Of a stretch of DNA of 64,000 nt, positions 1 through 64,000 are shown piece by piece. This stretch comes from Aldrovandia affinis (taxonomy: Eukaryota > Chordata > Actinopteri > Notacanthiformes > Halosauridae): contig JAINUG010000005.1 in the NCBI GenBank assembly GCA_029706075.1, forward strand, positions 4,639,001 through 4,703,000, given 5' to 3'. Position 1 is the first letter of the stretch. Each line of letters opens with the position of its first letter. The notes below the pieces were generated by a model. It did no database searches and was not told where the DNA came from. It was given only the letters and a program-made list of their open reading frames with translations. Made by a program: the position numbers and the translations under genes.

Positions 1-325
1 CCGGCTGTGCCAGCCCATCTCTGGCTGGGAGTTCCTTTCAGGGGCGGCGATTGGCTGTCCGCCTCAGGGGGAGGGGGGAAGCCAGCATGAGCTCGCTGCA
101 GGCATGCAGGCACAGACAGTTTCCCTGCGTGTATTGGAATCCCGGTCAATGGCTTGGCGGGGTCCATTGTGAAGGAGGCTCACCCTCGTCACTGCCGGTC
201 CCAGGGCGGGGGCTGGTCCCGTAGTTGCAGGTGGAGGGCTCGTAGGGGGGAGAAATGTAATCAATAGAGGGTACAATTGGCCACCAAATTGGGAGAAAAA
301 CTGGGAAAAAAATAAACAGAAATTT
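1..325 (+). repeat. SINE copy E (5' end outside the window)
   Basis: The body resembles the full-length SINE at 30787-31136: it has a GC-rich GATTGGCTGTCCGCC stretch followed by a run of G, and an AGCTCGCTG motif. It ends in the tail shared by six copies in this window, CCAAATTGGGAGAAAA followed by A-rich sequence. The tRNA-like head would lie to the left of position 1. The middle part differs from the other copies, so it may be a subfamily or a diverged copy. No target duplication can be checked because the left end is missing. Confidence 0.55.
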
Positions 326-2195
326 AAAAAAGGAAAGAAAATACAGTGCTGTTTGACTGTAGGTTCAGGTGGCAGAGCCATGACTTGTGATTCCAAACTG
401 GAGAGAACAAAGGGTACATTTGTTTTAAAAAATGCATTGAAATACTTTTTCTATACATAGGATTTGTGTTGGGATCAGACTCTTCCAGACCATGATATAT
501 CACAGTATAGATAGACAAAAAGGTGTATGATGGACAGAATGCATTATGCCTTCTTACACTCTTACACTGTTTTTAAGTGAAACATGAAACATTCAAGACT
601 CCAGTCACATTTAGATTAAAATAGTATTATTATTAATGGTACTTATCAAACATACAAAACTTTTTGGAATGAATCAAGAAATGTATGAAAAAAATTAAAA
701 TAAATCCACATTCCACATGCCAGTCCCATTCTTGACTGACAAGTTGTTTCCAGTATGGTTTGTGTTTATGGGATGTGGAGCAGAGCATAACATTAAACAC
801 AGGCATATATATACACAGTACACAATCAACATAGGGCGACATGTACTTCTTTGTATAATTCCAATAAACCATTTATACACTTTCATTCTATTCTGACGTA
901 AGAAAACTCGGTACATTAAGAAATTATGTTAAAATATGCTGAAACAGAACTTCTGCAGCAAACATGTAAAAGTCTAAAGGCACTAACTAAAATCCAAAGT
1001 AGCTTTGTCCTTTGTCTTTTTGTCTGAGGCATGTCCAGTTTCTCTCCAGTTGGTTAATGATGAGAACTGAAGTGTATTTTATTTGTAGTTCTTTCCCAGG
1101 GGCGCAAGATATGCAGTATTTTTACAACGTCGACATAAAATCCAACAGGCGCAAGTGCATGGAAAGGTGTTTACTTTTCCGTGGAAAACCGGGTCCAAAT
1201 GGCCTGAGAACATGAACATGAAAAATGCTGAGGACCGATACTGTTTCAATGAGGGACAGTATCTGTGCAAGCTGCCAACTAACAGAACTTGGCAAGACAG
1301 AAATTGTAAATAGTGTTTTCCAAAGATATTTGTGGCACTTAGTTTTCGTTAATACTACATTAACATAAAGTTCACTACATTCTCATTAGCACCCTATCCC
1401 AAGACACACTTGTTCCAAATGCCTGACAGTAGGCTGGCAAATCCAGGGAAGACTGTTAGGCTAGCCAGGATCCACAAAATTACATTTCATTTAGGCAAAG
1501 GCACAATGAAAAAACAATCTTTGGCAATTTTAAGAGGATACATATGACACAGTACAGAAGATGGTAGATTTCGTTTGTGTGGCACAGCGCTGGATGACAC
1601 TGTGCTGTGCATTGCAGGTATGTGCTTTTTGACAGGAGCGGCACAACTTAACAGACTCGTTCACGTCTTGAGGGAGATATGGGCTGCGGCAGGAGAAAAG
1701 ATGAGCAGCAATACAAACTCTTCTCTCCTGCCAGTATGGACATGGTTTCCTGAACTTTGTGACCAGCACCATGAAAATCAGACTTCTGTTTCAGGCTACT
1801 TTCTTTATACATGTACCAAGAGTGTTTCACCTGCCTTTGGCCAACTCTCAGTCAGCTCTATGGCACCTTTCCTCCCAAACAGTGCCACATGCATGTCCAT
1901 TTCCCTCCCTTCTCTCAATAATTATTGCAGTGCGTCATTATTAAGAGTTGTGGTGCGACGTTGACGCAGCAGCGTGGATGCTGGCAGAGACTGAGGCTGT
2001 CTTGGCCACATCCTGTGCGCTAAGTGCATGCAACGATTCCAGTTTCAAATTCTGCATCCCCATGCTGCGGCCATCTATACTTGCTTTTGCAGACACTTAG
2101 GCCCCAATTGAATCCAGCTGCAACATGCTTTGTCCTCAGTTTTGAGCAAATGTAACTTTTTTTATTATCGTATGACTATTTGTCATACATACGAT
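326..2195. other. AT-rich sequence downstream of shroom4, no gene seen
   Basis: Only short, unconserved-looking open frames occur on both strands. I saw no splice-bounded exon, RNA gene or transposase fragment. It lies beyond the likely polyadenylation site of shroom4. Confidence 0.5.
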
Positions 2196-2201
2196 TCTTA
2201 A

Positions 2202-2207
2202 TTTATT
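2202..2207 (-). terminator. Candidate shroom4 polyadenylation signal
   Basis: TTTATT on the plus strand reads AATAAA on the shroom4 strand, about 940 nt after the stop codon. A second AATAAA lies at 2161-2166. I saw no closer match between 2207 and the stop codon. The choice is inferred from the hexamer alone. Confidence 0.35.
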
Positions 2208-3148
2208 TCAGCTAGAGGAAAGCTGTGTACTACTAATTAATTACTAAGTTGAGGACAATTTGCACAAAGCACAGACTGAAGAGTCGCTAGTAATGTTCCT
2301 GGATGTAAATGACAAACACGCTATTGCAAAGAATAGCAATAAGACAACTTCTATTTACTGTAGAGACATTGCAATCTGCAGTTGTGTTAACAAAGGCGAC
2401 ACACTTGCCCTGCACTGGTGTCTCTAAGGTTCTTTGATCCTTGAGGTGGGCTGGGGAAGATGGTGTTTGCTGATATGTTTGGAAGTCCCAAAGATGCAGT
2501 ATGGGCTGAAATGGGCCTTTCCTTTGTAGATACTGGGACAGACTTCTGTCTCCAGCTTTAAGAAATGTCGGACGATTATCAGGAGCGCCCAACTACTCCA
2601 GGCCCCTCCTCACAGATAAATAAATAAATAAATAGCAGTGCCAAGAGGAGCACTTCTTCAATATTCTTGTACACACACATTAAAAAAAAACCTTTGGCCA
2701 TGGGATGTAGTGTGTAATTGTGAGGTTACCATTGGCTAGCGACAGACATACCACTCTCAAATCCAATAGCACAAGCTTCATACCACTCTCGTAGATGTAG
2801 GGGATTCTAATAAGGCACCAAAATCCACATAGAGAGAGGCAAGGGTTAGGTCACCTTTGGAGTAGTGTTAACAATGGAAGGCACAGGGACCACAAGGCAA
2901 CACTTAACACTTGCTTTTAGAAGAAAAGAGAAATTCCCCAGCAGTTATTCACACTCAAACACTGATGTCTATGTCACAAGACCCCCTCCGTTCTGAAACA
3001 GGCTCCCTTCTCTCAGATTCTGACCACAACTGTCCCCGATTAACCGCCGGTTGGGTGCAGTTCACCCTCGGTGTGGCCCTTTCCCAGCCCACTGCCATTG
3101 GTAGTCCGGTCCAATCCGCCCGTGACGCCGGTGGATCCTGCAGCGAGG
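2208..3148 (-). other. Probable shroom4 3' untranslated region
   Basis: This stretch follows the TGA at 3149-3151 and reaches the first AATAAA hexamer on the minus strand. It has no coding pattern. A short AAATA-type repeat lies at 2616-2634. The extent is an inference from the hexamer position. Confidence 0.4.
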
Positions 3149-3442
3149 TCAGTAGTGGCAGTAGCCCAGGCCCATGGACAGTCCGATGCCCACCCCCAGG
3201 CTCTCGCGCAGTGCCCGCAGCTGCTCCTCGCCCAAGCGGATCTTGTCCTCCAGCTGGCGTTGCTCCACGAGCAAGGCGGCCTTCATCTTGACGAAGTGAC
3301 TGTAGTCGCGTAGCTGCTCGGGGGTGAGGCAGCGGCTCAGCACCCGGCACACGGCCTGCTCCCGCCGGTCCACGTGCTCCTTCAGCTCCTGCGCCTCGCC
3401 CAGCTGGCCCTGCAGCAGCTTCTTCTTCTCCAGCAGGGGGAG
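3149..3442 (-). CDS. shroom4: shroom4 exon 10 (end of ASD2, stop)
   Basis: The acceptor follows a pyrimidine tract (CTTGCCTCCGCAG) and is in phase 0. The exon encodes 97 residues beginning [10 protein letters not shown]. It carries the second half of ASD2, a coiled coil with [12 protein letters not shown] and [22 protein letters not shown], which aligns with the C-terminus of human SHROOM2. It ends in a short [11 protein letters not shown] tail and TGA at 3149-3151. Confidence 0.9.
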   Translation of the reverse strand, partial: LPLLEKKKLLQGQLGEAQELKEHVDRREQAVCRVLSRCLTPEQLRDYSHFVKMKAALLVEQRQLEDKIRLGEEQLRALRESLGVGIGLSMGLGYCHY

Positions 3443-6400
3443 CTGCGGAGGCAAGAAAGGGAGGCACACGGTCACACAGGACCACAATTTGGCAGAGATC
3501 AAAGTTATTTTTGGTTAGATTTTATTTTTTTAATCTTTTTTAAATCTTTTTAAAAATGTGGGGGGATAGCATACAAGAGGAGGATAAAGAAGAGGAGGAT
3601 ACGAAGGCAAAAAAAGGAAGGGAAATGTAAATGAATAGAGGAAGAATTTAGCAAATGTCACTTTTAAACCATAATGTCACAATGTAAACCACATTTAAAC
3701 CATAAAAGGCCAACGGCTAGTGTAAAGTATCCATTTGCTGGCACGCCGTCCATCTATTCATATGTAAACACAGATAACCCTGAAAAAGAGATGCCCCCAC
3801 TCACCCGCTCATGGTGGGCGCAGTCACTGCCGAGACAGTCGAGGGCGCTCTCCACGCGCAGCAGCCGGCCTGACAGGGACAGCAGCAGGCTGACCACCTT
3901 GTCCAGGTCCCCGATGAACATGCGGAACTTGTCCACCTCGTTGGGCTTGCAGACGGCCAGCACCAAGGCCTCCACCTCCTCGCCCAGCTGGGAGTTGGCC
4001 CTGATGTCATCCTGCAGGCCCCGCTGGGCCTCCCGCAGCACGCCCAGCTTCTTCCGTAGGCTCTCCATCAGCTGGCGCTGTTGGGGGCAGCCAATCGCAA
4101 GTGTGACAAGCAGAACGGGGTCAGGTCACCCCCTTCCTCAGCGACATTACAGTGGCATCAGCATCATCTCCATTTCGGCCTACTCTGTTCTGGTGCTTGT
4201 AGAAATCCTGGTTATTTGCATTTTGTGTTGTTTGCCACAAATGCCTTGGAATTCGCTTTGGACAAAAGCGTCGGCCAAGTGAATAAATGTACGTATGCCC
4301 CCTCTGCCCCCTCTGGCTAGCCAGCAAATGGTCAAGATCACTGAGGGGAATATTATTCTCTGCAAAGCCAGCAAATGATTAGTTTCAAGATCAGTGATCA
4401 TCACATCAAGGAGGGAATCTGAACTCCACAAAACACAGCGTAGGCCAAATTTGACTGGCGCCTGTTCCTGACTGCTCTTGGCCACAGCTGATCACAGACA
4501 CTAATACTGACCACTGATACTGACACCAGCACTGTGACATCACCTTGTAGCAGAGCTCCTCGTCCTCGTCTCTGACGTTTGTCCCCGGAAGTTCCTTCAT
4601 CTTGCTTAGCAGCTGGGCCTTAGCAGCAGTGGTGTTATAGTAGGACTCTTGGCCTTGAATGCTGGAGGACCTGGAGCGCCTGCAGTGGGAGAGAGGAAGA
4701 TGGGTCTGGATGAGCCTAGGCCTGTGGAGCTCGATCAAAAGACAAATACAAGTGTGCGCTGCCTGTCAGGGACGTGGTTCTAAACCAGTCTCTACCAGCC
4801 CTGGTCATCAGCCCCAATCGGGGGTGGCATTTGGCTGTCCGCCCCAGGAGGAGGGGGAAGGGTGAACTGGCTCGAATCCCCCGTGGAGCACGTAAAGGTG
4901 TCTCCAGAATGTGGATGGGCCAATTCCGTCTCGAAGGAAGCGGAGTTCGCTGCCTTCGGAGAATTGGCTTGCCTCGTAGAGACGAGCAGTGGACTCATGT
5001 GGGGAGGGTAAATCGAAATCAATACAGGGTGTAATTGGCTACCAAATTGGGAGAAAATTTGTAATACTGTAAAAATAAAACAAGCTGACCACAGCATCGA
5101 TCTCTCACAATGTTAAACAGGTGAGGTGAAAACGACTCACCGCTCCAGAGTGTCGACACTGAGCTCCAGGACCCTGTGGCTTCCCCTCCACGTCTCCCCA
5201 CTGGCCTCGATTTCCACGCTGCGGGGGAAGAGCTCCTCCATGAGGTCGGCCCTGGACCTCAACCCAGTGTCGTCCGCCAAGAGAGCATCCACCAGCGAGC
5301 CACGGGGGGTCCTTGACACGGTCGCAGGCGGGGGCTCCGCCTCAGGGAGGGTGTCTATATCCGTCTCCAGGACCGTCACCGGCCGGGCGAAACACTGAGT
5401 CTCCGTCCCAACGGGACCCTCGGCTACCCCGTCTCGGAATTCGTCGATGTCCGTCTCAAATGGCCCGTTTGCCTCCTCGCTGGCAGCCAGACAGACTGGG
5501 GTGAATCTCTGCTCTGGATCCCTGCCGGACTTGCGGTACAGCTCCTTCTGCTGCTGCTCGTAATTAATGGCAAAGTAAGATTGTGACGAGAGCACCCCCA
5601 AGTGGGAGCAGTTGTCCACTGCAGGCACCACCAGGCCACGCTGGCTGACGTTTGTGGGGTTTCTCTCCCACTCTGCCGCACCTCGTTTAGGCAGGGAGGC
5701 AGGCTTCAACACAGCTGGTCTGCCCTGCGCTGCATCAGCCTCTGAGTCAGTCAATCTGGAATACAGCACGTGCACATAACCAACCACATGAGAACACGAG
5801 CAATACAACGTCACCTCCTCAAGTCAGCAGTGGAAGGGGAAAACCGAGTCAGAGTCTAGCCATGTGAAATTAAGTTTAAGTGTGATCTAAACAAAGTGCT
5901 GTGAATGACACCATCTAGCATGCCGATACAGAAAGAAGCATATTGAGGACCTCTCACCTTGTGTAGGGCTCCGCTGGTGGCATTGGTGGGCCCTGCGGCC
6001 TGGAAGGATCAGGGTGTTGGAGCGGCAAGTCACGCTCTTTTAGGGGTGGGGCCACAGGTCTGAAGGCTCTGCGTGTGAAGGCGGGGCTGCACTCCTGGTG
6101 GCTCTCAGGCTCCTCCCTTGGGGGCAGGCTGTGAGAGCGCGGGCGAGTCAAATCAGGGGCAAAGAGAGGGCGTGAAGAGCCCTCGGGGCAGGAGGGGTGA
6201 ACCTCTCTGGGTGGGGAGGAAGCAGAGGATAGGAGGTTGTGGTAGGACGAGGAGAGAAGGTTGTGGTGGGACGCCCTCCTGCGGTGGAACTGCTCCCAGT
6301 TGGGAGGCGGTGGCCGGGGTGGCCCCTTTTTTCTGGGTGAACTGGTGCTCTCCTCCAGCTCGCTCAGTGCGGGTGCCGTAAACGTGGCAGTGCGCATGCA

Positions 6401-9400
6401 CAGTCGCTGCGCGTCCAGGCGGATATCGCTCTCCGACAGGGCACGTCCTCGCTGTGGGTACTGCACCGGCAGCGGCTCCTCTACGCCACACAAAGAGAGC
6501 CTCTCTGGCACCCTAGAGTCACCCCATCGGCTCTGACAATCCTGCAGCACAGCGCCCTCTGTTGGCTGAAGGTCTCTTCTGCACCGTGTGTAGTCCCTAT
6601 ATGCAGGAAATGAGGACAGAATTAATTTTTCTATAACCTGGCAGCCTGGGAATAAAAAAAATAAAATAAATAAAACATCTTTAGGATTTTTATATTAAAA
6701 ACAAGTCATAAAAAGGAATGATTGTACATGAAACTCTGTCTTTTAAAATTGCCCCAAATGACCAATCATGCGGTGCTTAAAGGCAGTCAAATGATTAAAT
6801 GAGTCTATGGGAAACTATTTCGATATTTCTGGGAGCCAAAAGTAAAGTGTCTTACCTCTCAGTCAGACTGAACTTCCTGTTGAGTTTTGTTTGTTCCCTC
6901 TCCCTCACAGGATATGCCTGCAGAAGAGATTTGAAGTTACACAAGAGAAAAACACAGAGGCCGGTGAAGATTGTCCCAACTATGGCAACTGTATCGAGGG
7001 GCGTTACTATGTGAATGGGTATAAAGGGTGATAAGGTGGTTTAATTTTGGACACCAACAACAGCCAAGAAAAGCGCATTTTAAAATGGCTCCATACATCT
7101 GAATATTTCCATTGATGGTGAGCTGAGAAAAGGTTATGTGGATGCAAAATTCCAAAATACTGTATAATACACACTCCATATCATTTAAAAGAAGGGAACC
7201 AGTTCATGAAGCCTTTGATTTTCCCTGCTATACCCACGATTCTTGTCTCTTAGGGCCATTAAGCAAGCCAGGTTTATTATGCTCTGCACATCTGGTAATA
7301 TTAAATGGGAACTGGATTCTGTGGTAGATATAAAACAAGTATCCAGTGGTTATCATCATGGGACTCAACAAAGGGCCTTCGTTTGAAAACTACCAAGGCA
7401 AAGAATATAGGGGTTCAAGCCCAATGGCAACCAGCCAGGAAAAATACCTCAAATCAGCAATGAAAAGTTACACCCCTAACTCCACAGGGATCAAGTTATA
7501 CAGGAAGCAACATCTTGAGTTTTTATAAACATGTAAGTTTGAAAAATTATACTTACAGTAAAACCTCTTTGGTACACGACAAACAAGTACAATAGCTGAC
7601 TTCATATAGCTCACTGTACTGTAAAAACGCTTTGGACAGTGTGATTAATTCTCTGTGAATTAAATTTAACTGAATAAAATATAACTTTCCTTTATAGGTT
7701 CCTTTAGGGGAGAAACTGAAGGAAATACATTTTACAGGGAGCCTAGTGCCATTTACAAGTTGATTTACATATTGTCTACAGTTGTCAGACACAGAATGGT
7801 GTAGTCTGCTTTTAACACTTCTGCTCCTCCACATGTTAAGAGTGAAAGGCACAGCTGCACTATGCTGGCTCGCTCTTAGGTGATTATTGGCCAGCCGGAG
7901 AGACCGCATAGTGAAGCTTGTATGCTATTCCAAGTAGGAACACCCAGGAACACGCCCTTGGTCTCTGATCCATAAAATCCCATTGTGTCCCCTGCCAAAA
8001 CTCTAGTCCCAGACCCCTGTTAATCTTTAATCTGGGCAGCCCAGGGTTTAATCATTAGGTTCTGTACGAGTTTGCAGGGTCGTTGGGTCTGCGTGTGTGT
8101 CACTCACGTCAGTAGGCGTGCGGCTCCTCTGTTCATGTCCCAAGTGTACACTTTGGTTCTCCTGCTGGGGGGCAGGCGCAGTCACCGGGTGAAAGGCGGA
8201 GCGGGGGCCGTGGGCGTTGTGGCGCTCGTAGAGGCACTGGGTGTGGCCATGGGAGGGAGGCCTGCTGTCTTTGTCAGCGGCGGGGCACTGCTGAGGCGTA
8301 GGCACCACAGGTCTCTGCACTCTGTCGCGGCAGGGGTCCCGCCCAGGGTCGACGGCACCCCTCTCCTGACCACTGCTACTCACACTCTGCCTCCTGGCCT
8401 CTGGGGGGCTGTAGGCCTTCACCTCCTCTTGAGCGCACCCCTGGTAGGAGTACCTCCGACGGCCTGGCTCTAGGGCGGGTGTGTCCAGCTGCACCGGGTG
8501 AGGCTGCCTGCTGTGCCTCTCTGGCCTCTGGCGGCGACTAGTCAGGCCCGGCAGGTTCGACACGGACAGACTCCTGCTGGTCTCCTCAAAGAACTTCCTG
8601 CGGTCCGCGAAGGGAAGGATGTCGCAGTCGTCCAATCTGGAGAAGCGCGAGGCCGACGTGGCGCTCCTGCCGGGCTGCGTCAGTGCCGCTGTAGCCCCTG
8701 CCCTCACACTCCTCTTTTCAAACTGCAGCTCTGGCTGCAGCTTGTTCTCTGGAGTCCAGCGCCAACGCCTGGGTTTTCCCGCAGTGGCCAGCTCACCTGC
8801 TACTTGGCCGCAGTTGGATTCACTCGGGTCAGGGCACTGAGGGGCCTGCGAGGGATCTCGTAGTCTCTCTTGGTCCTTCCCCAAGTGGACAGTTGGGGCA
8901 GACGGGTGGAGCTGAGGAGTGGAACTTGACACCAGTCTGTTGAGACGGCCTGGGGTGCTCGGGGTCCCATAACTTTGGGCATGGGAGGGCTGGGAGGGAG
9001 AAGTTGGGTGGTTTTCCGCTTCAGGGTCTCCCCCTTCCTCCTCCTCCACGGTCCTCTCCCCGCGCAGCAGGCTGCCGGGGCTCGAGCTCTTCTGCAGCTG
9101 GGCCTTCTTGCGCTGGATCTCGTTGCGGAGGTTGGTGGCGAAGCGCTCGCTACGCCGGCGCGACTTCGACGAGCGGTGCTGCCGGGAGGAGCCGGACTTC
9201 GGCCGCGGCTCGGGAACCTCGGCTCCGTGCACCTCCTCCAGCAGCGTGTCCATGCTGGCCGCCGCAGTGAGCCCGCCGAATTCCGTCGGCAGGACGGTGG
9301 AACAGGGAGGCGCGCCGGACTGGGGGAGACCCCCCGCTGCTTCTCCGGGCACGCTGACGGAGCGCCCCCAGGAACGCGGGACGGGCGGCGGGGCGGGGGT

Positions 9401-12400
9401 GGTCTCGCGGGCGTCCGTCTCCGCCTGGGGCTCCTCCAGCTCTGAGGCTGCCACTGAGCCAGGGGTGGAGCATCGGCTCTCGCCCCACTTTCCCTGCGAC
9501 GCGTCGCTTGCATCTGGGCTCTCGGGCTTCTCTGCTGGGTGTACGGAAGACTTGGACCACTGGCCGCAGGAGGACGGGATGCTCTCAGCCGGGCCATTGG
9601 AGAGCTCCAGTAGGCGGAGCTGGGCTGATAGGAGCTTCTCGGGTGCGCTATGCCTGTGACCTCCAACCGGATGCTTCTTTGCCGTTGGCAGGAGTTGGTG
9701 AGTTGGGGCCTCTGCGCTCCGCCTCCCACTAGATGATGTTTCTGGAGGAGGGGCTGGCGATGGGCGAGTTTCCCTCTGGATCAGTAACAGGGGCGGCTGG
9801 GATTCCCTCCTTGCGGTTTCGTGCTTGGCTGCAGTCGCGGCAGGGCTCGAGCTGAGAGCTGAGCGTGTAGTACTGCTCGAGCCTGTTCCCTTTGCAAACC
9901 ACCTCCCCCTGGGACTCGCACGGACATCCCCTCTCGACCTGGCCCTGGAATGGGTCCTCTGCCTGGCAGCCGGACAGGCTCAGGATGCCCACGGGGGCGG
10001 AGGCGCAGCGCTTGTCGGCAGCTCCCGGGCGACCCCGCGTTGCTCTAAAGCTGTCCCTGCGCGTGGGAGGCTGTGGAGGGCCACTGGGAGCTCCCGTGCC
10101 ACCCTGCTCCTCCTCGTAGCCGTAGGAGGACGGTCTGATCTTGGCCTCGGCATGGCGAGAGAGGGATTGGGACTTAACGCTGGTCTCCTCGGCGAAGTCC
10201 CCCGGCTCGCTGGCAGAGTGCGGGCATCTGCCTTCAGCGTAGCGCCCCAGACCGTGCAGTAGGTTGTCCATGGAGCTGGTCTCGTCCGGCCTCAGGGACA
10301 CAGTATAGTCGGAGGTATTGGAGCTGGCGGAGAAGGAGCTGTAGGCGGAGTCTCTCTTGTTGTTAAAGATGGCGGGGTCGACGGGCGACAATTGGCTCTC
10401 GTAGTAGCCCTGGCTGGGAGGGTCCAGGCTCTCCATGCTGCCAAGGGAACTGCTGCGGTCAGTGCTACAGTGTCGGGACAGCTGGCTCCACTGCATGGAC
10501 AGGTCACTGCGCAGAGGGGAGAACAGCACACAGGCCTTAACACGGTGGCAAAGAACAGACCAGTAAGACGCTAAAGCACATTCTCCAGTCTTAAATATCA
10601 TTCAGCACCTTAAGTGTGTTCCAAAAAAAAAACCTAAGAACATTCCTGCGGTAAAGCCTTTTACAATTTCGTAAACACTTTGTATAGCAGAACCTCATAT
10701 CACATGAGACTCCCCATTTCTGACAACTAAATTGAATTCACACAAAATCGGAAAAGGCCGGTGGTTAGGTTAGGTTACTAGGTTATATTTAGCTAGCCAA
10801 CTGTTCTTCAGTGTCAGTAAATTACAACAGTGGTTGTAGCATATAGGGTGCTCAATTCCACCATTAAAAAAAAGTAATTACAGATTATTGCTTTCTATGA
10901 CTCCATTTTTTACATTTTAAGGCCACCTTTTAAAACAACAGAGGCTTTTTAGTTCAGCTCTATGCAAACAAATTCCTTTCTAATACAAAATGAGCTACAA
11001 GAGAAGACAGCAGGCCTTACACAAGAAAACATAATGAAATAAGCACTACTGTCAGACAATATAGGGCAGTTGTTTACATAAATGCTTATGCACTTATGAC
11101 AAGTATTACATTAAGAACAGTTCATCCAGTGATACGATTACAAACATAACCCCAAATTATGATATAAAAAGCAGAAGCACTTCATAACATTTCAATATGA
11201 CTATCAGCTTCAGTTCCCAAGATTTCCACAGGAAATTGTCCAAAACAGTCTAAATGTCCAAGTTATTCAAAAAAAATTGTATCCGTACATTTATATTTCA
11301 ATTATGTTGGACAATATGGATTTGAATTAGGGGTGTGACGGTATGCCACGATATTAAAATATAAAATAGTACTATCATAAATGTAACATAATACCATGAT
11401 AGTAAATCACGTGGCAAAAGCTATTTTCATGCAGGGGGGAAAAATATTTCAACCATTACCCTAGTAAAATGTCTAAATAACCCATATTAAATCATATAAT
11501 ACTGGACCTGGGGTGTCTGCTAATGTCATTTAACCCCACCATCTCTTTGGCTGTTCTTGCATTTTGTTTTGTTTACAACACAATTGCGGACGTGCAGACA
11601 GCTTCCTCACATTTCACAAGCCTGGTAGGTAACAGTTAAATATTATAGTGAAAATAAGCTATAATACTGGTGTCAATGTAGATGTGTTTATACTGATTTT
11701 AACATGAACAAGTTTGTCTTTTAGAATATACAAATGTTTTGGTGAATTTCTCAGTATTTAAAGGATTACGAGGGAAATTACTTCCGTATTTTGCGATGCA
11801 TATTGCTTAAAGTCAATGGAAAATATATGTAAAAGGGGGGAGGGGGAGCCAGCTCGGGTCTGGCGTGAAGCACGGAAAAGAAGTCTCCAGAACGTGGGTT
11901 GGCGAATTCCATCTCGAAGGAGGCGGAGGTCACTGCCCACAGAGAATTAGCTTGCCTCGTAGAGATGAGCGACGGACCCGTGTGGGGAGGGTTAAATCAA
12001 AATAAATAGAGGGTGTAATTGGCTACCAAATTGGGAGAAAACTGAAAAAAATCTAAAACAAATAAAACATTTTTTTTTTTTAAAAACTGATACCGTGATA
12101 TACCGGAAACCGTGATATTGAGTAGTACAATTATCATACTGTGAAAATGTCATACCGTCACAGCCCTAATTTGAATGACATTTAAACTTAAGTAAAGAAT
12201 ACAAAAAATAGCCAATCTCATAGCCAGAGACTTATCTCAAACCAACCTCTGGTTAAAAAATTAAACCTCTTAAAATAATTATTAGTTTGAACTTTGTATA
12301 AAACCAATTTCACTGTATAACCAGTTAAACGATTCTAGTCAGTAATGTACTATAGAGTAAAACCATGTAACTGATAGCCATCAAAATCTATCCAAGTCCC

Positions 12401-13020
12401 CCAGATTAAAGTTGATGCAGAGTGGCACCCACACAAAGACCAACAACTGAGCTTCTTTCTGCAGCATTTTAACAAATTAAGAGACCTAAACTTCATCAAC
12501 AGGAAACTTGTATTGCCATTCTGTACAATTACAATGGGACAGCAATTGTTTGGAATAGAATTGAAAGTTTTCAAGTTTTACCTGTTAAAAGAAGAGCATT
12601 CATATTTGAAGTTTATAGTCAATTATATAGCCTCTTTCACTTAATTTAGGAAACATTTATAAACATCCCAAAATAATCGTATCTGTGTAGCGGACTGGGA
12701 AAAAGTTTGCTTTATGTAGAAAATCTTTCAATAAAGCTCTTTATTGTTTTCATCCAGGTTTTTTTTATTGGTCGTCTTGAAAAAAAAGTGCCCCAGTCAC
12801 ATTCTGAAAATAGGGGTGGCATCCCGTGTGGTGCACATGTTGACATTAGACATGAGATCATCAGTTTCCTCTCCATTGTTTTTCTCTGGAAACCTGTCAG
12901 GGACAGAAATCCCTGTCCCCCTGCCCCACAAAGTGGTTTCATAGGGCATTCTCTGCCCTGAACACAGAGCCCTCTTGTCTACCAATACGATTCCACTGAT
13001 AATCATCAAATGCACTTTAT

Positions 13021-13054
<34 letters not shown>

Positions 13055-16000
13055 GTATGTGTTCAGACTGATACAAAGCTTAGCAATCAATCCAAATCTA
13101 TACTGAACATGACTACTAAATGAATACAATGCAATACATAATTAGTGTGCATCACATCTTGCTACTGCATTGTGTGTTGATTGTAAGGTGAATTCCATCT
13201 CATTCCACACTGTGCTGTGTGCATGGGCCCACCACGGTTTCAGTCCAAGCTGAGGGAGGGTGAGTTTAGGGTGTTCCTGGGGGGCAGGCTTACCTGTTGT
13301 CGCCCCCGGAGTGCCACGGTACAGTGAAGGGCACCGGGTGGAGCTGCATGGCAGGAGGAGCGTCTGGGGTAGCGGCGCTGGGGGGCTCCGACAGCTTAGC
13401 AAGATGCCATGAGTGAGGCCTGATCACTGGCACACTCCGCCTGCAGGGACACACAGTACAGGAGAGTGAGATCACACAGAGACATGTAGTATAAGAGAGT
13501 GAGATCACACTGGCACACAGTACAGGAGAGTGAGCTCACACAAAGACACACAGTATAAGAGAGTGACATCACACAGACACACAGTACAGGAGAGTGACAT
13601 CACAGAGATACGCACAGTATAAGTGAGTGAGATCACAGACACACAGTGAGATGACAGAGACGCACAGTATAAGCAAGTGAGATCACACAGAGACACAGAG
13701 GACAGGAGTGATATCACACAGACACACAGTACAAGGAGAGTGAGCTCACACAGAGACACACAGTATAAGAGAGAGAGGTCACACAGAGACACACAGTACA
13801 GGAGAGTGACATCACACAGAGACACACAGTACAGGAGAGTGACATCACAGAGATACACACAAGTACAAGTGAGTGAGATCACACAAAAACACTGCACAGA
13901 AACACATTCAGGGGACAGGGATCACAAAGACTGAGTAAAAAACATAACACAGCTATTTCAGTCTTTACATCTCAATCACAGCCACAAACATAGACTGATC
14001 ACCCAACGATGTCCACACTTCCCCACAGAAATGGTCACAGACCCCTCTGCCTATCTGAGTCACAAGGTACCAGATGGAGAATAGACATCCCAGGAGAGTG
14101 GAGTTATGAATGAATTGTCATTCTACTATGAATAACTGTCTGAGCATTGGGAGGGGAAAATCAACCAAGATAAAGATGTATGAGCAAAGTCTTGTGAAAG
14201 AATGTGGATCTGGCAGAGAAAGAGCAATGTACACATTTTATGTACATCTTTTTTGTTGACAAAGTAGAGTTTAAACTCATTTCTCAAGTAAACTATACAC
14301 AATCTGAAGCATTAATTTGATTTCCTACTTGATTTTTCCTGAACAATGGGTTTCATTATCCATGGGAAAGCTTATTATGTTAGAGACAGGGGTTGAAATA
14401 CTGTATTAAACTAAATAAATTTAGAAATGCACGAATATTAGTTCTATAAATATCTCAATAGTAGGAACTATTGACTATAACACAAGCAAGTTAATTATTC
14501 TGGTTCCCCCTGAGGAAATAAATGTAATTAGTTACTAAAATGAGTGCCATTGAATTACTCAAAAATAGAAAAATTCAGGAAATGAAATCAGCTTCATAAG
14601 ACAAAACTTATGTCAAGATTTTATTTGTGTCTTATTTTTACAGAAAATCTAAAAACCGATACATTCTAAAAAAAGATTGCAGTTCATGGTTAACAGCTAC
14701 ACTCACAAGTAAATGTAAGGAGAGGAAGCTCACAAACGATTCATTTCAGAAAAACTAAGCGGACTAATGGCTTTTATGGCTAGTGGATCGGATCAAAAAG
14801 CACCTCTCCAGATTCAATGTTGTTCTGCTCCTCGCTCTATACCCTGTTGAGCAGCGAATGGGATATAAAAGGACATCCAGCACAACAGTCAAGCAGTTTC
14901 CAGCAGAGTCAAGTTACTTACTGTGTGCTAATGGTGTCCTCATACAATCGCTGACAAACAAAAAGTTGAGGATGTGCAGACAAAATAGGGCCAGATAACA
15001 AGTGCTCAAAATTGTTTCTCCCGTGATCCGGTTTCTCCTTATTCCATGAACATCCAATCTTTACTTGGACTGGACCCACAGAGGAAGTTGATGCAAGTGA
15101 TCCATATCTTCAGTCCGTACAAGTATGACGTTCTCTAGTGGAAGCCAAGCACTTCACTATCTATATGGAGTTCGGGGACTTGGGAATGTAAGCAGCTAAC
15201 TTTATATAGCTTCTCCAAAGGTCTGCAGTTTCCAAATGGCCACTACGTCACAGGAGGCCAAAAATATGATTCTGAAAAAAACAACAACTAAATAATGCTT
15301 TTTTCACCCCTCCTCTGTTCCAAAATGCCGGTCACTTAGCGTCAGCCAATCTCTGTCCTTCTAGAACAAAACGAATTGAACTTCTGCAGTGTCGGCAGCA
15401 AATAGTTCTGTCATCTGTCTGAACCAGCCCTGGACTCTGATCGGATCGCCACAGCAAGAAAACGAACCCCCCCCCCGGCGAAATCCAAACGCCCTGCTCC
15501 CTACCTCCCACTCTCTCCCGGCTCTCCTTCTCTAATGATATTATAAGGCAGGAAGCCTGGCTCAGACGGAAAGGAAACTATGTTCAGAGAAGATAAAGGC
15601 TAAGCTGCTGCAAAAATAATACCCCACGTTCTTTTTATTATTGTTTGAATAACAAAAAATGTGAAGGCGCTTCCTGTCTCTCAGAGAGCCGTCAGGTTTG
15701 GCCAAAGCGCCGAACCAGGAGCGAGGAGTGTTTTGGTGGCATCCTGCCACCCAAATGTTTTCTTGCCCTTTTCTCAACGTCGATAGCACAACAATGTGGA
15801 CTTAACTGTGAAACGGTAACTGGACCCACTCCTTAATCGGCACTATTGAAAAGAGGCTTAATGAGATTTAGTTGGTTTTATACCTTTCTTTTTAGTGCAG
15901 GGCAGCATATACATATATATAGAACAAACATATATATTAATAATATTACCAACCAGCAGATGAGGGGAAAAGGAGGAGTGGAGGAGGAAGGAGGAAAGCA

Positions 16001-19000
16001 GGGAAAAGGTGGATGCGAGAAGGAATAAGAAGACAAAGGTGTGTGTAGATGGGAAGATGATGAAGGAAAGGAAGGAACCAGAACTGGAGGGAGGAGAGAC
16101 GAGTTCATCCAAACTCGGAACCCAAACACATCATGGTTGCCTTTGCACAGTTCTGAAACTCAGAAGCAAGGCGATGGGTGCATGAGCCAACATTCAAAAT
16201 CTTAACTAGGGGTAAAAACCAGAAAATAGATTCATCCCTGATTTCACACTATGTCCTATGGCCTCCCTGTCACTCTCCTTCCCTGCTTCCCTGATGAGAA
16301 ATCATTTCCAGCCACTGTATAAGTCTGAGGGTCTGCTAATGGTCTCTCACCACAGGTGGCGGGAATAAGGAAGCACCTCCCAGGGCCGGCAGGATGAGGT
16401 CAGAGCCCTTGATAGCTTTCAGCGCTCTCAGAGCCATTAGCTGACGTAAGGACAGCAGAGAAACGAAGCAGCCAGGCCCGGGGCAGCCTCACAGCTCCAC
16501 TGCTTCTGTTTCTATAAGTCAGCCAGCCAAGAAGATTTCTGGAAACTTGACAGTACCTCCCGTAATCACCAGAGACTCAGTTCAATTCCTGTCCTGTGAT
16601 GCTGGTTCCATTCCGCCCCAATCCGTTAACAAAAATCGAGGGAAAAGGGGCTTTCAAAATATTAAGGAGGCCGAATGCACAAAAGGGTTAAGTAATTGGG
16701 ACTGCTGGGAAGATCTGAACTGGGAGCACCACATAATGAGAAAATAATTAAAGAAACAATCTAATTGGACAGAGGCTGGATCAAGTCAATTTCCTGCAGG
16801 TCGAGACTCCAGTGGCTGGAAGTGGAGCGAGAGGGGGGGAAGGGAGGGAGGTTTGAGAAAGGGTCAGATCTTCGGTTGGGGGCGTGGTGATACCTCTCGT
16901 AGTGTGCTTTCCTGCGGAGGGGGAGGTTAACTACGGTCCTTTCCCCCGGAGCGAGCCACCCGCGCCTCCCCAGCTGCAATCAGGCTTGTTTGTGTTGGGC
17001 ACCCGTTTCCCGCAAACAGCCCAAGCAGCGCACCGCTGCATTCCAGCTAATCAAGGAGGCGAGACTGGGCCATTAGCGCGACCCATTCAGGAAGGGTGAA
17101 GTCCAGGACGACTTCCCAGCACAATACCCTGTTTGTTGTTTTGGGTTTGGACAGCTTTTCTCTTTTTGTCTGAGTAAGGAATGCGCAAGAACCCGCCACG
17201 TCGACAAACAGCCTTTCAGGCACGCTGGAACCCCCCCCCACCTCCCACCTCCTGAACACTGGCAAGAAGAGCGGCACAGGCAACAGAAGGGCTGCTTGTT
17301 CACCCTGGCAAGGGGCGTGTTTTTGAGCAATCCAGGTAGGGTCTCTGCTAGGAGAGTGGACAGAGGCAATGTGTGGACTGCAAAAAAATATTTGTAAGAA
17401 AGAAATATTGAATGATTAAATATTTCTTGCTATGAAATCACTTACCTTAAAACTAGGATATAGGAGACAGATTTTTAGTACATTCTTATTGTAGGAAACA
17501 TGTGGCTAGATTCTTTTCTCCACAATGCAAGAACTTTGGATTTTTCTTTAATCCAAATCGTTCTTAAATCTGAGATTTTTTTTAATAAAAAGCAAAAAAT
17601 GTGTCCAATACATAGCCCTAATCCTTGCATTTTGCAGTCGCCCTAAGAATTTCACCACAAGCCCCCCAGGTACAAGTTACAAATCCAGTTACTTTGACCT
17701 CAATAGGGTTTTTTCTACTGTTGGCACTGGAACTAGGCTTTAGCAGCTACATCAGCCCCATAATAGTGAAGCTAAAGCTAGCTAACTGGAACCAGGAACA
17801 TGAAGTGAAATTGTCACCACTGCTGCAATTGACTGCCATTCAGGTGGCAGGGAACACTCAAATGTTTTGAAAGTACATGTAAAAGTCAGAGAAGGAAAAG
17901 GCTGTTTTTGGAGAACAGCAAAACCACATATGCCAATCACCATTATCACCGCTTACAAAAGCAAAGAGTTTAAATACTGGCAGTGGGAAATTTCCAGTGA
18001 ATGGCTTTTCTACATTTTGCGCAAGGTATAGAACATATTTTAGCTGGCTAATCTTAGGACAGAATAAATATGTTCCACTTATTACTGTTATGCTGTATTC
18101 TCTCTGGTCACATTCAGCTGAGAGCTGCACAAACCATAGCCACATTGAGGTATATAGCTGGAGCTGAGCTAGTGCAAATTAGGTTTGCAGCCTGAGAGCA
18201 GACATTTCTCTAATTACAAGTGCTTACTTTTCTGCTTTCTGTGATGGCAGATTGTACACCATCTTGTTAAAGAAGTTTGATTTGGCTGAGACTGCATGTG
18301 TGCTGGAGCACATGTTAAGACACTGTTCCAGAATGCAGACGGGCCCCACAGTCTGGTATTGAATCCTGGACCATGCCAGTGCTGACTATGGCCGCCAGCC
18401 CCGCAGGGTGGCATAATTGGCAAAAGCAACGCCCAGGGAGGGAGGCATTTCATCAGCAGGATTACCCTGTCTAATCGCACACCAGCGCGTGAACAGTCTG
18501 CCTACACAAGCTACAGATGAAGTGTCGTCCTCTGACTCAGTGTCTATGCTAGCTTAGCTATAGGACATTGGAGTGAAAAGATTGAGTGGCTGTTATCACA
18601 CGTTTTTGGAGGAAAGCATGTGATTACCTGCGCTCTTACAAATTGACAGACGATAGGCTCAACTTACAAATGCAACTGGGCATTCCAAATTGGGAGAAAA
18701 AAGGGAGAAAATAAATAAATAAATGGGAGCTCTGTTAGGTTTGTGTATGCTAAGTGTCATTCATGCTTCTTTCTTTTGTAAGTGGTCAGCCACCACTTCT
18801 TTTCTCTCTACAGTCCACCAGCTAGGCCGCACAGTCAATGTTCCAGAGGACCGTAGACACCCAATCGACCAGAAGAATCACTATTGCACCATGTCCTGCC
18901 GAATGAAACCAGCTAATTGTGCACCCTGAGGGACTCCTGGTCAGCCAGCTCTGGCTAGGTCAGGATGTAGCACCAAGCAGTAGTGCTTTAGCTGGGAGGC

Positions 19001-19488
19001 CCAGTTAATCAAGTGCTGATCAAATTGTTTGCCCTCAACAGACTGTAAAATTCAGTTGAAAGAGAATTTGTATTGCCAATTGGTAAGAGGCACAAAATAA
19101 CAAAAACATATCAAGGAAATACCCTTAGATGTATATTTTTACAAACTTCCATCACCAAATTTCTACCACATAAATCTCAAAGACACATCAAATCCAGATC
19201 AGGATTTAAAGATGGTCTGCATTATTATATTCAAGTATGCCTTCAGTTTACAAATTCAAGTAAGATGTATGTAAAATGAAACCAGGCATGTAGAGCACTG
19301 GTTCCCAATCCTTGTACACTAGTTTTCATTCCATTTGAACTCAAGTAATGGGTTTTGATTGAGCCCTTAACCGGCATGAAGATTGTGGGCACAGCAATTT
19401 GGATCTCAGCTCATTTCAACAGAAGGGCAATTCTAAGTTATCCACAAAATGAAGCTGTATTTTAGCTTTGTCTGCAATGCACATCGCA

Positions 19489-19560
<72 letters not shown>

Positions 19561-22500
19561 CACACACGAACACAAACACACGTATGCACGCACGCACAGC
19601 ACACACAACAAACACCAATAACCATGAAACAGGGCAATGGAACTGGAAATGTTGGTCAAACAGCTATTCCTGGAGAGAACACAGGAAGAGTTAAAGAGGG
19701 GAAGGGGCCTGAGAATGTCAGGAATGTCCATTGTTTTGTTTGGCGCGGGACAGTCGTTGTTTTGCTGTTCATTGGCACAGCAGGAGAAGACCGCTGTTCC
19801 CTCTGGTCTCTGCGGTGGGCTGCGGTGGAGAATTGGGCCACTTCCTGACTATGAACACCCTAAACTTGCTGCCTCTATTCTGACAGACGATCTGGTTCTC
19901 TTGCTGGGTACATGGAAATAATTTAAAACCACTATCCACTAAAACCAGTGTCCACTATCCAAATGTCAACTCATGATGTGGGAAGAGATAACCTTTTTTT
20001 AGGAAAGATTCAATGAATGCCCTCACACAAATTCAACTGGTATCATTTTTTTCCCATTTATCACCTGGTCATTCTTTATTTTTTTTTTTTCCTTAAATTT
20101 ATCATCTGTATCATTAGCTTTATTTTTTTCACATTATCCTTATAATATCCTTAAATTATTTAAGCAAAACATTTATATCAAAATACTTTCTCTCTTTTAA
20201 ATAAAATAGTTTGTCACATGTAAGCCTCTTTCTACAAAATGTTCCCACACATTTAGTGGGTTGGCTCTTTCACACTGAAGTTGCCAGACTTTAATCATCG
20301 TAATCCGGATGTAATGAATCAGGCACAGAACATTACACAGGATGTTTGTTTTTTTAACGTGGTGCATTATTGTACTCTACTGTTCCTGTTCCTACTCCCT
20401 ACACCTGGCCAGGACGCATCTCTTTCATGCGTCATTGTGTACCTTCCCTATCCCACCAGGGTTATTCACAGATTTTAATATCCCTGTATCTGACACAATA
20501 ACCCCTTCTATTCAAGTGGACCTAGGGACACATCTGCGGATTTTGTGTTCGAGTCGATCTTATATTTAACTGTGTGGGTTTTGTTCCAATATGTTATTAA
20601 CAATTCCCGTTCATCTTTTAAGAATGTGACTGCGTTTTAAACACAGGATCAGAGCAATTGTTGAAAGCCCTCCCGAAAGCTGAGGTTGAAGGGCGGTATG
20701 GCCCACTGTGTTCGCCACCGTCTGCCCATAACTGTCATACCACAGGGCAACTCTGCAAGTTCCCCGATCACCAAGTCAGTGTGAATGGGGTTTTGGTGAG
20801 ACAGTTGGGACTACACACACCACAGTAGACAACAGAAACCATCCTTCGGTATTTGTGTACAGCGATGTCCACACAGATGTTTTCAGTGCCAGCAGTGCTT
20901 ATATTTCTAAGGGACAACTTCCTCCTTCATCGTCATCCTCCTAACATCATATAACTGTCCTCTCCACACCCTCTGTCAAAGCAGACAGATCGAATCTGTA
21001 CTCAGTCAAAACAAAATATTTGGGGGGGGATTTGGGACTGAGCCATTTGCGTTAATAGGTTTATTTGAATCCACCCACCCACATTTCACATCTTTATGGG
21101 TTGCTTGTGGTAAACGAACAGCAGTTTGGTTTCAACTGCATCTGTCAGAAGGTCTGGACTGTCACAGGAAGAATGGAGGAAATCATGGCTGGGCTGGAGA
21201 GGAAGCATGGTCTGACATCCAAGGAATCTGAGAAATAGTGTGGTGAGGAGAGTGGAGAGGCTGACTAATCAACCCTTGGCTGCTCTTGTCACCAGTCACC
21301 GCAGAAAATCCATTCATATCACAGGAATCAAACATTGGGTTTGAGTCTTGACAGCGACCGCATCTTGTTTCACTTCCCCATTGTCCAACTCGGGTTTGTA
21401 TTTTGCAAAGCATTCTGGGGCCTTTGGAAAAATCACCTCACAGCTCTTAAATGTTTTACGAATGGCAAAGTAAAGAACCTATTACAACCATTACAGATAC
21501 ATACGTTATAAGAAAGTATTAAGGCATTTTGGATTTAAGAGGTTGCATTATGGCTCATAACACCGGGAGCCTCCCATGGAGACACCCAGGGAGGGGGGCG
21601 CCACATGTTTGTTTGCCCCCTAGAGCTGCACAGTGGGTGACCTGTTTCAAAACAGGCACAAATGGCTCAAAGACATGTTCAACTAACATGAGGTCAGCAG
21701 GCTGCCATTTTACACCCCGAGTATGGTGGAACGGAAACCAAACAACAACAACCCACCATGGTCAGGAACAAATACTTTGAGTTCATTATTCCACTGAATC
21801 CCTTGTTCGCTATATTCTAGAATGATTTTAACCAGGCCATGAATCACAAAAACTGTATTTCAGAGGAATCTCTTGGAGCTATAAGCCCTCTGTCAATCAG
21901 CACAAAATTTGTTATCTGATATTGGTTAGTTGTCTCAACATGAAAAAAATGGCAACACGGCGACCACACGCATGCACACGCATTGCTCTTTATTTTTGTC
22001 AAAGTGATTAAACTTAATAAATATATTAAGTGCCAGTATACACACTATGACCATAGAACCCTGTATTCGATCAGTCACACTCAGGGGGTTTGGTAACATG
22101 TGTCTTAGGAATGCAGCAAAAGGAAGTACAATCAGGCTGCATCAGGTCAGGAAGAGGAAATGTCCCTTTTGCCCCGCCTTCCCTCTAACAAGACAGCGTC
22201 ACTTTCTACCATAACTGTCAAGGAAGCGCCTCAACCTCAAGGAACGCATAGGCCTCTGTCCTTCCACATCCTATACAATGGAATTAGCACACAATAAAAT
22301 CCTGAGAATGTAAGGAAAAAAACATTTGAAAACCCCCCCCAAAAAACATGCCATTGTTATCAGGAAACTGGAACCACGTGTGACTAATATAGTGCAGGAG
22401 GTCTTTAATCCTTCTAGGTTGGACCTCCCTTCATGTTTAGTGAGTTTTAATTGCACTTGCTATAGTCCTGCTTGTAAAAGGGGAGAAAAATGAGCTCAAA

Positions 22501-25500
22501 CAATAATGAAAAGCTAAGAAATATCCCCACAGTTTGGCAAGTGTTTTCCATCTTGGCAGACACTGGTCCTGGATGGACCGCAATGTGTGGGTTAGGATAG
22601 AGGGGAGGCCCCAGCCTTCCTCCACACTCCCACACGGGTTACCAAGAAGTGCGGCCCGGTGACAACCATCGCGTGTGTCGTACGAACACATCGTCATATA
22701 TACCCTTGCAATTTGCAAGAATGGGCCTCGGCGAGTTGCTAATGCAACATTTTCCACAGCAAAGTCAATACCCTGAATGTTTTCCTAATCTGGCTGTGTG
22801 GATTTTGGCACCAGCGCTGGAGACGGGCCAATGCTTCCCCAGTGACGCCACTGGAGACGCAAGTTCAAAGTGCACAAGCGTGGCAATGCAGCCATTTTCT
22901 GGACAAGCAGAAAGCAAAGGTCAGGGGGTAGATGAGGACTACGCTCAGCTTTGACCGCAGCTCTGGAGTCAGCTGTAAGCCTTATCAGGAGTAATTCTCA
23001 CACTGACCCTGACCACAGTGCAGTGCAGTATGAGGCCCATGCTTTCTCAGACCGAACAACCGTGACAGACAAGTATTTATCCCGCTGGATGAGACTCTAT
23101 CGGTACCTATCCTTTAAACCCACGCCTCCAGAAGATTCAGCCCCAGCACTCAGAAACCAAGAGCAGTCGAATCATCTCATAGTGAAACTACAAGCCCAGG
23201 GTTTGGAAACCATCTTCGGTATAATAGTGTTTTCAAAATTAATTTTGTTTTAGTTTTTTGAGAGGCCGGCAATAAAATAGGGAGAATATTTCCGTCTTTA
23301 ACCCACCCCCCCCTGCCCAATCCACTTTGCTGTGGTACAGTCCCTCAGGGTAAGTCTGTACCAGCCCAGCTTCCTCCACCAAGCAATTGGTGCAGTTATG
23401 AGCTTCGCTAGGATTCATCATTAAGGTTATTAATAATGATCAAATTAGGAGCCTAATGAAAAGGAGTCCTGCAGTAGGATTCAGGACATGTCACAGGGGG
23501 AACACAGCTGGGACATTTGGTTTCGAAGTGTGGTCAATGGAACGGAATTCCACGATTACAGAATTCCCTTTGACAGATCAAGCCATCCTATTATGCTGCC
23601 CTCAAATGCCAGACACAGTATCAAAGCAGTGTTTACTGTTCTGTGCAGTGCTGCACTTAATTCATGTTTTTGGGGAGTTTACATCTGCTTTTTGAATTTC
23701 CTGTCTATGACCTCAAGTTCACCAATACCAATATAAAGCACAATAGCTTTAAGTTAGAAAAAAATGTTCTTACATTTGAGGAAAACATGCTACTTGACAG
23801 ACATTCACTTCATAAACAAATAATATGATTTATTAGATCTGAACCAATCATAGAAGGTCAGTCAATTCCAAAAACTTTGTACAAACCTATGCTATGATGT
23901 CAACAACACAGTCAAAGACTGCTCTTATAAAATATGCAAGGTGTAGTTTCAAGGTGCATGCCAAGTAGTGCAAAATGAGAACACTGAGAATTATGTAGCG
24001 GACACTCACATTCAGGAACAAATATTTATAAGACACAACAATAAAAGTTTTGTGAAAGTTGGTGTTTCTCTGCACAGCTGAATTAAAGAATTAAAGAATT
24101 TTAAAGAATGTGTTCTTTTCTAGCAAGTTACCTGTGCAAGTAAAATAAAAAATACACTTGTGTTTTGCTGTAAAATACACACTGGGATGGATTCTGCACT
24201 ACACTTTGAGCTACAGATTTTATATCCAATATTTACCATTTTAAATACCATTTAAAAATAAGTTTTGTTTTGAATTCACTAATAAACGTTTCAATCACTT
24301 TTCTGAAACTACCTTTCTGATTTCTCCCTCTTTTTTATGACCTGTACACTTTGCAGTTCCAGCATCAACCACTGTGAGGCACTGTTACATGTAGCAGGCA
24401 AAATATGTGCTGTGGGAATTGGAAGCCCCCTCATTCTAACCAGGCATGAGTCAGAGTAAAAGTAAACAGGACTTATGGTCACAGGAATGGTTAGGGTGTG
24501 TCAGAGGGCAAAGGTAACCTCATGTCCGGCCGCCAGCCACCCTGACGTCAGCTCAGAACAGATTAACCAAAGCAAACAGATAAGACAAAGACGCCCAGAA
24601 ACATACTATGTTGGGAAGCAGTAGCTTCCCACTACCACTCTGCTGCTCTGCGTGAATGTCCAGGACAAGAAAATCTGAATGATCCACATTCAGGAAATCT
24701 CCACAATGACTGATATGAGACAGGGACATTTTCATGAGCTAACCATATCATCCCATCCTGACTTGAATCTAGACTTTAGGACACCTACTAGAACTGCCCT
24801 AAAGTGGAGTAGGGTGGGGTGAGATGGGGTAAAAACTAGGGAATTATTTAACTATCGAGTACTCTCATGACATTATTATCGAGTGTGCGAGTAGTCACAA
24901 CAAAAAAATTTGAGAATATCAAATGCATGCACATTTATGTATATTAGCCAACAAAGAAAATATTATTGAATTTATTGAACATGAGAAGGGGCACATTTCT
25001 CCTAACCAGGCTATGTTTAGCCTATTAAACAATCAATTCAAAAGTGAACACAAATATAATAAAAAATACATTAAAAAATTAAGAAAAATAACACTGTTCA
25101 ATAACGTTAACTGATTTCTAACAGTGTAGCTGATGTAGCCACGACTATTGGGGAAACATATTCTTGTATACATGTAATTTTTTTAAATTAAAATATAAAA
25201 TATAAAAATGGAAGTTAACATAAAATTAACCCTTTGAGAACTGTCACACTATGTTTAGAACATGCTGCAACATTCTAGTTGATTCCAACTGATGACATCA
25301 TAAATGGCTGCTAATGACATCCTCAAAGAACTGTGAAATCCAGAATAGAACATTGCAATGATAGCCTTGTGATATCGCACATTTTCAAAACTGTCACTCC
25401 CCCACTCGCATTGTTGTAAAAACTGTTAAAAAATGCATTGTCTTAATTATATGAAAGCATTGAATGTTACTAATATTATTATTATTTATAAAAAACAAAC

Positions 25501-28500
25501 AAAAACAAAATGTTAATGAATAGTAACATCTTTATCGAGTACTCAAGTAAAAACTACACCGATGGCTCAATCCAGAGGTTCAGAAAAGCTGCAATAATGT
25601 GGAGAAAAGACTTCCTCGCAGACCCGAATTAGGCCACTTAGCATGGGGAGACAGGCTCTTACCTCCGCACCACCATCTTGAGAATCCTGTAGGAGCCCTT
25701 GATGAGGATGAGGGCCTCCTGGCGGGAGCCGTAAAGCGCGGAGCCATTGATGTTGACCAGCTCGTCCCCAACTCGCAGCTTCTTACACTGGGCTGCCTTT
25801 CCACCATCCTCCATCTGCGGGAAGATAGGGGTCAGAGGTCAGGAAGATAGAAGGGAAGGAGAGTCATGTATGACCATACATAATGGTTAAAATTCTCAGG
25901 CTGCAAAGAGAAGGAGAAGGAAATCACAATGTCCATTGATGGCGGCAGAAATACACATTTGTTAGCATAATGGTTATATTTTGAACTCACCATTGCCCGG
26001 TTAGAGTGACTTGTTAGCAGAGTCCCCTGCATATTTATTCATCAACCTGCTCATGCCTGTTTTTAAACCGTGATAGATAACATTACATTTGTAACAAACA
26101 CAAACAGTGGGGTTTAGCAGGCTTGTTTGTGATGTTTAAAAACATTTTTCTCCGAGAGGTGTTTGAGGTGGATATGATTGACACTATAAAAGTATTGCCT
26201 CTTTAGCTAAACCTATGAGGAAAGGGTCAACATTCTTCTGTTTTCTGTGTATTTCAATTGAAGATAATACCTGAAGTCAAAAACTGAGTCACTCCCTTTA
26301 GGATTTCAGATTTTGTGGGACTCACAAAGGACTACCTTACAGAACTCCATGTGACAATTCAAAACTGGAGACTCATTTGGTAGTGCCTGGAGCCCATTGA
26401 TAAAGCAGTGCATATGGAAATGATATCTTGTACAGTACATAACCGAGTTAACCAAGGAGCTAATGACTACATGGCCAAACCTTCATACCACATAGCAGTA
26501 CCCTCACATACTGTCATCAAATGCCTCACCTCAAATACTTTCTGAAAACGGTGCAGGACAATCCCCAAAATTAGTGATGACAATGCCAACACTACTAATT
26601 AAGGCAAACTTTGGTATGCTGCCAAATAACAAGTGAATGGCTTATAGATCATTCACCAAAACTGCTGTCAGTTAATCTTTTTGAATAGTACAGCACCACC
26701 CCCATTGTGATGAGACCATTTCAGCCCCTAAACCCAAAATGGCACACTCACCCAAACAGTGCACTCGCGTAATCTCAGTCGTCTGTGCCAAAATGGTGAA
26801 ACTCCCATGCTTCCCACCATCTGTCTGTGTTGCAATAAAAAGGAGACGTTCCTTCTCCCATACAGCCCCAGTGGTTCATTGCACAACAGTACTGGCTGAA
26901 TCTAAGCTGTCCAGAGCTGCCTCTTCTCTGAAGTCCCTGTCTGAGGTTTTACGGAGGAACCCGGCATCGCTAGGCCAAGATGACTCCCACATGCCTCTAT
27001 TCTACTCGGGTCCTCTTGATTTCCAGCTCCAAAGATATAAATGAGGAACATTTGCAGAGGCTTTAGCGTGCCCGGCATAAAAGAAACAGGGTCAGAGCAC
27101 AGAGAGCTGAAGGGACACAGAGAGAGCAACCCCCCCCACCCCCAATCCCCACCCCTTGGCTCACAGTGGTATGTAAAGATGATAGGGCAGCCAGTCCACA
27201 AAGAGGAATCTCTGTATGAGACACATTGCAGAAAGACAAAGAAGAGGGCTCTTAAAACCCTCAAACACACAAATCTCGCCGCCTGATCCTGTGTTTCCCC
27301 AAGAGTGTCACAAAAGCTAAATTACATTTTGACGGTTTGTGGTGGAACACATAGACACATATTTAGTGTAGCTGAGCCAGCCCTATTTCCCACCCATTAT
27401 GTGTTTTGAAGCAAACAGGGAGCAATTTATTTCTGGGGTTTCCACAGCGCCATCTACCCACAGGTGTGCAGTACACTTTCTGTCTATCAAAGTCAATGAG
27501 AAAGTAGGAGACTTTAGCGTTAATTCTTTACCTCTCTTTTTCAGATACGGAATGTAATTAATGTATACAAATCTCATAGAACACACTATTTTTTTGTTTT
27601 GTTGTTCTAGTTCTCATTCACTTCTATTAGGACTGTCAGATTACAGTTTGACTCACCAGAACTGTCATTGAAGTGAAAACTGCCTTATCATTGGTCGAAA
27701 CTCATCTGCTGACTTCCATGGGAAAACTTATGTTGACAACAATCATTTCAGGTAATAGGATAATGTCCTGTGCGATAGGAGACCCGTCAATTAACTATCT
27801 ACTTCATTTTGTGATGCATTGAACTGATTTTACTTGACATTAAGCCACTAAGCTATAAATAAACAATTTCTAGCATTTTAATTTAATTAAAATAGCTTAA
27901 GTGACTTAATATTAAGCCTTTTCACAGTGTGTGGATGGTCTGACACTATTCCGTTATCTGAAACCATTTGCCAACTGTAAATCTGTAACCTACTGTCAAT
28001 GTTGTCAAATCAGATATAACAAACTTTGATAGCACACGTTCTACAACATGCTACTCTAGGAAATATTTGTATTTGGTCCATTTGAAATGCAAGAACATAA
28101 ACAGTTCAGAAAAGTAAGGCTGGCGATGGGATAAAAAATTGATAAAATAATGGGAGTTTTTCAACCAGCAACTATCTATCGATAAACTTCTAATTAGGGT
28201 GTTAACTAAGCTGATTATAACTTCAAGCTACTTTCTTCCAAAACATAATATTTCTTAGATTATTATTTTTATTACTATAAAAGTCAATATCAAATTAAGC
28301 TAAATTGCATTTGATGAGCCAAAATCTGTTTGCTAGCAAGGCTGATGGCAGGAGAGATTAACAACATAACACACCACCAGTTCATTCATGAACTTAGATC
28401 AGCACACTGAATCTCTATCGGGAAACATGGAAGAAAAGGAAATCAGTATCAGGCATTTCTGAAGAGGTTTTGAACCATATCATAGACTATATTGTGGACT

Positions 28501-31500
28501 TGACATTATTATTGATCTCTCAAAACAAACAAAAATGTTGAAATTTAATTTATTTCTCCACTAAAAATCTGCAAAATGCTTGTTCTTCCCGTTGCCTTTA
28601 CAGTGAACAAAACCACTGCACACTTTAGAGGGCAGATGTTCATGCTCGCTTCATTCAAAATGTCACAGTATTACCCCATGGTGGAACAACACAAGCGCAT
28701 TGTAGGCAATTGCTTTGTGGGTTTAGTGGAGGATATTCAGAGTAAAAAGAGATGTTTATGTAAAGGCACGGTGTGCACTTACAGATATTTTCCACAGTGG
28801 ATTTGCATAATTTTACAGTTTGGAGAGGCACAGTGGTCCTGTTCAGCTAATGTGACCTGAAAAAGGAGCAGGACGCCAGAGGACCGCAGGAAAACAGTGT
28901 GGAGAACCGTGCTCTAGAATTCTAGAAGGTTCTGTTGTTCTATTGAACATCCCTAATATATCTCTGCTGTCACAATGTGAGTATGGAGCCAGGTTGGTGC
29001 TTGGAACAGCACTCTCTCCTCACATTCTGCACAACTAGCACAAGAGCCAATGGGAGAGATGGTGAAGAATGCATGTAATGGAAACAGAATTCAGATTTTA
29101 CGGTTGCAATTACAGGCGCACCGGACATTTGTCTCTCCCCTCTTTCTCCTGTCAAACTGAAATGTATATGTGGTATTTCCCAGGGATGCAAGGGCTCTCA
29201 TCAGTAACCACGCAAAACAAGCTGGATATGTTATTTATCCCCACAGAAAAAAAAGGTTAAAGCTGAAGCTTTAAAAGTTGATTCACTTTTGTTTCAAATC
29301 AGATTAAATATTTGCTTGGATGATTCTGAAGACAGTGCTGGGCACGTTCCTGAGACTCCACATGGAAAGTCTTTCATTTCCCCCATGTGAATTTATGACC
29401 GGATGGAAGATGGAATCTCTGCGACTATGACAGGCATGCTAATTCATCAACTTACATTTTGGATTAGTAATACATTTAATAACACCATGACCTTTAAACA
29501 ATCCCAGTGGAAAAAGCAAGAGACTACTTAAATATGAAGCCCAGGATTAGTTTTGGTTTGACATACAGTGCCAAGCATGCAACAACCGATTTGATGCATC
29601 CAAATTCGGAAAGGACGAGAGGGCCAAGAGCTCTCTGCCATTCCATGGGCAATTAAAAACATCAGGCAGATGTGGTCTTACCTCATTCGACTACACAAGT
29701 GGTCAAACCTAGAGCGACTCCTGGAAAAAAATTAAACGGAAGAAATAACAGCATGCCCGCTGTGTTCTCCGTCGTGTTCTCCATCAAACGGACTCCGTCT
29801 CTCCAAGGAGCATTTTAATGGCCGCCCAAGCCATGATGTAATGGAGTGAAATTCTCGTTAATTCCAACTTTTCGCCCCTTTGTGTTTATTTAAAGAATGT
29901 GCTCTCAAGAAGAAGAAAAAAAATCCTAAAACTGTTTCATGATACCCCTGGCAACCATGAAGAGCAGTAACCTTTCCCTGGTGCATACCTCAACCCGCCT
30001 AAATCCCGGCCTTGATCCAAACTTTATGTACGTGGGCCACCACCTTCCCTTTTTTCCAAGGCTTTTTTAAGGTTTCCTGGGCAGAAAGTGATAAAAATAA
30101 ACATGGCGTTATGCGTGCATGTGCCACACCTATGTTTCCATTGCGTTTTTTCCATTTCTATTTTTCTTTAGTGCAGACGCCGGCTGGGTTTGCAGTCCCC
30201 TGTGACTGTGAGGTGGGTTTACAATGAGGGCTTTGTGCAGGTTAGAACTTTCTCCTTCTCTTCCCAAGTGCAGTCCCTCAGGAAAGACTGCTTACTGTGA
30301 CCCTCAAACATGACACAATTTCCACTATCAATTCTGCACTACACGCAAAGACCATCCATGTACTTCTTCACCCCTTCATTAAATAGATTTTAAAAAGTAC
30401 AAAGGGAGAGGGAAAAAATGTCCAATAACATAAAATAATTGTCCTGGTGCAACCTACGTGGTTGTAATTTTAGCAATTAAAAATAGTGTGGACTAGTCCA
30501 GACTAACTACCATTTCTATTTGGGTGCAAACTGAGCATCTCAGCTCCGCTCAGAGCATAGAGCGTGCTTTACACTTTTTTATACTGCGACAAATGTGTTG
30601 CCAGATTCACGTAGACCAACATTGTCGCTGTGTAAACAAAATATTTGCCGTATATGGGTCAATCACAACTGGCTATAGCCAAAATAAAGGCAACTTAGTA
30701 AGACATTGCCAAGCATAATAAGAATCCTCTAGTAAGTTACACACTCATGTGTAGCTTACTAGTTAGATAATAAGGTTAGCCAGTTATTTTTTATTTATTG
30801 TTTTATTTTATCAAGTTTTTCTCCCAATTTTACAATTACCCGCTAGTCTTGGTTCAATCCCCTCCCTCGTAGTTTGCTGCCGTAACCCTGTGACCGGCAG
30901 TAACAATGGCGAAGCACTGCCTCCTCCGAGACAGTACTCGTCGTGCTGTCGACTGTAATTCCAGCACCCCAGAACCACTCCTGTGCACAGCGAACTGTGT
31001 CAGCTTCCCTCCCCCCTCCCTGGGGCGGGCCGCCAATTGCCGGGAGGGCCATAGCCGACACTGGCACGGCGGGGAATCGAACCCCGGTTGCCGTGGCCAG
31101 CATCTGATGTTGAAACCACTAGACCACGCGGGAGGCAGCCAGTTAATTATTTAAAGAAATAGTTAACCAGCGAAGGTTAGGCCAGTCATTCCCAGTGCTG
31201 TAAAAGTTGCCCAAGTGTGCAATGAAACGTCGAACATTTCAGTCACTACAGTAATAAAGTACATATAAATATCAAATAGGCCTACATTTAAATAACATAT
31301 TTAAAATAAATACCTAGGCGCTCTAATGTGCTAGGAAGCACGTAAGGGTGTCTCCAGAACATAGGTGGGGGCAAATTCCCTCTCAAACGAAGCAGAGTTC
31401 ACTGCTCTCTGAGAATTAGCTTGACTTGTAGAGATGGGCAGCAAGTTTGTGTGGAGAGGGCAAATCAAAATAAATAGAGGGTATAATTGGACACTAAATT

Positions 31501-34500
31501 GGGAGAAAAACAGGAAAAAAACTGAAACAAATGTAAAAAAAAAAAAAAAAAAAAAAAAAGTTTAAAAAATAATAATAATACCTAGACATAGCTACCTAAA
31601 ACTAGCTAAATGCCAACCACGTCTTTTTGAAATAAGAAATGTGATGGGCTACAATTCTTAATTTTCCTTTAGCTTATGCCTCATAATGTTGTGCCTGAAC
31701 AAAAAAAGAAGATTAAAAAAAAGATTAACCATATAGGGAGAGTTTTATATGGTAACCTAACAACGTGCGGCGTTTAAATAATAAATATTTAAACAATGTG
31801 GCGTTAAAATAAAACGTGTAGCTTGTAGCCTTCAGAAAGCTATAATATACTTTTAGCAAAATAATTGCAGGTCATCATTAGTATTATGTGTACTCTTATG
31901 TGGGAAACAGCAGTGAGAAATTCTAAACAAAAATCCTGGCAAGACAATTCTGCATCAGAAATAAAAAAAAAAAAAAAGTAGAGTAATAGGTACTAGTACT
32001 ACAGTACTTGAAAGTAGGATTTTCATGGGCAGGCAATTCCGCATGCAGTCAGACAACGCTATTGTATAGCATCGGTTTCCCCACGATGAGTGCGAGCTGG
32101 CCTTGTGTTTAACTTCCATACAAAAACAGAGGGAGCATCTGTCAATATCTGCGAGTAGTCGTTTTCTGGCTCTGCTGCCAGTTGGCAAGGCAACGCGTCA
32201 CATTGATGTTTCAGATAAAATTCTACTTGTATTGCTTTAATTTCCATTTTTCTGTTATTAGCTATTGTGTTTGCTAAATAAGTATTTTCATAGTTCAAAA
32301 TAAATGTTTTATTGTGTTACAAATATGAACTACCATACTGAGTAATAAAAAAATGCAGACGCTTAACCTCAGTACAACTGAAATTGTTGTTACAGTTAAC
32401 ATTTATAAATGGTGTGCCTCATAGAAAATATATTTAAATGTGTAACTGGTGATAGAGTGTTCACTGTAATCAGTTTTGAATACCAAATAAATGTATCGGA
32501 TGGAGGCTTTAATTGTTTTTATGTTTTACAGTGGGTAGAAAAAGTCACCCCTTTGGCATCTTTCACATTTTATTTTCTTACTTCATGGAATCAAAATGGA
32601 TTTAATTGGGATTTCTTGCCACTATAATCAACACAACACATTCTATAATGTCAAATTAAATAAATTGATTGCATAAGTATTCACCCCCCCTGGACTTGGT
32701 AGAAGGACCTTTATCTGAAATTACAGCTGAATCTACCAGCTTTGCACATCTGGACATTTTCGCGCATTCAATTTTCACCCATTCTTCTTTACATTACTCA
32801 AGCTCCATCAGGTTGGATGGTTATGAACAGCCATTTTCAAATCTTTCCATACATTTTCAAAAGAATTGAGATCTGGGCTTCGACTGGACATGTTTTTTAA
32901 ACCACTCCAATGTAAGATGCTAGCTAACTAGCCATCTTAGCCAGTTAGTGAGATGGTTTAAAGTAGCCATAAAATGCAGCTAGCTAGCATTGGAGTCCTC
33001 AATCAAACTGTATACAGACAGCATGACATGGCCCAATGGCCACACCCCCTAACTGGGGAAAAATATGGTGGTCTCACCATCTACTCCTCCACAAAGTAAC
33101 TAACCATTGGCAACATTTTTAATAAACCTTTTAATATATTTTGGGTGTCTTTATTAGCATATTTAGTTGTTAAAGCCATCAACCAACTGCATGATACTTA
33201 AAATTCTGTCCCGTGTCAACCTTCAAACAGTAGGAAATCCCACTGACTGGCTTGTTAACTTGTTAGATCGCGACATACCATACGGTACTAGCTAGCTAAT
33301 ATTAGATAATGTTGTGTGATTATCATCAGTCTTTACCCGCTGTGGTGTGAATTAGATGTGTTGACATAGCTAAACTTGTTGGGCTTGCAGATATGCCCAT
33401 TTTCCATGCTCGATTACTGCTGGGCTGGATTAATGATCCAACAAAATGGCCTGAAATTATGTATCAAGATATCTACACCTACCTTTATATCCAGATCAGC
33501 CTCAAAAGTGTACTGAGACACAAAATAGTAACAGTAACAGCAGCAATGTCTGAGGTGGCCAAAAGTACTCTACTTTGTGTTGGGGAAATTGGTGAGACCC
33601 CCATTTTTCCCCATCTTGTGGTGCGTGGGTATGAATTTCGCTTAACCACGCCCCTTGCTCATCTGTGTCGATGAGTGCTTGTACCATCACCGTAGCAATT
33701 TTATCAAGTGCTGGATAGCTAACTTGCTAGCTAGCAACTGCTAGCTTGTTCGCTAGGTGGTTAGCTAACTACTAGCTATCCAAGTTCACTAGGGCTGACC
33801 CCATTTAGTCGACTGGTCAATTGTTTGGTCTGTTTGTTTGGCTGTTGGTAGGGGTGGGCGATATGAGCTAAAATTCATATCACAATATATTCCACTGTCC
33901 AGACAATATCGATATGATATCACAATATATGAGAAAACAAATCTGAATCACATTTTAATAGCCCTTCTTAGTTAAATGACATTAGTTAAGGCAAAATATG
34001 TATTTTAACCTTATATAACCAGAAAGAGTTATAGCGAGTACCGGCAGCGAATGATGACTTGATTGATTGCTGAGTGGGAGTCTGGCTTGTCTTCGGGCAA
34101 ACTCCTGGGCTAACTGTTTCACGCATTCGGGTACATTCCTCATATTCACGGACATGCATGGTTTTCAGGTGGGTAAACAGGTTGCTGGTGTTTCCACCTT
34201 TGGCTAAAACAATACGGCGACACAACTTGCATAGTATTGTTTGTTGGTCGAGGTTGGAGATTTTGAACCCAAACCAGTTCCAAACGACAGAGGAGCCCCC
34301 TTTCTTTTAACCAATTCGTCATCATCCTGCTCTTGAGCAACATCACTTTCTGCGTGTTCGCTCATTTTCGATTCTTCACTTTTGCACTTGTAATAGGCTA
34401 TAAATATTAGTACGTAGTCTGCCTGCTAACTGCAGCTGCCTGCACGCTTGTTTGTTGCTACATGCGCGCAACAAATGCATAAAACGTCCGCTCAAAAAAA

Positions 34501-37500
34501 TAGGTCAACATATTAACATACTTATTTTTTTCGTAGGAACCTGGAGGTTAGATTAAAATAAAAAATAGATGTAGCTACTAACTACTATCACTCAATTGAA
34601 ATTGTGAACAAAACAATATGAATGCCAAATTAGAATTTATGAATATATAACGGTATCCACGGTATAGTAAAATCCATATTGTGGTGCAGCATAATACCTG
34701 TAGTCACTTTCATACCGGTATTGCGCCCACTCCTAGCTGTTGGTCGACCAAGATTTGTTTTGGTCGAGCGGAAAAAATATATATATTAAAAAAATTCTCC
34801 ACGCAGCATGACACCTAGATTCGCGCCACAGTTCGGCGCGCTTGTCAGTAGAATAATCCATTCTGGATGCTGCGGGTATGGCAGTGACAGTCCTTCACTC
34901 TTAACATAGCTAGGCCTATATATGTTCTCTTTAAATTATATTAGGCAGTTAAGGTAATAGAAATGTTGTGAATAATTCAGCAAAACTAATAAAAGTAACA
35001 TTTTATAATAAATGTGTTTTGTTAATTGTATGGTTTATATATTTATAACTAACATGCGTAACACCCCCTTTCATGTAGCCTATATTGTATCCTTCTTGTT
35101 TTAGGCACGCGAATGTGCATTTTAATTGCAGCCTAAGATTTGCCTGCAGTTAAGATTAGTGATATAGGCATACTTTAATTACTAATTTTGATATAACCGA
35201 AGAACAAAATGTAAAAGAAAAAATCTGGATTTTGGCAGCATTTCGTTTTATTCACGGATGATCTAAAAAAAGTGGAACTTTGCAAGCGCGTTTTCCAAGG
35301 CAGGGTTTATCGTTAATAAAATGAGGAGCAGCCTTTTGCCAAAAAATGTGGACAAGCTAGTGTTCCTGTGCCATAACATGAAACGACTGGGGGAAGTAGG
35401 CCATCGGATGGTCTCCGACTCAAGTAAGTTATTTTCGATAGGCTATAGCCACTTTATGTTCAGCTTTAGGCTACAATTTAAGACATTAGTCTATGTGTGA
35501 TCATTCGTTTGTTAGCCTATTTTTTTGCAAAAGAGATTTTCAATCCCAATGAGACCAATTGGTTAATTAAATCAAACATGTAGCCTACGAATGTGTTATG
35601 GTTGTGGTCAAATAAAAGCTCTCCACACTCTCCTATCCACCCTACCCCACCCCTTTGTCCCTAACAAGCTGTATTTTCATTACATTAAGTAGACAGTCTG
35701 AATTTTTCATTTATTTAAATGACATAACAAAATCAACTTGTCAACTTCAAAACCCAAAATTAAAAAGCACAGAAACTACACTGACTTTATAAAGCCCATT
35801 TTAAAGTCTCTAAATCTTCCATGTTTATCATGGCAGCCCTGCTGGAATGCAAGAATAGCATTTGGAATCGCAGAGTGTGTGCGGTCCTGTTCTTGATTCA
35901 CTCCAAGCTCAGCAAGACAGAAATTCCTGTCAGAGCAACACAAAACTGAAGAGGTAAGTATTATTTGCAGTCAACTGTACAAAAAACTATTCTGTGGTCT
36001 GTGGACTGTACAAGAGGTTGTTTAATAGAGGTGAGTCAACATCGATGTAAACATATCTTTTATTTATTATTATTATTTGTTACATACATCTAAACATTGA
36101 ATTGAGTGACAGAACAGTCATCAAATTGGACGATGTCCCTGAGGCTTGAGCTTGATATGAAACATACATGTGACCACCAAAAGAGAATTAGCATCTCTCC
36201 CAACATCTCTCCATCAGTGTCAGTGGAGTTAACTATAAGTCATATCACTTCATAATTTAATACAGGAAAATAATTGCATACAGAATATTCTATCTACAAT
36301 TCACTTCAAAATTATGTAATCCATTTATGGTGCAAGGTTTTGAGTGGAGGAAAGGAAGGATTTGGACGCGAAACTCAAAAAGTATTGCTGGCCCTCTTGG
36401 ATCCATCCAGCAGTAACATGGCAGTGGAAATCGCAGCCAGTGGGAAACTACTTCACGTTCCTGTGAAGGAGAAGAAAACGCTCATTGTGTCCAGGCCTGT
36501 GTCCGGGTTGCCAGGGTGCATGAGGTCACACTCAGACGCTCTATAAATAACAGGGTGTGGGCCACCACTGTGGCCTGGTGCCTGCTATTGTACCAAGGCT
36601 GATTTGTCACTCTGGTATGAGTCTGCCACTGCTGCATCATCACCTGATGCCATACAGAGACACGCAGCTGCACACGCCTAAGGGGACTAAGAGAATAAGG
36701 GTACATCTCTGAGATGTTATTTGCCTTTAGACTGAGCCAAAGAGTGAATGCTGGACAAACTTTAAAGGCCAACTTCACCTAAAAATCCAAATTGTATGTT
36801 TTTTTCATCTTTCCACAATCTATAGATGACAAAAGAATCACTAGACACAATTTTGATGCAGCCTAGATCTAATACCGTGAATTAAGTGTGTTTCTGAAAG
36901 ATTATGTAATTTGGGAGCGCAAGTTAGGGAAGATATACGAAAATGCATGAAAAGGTGCATTTGTGTTATATTTTACAAATTTGTATTGAGTTCTTTGCAA
37001 TGGGGGTCTTCATGTACACACAGTTGTCTCTTTAAATCAGTAAGCTCTTTACATCAATATTGTGCTGCATTACACACAAGTCAGAGAGTGTTCCATTATA
37101 TTATTTTCCCCACAGCTTTGCACATATGTGTGTGTGTGTGGTTTTTGCATTATTGCGGGCAAGAGAGAAATAAATGCCGTATGGCACAATGTAGTTTCAG
37201 TAAGCTGAACAGGAAGTCGCAGGGAAAAATGTATTTATGTTCATATTAGATTGAATAATTCTTATGTATTCTCAAAAACATGTATACCATTGCATTCCAA
37301 ACACAATAAGAAGGAAGGACAACACATTAAATAAGCATGTACATTAAGCTAAGCATGTACAAAGCAGGCAGACTGTTGAGTGTTTCCCAATGTCTCAATG
37401 ATTTGCATCTTACATTTACATTTAGACATTTAGCAGACGCTCTTATCCAGAGCAACTTACAAGACATCTTGCAATGGCAGGACAGTGGGTGGCTTACCAG

Positions 37501-40500
37501 CTTAAGCTGTGGCACAGCCCAGCTGCTATTTGCTATACTAAAAGTAACCACTGAGATTCCATACTTTATAAACCAACTTGTTGCATCAGAAAGACTCACC
37601 AAGTCTTAAGAATGTGTAGTTTTAATTTCCCCTTGAGCAATTATTAATTTAAAGCACTATTTTGTTATCAGTGTGGCACAGAGAGTAGTGCATTAAGACA
37701 AATTAATTACAAGAAAGTTATTGGATGCACCAAGCATTTATAAATCATCCTTGGAAGGGGTCACTGACTTGGTGCAATCCAACTACACTTTCCCTGGAAT
37801 TAATGTTACAATATTTACAGATTAGTTCATATAAAACATATCCATGTTAAAGATGAATTGTGCATTAAACTACTGATATTTAAACAAGAGCCTAAAGCTC
37901 CCTTAAAGAGGGTGGTTCATAACTTTTTAAAATAAGAACAAAACGATGACAGTACAACCAAAATATTACATATAATTAGCATGTATACTTTACATTGCAG
38001 TGCAAAGACTGTTATTGCAACCATTTATAGCACCTTTCCAAGACATCGCAAGATTTCTTTATGGTAATGAGTCTGTAGCACAGGGCAAAGCAGATGCATA
38101 TTCAAATCTATTGTTTTGTTTAATTACTTAAACACTGGAAGAGATGTGGATGTTTAAAACCATTTTTCTCAGAGGCGTTTGATAAAATGTTTGGCATGAT
38201 CATTTAAGTATTTATAAGGAAGGTGTCATTACTCTTCTGCATTGTGTATTTGTATTGAACATAATAACTGAAAAAGTACTATTTTTTAAGATAGGCTATG
38301 TTTTTGTACGTGCTTGGGTTGTATTTAAAATCAACCCAAGCACTGCTCTGAAATGCATGCTCTGGGTGATACCCATTAAACAAAGGCGTCTTTATCAATG
38401 CTGAAGGTGATTTCCTCAGCGAGAAAATCATTAATGAGGGAGATGGAGTCTTAAACCTACAGCCCACAAAGTGAGTCTGTAGGACAACAGTCTATAGAAC
38501 ATCTGCTCAATACTAAATTCACAGTGCGTTCTCCATGTGAGAGAACGTGTGTTGTCACATCTCCGGCTCAGCTTGATCCTCCTGTCATTTTTTTTTTTTT
38601 TTTTTTTTTTTTTTGTGCCGGTGAATTTTGACTGGTTGCCAGTGTGTGTTTGCTCAATAAAACCCACATTGTTAACAGACTAAATTAGTATCAATTATAG
38701 GGGATTTGGTGCCAGGATCAGCTGGGATTTACTGGCTGGAAGACAGGAATTTGGAAATTAAGAAACAAAGCTAGATTAGGGAATACTGGGGATGTCTAAG
38801 GAAGTGGCCACAGTCTCTGCAAACATTTTTCCCTTAGGAGTGGAGAAAAGGGAATTCAGAGGGAGTCACTGTTACGTCCCATTGTGGAAAGATTTCAGCA
38901 ACTACACAAAATAATGCAGTCAAACACTCACTATTTTTAAACTGTAACAACAGGGGTTGTCGTGCAGTCTCTATTTTGACAAGGGCATATACACATTTAT
39001 ATGATAATGATTGATGTGGTTACACTGTTTTTAAAAATGTTTGATTGGTATTTTAGTAGGCAAACAAAAAAAATGCAGACTAGCAAAAATCTAACTCAAT
39101 TCTGCACTGCTCACAAAACATTTCTGGTTTTAATAATACTCTAATGCTTTATACAATAACAGATCCCAATTTCAATGTTACAGAGCAATTTGTCCTGCTG
39201 TATCCAGTTATGCATGTGAAAATGAATGCCAAATGCCAAAAGTGTACTGGGAATGTCTCTGAACCAGTTTACACATACATCCTGAATACTAAATCCTTTT
39301 AAAACACACTCAACAGCCTCAGGCCATGCATTCACTCTGACAATCAATAGCAGAGTCAGCAGGTCACCATGGTAACGCTACCATGACTGTCCAAATATAG
39401 GCACCTAAACCAGACACTGCTCCAGCCACAAAAAGACATATCAAGGAGAAATCTAATTTTCCTCACCCTCCATAGCTAATTTTCCATTTTCATTTGATAG
39501 CCATGAAGCTTAAAATTGGATTTGTCCATCCAATCTGTGTCTCTGGTTAAAGGAGCTCCTGGAGAAAGAGAGCAGAGATGTCCCACAAATGCATCCAAAC
39601 ACCCACAACTTTATCCCTAGCGCCGATGCCTTGTACAAAAGAGATGGATAAAGACACGCCCTAGAAGGGGGCCTAGCTGAACCCAGCTTTAAAGCCCCAC
39701 AATTATTTTCCGTTGGATTCCCATTCCCGTGATCCTGAGGACTACGGCCTTGCTAACCACAATCTGGCAGCACTGACAGACATCCAATTTTTTCCCCCAA
39801 TTCCAGGTTCTTTCTTTCCTTTCTTCTTCGAAAAGTGCTTTTAACCCTTCCTTCTCCCAACACCCACATCCAGACAATGCACTCTTTAATCCAAGAGGAG
39901 GAGGGAAAGAAAGGGGCGAAAAAGACAATCCCATTTCTCACACCACAAGCCTATCTGCGTGGCTACGTATCAGAGGTCAGTGCAACCGATACGTAGCTTG
40001 TCCTTGAACGGCCCCATTTCAACGCCTTAATGAGAGCAAAGCTTCACGGAGAAAACCGAGAGAGATCCTTGGACGGCTCTGCACAACTCCAGCTTGGGCT
40101 AGGCTGCGCCACTGACACGCTTGGACACAATTCAATGTCAAAGTGGGCGAGAATATTGTTGCTGGCTTATGTGCCACTTGAGGCAAGAGCACAGCAACCA
40201 GGGGAGGGGGGGAAAACAAATCACAAAAGCTTTCACTGAGAGGCCTACTCTGATTCAAGCTGTCAGTGTATCTCACTGTCACCCCTGATGCCTCTCTGGG
40301 ACACTCAAGACGGGGTGGCAGGCAGGACAGGCCATTCTGAGCACAAAAACGGCAACCTTTTCCAAATACGAATATAAAAAGAAGACATATGCCCCGCCCA
40401 CACAGATGCACGCAGGGTTAAACAGTAAGGTTTTTGTTTTCCTGGTACCAAAAAAAGCTTAACGCAGGAGGAATGTTCCTCCATGGAGTAGTGTGTTTTC

Positions 40501-43500
40501 ACATTCCTCGGTCTGTTTGCCTCTTACAGTTTTTTGTCAACTAATCTTGTTTGCACAGACTTCCCCTTCATACAGCTGGACCAGAAATGGTTTCTGAAAA
40601 GAACGGTGTCTCTATCCTCTCTGCTTCAGTGGTCAATTTCAAGGATTTTTGTAGTTCCTTACAGACCATGGGGGAAAATATGTACCTTAGTACAGGGTGG
40701 CTCTAATTCATAAATTGTCTCTGACTGATATATTTTCACATTTCCAGAAAGCAGAAAGATTTTCTGAAATAGAAAAAGGAAAACTGCATCCATTGAAGCG
40801 CTCACAGAAATGTGCAAAGTGTTCATGTTCATACACTTTGAACCAAACTACACTTTATAATTACTCGGCATGTGACATATGCCATGACTATTGAAATCTG
40901 ACAGGATCTTTATCTTTATTACGCAAAAAATAACAACTAGCCTAACACTACCATACATATTTCTTAGTTCTCCAAGTTCTCCATATCCCACAGTTCTCCA
41001 AGCAGTCAGGCCACTGAAGCAGTTGAGAGAACCAAAGCTGGCCCGAACACAAATCTTGCTTTCCAACCCCACTGTTGTGGCTGCACTGCACTCATTTTCA
41101 CAATTTATTTTCCAAATAATTACATTCGGAGTTAAAAGAAAATAGGTAATTACAACATTTTTTGCTAAAATGCTCAAATAAATTTGTCTCGCTAAAATAA
41201 ATGTATCTCCACTGTTGAACTAAGTGGTTGTTCTGAAGCAAGATGTATCCAATACTGTGTTAAGTCTACAAGAGCCAGATAGGTTAGATATTGTAGCTAA
41301 CTAGCTAACTATTGTAATGTTGCAGTACTCTTCACGCAAGCATCACAAAGTCCCATCATTGTCGACCCACTGGTAGGCATTGTAAAATAACTATTTTCAG
41401 ACTACAAAAAAAGCTGTTTTAGTGGGTTACTACACATGATTCTGGAACTGTGGTTCTAATCCCAGTTGGGGGATACGCATTTTGAATCTGCAAAGAAAAC
41501 AAAGAATATAATGTGATTCAGTACCCCTATCTTATATTTGAGTGTACATACTGCTTTTACCAACTTCTTTATTTGTGCACGAATGAGTTCTGATAGTCAA
41601 AATAGTGTGTGAAACAGTGCTAACTACAATTAAACTGATCCAGCTCTTATTCATAATACTGGGAAAACTATCCCTTTTTTCCACAGTGAACAAAGAGTCA
41701 TGTCACTGAGCTGATGGCCTCCTGGAAAACAACTAAATAAGATAAATCAATCAGTCAGCTGACCAGTGACAGGAGGGAGGGGCAGGGCCAACAGTGACAG
41801 TCTTTCAATGGGTCCATGGCACACCATTCACACGGTAATGTGAGTGAAATGACCTTGCCCTCACCAAATGGCCCATTGGAGAACGAAAAAATACACCACT
41901 GTGGTGCTGTTATTGCCTCCCTCTGAGATAAGAGCTTTCAGGGGAGTTCTTTAGTCGAGGTCTCCCAGATTAGTGCAAATGTACGAACGGCAACAGTGAA
42001 TAAACCAATGGCAGACAGAAATAGTTTAACAGCTTCCTTAAGGCGACCCAGAACAAAGTCTGCCAGGATACTGATTCCCTGTACTCTGTCGTAATGCAGA
42101 CAACATGAAAGACAAACCCTTATGAACTCACTTCCTGTCTCTTGAGGAAAAATCAATAAGCACAGTCTAAACAGTCTGTGGACTAATAGCTTAGTCACTG
42201 AACCTGATTAGAGATCCAAGGAGGTTTGTTCTCACTGCCTGCTCCATTGGACTACACCCCCCCCCAAATGGCGAGTATCATGGCGCATTCAGAGCTTCCT
42301 CCTCATTTACTTTATTTTTGTGAAACATCAATTGCACGGCTTAACTTATCAAATACAGTAGGACATTTTGAAAAGCTGACTTAGAGTTACCAAACAAACA
42401 ATAAAAATACAGTTTCATAATAACTTTTTCCATTTCACTTTCTCAAATTAACAATTTGGCTTATGAAAACGATTTCAGGAGTGCCCAATATAGTCAAGTG
42501 TCGGGCACTTGAGGCAAAGTTTCTCTGTCACATTTTTTGTCAGTCATGGTGGCCTTTCTTACATTCCAAAATCCAGACAGCTTAGTTCTGGTCACTGTCT
42601 TTTTCAAAAGTTAAATAATTTCAAATTCTCAGTCAATGGACATCACAACCGGTATCTTTTCACCAACATTTTTTGTGTTCCATGTACTGTCCCACTAGAC
42701 ATACACCACCCACCCAACCATTAGCATTTGAACAACTAGTTGATACAGCCAAATCAAATTCAATTATAGGACAGCTGGGATTTTTTAAAAGTTTTAATTG
42801 TGCCATCTAGTCGGGAAACCCAGATATCAGCAACTTTCATGTCACTTAAAGATGAAGGGTTTTCCTTGATCTCCCTTTATATGGACTTGGACCAAAATCA
42901 TCAACCCTTCTTTACACAGGTGCCCTTGTGTTGGCACAGTACTTCCAATATGCTAAACCCTACTAGGGCTGAACCCATTTAGTCGACTGGTCGATTGTTT
43001 GGTCGACCGAGATTTGTTTTGGTAATGCAGTCGCGCAAAATAAAAAAATTAAAATAAAGAATAAAAAAATTATCCACGCAGCATGAGACACCTAGATTCG
43101 CACCACAGTTCAGTATATACACTGCCCGTCCCCCAAAAAAGTCACACACTCTAATATTTAGTTGGACTGCCTTTAGCTTTGATTACGGCACGCATTCGCC
43201 GTGGCATCGTTTCGATAAGCTTCTGCAATGTCACAACATTTATTTCCGTCCAGAGTTGCATACACAAGATCTTGTATTGATGATGGGAGAGTTGGACCGC
43301 TGCGCAAAGTCTTCTCCAGCACATCCCAAAGATTCTCAATGGGGTAAAGGGCCTGGACTCTGTGGTGGCCAATCCATGTGTGAAAATGATGTCTCATGTT
43401 CCCTGAACCACTCTTTCACAATTTGAGCCCGATGAATCGTGGCATTGTCATCTTGGAATATGCCCTTGCCATCAGGGAAGAAAAAATCCATTGATGGAAA

Positions 43501-46500
43501 AACCTGGTCATTCAGTATATTCAGGTAGTCAGCTGACCTCATTCTTTGGGCACATAACGTTGCTGAACCTAGACCTGACCAACTCCAGCAACCCCAGATC
43601 ATAACACTGCCTCCACAGGCTTGTACGGTAGGCACTAGGCATGATGGGTGCATCACTTCATCCATCTCTCTTCTTACCCTGATGCGCCCATCACTCTGGA
43701 ACAGGATAAATCTGGACTCATCAGACCACATGACCTTCTTCCATTGCTCCAGAGTCCAATCTTTATGCTCCCTAGCAAATTGAAGCCTTTTTTTCCAATT
43801 AGCCTCACTGACAAGTGGTTTTCTTAAGGCTACACAGCTGTTTAGTCCCAATCCCTTGAGTTCCCTTTGCATTGTGCATGTGGAAATGCTCTTACTTTCA
43901 CTATTAAACATAGCCGTGAGTTCTACTGTAGATTTTTTACGATATGATTTCACCAAACATTTAAGTGATCGCCGATCACGATCATTCTAGATTTTTTTCC
44001 GACCACATTTCTTCCTCGAAGATGATGGTTCATCACTATCCTTCCAGGTTTTAATAATGCGTTGGACAGTTCTTAACCCAATTTTAGTAGTTTCAGCAAT
44101 CTCCTTAGTTGTTTTCTTTGCTTGATGCAGGCCAATAATTTGACCCTTCTGAAACAGATTAACATCTTTTCCACGACCACAGGATATGTCTTCCGACATG
44201 GTTGTTTAAGAAATGAGAAGCTACTCACTGCATCAGTTAGGGTTAAATAACTTGTTGCCAGCTAAAACATATTAATCACTGCAGTAATTATCCAATGGAA
44301 GGCTCTTACCTATTTGCTTAGTTAAATCCAGGTGGTGACTTTTTTTTTGACCAGGCAGTGTATGTTCTCTTTAAAATTATGAGGCAGTTAAGGTAATAGC
44401 AATGTTGTGAATAATTCCACTTTTCATGTAGCCTATATTGTATCCTTCTTGTTTTAGGCACGCGAATGTGCATTTTACATTTTTACATTTTAAGCATTTA
44501 GCAGACGCTCTTATCCAGAGCGACTTAAAAGATGTGCATTAATACATGGTAGGAACAATCATAGATCGCGCAAGAGATCGCAGTGCAATATACAGCGATA
44601 GACATCATTGCAGGAAGCTGCGTACCATACCTGTAACACTGGGAAGGAAAAGGTTAGTAAAATTATTATTATTATTATTATTATTTTTGCGTATGCGTGC
44701 CCCCTCATTTTAATTGTAGCCTAAGATTTGCCTACAGTTAAGATTGGTGATATAGGCATACTTGAATTACTCATTTCGATATAACCGAAGAACATAATGT
44801 CAAAGAAAGAAATCTGGATTTTGGCAGCATTTCGTTTTATTCGCGGTCAATCCAAAAAATAGTGGAATGTAAACTTTGCAAGCGCGTTTTCCAAGGCAGG
44901 GTTTATCATTAATAAAATGAGGAGCAGCCTTTTGCCAAAAAATGTGGACAAGCTAGTGCTCCTGTGCCATTACATGAAACGACTGGGGAAGTAGGATGGT
45001 CTCCGACTCGAGTAAGTAATTTTCGATAGGCTATAGCCACTTTATGTTCAGCTTTAGGCTACAATTTAAGACATTAGGCTATGTGTGATCATTCGTTTGT
45101 TAGCCTATTTTTTTGCTAAAGATATTTTAAATCCCAATGAGACCAACCTAAATTAAATAAAACAGAGCCTACGCATTAGAATGTGTTATGGTTGTGATCA
45201 AATAAAAGCATCAGCCTATTATGTGGCCATACCGCAACTTCACAAGCGCAATGGCAGAATCTGCAAGGGCAGCATGAGCTCGGAATGGATAAAAATTTCT
45301 TTCAGGTAATCTTGAACTCCGGCTCCATAAAGTCATTAGCCTATTGTTACTCATTTGTGTCATTCACTTAAGAAAGTTATAAAACACGAGACAAGCGAAG
45401 TGTGCATATAGTTGTATTTATTAAAACAAATAGGGTGTGTCATATAGAAAAAACCTTTTCGACCAATCGAAAAAAAAAAAAAAAACTGTTGGTCGACCAA
45501 GATATGTTTTAGTCAGGGACAGCCCTAAATCCTACACTACACCACTTGAGCACTGCAACAGATGAGCCAGTGGTTGGCCATCTTTGCCTCCTACCACATT
45601 TACATTGACAGTTTAAGCATTTAGCAGACACGTTTATCCAGAGTGACTTTATTTAATGCAAGAATAATCAAAGCTAGAGCAAGAGATCAGTACAGCAACA
45701 ATACAATAGATGCCATCGGAGACAAATTCGCACACCTACAAAACAACTTTTAAAGAGTCTTCAAAGCTGTTCTGATCTATTAAACCATTCACTCTCTATT
45801 GAAAAATGTTCAAAATTCTCATTGAAATTTAGTAATGCGAGTCAAGTCATCTCAGATCATTCCCATCTTTCTCCAATCCCCAATGCAGGGTAAAGCTTGC
45901 CACATACCTTCTGCTTGTTGGTACCAGACTAGTGATCTGCTAAAATATAAACCCCACTTCTACACAGCAAGAGACAAAATAGCTTACCATATGAAGAATA
46001 GACTATCTACAGTTTAGCATGGCATTTTGAGTCTGTATTTATGCCTTTGAGTGATAAAGAACATTTTTAAAGATTGAGTAACAATTTGCAATTTGGTAAT
46101 TTAATTTGCAGGGAGAAGGAAAGGCAGAGCAATGAATTGTAAGCTTTGTATAAGGATTACAAAGCATACAGCGTAAAGTATGATTTATAAAAGTAAAGTT
46201 AGAGGAGGGATTTTTGGATAATAAACTATTTAAAATTAGCTTGTTTTACTCATTAACACAAATCATGGGCTATCCAATGCCAATTTTCATTAAATGTATT
46301 CATTCTATTTTATTTCCTTTAAATTAGCCATTACCAGTCTTAGTTAATGTAGTGTTTGAAAGTATGAAAAACAAACAATGTCTAAATTATACTGACCGCA
46401 TCATCGCATCATAAACTGAATACGCATCATCCAGTGACTGATTAACTGGGACAGTCATCATACAACAGCTGTTACACCTAAAGAGTGCAATACAGAGGAC

Positions 46501-49500
46501 AGCTTGTTTAAAATGTTGTTTAAAAAAAAGAAATAAAAATATGAAATCCATTTTTTATTTTTTTAAACACCTACAAAATTATTGCTGTTTAATTACTGTT
46601 CAAACATTTAAACTGTAAAAAAATTAACACTCCTACATCTAACATACAGCAAAATAAATAAAAGTATAAAATAATGTTGTAAAGTGTAGTATCTGGAAAA
46701 AAACTTATTATGCCAATTAAAACACTTCACTTTCCACATATTAAACACAGCCAAGCCAAATGCAAGCCTCTGAACATGTATATCTATCGTTTGGAGCCAA
46801 AAAATGTGAAGTGAAACTTAACATGGATGCAAGAAACATATCCTACAAATGCCTTTTGTAAAGCTTGCCACCCAGCGTTATCTATGAATGAATAGATATA
46901 GTATGGATGTGGTACTGAAAGCGCATTCTGATAGAAACTACCTGCTCGAGTGTAGCTGGGGTCAATGTATTCCAGTACAGCCACTGGAACCAAAAATCAT
47001 ATGCACTGCACAATAAACTACACAAATAAACAGTTTCCATACAAAATTGAAGGGTCGGGTGCGAGGGGAGGGGGGAGAAAGGATTACTAATTAGGTGCAA
47101 ATATTATGTACATAATTGTAGCAAACTGTGTGTTGCTGTAATTTGTTTCAGTAACTCATCAGTGTAACACACAGACCACACATTATATTCTGGTACAAAA
47201 TGAAGTTTAATAGTTCAGTTTGTGGTTAAGGCACTGCCACACTGGTTCTCTTACACAAACGCCCTAAGAGGTTGAAAGTGTACATAAAGGATTGGAGATT
47301 AAAGTCTAAAATACATGAGGTATAAAAAATGTGGCTGTTGAGCATGCCCTAAATTACAATGAAAAGAGGATGTGGTTCCATATGACATTTATTACATTTA
47401 TGGTAGCTACACTTGTTTAAACATCTCTTATCTGGTAGTCTTCTTGTCGTATTTACAACACCAACATGATACAACCCAGTATCGGATGTTTTCAGAGCAG
47501 CGTTCATAGAGGCTGTTAGTTTCTGTAGAGTGGCTTCTGTCAGAATTTCTGTAGAAGCAGAGTTAAGAGAACTAGTCACAGAATCCCACATCCCTGTACT
47601 TTTCACCGTGCTTGTTTTGTAAGATATTATATTGTTTGGAGTGCTATTACTTATGGTCTTCTTGACTAGTCTCCATGGGCTGGTTCTGCTGGAATCTTGT
47701 GAGTAGGTGTAAATTGCCCATGCTGTTAAGTACTAAAATACAAGTTTTTAGTACAAGTTTCTGACGGGTAGACTGTTGAATCTGGACCAGTCCATTTGGT
47801 GGGTGCTGGACTTTAAAAGCCCAGGCTAGACTCTCTTAATCATGGCCCCAGGGTCCAGAGATAGGAGACAGGTGTTCACAGCAAACCTATAAACCCACAA
47901 TCGGCTCCATCACTCCAGCTCCGCCACTGTAGTGATTAACTTCTGCTCAGGGATTTCAATGGTAAACGATCAGATGAGAGCACCTTGAACCTGGCTGGCA
48001 TTGATTTTGTTCCCACATTAAAACCATCTTTGCTAGGTATGGCTTGGCAGGCACAACTGAATTCTTTTTTCTTTTTTCCAGAGATTATTTTCAAATATAG
48101 CCTTCAGCTACCACAATATCTCAGGGGTAGGTTTCCGGTTGGGTCACGGATTGGAAAAGTCTGCTCATGCAAGTTTAAAAAGGGCCAGTGTGAACAACCA
48201 GACAAACAGCGGAAGCTGTTTAACATTGCAGCAAAATGCATCTAAAAAACCCAGAGCTTTTTTTTCAAGCAAATGCATCTCTCTCTTCTGAAAGAACAGC
48301 CTGAGCTTCCCTGGAACACATCAGACTTTATGGAGAACTCAAGTAAACAGGAGTCTCATCCACGCTCTCAAGCCTTAATACAGAGTGTACTGATAGTGTA
48401 CTGTGTGTACTGTAATCGCTGTCAGAAAGGGATCTGCTGCACAAACAGCATGTGCTAAAGAGTATTATCAATTGCATTAAGGTGTAAATAAATCCTATTT
48501 TGGGGCTACATCAAGTGAGCAGTTATTTGTTCCTGATCTTACTGTTTAAAAACACACCTCAAGTAATTAGAAAATACAGGAATTTTACATTTGTAACAAA
48601 TTACATGTACAAAATCTCAGCAATAAGGCATTGGAGTTCCTCCCATTGATATTCATAATCTTCCTACATGCTGCATGGAACATGGCCACCACACCATATT
48701 ACCTGACATGTTTGATGTGAGGCATCCTAATAGGAGGCAACATTTTGAACCTCTTTGCAAAGTTTGAAGATTATACCGATCCGATTAAGAGAAATGGGTT
48801 TGTACTGCAATAATGTTTATTCCCCATATGCAAGATGGCTGCCGTGTCATGTTTGATGTGACCTATTGAAAGCGGGTGACATTTCAATAGGGTTTGTTAA
48901 AAGTCCCATATTAGCCGGCCTGTCCCGTATTTAATCCAATATGAGTGTGTCCAATATGAGACATCCTTGTGTCCTGTATTTTGTGGAGTGTTAAAAACCA
49001 AATATATGGTTACCGTGCAATGCAAATGTAATTAATTGAATAACAACCAGCATTAAATAGCATTAACTTAAGCCCCTGGTCAGCTATCACCAGCACACAT
49101 TACCAGTGAGATATGGAAGAACATGTTTTTTGAGGTCTGGCGAACACTGGGGGCAAGGCCACAATACCATAGAATATACATACAATTAATTCACAAATTT
49201 CATTTAGTCCATTATAGGTGACACATGTACAAATAATATAAAGGTACTGTAAAGTGTACTTTAGGAAAGTGGGGAAAACACTCATGTTGGGGGATGGCTA
49301 ACATTAGGGTGGCTGGCAAAGCGTAGGCCTAGGCTATGTGATAGCGATTATTGCTTAGCAATTTCAATACTTCACTACCAGTCTACGCACAATGTACAAA
49401 ACTCTGAGATGCGTGCTGAGGGAGCCTTGCCCTTTTGAGAAAAGGACAAAAAACATGTTTTTGAGCATGTTGTAAGCAAAACAATAACCAAGAAGGTGTG

Positions 49501-52500
49501 TGGCAAAGACAGCTCACAAGCATATGGACTAATGCTTTGTTATTTAAATATACTATAATATATTATAGTATACTGAAATAGTATAAGTACCCAAACAAAT
49601 TGAAACAAGTTCTCTGCCGATTAATTGTTTTCACCATTCACCGTGCATTTTGAAATTCTTTGAGAGAATGTCGATTTTTTAGTTATCGAATTTATAATAA
49701 AATTGTATTTTTAGGAGAGAAGTTTTTTTATTTACAAAATATCGGTCTATATATCGGCAATTGGTGGACTAGGATACATAAGAAATCGGTATTGCCATTT
49801 GGCCCAAAAATCAGGCATCGGTCAAGCTCTAATCGAAACCCCGCAAATTATATTGTAGGAGGCTTACGCTTCCAACCGAGGTATGGAAAACATTCAATTT
49901 TGTGTGGTGTGCGAACACTAGTGATGTGGCCGCCAAAGTGTACATGCGATCGCTTATTCCTTTATCATTTTTAAACTGCATTTGTTAAGGACTAATCACA
50001 AGTCCTGCCAAGTTTTCCCTGGGAGGCTTGTTTCTTCTTGTTTCGTCCATATTGGACATGACCGGAAGCTGAGCGTTCCCAAAAGTGATCCATGCATGAG
50101 TTCAGACCAAACCTGCCAAGCATGCCAAGTTTCATTCCAATCAAGCAATGTCGCAAGATGTATAACTCCACAACGTGAAAAAAAAACACTCTAGTGATAA
50201 CAACAATAGGCTTCTGCCCTTCAGGCTTGGGACCCTAACTAATAATATAATTATTTACTATCTTTTAGACTCAAAAACATTCACTGTTTAAAATGTACAT
50301 TAGGGGAGAAGATATCATACACAAAATTAGTTTTCATTGCAGGCAGCTGTGCTTTGTGCTTCTTTTCACTTTCATATAACTGAACAGACTAATAACATTT
50401 TTTTAGGGAGATTACAACCGTGGTAGATTTGTTCCTAAGAAAACCAATATTTGGTATTCCAACATATTCTTGGAACAGTTTGTAATATATGACATTGTAA
50501 CATAATTCCAATTCTGATGGAATAGGGACTATATTTAGATTTTTTAAGACAAGATTATATTTGTACTGTTGAATTGAAGGATTGAAAAGGAAGTCCTCAA
50601 GTGGGACTTGGTGAGAAGGCCTGTGGTAGGCGCCTTTGATGCTGCTCTACATATGTGCCTTGTTTTTGCCTCCAATGACCAGGAAATGGAGTTCAGATTT
50701 TGTAGGTCTACACTGATCCCACTTAAGTGTTTAAATGTACCCAACAGAGATAACTCTGGCACATAGAAAATTACTGACAGCTAACACCAAGCCACCCAGC
50801 TATTTCTTTCCCATTTTTTACATTGTGCTTCCTTTGATTGTCATGGTTGCTTGCTCTCCACAGATGGATCAAATAAACACTTGTGCTTTTGCCAAAGCTC
50901 AATAAGCTCCTCATCTTCCGCTTCTATCTGACATGTGCTTTTGTCTTGGTGCTTGTGTTGTTACCATTGCATCTTTCTCCTTACAGAGCTCTCCTGCTGC
51001 TTCTTGTGAAAGAGCTGCTGGAACATAGGGCTTTTTTTCATCAATGCAGCACAGTTTCACCACCCTTTAAATCCTCCTAATGGCTCTTCCTAGCCAATTC
51101 ACATTGGGAGTGTTACATTTTTACTGTTACATTTTTTTTGGGGGAAACATTTCTCATTTATCCTGAACACTGCAAACATTATTTGACACAAATTAACTTT
51201 TACTGAAACAAATTTACACATATTCGTAAACCTTCCTCTTGTTAATTTTTTTCCATTCCATTAAAAAAGGGGAGTGCACTCAATGGCAGTTCCATATACA
51301 GACTATATCCATAAGGTACAACAAAGTAACAATCATCCAGTGAGTCCACTTGGACAGTTAAACAGGATGTTCACTATAGTGGCAGGTTACACGAAACACT
51401 ATAGTTCACTAATCATCCAGTGAGTCCACTTGGACTCATTGGGTGATTAGTTTCACTACATCACAAAGGCATCCAGTCCATTTTAACTTTAAATAACTTT
51501 ATTAATTTCAGGAGGTTTGTGTGTCACTATTTGTTGAGTTTCTATTTTAAGAACTAAATGTTTGACATGGCAACATTTGTTATAGCCTACATTGTTAATA
51601 TTCAGATTTTAAATGATGCCTTCTGAAATGTGAGCATGACTTAATAGCATTTGTTTGCGGTGGACACTAGTTAGCCTACATACAGCAGCATATTCTGAAT
51701 TAGAGGGCACTGACGTACGTAGTTAGTAGTCATATTGTGCACAACATCACACTACTAGCGTTACTGCATATGGAATTTAAGAAATACATGTAAATTGTTA
51801 TGGTTTAAATGTTTAAAAGCAGATGTCCAAAGGTTTAACCATTTTTATGCATTTTAACATCTCTACTCTGTAAAGGTCACTCAATCTGCACAGCATGTGT
51901 GTAGCATTAGTCCAACAAAAAACAAGTCCATTATCCTGTGAAACTGCCATTTTTAATTGGTTGTTTGCAGTCCTTGTCAGAGAACTGCACGAAAATCAAC
52001 ACTGAACATAATTTTTGTGAAAAGAGAGTAATTTCCTCATAATCCAAGATCTGAACTGTTAAGCCAATGTATGATTTCATTGTGTACAATTTCAACAAGT
52101 ATCTTACCAAAAGAGAGATTTAACATGTAACCAGCCAATTATATTTTTAACTGATGAATACTACCTGGTTTGTACATACATTTCTAGTGTTTCATTCCTT
52201 TCAACAGCAAGTTAAAAAATGCAGTAAAAATGAAAAGAATTCATAGAAGCAATACAATATAATTGGAACACACGCAAAACCCCATGGAACTTGAACATAC
52301 ACATTCCAGTTCAGCTGCACTCTACAGGGCTACAGGGACTCCTGTGTCTGACACATACCATGTGTTTTGGGTTAACCAGTTAGCAAGTCTAAGCAGAGGA
52401 TTCTCTGCTATCAGATTGGCCACCTCGATTCCACACAAAGGGTTAAAGCTCAGCTATATTTTCCCAGCTTGCTTGAGGGTGATGCTGGTTTGCACACCCC

Positions 52501-55500
52501 ACAGGATGTGTGGCCAAGACCTCCACACATACCAAAAATTTCACCCAATTATTATTGTGTCCCACAAGCCAATGGTCTCCGTACAGAGAAGCATAAAAGA
52601 TGCCTTTTTCACCAATCCTCTCTTCAGTTGGGTTTCCTTGTTTTCTGTACTGAATCAGCACAATGTGGGATGGCAACTGAACAGTGCCAGGGTACTGGGA
52701 ATGGCAATTTTAGATAAGGCAGTCTCTGCAATGAGGTGCGTCTCTTACCCCCTCCCCCGCCTCCACTGCTCACCCCTTGGGGGTATCATACACTTGGACA
52801 AGCACTTATCTCTTGCCTGATGTCAATTTAGATAGCTAGCCTATTCAGTCCTGCCAATGACTCCCTGAGAAACAAGCTGAGATTTGCTTAAGGCTAGCTC
52901 TAAATCACTAAACGAACCACTAGTCTATGCCTATTACAGACTGGCATGCAAACTGGCCAAATTGACAATAGAAATGATGCAATGAACATATTACACTGAA
53001 AGACTCATACATTGACAGAACTGATTTGATCGATTTGATTTAACCCTGCCTGTGCACGCTGACAATCAGATTCTCTTAGAGACCGATGCATGAATTGACT
53101 GGCTGACCATGCAGACTGACCGTGGTAGTCATTGAAACAACAATACCCTCTACATTTCTCCTGCTCAGCTCCTAAACTCGGGTAACCTTCCTGCATCCCC
53201 TCCCTAGCTCAGCAATGTGAGTCTGAGAATGTGATCTCTGGGGGTTGTCTGCTCCTAAACATCTTCATTCAAGAAAAATAAATCAACACTACACAGGAAT
53301 GTGGAAAAAGGGGACAAGGGGAGGTTGAAACTCCTCTACCATACCCTTCCCCCACACAAATGTGAGGGGAGAGATAGTTGGGAAATGTTCAAATAATAAC
53401 AAGCAGAAGCACTCTATGGCTCCATTCCATTCAGCTTTTCTTTTCTTTTTTAAATTATCTATGGACCATGAGCCCCACCAACAATCTGACCAGGCCAGGA
53501 AACTTGTGACCACAATGTTGTACATTTGAACTCCAATAAGAAACGTTCTGTGGTACCCTTGAGCAAGGTACTCAAACTTGTCTCAGTAAATATTCAGAGC
53601 ACAAATTAATAGTAGTATTATGCTGACCTGGTTAAGCGTTGCAATTAAAGTAAGAAATCCAAGTAAAAATTAGCTAAATCCAAACAGAGAACTTTAGTCT
53701 ACCTCTGGGTTATTTAATGGCAAAGCAGACTGGCCTATCTAACCCCAGGCTACACTACAGCTGTGGCTGTAACATGAACTTTCTTCACCAATGCGCAAGA
53801 TTAAAGAAACATTTACCCCTTTGTGGAACAAAGCCTCAAAATGTATTCAATCTAGACGTCTGAGTCCATGAACAAAAAATAAACGGATTCATGGCTCAAC
53901 TATGCTAATAAATTAAATAAATAAATACTACTGTGTGGAGGCATGGCAACTTTTCTAGTACCCAGGGACATTCATGCCTTCATCCCCCCCAAACATTCAG
54001 TCATTAAAATGACACAGAAACCACTGTGACCCTTGTATTGTTATAAAACCCATCAAATGTAGCAGTTACTAACAAGCTACTGGCATAAAGCAGTGTTTAA
54101 CTTTGATTTTATCTTCTGTTTGGAATCAACAATCTTTCCCAAGGCAGTACAGAGATGGTCCATTCCAGTGACTAATGCAGATATTTAAACTGTCAGTAGC
54201 ATGCCATCATATGTTAAGGCAAAGAAAAAATTAAACCCATTGAGGAGAGAAGGGGGAGATATAGGTGGGTGGGGACAATGTTCACTATGGTATGTGCATT
54301 AACTGCTGTAAATAAACCACAACTAATGAGACAAAAGCTCAAAGTTCACTGTGGGATGTCGTGGGAGCTGCTCTGGGCATTAAATTATCAAGTTGAAAAA
54401 ACAGAAGCAGCCAACCTACTTTGTGTGAAATCTGGTCAAAACTATGCTCAGCAAGTCTGCTGTTCCCATATTTCAGATAAGGACAGCAATACCAACCCAA
54501 TCCAGCAACCATTTAGGACAGGAATTGACTATTGTATTGAAGGTCTAGTTTTCTGCTTCTTATAGCTCATTGTTTGTTTACCCTACTTCAATTCCTCCTA
54601 TTCAGACCTCGGTTGATGCAAACAATGCTATACAGATAGAAACAAGAACTTTTCTGGTTTGCTAAGAGTAATTTAACTGCAGATGGTAATCCAGTTTAAT
54701 TATAGTGAATTTAATTTTCTCTGAAAGGTTTTCTGCCAGGATTACAAGGCCATTGCAATAAATGACTTCTGACTATCTTAGTGGCATTGCATGCGAATTA
54801 ATCTCGATAATTAAAATTAGTCGCATTATACGCGCTTTGGTTAACACTGTATGCTATTTTTCGTTAGTATCACATCTTAATAAAACGTGTTTTTAATAAA
54901 AACAGCATTCAAGCATAGAACATATCGTTGAAGATAAACCCACTGTTTAGTAATGTTAATACACCAGCAGGAGGAAACTGTCTAGCTGAGAGCTGTAATT
55001 TGAAGTAACTTTCAATGGTGTGCTCTAAAAGCGCTGCGGTGGTTTGGCCAATCGTAGCGTTATTTACACTGAAACTTTTCAGCCAGCAAGTTAACGACTA
55101 CTTGATGCCAATTAGCTAGCTATATTAGTCTGCAGGAAGTGCAGATTAGTCCTTGGAAACTAACTAACTTTAGATAGTTAATTAACTGCGATTGAAAGCA
55201 CAATCACGTGTGCCATTGTTAGTAAATTATAAATCCCAGTTTAAGTATGGTTAGATATATTGATTGATATAAACTTTATAGCTAGCTAAATAGGTACACA
55301 ACACATCCACGTGTGCACTATTCGGTCAAACTGTCATAATTATCAAGTTACTGCTGCAATACATCTTCGAAAAATAACGGCTTTTGGTAACGTTAGGCAT
55401 TGAGCAAGCCAGCTAGCATAAGTTAACGTACATCGCCCCCGACTCAGACAAGTTGGATGATAAAACTGCAACGAAGAAATTCAACAGGTTTAGCAATCTA

Positions 55501-55800
55501 GTCAACAGAATTTTTCGTGGGGGAAAAAACTGCACATAAAAATGTAAGGCTGACTTAATTAGTATAGATGCATCTTAATAAATTCACTGGTTTGTATCTA
55601 TGCGATTTGGTTGCTAGCTAGTAAATACAAGAACAGGGATCATTGGGGAAAATACTCAAACTTACTTTTGTTATGATGAGCGGCTCGCCGTGCTCGAGTC
55701 CTCCTTTCAACGTGAATCCCCAGGGAGCACCTCCTTGTAGTTGGACCTGGATGTGGTGGAAGGACACGAGTTGCTCCACAGTCTCCATTCTCTGCTCCAT
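3149..55800 (-). CDS. shroom4: shroom4, Shroom family actin-binding protein (ten exons, frameshifted in exon 4)
   Basis: Shroom proteins bind F-actin through ASD1 and recruit Rho kinase through ASD2 to drive actomyosin contraction in epithelia and neurons. Ten coding exons were joined by GT-AG sites with matching phases: 55800-55666, 25814-25663, 13440-13294, 10506-8108, 6917-6856, 6596-5958, 5755-5141, 4679-4544, 4077-3805 and 3442-3149. They total 4852 nt, one more than a multiple of three. Discounting one unit of the 7-bp duplication in exon 4 gives 1614 codons plus stop. Domains in that numbering: PDZ about 19-95 (WGFTL binding loop), ASD1 about 590-615 ([14 protein letters not shown]), ASD2 about 1330-1600 ([32 protein letters not shown]). 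Start: an in-frame stop lies eight codons upstream. Assignment to shroom4 rather than shroom2 rests mainly on bmp15 next door, as in human. As written, the frame stops at codon 404. Confidence 0.9.
3443..3804 (-). other. shroom4 intron 9
   Basis: Short intron with a T-rich stretch near 3515-3555. Nothing else was recognised. Confidence 0.7.
3805..4077 (-). CDS. shroom4: shroom4 exon 9 (core of ASD2)
   Basis: The exon has 91 codons, phase 0 at both ends, acceptor CCCCCAACAG and donor GTGAGT. It encodes [18 protein letters not shown], then [20 protein letters not shown] and [16 protein letters not shown]. These are the most conserved ASD2 helices of the Shroom family, the region that binds Rho kinase. 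Confidence 0.95.
4078..4543 (-). other. shroom4 intron 8
   Basis: Intron with no recognised repeat or RNA. The open frames on either strand are short and look random. Confidence 0.7.
4544..4679 (-). CDS. shroom4: shroom4 exon 8
   Basis: The exon is 136 nt, entered in phase 2 after a strong pyrimidine tract and left in phase 0 at AAG/GTGATG. It encodes [20 protein letters not shown] followed by [11 protein letters not shown] and an acidic RDEDEEL stretch. This matches the YYST...KAELLIKMKDL segment that begins the ASD2 helices in SHROOM2. Confidence 0.9.
4775..5085 (+). repeat. SINE copy C in shroom4 intron 7
   Basis: It has the SINE body (GGCATTTGGCTGTCCGCC, AGCACGTAAAGGTGTCTCC, GAATTGGCTTGCCTCGTAGA) and the shared tail ACCAAATTGGGAGAAAA. 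It is antisense to shroom4 and fills most of intron 7 (4680-5140). The left boundary and target duplication are not clear. The tRNA-like head appears worn or missing. Confidence 0.75.
5141..5755 (-). CDS. shroom4: shroom4 exon 7 (linker and start of ASD2)
   Basis: The exon is 615 nt, in phase 2 at both ends, with acceptor TGTATTCCAG and donor GTGAGT. It encodes a low-complexity linker containing [18 protein letters not shown] and paired ETDID acidic motifs. It then encodes [19 protein letters not shown] and EELFPRS, which corresponds to the LADIL...TTMDLMEGIFP opening of ASD2 in SHROOM2. Confidence 0.92.
5958..6596 (-). CDS. shroom4: shroom4 exon 6 (proline/serine-rich middle)
   Basis: The exon is 639 nt, in phase 2 at both ends. 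The acceptor TTTCCTGCATATAG follows a good pyrimidine tract, and the donor is CACAAG/GTGAGA. It begins [14 protein letters not shown] after the split arginine codon and contains [20 protein letters not shown], likely an SH3/EVH1-type proline motif, and several SS(Y)HNLLSS repeats. The other two frames of this interval contain stops, which fixes the frame. Confidence 0.92.
6856..6917 (-). CDS. shroom4: shroom4 exon 5 (62-nt microexon)
   Basis: This exon is too short to stand out as an open frame. It is bounded by acceptor CAAATCTCTTCTGCAG and donor GAGAG/GTAAGA. It enters in phase 0 and leaves in phase 2, exactly what is needed to join exon 4 to exon 6. It encodes [20 protein letters not shown] plus a split arginine. 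The lysine/arginine-rich sequence reads naturally into DYTRC of exon 6. Confidence 0.88.
6918..8107 (-). other. shroom4 intron 4
   Basis: Intron of 1190 nt with no recognised transposon. A 118-codon open frame at 7553-7909 on the minus strand lacks splice context, resembles nothing I know and would break the phase. I treat it as chance. Confidence 0.65.
8108..10506 (-). CDS. shroom4: shroom4 exon 4, large exon with ASD1, carrying a frameshift
   Basis: The acceptor CTCTGCGCAG is at 10507-10508 and the donor GAC/GTGAGT ends the exon at 8108. The upstream part encodes [31 protein letters not shown] and [18 protein letters not shown], blocks typical of Shroom proteins. A perfect 7-bp tandem repeat (plus-strand unit AGCTGAG, 9850-9863) then shifts the frame, and TAG follows at 9729-9731. 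The alternative frame is open from near the repeat to the donor, reading [20 protein letters not shown], then [14 protein letters not shown], the ASD1 motif at 9089-9163 ([20 protein letters not shown]) and [20 protein letters not shown]. Exon length minus 7 restores the phase needed by exon 5. Confidence 0.92.
9850..9863 (-). repeat. 7-bp tandem duplication causing the exon 4 frameshift
   Basis: Two perfect adjacent copies of AGCTGAG (plus strand) lie just after the codons for EQYYTL on the coding strand. Seven is one more than a multiple of three. Upstream of it the reading frame is the one set by exons 1-3; downstream only the frame shifted by one base is open through ASD1. Confidence 0.85.
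10507..11337 (-). other. shroom4 intron 3, distal part
   Basis: AT-rich intron sequence between exon 4 and the hAT-type element. Nothing was recognised. Confidence 0.6.
11338..12168. mobile_element. Non-autonomous hAT-type element with 8-bp target duplication
   Basis: The ends are inverted repeats: TAGGGGTGTGACGGTATG at the left, and TAGGGCTGTGACGGTATG when the right end is read on the minus strand (17 of 18 identical). The element is flanked by a perfect 8-bp direct repeat ATTTGAAT at 11330-11337 and 12169-12176. The 8-bp duplication and TAGGG-type ends point to the hAT superfamily. No transposase coding remains. It carries a SINE at about 11843-12066 and lies in shroom4 intron 3. Confidence 0.85.
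11843..12066 (+). repeat. SINE copy D nested in the hAT-type element
   Basis: It shares AAGTCTCCAGAACGTGGG, GAATTAGCTTGCCTCGTAGA and the tail GGCTACCAAATTGGGAGAAAA with the other copies, and ends in an A-rich run. It is 5' truncated. Being inside the hAT-type element, it inserted after that element did, or was carried with it. Confidence 0.75.
12169..13293 (-). other. shroom4 intron 3, proximal part
   Basis: It contains a TAA trinucleotide microsatellite at about 13020-13050 and otherwise unrecognised AT-rich sequence. Confidence 0.6.
13020..13050. repeat. (TAA)n microsatellite
   Basis: About nine uninterrupted TAA units followed by TAAATAAATA. Confidence 0.9.
13294..13440 (-). CDS. shroom4: shroom4 exon 3
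   Basis: The exon is 147 nt, in phase 2 at both ends, with acceptor GTCCCTGCAG and donor AACAG/GTAAGC. It encodes [18 protein letters not shown], then [18 protein letters not shown], which reads straight into [17 protein letters not shown] of exon 4. The [10 protein letters not shown] and [15 protein letters not shown] blocks are characteristic of the Shroom family after the PDZ domain. A minisatellite begins right at its acceptor. Confidence 0.93.
13441..13905. repeat. Minisatellite (about 33-bp unit) abutting the exon 3 splice acceptor
   Basis: Imperfect tandem units of the type GAGAGTGACATCACACAGAG plus ACACACAGTACAG repeat about 13 times. On the shroom4 strand the array is pyrimidine-rich (CTCTGTGTGATGTCACTCTC) and runs directly into the CCCTGCAG acceptor, so it supplies the polypyrimidine tract of exon 3. 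The open frame seen across it is a by-product of the repeat. Confidence 0.85.
13906..18329 (-). other. shroom4 intron 2, part 1
   Basis: No exon was recognised. There is a short poly-C run near 15468-15477 and a purine-rich stretch at about 15960-16100 (GGAGGAAGGAGG type). A GC-richer patch at about 16280-17340 with CACAGGTGG, CTGACGTAA and GATA-like words could be regulatory, but this cannot be tested here. Confidence 0.5.
18330..18726 (+). repeat. SINE copy F (diverged)
   Basis: A B-box-like GGTATTGAATCCTGG lies near the left end, followed by CTGACTATGGCCGCC, which resembles the body of the full-length SINE. The right end has the shared tail TTCCAAATTGGGAGAAAA followed by AAATAAATAAAT. The middle differs, so it is either an old copy or a related family with the same 3' tail. 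Confidence 0.55.
18727..25662 (-). other. shroom4 intron 2, part 2
   Basis: No exon or RNA gene was recognised. It holds the CA microsatellite at 19491-19559. The words TATCGAGTACTC at about 24853 and 25532 form a direct repeat that may mark a decayed transposon. The remaining open frames look like chance. Confidence 0.5.
19491..19612. repeat. (CA)n microsatellite with degenerate flank
   Basis: A pure CA dinucleotide run occupies about 19491-19559, then decays into CACAC units interrupted by GAA, AAA and GTATG to about 19612. The histidine/threonine and cysteine/valine open frames over it are artefacts of the repeat. Confidence 0.95.
25663..25814 (-). CDS. shroom4: shroom4 exon 2 (second part of PDZ)
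   Basis: The exon is 152 nt, entered in phase 0 after TCTTCCCGCAG and left in phase 2 at CGGAG/GTAAGA. It encodes [20 protein letters not shown], then [20 protein letters not shown] and [11 protein letters not shown]. These are the helices and last strand of the Shroom PDZ domain, continuing from LIITK of exon 1. The frame in which an independent start occurs here is not the coding frame. Confidence 0.95.
25815..30777 (-). other. shroom4 intron 1, part 1 (next to exon 2)
   Basis: No exon, RNA gene or clear mobile element was recognised. A GGCTGGCGATGGGAT stretch near 28119 followed by TATCGATAAA is reminiscent of decayed DNA-transposon ends, but no second end was found. Confidence 0.5.
30787..31136 (-). 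mobile_element. Full-length tRNA-derived SINE (copy A)
   Basis: Read on the minus strand it begins with a tRNA-like head. The A box TGGTCTAGTGG is at 31116-31126 and the B box GGTTCGATTCC at 31073-31083, resembling tRNA-Glu. A GC-rich body follows, then the tail AAAATTGGGAGAAAAA with A/T-rich sequence. It is flanked by a perfect 9-bp target duplication AGCCAGTTA at 30778-30786 and 31137-31145. Length is 350 bp. It is the reference copy for the six related copies in the window. The head is part of the SINE, not a working tRNA gene. Confidence 0.88.
31318..31576 (+). mobile_element. 5'-truncated SINE (copy B) with target duplication
   Basis: It shares GCACGTAAGGGTGTCTCC, GAATTAGCTTGACTTGTAG and the tail ACTAAATTGGGAGAAAAA, followed by a long poly-A. 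It is flanked by the 9-bp duplication AATACCTAG at 31309-31317 and 31577-31585, so it is a genuine 5'-truncated insertion rather than an eroded full copy. It lies only about 170 bp from copy A, in the opposite orientation. Confidence 0.82.
31586..32527 (-). other. shroom4 intron 1, stretch between SINE B and a Tc1 fragment
   Basis: AT-rich, no recognised feature apart from short poly-A runs. Confidence 0.5.
32528..32905 (-). mobile_element. Degraded Tc1-like transposon, C-terminal end of transposase
   Basis: The words AAGTATTCACCCCCC and CACCCATTCTTCTTTA are those of a widespread fish Tc1-like family. On the minus strand the end of a transposase can still be read (KGPSTKS next to GGEYLCNQ, compare AKGGTTSY-type ends). 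Many changes have destroyed the reading frame. Only the 3' coding end is present. Confidence 0.6.
32906..33789 (-). other. shroom4 intron 1, GCTAGC-rich stretch
   Basis: It contains many GCTAGCTA words and an imperfect inverted repeat at 32908-32998 (ACTCCAATG...TGCTAGCT at the left, AGCTAGCATTGGAGT at the right). No coding sequence is evident. Confidence 0.45.
33849..34735 (-). mobile_element. hAT element H2 with BED zinc finger, nested in H1
   Basis: The ends are TAGGGGTGGGCGATAT at the left and, on the minus strand, TAGGAGTGGGCGCAAT at the right. A perfect 8-bp target duplication GCTGTTGG lies at 33841-33848 and 34736-34743. At 887 bp it is an internally deleted copy keeping only the N-terminal BED-finger coding of its transposase on the minus strand. 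The host sequence around it is element H1, so H2 inserted later. Confidence 0.88.
33986..34365 (-). pseudogene. hAT transposase N-terminal fragment with BED zinc finger (frameshifted)
   Basis: It starts at the ATG at 34363-34365 with [20 protein letters not shown]. After a G homopolymer the frame changes by one, and [32 protein letters not shown] and [13 protein letters not shown] follow. The CxxC...HxxxxH spacing and the aromatic WNWFGF start are those of a BED finger (ZBED/hAT). The catalytic core is absent. It is a dead fragment. Confidence 0.75.
35282..35428 (+). pseudogene. hAT transposase C-terminal dimerisation segment (H1 copy 1)
   Basis: It encodes [20 protein letters not shown] followed by [14 protein letters not shown], matching the ERxFSxAGxIV...RxxLxPxxVxxLxFL motif at the C-terminus of hAT transposases. 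The rest of the transposase is not found nearby. The same segment occurs in copy 2 at 44878-44994. Confidence 0.75.
35621..37409 (-). other. shroom4 intron 1, no feature recognised
   Basis: AT-rich intron sequence without recognised coding or repeat content. Confidence 0.5.
37410..37466 (+). repeat. Fish interspersed repeat core, copy 1
   Basis: The stretch TTTAGACATTTAGCAGACGC plus TCTTATCCAGAGCAACTTAC is a very common interspersed motif of fish genomes. Only the conserved core is clear here. Related, longer copies lie at 44478-44705 and 45594-45730. Confidence 0.75.
37467..42955 (-). other. shroom4 intron 1, central stretch
   Basis: It holds a 27-base T run at 38588-38614. Otherwise nothing was recognised; the 130-codon minus-strand frame at 40019-40411 has no family resemblance and no splice context. 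Confidence 0.5.
43120..44360 (-). mobile_element. Near-complete Tc1-like transposon flanked by TA
   Basis: Inverted ends begin CACTGCCCGTC and, on the minus strand, CACTGCCTGGTC; both lead into a run of A and then GTCAC. TA dinucleotides flank both ends (43118-43119 and 44361-44362), the standard Tc1/mariner target duplication. Copy 1 of the host hAT shows the same place uninterrupted (TATATGTTCTC). Length is 1241 bp. It carries a damaged transposase on the minus strand. Confidence 0.9.
43151..44199 (-). pseudogene. Tc1-like DD34E transposase, inactivated
   Basis: It starts at 44199 with [20 protein letters not shown] and a helix-turn-helix ([20 protein letters not shown]). A stop follows GRKKI at 43987. 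The catalytic part continues with [12 protein letters not shown] (first Asp), [15 protein letters not shown] (second Asp) and, after a frameshift following [22 protein letters not shown] (Glu). A second frameshift precedes [20 protein letters not shown], and the end is [10 protein letters not shown]. At least three lesions make it non-functional. Confidence 0.92.
44478..44705 (+). mobile_element. Short repeat (fish core motif, copy 2) inserted in H1
   Basis: The insertion point is defined by comparison with H1 copy 1, which reads uninterrupted there. CATTTTA is duplicated at 44471-44477 and 44706-44712. The insert contains GCATTTAGCAGACGCTCTTA, then GCAAGAGATCGCAGTGCAAT, and a (TTA)n run at about 44661-44687. 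It is likely a SINE-like or other small non-autonomous element of about 228 bp. Confidence 0.7.
44878..44994 (+). pseudogene. hAT transposase C-terminal segment (H1 copy 2)
   Basis: It encodes [20 protein letters not shown] then [18 protein letters not shown] and a TAG stop. It is nearly identical to the segment in copy 1 at 35282 but ends earlier because the local sequence after the CTGGGG run differs. Confidence 0.75.
45594..45730 (+). repeat. Fish interspersed repeat, copy 3
   Basis: It has ACATTTACATTGACAG and GCATTTAGCAGACACGTTTA, followed by GCAAGAGATCAGTACAGCAA and ATAGATGCCATC. The second half matches the second half of the insert at 44478-44705, so the family is longer than the usual core. 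It is 67 bp beyond the right end of H1 copy 2. Confidence 0.65.
49600..49835. repeat. Probable DNA-transposon remnant
   Basis: The words GCCGATTAATTG, ATCGGTCTATATATCGGC, AATCGGTATTG and CATCGGTCAAGCTCTA are of the ATCGGT-rich type seen at the ends of common fish DNA-transposon families. The boundaries and family are uncertain. Confidence 0.35.
51331..51450. repeat. 25-bp direct repeat with a 20-bp hairpin
   Basis: AATCATCCAGTGAGTCCACT plus TGGAC occurs twice, at 51331-51355 and 51411-51435. The second copy forms one arm of an inverted repeat: arm 51409-51428, 2-nt loop, arm 51431-51450, with two mismatches. Its function is unknown; it may be a remnant of a small palindromic element. Confidence 0.6.
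55666..55800 (-). CDS. shroom4: shroom4 exon 1, coding part (start and first part of PDZ)
   Basis: It has 45 codons from the ATG at 55798-55800 to the donor AAAA/GTAAGT. It encodes [20 protein letters not shown] and [20 protein letters not shown] and [24 protein letters not shown] is the first strand and carboxylate-binding loop of the Shroom PDZ domain. An in-frame TAG at 55825-55827 supports this start. A second Met at residue 5 is possible but less likely. Confidence 0.95.
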
Positions 55801-58800
55801 GACACTCGCGTCCTCAATCTCTAGCTACTATCCACGCGTTGTTGCAAAGTTTCGGATCTCCATCACAACTCTTTCATTGCATTGCAAGCCACCAAGCAAT
55901 GAGGGGGAGACAGGGAGGGAGGGCGAGTGGAGAGAAGGGGATTCCAATTACAGAGGAACTGTTCCTGCCGAAAAAGGGGAGTTTGAGTGACAAAGGGAAT
56001 GGCCCATTGGAACTATGGGGTTAACTTTGAACTGCCAATGCGGTGTGTAGGAGGGGGAAGGATAGCCTCAACCGTTGTATTGTTTTACTCCGAAAATGTA
56101 GCGGCAACTTCATTGCGTAAAGTGATGGTCAGTCAACCATGTCTATCCGCATATTTATTAATATAGGTTTCTATTCAAAGATAAATGTGAACACACTAGC
56201 TAAGTTAGCAAGCTAACTTTAAAATAAGTTATTTGGGATACCTATATGGTGTATTTATATTATTTAACTAGTAAGCTACTTTCCAGAGTTTAATGTTATT
56301 TTCTTCTTTAATTTAAAGGTCTAAACAGGGGCTCGGGTCAATACGTACTAGCTATATCTTTCCTTTTTGTATCTTGAAAAATAGTTTGATACAGAAAGCA
56401 AGAGGCAACCATGTCAATTCCGCTTGCAATATGAATGTAACATTCACAATAAGTTATCCATGCAGTACTTTAATTAATAAAGATGCAATATAGATGTAAA
56501 TAACTGCGACAAGTTACCGAGACATTTATTTTTAAAAGGTATTTTTCCTTTTCGGGAAGCAACGTTGGTATAAAATGGAGCGAAGAGTCAAAAGATGCTT
56601 GCGTCCCGTAATTATATCCGCATATGCGCTGGGAAAGCCTAGTACTGGTAATCATTGTTTCCCTGCTCTGCTTATCATTAGACACTACCGCAACTCCTCG
56701 GAGCACATGTCAAAATACTCTCGTAGAAGCCCTAAAGTATTTAGCCATGGTCACATCGCGTGCATTCAAACTTTAATATCGATTACATCTGGATAGGAAA
56801 CATGTATTCCTCGCACCGCCTGGAATACGGATTTCTTGTTTGCACATGCAATATTAAAGTGACATGGAAGGAGAATTCGTGCTATATCATGAACGCGGCT
56901 AGGGGGTGTTGTTAGCGGCAACCCTTTAGCCGTGCTGATATTCATGGTATAGGCCTATCACGGGTTCAAGTTCCATATCGCTTTTATAAAACTGATCCAT
57001 CTAGAGATATCCGTTTAGACTGAGAAGACAAGACCATTTTTAATTATAAGGTGTATTCTTCTATAAGGTGTCACTAAGCAACAAGAGTTACATTTCTGAA
57101 GTTATCTAGAATTCACGCAGAATCGTATCAATTTGCGGTTCGTTGTTGTTTTGAATTTAACGGTAAATGTATTCTCTGCGCACCAATAAGTTCAAAACCA
57201 TACAGCTTACTATTGATCTTGACATTTTTAACCGAGGCGGCTGAATAAGATCATAAAAGTTTCAACTGCCAGGAAATCTGGTTGACCAATCAGCATCCAA
57301 GACCGGTGTGTTGCCCAAATCTGTTACCTCTAGAGGCGCTGTTCTATGGTCTATGGAAAATAATTAGCAGTGATTTCGAAATTATTTTTTACAATTATCG
57401 TTGGTGAAGCGGATGATTGTGATTAAGTAGAGGGTGTAGGTTAAAAAATGATGTTTTTTGTGTCAATATTGGCCTCAGTGTAAAGTATAAAGCAAGGTTT
57501 TACTGGAGCTTCTTGTCTTCCTTAAAGCATGGCATTACTTTATAGTTGTTAGTTAAATATTATAACAAGCAATTTAGGATTTCAGTTCATACAAAGCAAT
57601 TAAATACCCACAAATTAGTGTTTCCAAAGCAGACAGTGTAATATAAGACAAACGGTTCCAGGAAGACATACAATGTAAATGTTTTTTGCCCTCTGGAATT
57701 TACCATTGTTGTATTTAGAACAGCAGTAACACCCTCCCCTAGCAGCAATAAAAATCATAACCAGCTTCTGGTACAGTGGAATCTGAATAATGTGAAATAG
57801 GCATTTTAATTATTTCCCAGTAACTATAATAAATCAGGCTGATTGTATGGCTGTTGCCACAGATCCATCACTTTCAATGCGATAAATCATCCCTAGCCCG
57901 TTCTGTATAATACATTTCATTCAAAATTGGTTGTTTTCAGTAACTAATGGTGGGGTCCTGCATGTTCATTTGCTGGAGTTTTCCCCTGCTGTTTTCCAGG
58001 CATTGTCTGTGGATAATAACTGTTGTGGCTAGCTGATACTATAGCAATTACACCCCCTAATCCCCACAACCCTCAATAGTAACCATTTACTTGTTTGTGT
58101 CTCTGAAGAAAGACCCCAAGAAACAGTTTGAGATTATTAGAGATGGGTGGAGAATATACTGATAAAACTGTGGGATATTTGGCCCAAAAAGGTTCAGTAA
58201 ACTTGATCCTATCTTTAGTATTTCATTATGAACACATAGTTAAATTGTAGACAGTTGTTTTATTTTGGTACTGCCTTTCAGCTTGATGTCCTTTCACATT
58301 TAGTTGTTTCTCCTAAGTTATGCATTCAATATATCATTGAAGTCACTATGGATATGCGTGTCTGCCAAATAGATAAATACATAATAATCAAATATACCAT
58401 AATATTCATTGATATTATCAACACTTTTGCACATCGTCAGGGAGCTAAATCCTGCTGTGTTTTCCAAATGTTGAAAAAAAGGATCCCAGAGTGTGATTAT
58501 GGGGGTAACATAATATATGCCAAGCCTCTAAGATTGGACAGAGGGATTTGGCAGGTACAATGTGTTATTTCGATAACAATTCGTACCACCTCTTTCCATT
58601 GATGCAGATCTCCAAAGGCTTCCGGATTGTGCCAACAAGGACATGATGGTGTTTCTGCTAAGCCCAGCTGTGCAATGAAGAGCATGCCACTACAGGACTG
58701 TCTGGGGTGGGAATTAGAGATACAGTGACTTTTGAATTCCCAAGCATCCACTTCACCTATCATCTGAAATAGGTAGGGGGCCTGCACATGCGGCCCATTG

Positions 58801-59630
58801 TTTAAGACACGGGGATGTGCTGACAAGGTGAGCTCTAGAACAACACCAGCATTAGGATGAAAGCAAGAACAATTGCATCCTTGCACAGTACAAAAATTAT
58901 AGAGGCATTTAACAACTGGGACTTTTGAGCACAACAAGCAGTGATAGAGGCTTCTAGTTAATTATCCACTCAATGACAATACTGTGTTCATTACTATGAG
59001 AGCAAAATTATTGCATGTATATATACTGTATATATACACACACGTGTGTGTGTGTGTCATATGTTTTTATATGGGCTATATGGGGGAGCAACATTTGGAT
59101 GCAAAGCATATTTCTTTGAAATCAGCACTATTATCTTGTGCCAGTCGTGGAATTTATTGTTAACTTTAGGGCAGAGCTACAGAATAGTCATCTTTCAGGA
59201 GGAATATGTATGATATTAAAACAATAAAAGTGAGCCTGACATTTAAGAATAGTGATGCTAGTGTTAGAGGGAATGGGTTAAGCTCAATCATCACAATTCT
59301 ACCAGAACTGCAAAAGCAGTATTTGCAGCTTGAGATTTATGGCTAAACATAAACTCCTATTCCCAAACAATTTGTATTTTTTTATTAGGAGCTAGATCTC
59401 CATATAATCTGCCCAGAAGAAAACCCCAATACCCTAAACAATGGAGAGAATGGTGCTACTCATCAACTACTCACAGAAGATGTAATTTAATGTAAAAATT
59501 ATGAATTATATTTGGAGCCAACCAACAATGTGCAGACCAACTCAGGACTACCTTCTCTTTTCCCTGCTTTAGATATGAGAATCTACTGCAATGTGATTTT
59601 GGTTCGAATGTACAACTCCTCCCTTGGCTG
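55801..59630. other. Intergenic region between divergent shroom4 and bmp15
   Basis: It must hold the shroom4 5' UTR and promoter at its left end (about 55801-56100, moderately GC-rich with CGCG words). The rest is AT-rich with a TATATA/CACA/GTGTG run at 59018-59060. No exon was recognised; the open frame at 58497-58937 has no family resemblance. Confidence 0.55.
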
Positions 59631-59637
59631 AAAGCGT

Positions 59638-59700
59638 CACCTGCTGTTACGGGTAAGGTTAATTGGGGTCACAGAAGAACGTGCTAGTTTACTAACCAAT
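59638..59700 (+). promoter_or_regulatory. Candidate bmp15 proximal promoter elements (E-box, TAATTG, CCAAT)
   Basis: Within 120 bp of the bmp15 start lie an E-box CACCTG (59638-59643), a TAATTG word (59660-59665) and CCAAT (59696-59700). From general knowledge, oocyte-specific genes in vertebrates use E-boxes (FIGLA) and NOBOX elements of type TAATTG/A, and NOBOX is reported to act on Bmp15 and Gdf9. I see no TATA box. The assignment is inference from short words. Confidence 0.35.
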
Positions 59701-59753
59701 ATTCGGACAGTGGTAGCCTACCTGGTTGCTGTCATTCGCACCAGAGGTTGAAC

Positions 59754-60111
59754 ATGAAGGCTACCAACAGTCACAGCCTATTCAATATTTTAATATTTTT
59801 GTGTCTCTTTGCGATGTCTTCCACTTTCACGCCGCCACGGAATGCCGGAGAAATGGCGTCCTCTTTGTCATCTCATGGTGATATTTCATCGCTACAATCC
59901 AGTCAAAATGACCATAGTCGACAACAGAATTTACGGCATAGATTCCTCACGAAAGATCAAGTTGCCGACCAGAACTTGCAGTACATGCTGAGTTTGTATA
60001 ACAGAGCTGCTGATACAGACGGCCGGCCCAGAGAACCCAGAATATTGGGGTCCAACACCGTCAGACTGATTCGATCCACTTCAACACCAAAGCGGTACCA
60101 CACATCACCCG
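59754..60111 (+). CDS. bmp15: bmp15 exon 1 (signal peptide and start of propeptide)
   Basis: The ATG at 59754 has A at -3 (AACATGA). The exon encodes MKATNSHSLFNILIFLCLFA, then propeptide sequence with DQNLQYMLSLYNRAADTDGR and NTVRLIRSTST. It ends one base into a codon, which exon 2 completes as Asp. Confidence 0.92.
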
Positions 60112-61593
60112 GTAAGTACGCTCTTACGTTAACTTGCTAGCTATTTAGGTAAACTGGTACATATATTGAACGGGACATGGTCCACGGGTTAAGTTTTGAA
60201 ATACCGATGTTAACTCTGTCTGCATAAACACTTTCAAGCAATAACCATACACAATCAACTGTAATTCATCTAATTAAATTGACTAATTTCGTAAAAGTAT
60301 CCGTTTTTAATGCACGGGTTGGCCTAACGTTACGTCACTACTTTTTGCGATTAGTTGGCGACTGGTGTGTTGCTTAAATATGGCTTCTCTATCAAGTCAA
60401 GTACGTATCAAGTACGTTTGTGAATGGCAATTTATTCCGAACGAACTCTTCATGGCAATTTAACAAGCCTAATTTATATTGGTTCCCAATTTATACTGAA
60501 TTCTTTACACACTTATGAAGAAAATGAATGTTTTACTGATTATTGTTGTGTGTATGATTGATTGTTCAGAGAGTATAATCAGTTATGCAGTGTAACAAAA
60601 TAGTTTTTCATTCTCCATCAGGCAGGTGTCTTAAACTAAACAAAGTAGATTACACCATGAAGATCAATAGAATTAAGTATATGAATAGTGGACATCACAT
60701 GTCTCATTTTCTCTCCTGTCTGCATAAATGTCTGTCTAGATCAGCAGTACAGCTACATTGTGGAGTATGAGTTGAAAGCCCTCCCCTTGGAGAAACTAGT
60801 GAGGGCATCTGTCATCCACCTACGCACAACTGCGCTTTCTCATTTGCCTGTGAGCTGTGGGGTCAATGTCTCATCTCTGGGGCCAGCCAGTCAGAGGGTC
60901 TCCTCTGGTGGCAGTGTGATGCTCAGACCTCATGACCAATGGACTGAGATGGACATCACGCCCCACGTCTCCTCACAGAATGAGGGACGTCTGTCCCTGA
61001 CTGTCCAGTACCAGTGTGTGGAGGACAGACTGGTGAAGATCACCATGTTGAGAAGGAGGGGTGGGCGGAGGACCCACGGGAAGCCAGTCTATCTCCGAAC
61101 CCAGCTGAAGGTTCCTGCCCTGCTTCTCTTCCTGGAGGAGGAGGCCGGGGACCCAAGGGAATGGGCTGGCCCAGCGGAAGTGCCAGCCCCCTCTGTGCCA
61201 CGCCCACGCAGGTCCAAGGAGCCGGGTAGCATCGGTGCAGACATCCCGAACTACATGCGCAAAAACAGCGTGGCTAAGACCCAGTGCAAGCTTCACTCCT
61301 ACAGGGTCACCTTCCGCGATCTGGACTGGGATCGCTGGATCATCGCCCCGCACAAGTACAACCCCCGCTACTGCAGGGGAGACTGCCCACGCATACTCCA
61401 CTATGGGTACAACTCGCCAAACCATGCCATTGTACAGAACTTCATCAATGAAATGGGTGTGGGGGAGGTGCCACCACCAGCTTGTGTACCTTACAAATAC
61501 AAGCCCATCAGTGTGCTCATGATGGAGAAGAACGGCAGCATTGTCTACAAAGAGTATGAGGACATGATCGCAGAGTCCTGTACCTGCCGATAG
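59754..61593 (+). CDS. bmp15: bmp15, bone morphogenetic protein 15 (two exons)
   Basis: Secreted oocyte growth factor of the TGF-beta family that acts on follicle cells, often with GDF9. Exon 1 is 59754-60111 (ends phase 1, CCCG/GTAAGT) and exon 2 is 60740-61593 (after CTGTCTAG), giving 403 codons plus TAG. The N-terminus has a signal peptide (hydrophobic LFNILIFLCLFAM, residues 9-21). The propeptide runs to the furin-type site RPRR (residues 274-277). The mature peptide is residues 278-403. Its cysteines are 302, 331, 335, 368, 400 and 402: six, not seven. The position before Cys368 is Ala, where most TGF-beta members have the inter-chain cysteine; BMP15 and GDF9 lack it. The IAESCTCR end and the two-exon structure fit bmp15 rather than gdf9, as does shroom4 as neighbour. 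Confidence 0.95.
60112..60739 (+). other. bmp15 intron
   Basis: Single intron of 628 nt, GTAAGT at the donor and GTCTGTCTAG at the acceptor. Nothing else was recognised in it. Confidence 0.85.
60740..61593 (+). CDS. bmp15: bmp15 exon 2 (propeptide and mature cystine-knot domain)
   Basis: It starts in the split Asp codon and continues QQYSYIVEYELKALPLEKL. The mature peptide begins at 61213 after RPRR. Key mature motifs are CKLHSYRVTFRDLDWDRWII, YCRGDCPRILHYGYNSPNHA, PPPACVPYKYKPISVL and ESCTCR. Confidence 0.95.
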
Positions 61594-62412
61594 GCTCGAG
61601 GACAGTGGGGCTCCGCCCCGCCGCACACATGCAGAATATGTGCGCATGTGGCCCCTCCGTGTTTTGAGGTAGTGTGGGTCCGCTCCCATCTCCCTCCACT
61701 TTCTCACCACAGGGGAAGAGAAGTGGAGATGCATGATACTGACTCTCAGGGCCACTAGAATCTGGGCCCGCACCTCCGTTTTAAACTAGCTGTCCAGTTG
61801 TCGTAGCTTGGGTGTTTGTCCTAACTGTCCTAACCCCTCCCCCTCCCTGTTTATTTCCTGTCCTTCAGATGGACTGAGTTAACATTTTCACAGCAGTGGT
61901 GTGTAATTCAGTAATCTAGGGGCACCCCCTCCCCCTTCAAAAAGCATTTCTATATACATGTCCACATCACGTCCGGGAGTCCAGGGATGAGGCATTGGAT
62001 TTGGAGATTTTTGGCTCTGCACCTTTGCACAGTGTTGGTACTTCCAGAGACTTTGCGCAGTCACATTCGCCCTCAAACATTTTTATATGCGAAAAGGTTC
62101 CTCTTTTTTTCTTTTTAAAATAATAATAAACCCACGGGTAGGGAGCCATGGGACTTTATGGAGGCTGTTGCTGCCTCTGTCCAAATCCACAAATTTTGCA
62201 CATTTTCTGGGCAGATGAAGTAGCCGCCTTAAAGCATGAAAAGAAGCAGAAGGGCACAGTCACTGTCCTGTCGGTTTCTGCTGTATTTGAAGGGGCAAGT
62301 GCAATGTGTTCATGAGAGGACCTTTGATATGAGTGTTTTGTAGCGAGCGAGATTGAATATTCTTATTCAAAATGTACATTTTATGATGAATAATAAGAAA
62401 TAAAATAAAATG
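61594..62412 (+). other. bmp15 3' untranslated region
   Basis: It runs from the stop to a pair of overlapping AATAAA signals at 62399-62409. An earlier AATAAA lies at about 62125-62130 and could end a shorter transcript. No coding potential is seen. Confidence 0.55.
62399..62409 (+). terminator. Candidate bmp15 polyadenylation signals
   Basis: Two overlapping AATAAA hexamers about 810 nt after the stop codon, followed within 20-30 nt by T- and A-rich sequence. The earlier AATAAA near 62125 is an alternative. Confidence 0.45.
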
Positions 62413-63140
62413 CATATTTTCTAAAAAAAAATGTTCATACACTCTGTTGCTGCACCAAAGAAAGATGTATTAGTACATATTGTCATATGTATTATGTCTG
62501 TGTATAACAAGCCTGGTCCATCTTCAAACCTGCATTTCTGTAATGCTCACCTGGTAGTGTAGCAAGCATGGACTATAATATACAACTGACACTGCTGCCC
62601 TCAAGTATTGTGGGCCCAAAACTCTAATTTGTTCTTTTTCTTGCCTCATTTGGATAAATGGGTAGCTTTTGGGACTAAGAATTTGGGGGAAATTTTGGGA
62701 ATAAAAAAAATTTGTTATTTAGATGTAGGCAGTTTTCTTTGCGGAATCAGCAAGACTTGCAAGAACGGAGTTCAGATATTACCATACCATTTTATTTTCT
62801 GGGCTGTACACAGCTTATAATCAACAGAGGGCGCTATATCCCTACACTGGAAGCTATAGCTTTTCAAGCTTTTCTAAAACCATAGAGAAGGGAGTTACTG
62901 TAAATATATATATATATATATGTATAATAATGTTTATACAGGAATACCATTTGTTTTGTGGCCTTGCCTATTAAATGTTGAGTCAAGGTCAGCAGTTCCG
63001 CTTGCATTGGGGGTAACAAGTTTTTTAGGTGATGCAGTGCTGCTTTTTCGTGTTCTTTTTTTTTTTTTAACACAAAAGCAGCACAGAACATGATGGAGAA
63101 GTGATGCAGACTGGTCTACAGTTACAGAAAGTTTTCCAGA
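62413..63140. other. Intergenic sequence after bmp15
   Basis: AT-rich with a short (TA)n run at about 62903-62921. No gene was recognised. Confidence 0.5.
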
Positions 63141-63141
63141 T

Positions 63142-63484
63142 ACAGTTAACTGCCAAAATACACAGTATTGAATTTCCTGAGTTAATTAAGCAATTGAAGG
63201 GTTGTGTATGAAAATGCTGGGCAAGCCCAGTTGCTCATTATGTTGCTACCATGGCTAGAAGAGAATTCAGTGACTTTGAAAGGAGTGATGTTGGGGGCAC
63301 ATTTGGCAGAAGCTTCAGTGGCAAAGACTGCTCAACTTGCTGTTTCACGAAGAACAGTGGATAAGGTGATATTGGCATGGAAGTCTGAGGGAAATGCATC
63401 AACTTGGGGCAACTGTGTTCGAGAGCCAATACTCCTCGACCTTGATGTCCGTGCATTGGTTCAAGAGCCAAGGCAAAACAGATA
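63142..63484 (+). mobile_element. Tc1-like transposon fragment, N-terminal half
   Basis: The left end ACAGTTAACTGCCAAAATA and the internal words GAGTTAATTAAGCAATTGAA and AAAATGCTGGGCAAGCCCAG match a Tc1-like family widespread in fish. A transposase start follows at 63251, MARREFSDFERSDVGG. After a one-base frame change come AHLAEASVAKTAQLAVSRRT and VDKVILAWKSEGNAST, a helix-turn-helix DNA-binding domain. The catalytic DDE part is missing and the sequence ends in unrelated DNA. Confidence 0.78.
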
Positions 63485-64000
63485 AGAAACTCTGAATTTG
63501 ACTGCAAGTACCAAACTCATACAACATATATGCAAATGCAATAATGATAACAAGAGCATAATTATAACAGCCTGTATAAGCCCGACAATGTCTTAAAACG
63601 AATTTCAAACAAATAAATATGCTCACTAGGCTTTTGCTAATTTAACTGTGCTACACAATGCCAAGTTTCTGGGTCTTATTTCACCAATGTGAATCGCAAC
63701 CATGGCCGCAACTACCATTATGGACACCGAGGACACATATTTTTCTTAAATGTTTTTACGCAGTGCTTAAAATTATAATTATAATTTGCAATTATAAAAA
63801 TCAATAAAATCAGCTAGTGTGAAAAATATCTGCTCCATGGTGATGGTCCCTAACAAAATAATGGCAACAGATATGTGTGCCACTTAACACAACTCTTGTA
63901 CACCATCACCATCTAGCTAAAATTGTTTGATTTCTACAGCGGCACCTTGCACACTCTAGAACACGGGTTCTTAATTCCAGTCCTTGAGGGCTACAGAGTA
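63485..64000. other. Right edge of window, no gene recognised
   Basis: AT-rich sequence without a coding pattern. No splice-bounded exon was found. Confidence 0.5.

Follow-up and report, generated by a model that had tools for sequence, protein, structure and literature searches.

A frame break near a 7-bp tandem repeat in exon 4 of an Aldrovandia affinis shroom4 gene, probably an assembly error

The shroom4 locus and its domains

The stretch of DNA analyzed here in full, hereafter the window, comprises 64,000 nucleotides of the Aldrovandia affinis genome (C2022:4639001-4703000 of a 1.22-Gb assembly in 2576 contigs). Its minus strand carries a gene of ten exons, running from position 55800 down to 3149, which we placed by motif, GT/AG sites and phase (Table 1). 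Pfam recognizes a PDZ domain at the N end of the product, across exons 1-3 (PF00595, E 4.3e-11), and an ASD2 at its C end, in exons 9 and 10 (PF08687); the latter was recovered again by a genome search. Both domains uphold the gene identity given by a first-pass annotation, and the name shroom4 follows a presumed likeness to human SHROOM4. A minisatellite of ~33-bp units occupies positions 13444-13892, directly before the acceptor of exon 3, which starts at 13440.

Table 1. Coordinates, in window positions, of the shroom4 exons and of the features that bear on the frame break
Feature	Position	Strand	Basis
Exon 1 (start codon, PDZ part)	55666..55800	-	GT/AG + phase; Pfam PDZ
Exon 2 (PDZ part)	25663..25814	-	GT/AG + phase; Pfam PDZ
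Exon 3	13294..13440	-	GT/AG + phase
Exon 4, 2399 nt, AG acceptor and GT donor	8108..10506	-	GT/AG + phase
Exon 5	6856..6917	-	GT/AG + phase
Exon 6	5958..6596	-	GT/AG + phase
Exon 7	5141..5755	-	GT/AG + phase
Exon 8	4544..4679	-	GT/AG + phase
Exon 9, ASD2 (Pfam E 1.6e-37)	3805..4077	-	GT/AG + phase; Pfam
Exon 10, ASD2 end (Pfam E 3.2e-36) and stop	3149..3442	-	GT/AG + phase; Pfam
Interval that must contain a single frame switch	9729..9979	-	open frames
7-bp tandem repeat AGCTGAG x2, where the frame probably, though not demonstrably, switches	9850..9863	.	direct reading
LIQRETR stretch, DNA weakly similar to the C1978 shroom4 copy (downstream frame)	9761..9784	-	DNA alignment
In-frame TAG that follows codon 403 of the assembled sequence	9729..9731	-	translation of exon model
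Another perfect 7+7 tandem repeat of other sequence, inside unbroken frame	8519..8532	.	exon 4 repeat count

The phases of exons 1-4 agree with one another, as do those of exons 5-10, and the two groups can be reconciled only by taking one base (modulo three) out of exon 4. As assembled, the coding sequence measures 4852 nt, which leaves a remainder of one on division by three and none once seven bases are subtracted (4852-7), so that the first-pass arithmetic, by which the removal of seven bases makes all ten exons phase-consistent, is borne out. The premature TAG was likewise reproduced from the exon model, and the PDZ and ASD2 domains are thus not contained in one open frame. The nine exons other than exon 4 are intact, including their splice sites. 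For the exon 4 protein, as for the 701 bp that surround the repeat, the assembly contains a single identical site; the 701 bp match only the window itself, and with these two queries no second haplotype of the locus was found.

It had also been claimed that the break costs the gene both ASD1 and ASD2. ASD2, the common denominator of the Shroom family (PMC1481537), does lie downstream of the TAG. The loss of ASD1 appears overstated, given that Shroom4 has been described as having no obvious ASD1 (PMC1481537, PMC5343488) and that Pfam reported none in the downstream frame of exon 4 at E values up to 10, with filters that drop most matches above 0.1 and an ASD1 model assumed to be present in the library. 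The motif behind the claim is nevertheless real: 12 ASD1-like residues are present in that frame, and a similar motif occurs in a shroom2-like gene on contig C1900 of the same genome. When compared with the genome, exon 4 protein matches one other locus at E 5.6e-11 and the rest at 0.2 or worse; the exon 4 frame found no match in the PDB.

The 7-bp repeat and the position of the frame switch

The upstream frame is open at 10601-9729 and the downstream frame at 9979-8048; because both are open at 9979-9729, one net +1 or -2 change anywhere in that interval suffices. Within it, the plus strand reads AGCTGAGAGCTGAG at 9850-9863 (minus strand, CTCAGCTCTCAGCTC), and the doubling of AGCTGAG reported by the first-pass annotation is correct to the base. 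Perfect 7+7 repeats start at three positions in exon 4, two of them in this repeat and one at 8532, where 0.37 starts would be expected; since 24% of 500 dinucleotide shuffles of the exon had at least one such repeat, its presence in the exon is unremarkable in itself, as opposed to its position near the frame change. Across the assembly, the 14-mer has 120 exact occurrences (73 forward, 47 reverse). The palindrome GCTCGAGC stands both at 9845-9852, overlapping the start of the repeat, and at 9876-9883, beyond its end, a doubling that might favor slippage or misassembly.

No other perfect tandem repeat of 4-12 bp exists within 9979-9729, and only ~0.015 perfect 7+7 starts are expected by chance per 100 nt, about the span that codon statistics favor (scaled from 0.37 per 2.4 kb). 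On these grounds we infer, with fair confidence, that the frame changed at the repeat. The first-pass claim that the repeat is the lesion is therefore likely by proximity and rarity; it falls short of being established, because any net +1 or -2 change in the interval fits and because codon statistics point 3' of the repeat. The other 7+7 repeat of exon 4 is harmless to the frame, which limits the weight that can be put on this one.

Homology to a second shroom4 copy on C1978, in which exons 4, 6, 7, 9 and 10 are open, brackets the switch from both sides. Exon 4 of this copy (C1978:3082192-3083575, L028) is shortened, contains repetitive DHST sequence close to its start and has HFATNLHTETQ as an altered form of the ERFATNL motif. 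With E <1e-5, six DNA matches to the copy establish the upstream frame for 10506-10481 and 10466-10403, and the downstream frame for 9506-9451, 9220-9095, 8764-8729 and 8640-8541; a seventh, at 9665-9622, begins in the third frame and contains one gap; by codons, it agrees with the downstream frame. Weaker matches, spread over all three frames, were left unused. Between 10403 and 9672, the sole evidence from this copy is the weak match of the LIQRETR stretch (9784-9761) in the downstream frame, whose score was reached by between 8 and 71 of 2000 shuffles, according to the region supplied. A longer version of the match, 9784-9744 (0 or 1 of 1000 shuffles), includes a 1-nt gap that flips the frame in a C-rich stretch, and only the part before the gap was counted. 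Neither the likeness of YYTL, just upstream of the repeat, to the second copy (503/1000 shuffles) nor a protein alignment to that copy across 9849-9732 (163/2000 shuffles in the downstream frame, 857/2000 in the upstream frame) was significant.

Codon statistics trained on the gene itself (1527 codons) place the switch near 9730, with 95% of the weight at 9784-9728, and, at 9849-9732, prefer the upstream frame by a log ratio of +6, a value reached by 0/74 overlapping codon windows whose truth is the downstream frame; 29% of the 116 with upstream truth are at or below it. With other shroom exons added to the training, the best point moves to 9827-9828, and the weight is distributed as 7% at 9870-9846, 59% at 9845-9785 and 33% at 9784-9728; with the other shrooms only, the corresponding values are 13%, 76% and 10%. 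In 712 simulated 7-bp duplications the median error was 9 nt and 81% fell within 30 nt, the best point lay at least 25 nt downstream in 11%, and the weight near the true site was 0.10 or less in 8%. The repeat is thus compatible with, yet not singled out by, codon usage, the statistics being centered 3' of it. The own-gene optimum near 9730, being dependent on the training, was not relied on alone as evidence against the repeat.

These data also bear on a second and lesser possibility, which we hold tentatively, namely that the two 7-mer copies are old and harmless and that the frame was changed by a further small indel located 3' of the repeat, within 9845-9672, be it real or artefactual. Such an indel would fit the own-gene table, which prefers the upstream frame through the repeat, and is favored likewise by the lack of significant YYTL likeness on the upstream side and by the harmless repeat at 8519-8532. 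It is opposed by the shift of the optimum to 9828, and the fall of the weight at 9784-9728, once other shrooms are included, and also by the resemblance of LIQRETR to the second copy in the downstream frame. Since this question of site cuts across the explanations of origin weighed below, the confidences attached to them do not sum to one.

Frame breaks elsewhere in the assembly

The ASD2 profile finds seven loci in the assembly. Of the five large exons examined besides that of the window, two change frame (C1834 and C1900) and three are unbroken (C2200, C2466 and C1978); at C491, no large exon was found within the 20 kb examined. Open frames of 1114 and 1084 aa make up the large exons of C2200 and C2466, respectively, the former showing one switch near its end under the lax penalty only. 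Going by their motifs, we take C1900 to be shroom2-like and C1834 to be shroom3-like. The large exon of C1900 (C1900:601850-604560, L036; 71% GC) has clearly coding pieces in all three frames, with 7 switches under the strict and 10 under the lax penalty in 2.7 kb, and at eight of nine inspected switches a run of at least five G or C is present within 40 nt, such runs being frequent at 71% GC. Within the 28 kb examined there, 2500 N lie some 8 kb from the exon, which is likely poor consensus sequence. The single frame change in the large exon of C1834 (C1834:2512911-2512851, L042) could be a small intron.

As a control for the background of frame breaks, the assembly was searched with the Cadherin_2 profile, which presumably marks protocadherin exons of ~2.5 kb. 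Out of 178 candidates 150 were scored, and 143 were retained after 7 partial ones had been dropped; 36/143 matches lie in open frames of less than 700 aa and 107/143 in longer ones. Large Cadherin_2 clusters are found on C1765, C1950 and C2011; about a quarter of all matches have short open frames. If all 36 are breaks, a Poisson estimate gives ~0.12 breaks per kb, an upper bound in which true pseudogenes and naturally short exons are included; for the shroom4 coding sequence (4.845 kb), this amounts to 0.57 expected breaks and a probability of ~0.44 for at least one. Because frame breaks are this common, one somewhere in a 4.8-kb coding sequence is unsurprising, with 0.44 as the highest value of that probability.

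Three of the 36 short-frame matches, picked because siblings exist, were compared with a sibling of longer frame, poor alignments beyond the exon ends being excluded. Each exon has one or two single-base deletions (5 in total, of which 3 fall within stretches of 2-7 G or C), and one of the three has the same +1/-2 shift as shroom4. Two deletions (GG to G, CCC to C C) separate L051 from L052 (2420/2533 bases identical), one in a run of seven G separates L053 from L054 (2157/2564), and two that lie 6 nt apart separate L055 from L056 (1833/2560, the alignment being less certain).

Origin and consequences of the shroom4 break

We regard the break as probably an error in the assembled sequence and not a change in the animal. 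An assembly error was one of the two origins that the first-pass annotation had suggested, and the frequency of frame breaks elsewhere in the assembly supports it. An otherwise intact shroom4 would then carry one break in exon 4, at the 7-bp repeat or some tens of bases 3' of it, arising from a mis-called short repeat or from one or two base errors nearby, and presumably of the same technical origin as the other breaks. In favor of such an error are the intact state of the nine other exons and their splice sites, the strong matches to C1978 at 10506-10403 and from 9506 on in the expected frames, the 36/143 short Cadherin_2 frames and the two broken large exons among the five other shrooms. Against it stand the control changes, which are single-base deletions, unlike a 7-bp duplication, and the finding that no homopolymer longer than 4 exists at 9785-9880; moreover, the Cadherin_2 rate is an upper bound for which 3/36 matches were compared, and 3/5 other large shroom exons are unbroken. 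The version of this reading that places the error at the repeat must also contend with the own-gene codon table. Should the repeat be the lesion, it would resemble a real slippage event more than a typical error.

An alternative, which we consider rather unlikely, is that the 7-bp tandem duplication is real and segregates in the species; it would truncate Shroom4 after its PDZ part and probably trigger mRNA decay. The perfect repeat near the frame change, the occurrence of one break only in 4.85 kb and the lack of a long homopolymer at the site all speak for it, and the C1978 copy could buffer the loss; the assembly, however, yielded no second haplotype, and its background of breaks is high enough to account for one in shroom4. 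The same redundancy would permit a fixed recent loss, by which the gene on the window contig would be a young pseudogene, and this we hold to be improbable, because the domains and the nine other exons with their splice sites show no damage, whereas a pseudogene of any age should carry more than one lesion. Nothing in the analysis shows a real loss of shroom4. Restoration of the frame by splicing or recoding is more improbable still. A small intron across the repeat, which the first-pass annotation had considered, was rejected for want of an adequate donor: none above 0.8 bits exists at 10403-9740, compared with 3.1-7.4 bits for the nine real donors, and the sole internal donor of exon 4 with 4 bits or more lies far 3', at 8796. 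In the second copy this region is a single open exon, and no slippery heptamer for a programmed frameshift was seen at the site on inspection by eye. Skipping of exons 4 and 5 would be a candidate way round the break, given that the end of exon 3 and the start of exon 6 are in the same phase and the PDZ would be joined to the ASD2 in frame.

If the break were real, the ASD2 of this gene would be lost. Between the TAG and the last exon junction there are 3349 nt, and six junctions follow the TAG; a stop so far before the last junction is expected to elicit nonsense-mediated decay. A stable PDZ-only protein, which the first-pass annotation had foreseen, is therefore doubtful. The ASD2 of Shroom3 is reported to interact with Rock (PMC12852734). 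Conceivable, though in our view unlikely, is a real 7-bp slippage allele that deprives one shroom4 copy of all that follows its PDZ part, the remaining function being carried by the second copy, in which the ASD1-like motif is altered to HFATNLHTETQ. No natural frameshift of a fish shroom4 was mentioned in the titles and abstract beginnings of the literature searched on Shroom4/Shrm4, ASD1/ASD2 and zebrafish. A real duplication would provide a natural truncation of one of two copies, usable for studies of redundancy. A caution follows for gene-loss calls: because about a quarter of one exon class looks broken in this assembly, an isolated frame break in one of its long exons counts as weak evidence of gene loss.

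The gene in the window is presumably like human SHROOM4 in having a very large fourth exon and an ASD1-like motif. It has in common with Shroom4 (KIAA1202) the N-terminal PDZ and C-terminal ASD2, and differs from it in that the assembled exon 4 contains a frame break, which leaves the two domains disconnected. As with the indel consensus errors of assemblies, its frame changes inside a conserved exon and coding resumes in another frame; in contrast to the single-base deletions of the compared controls, the candidate lesion in shroom4 is a 7-bp tandem repeat.
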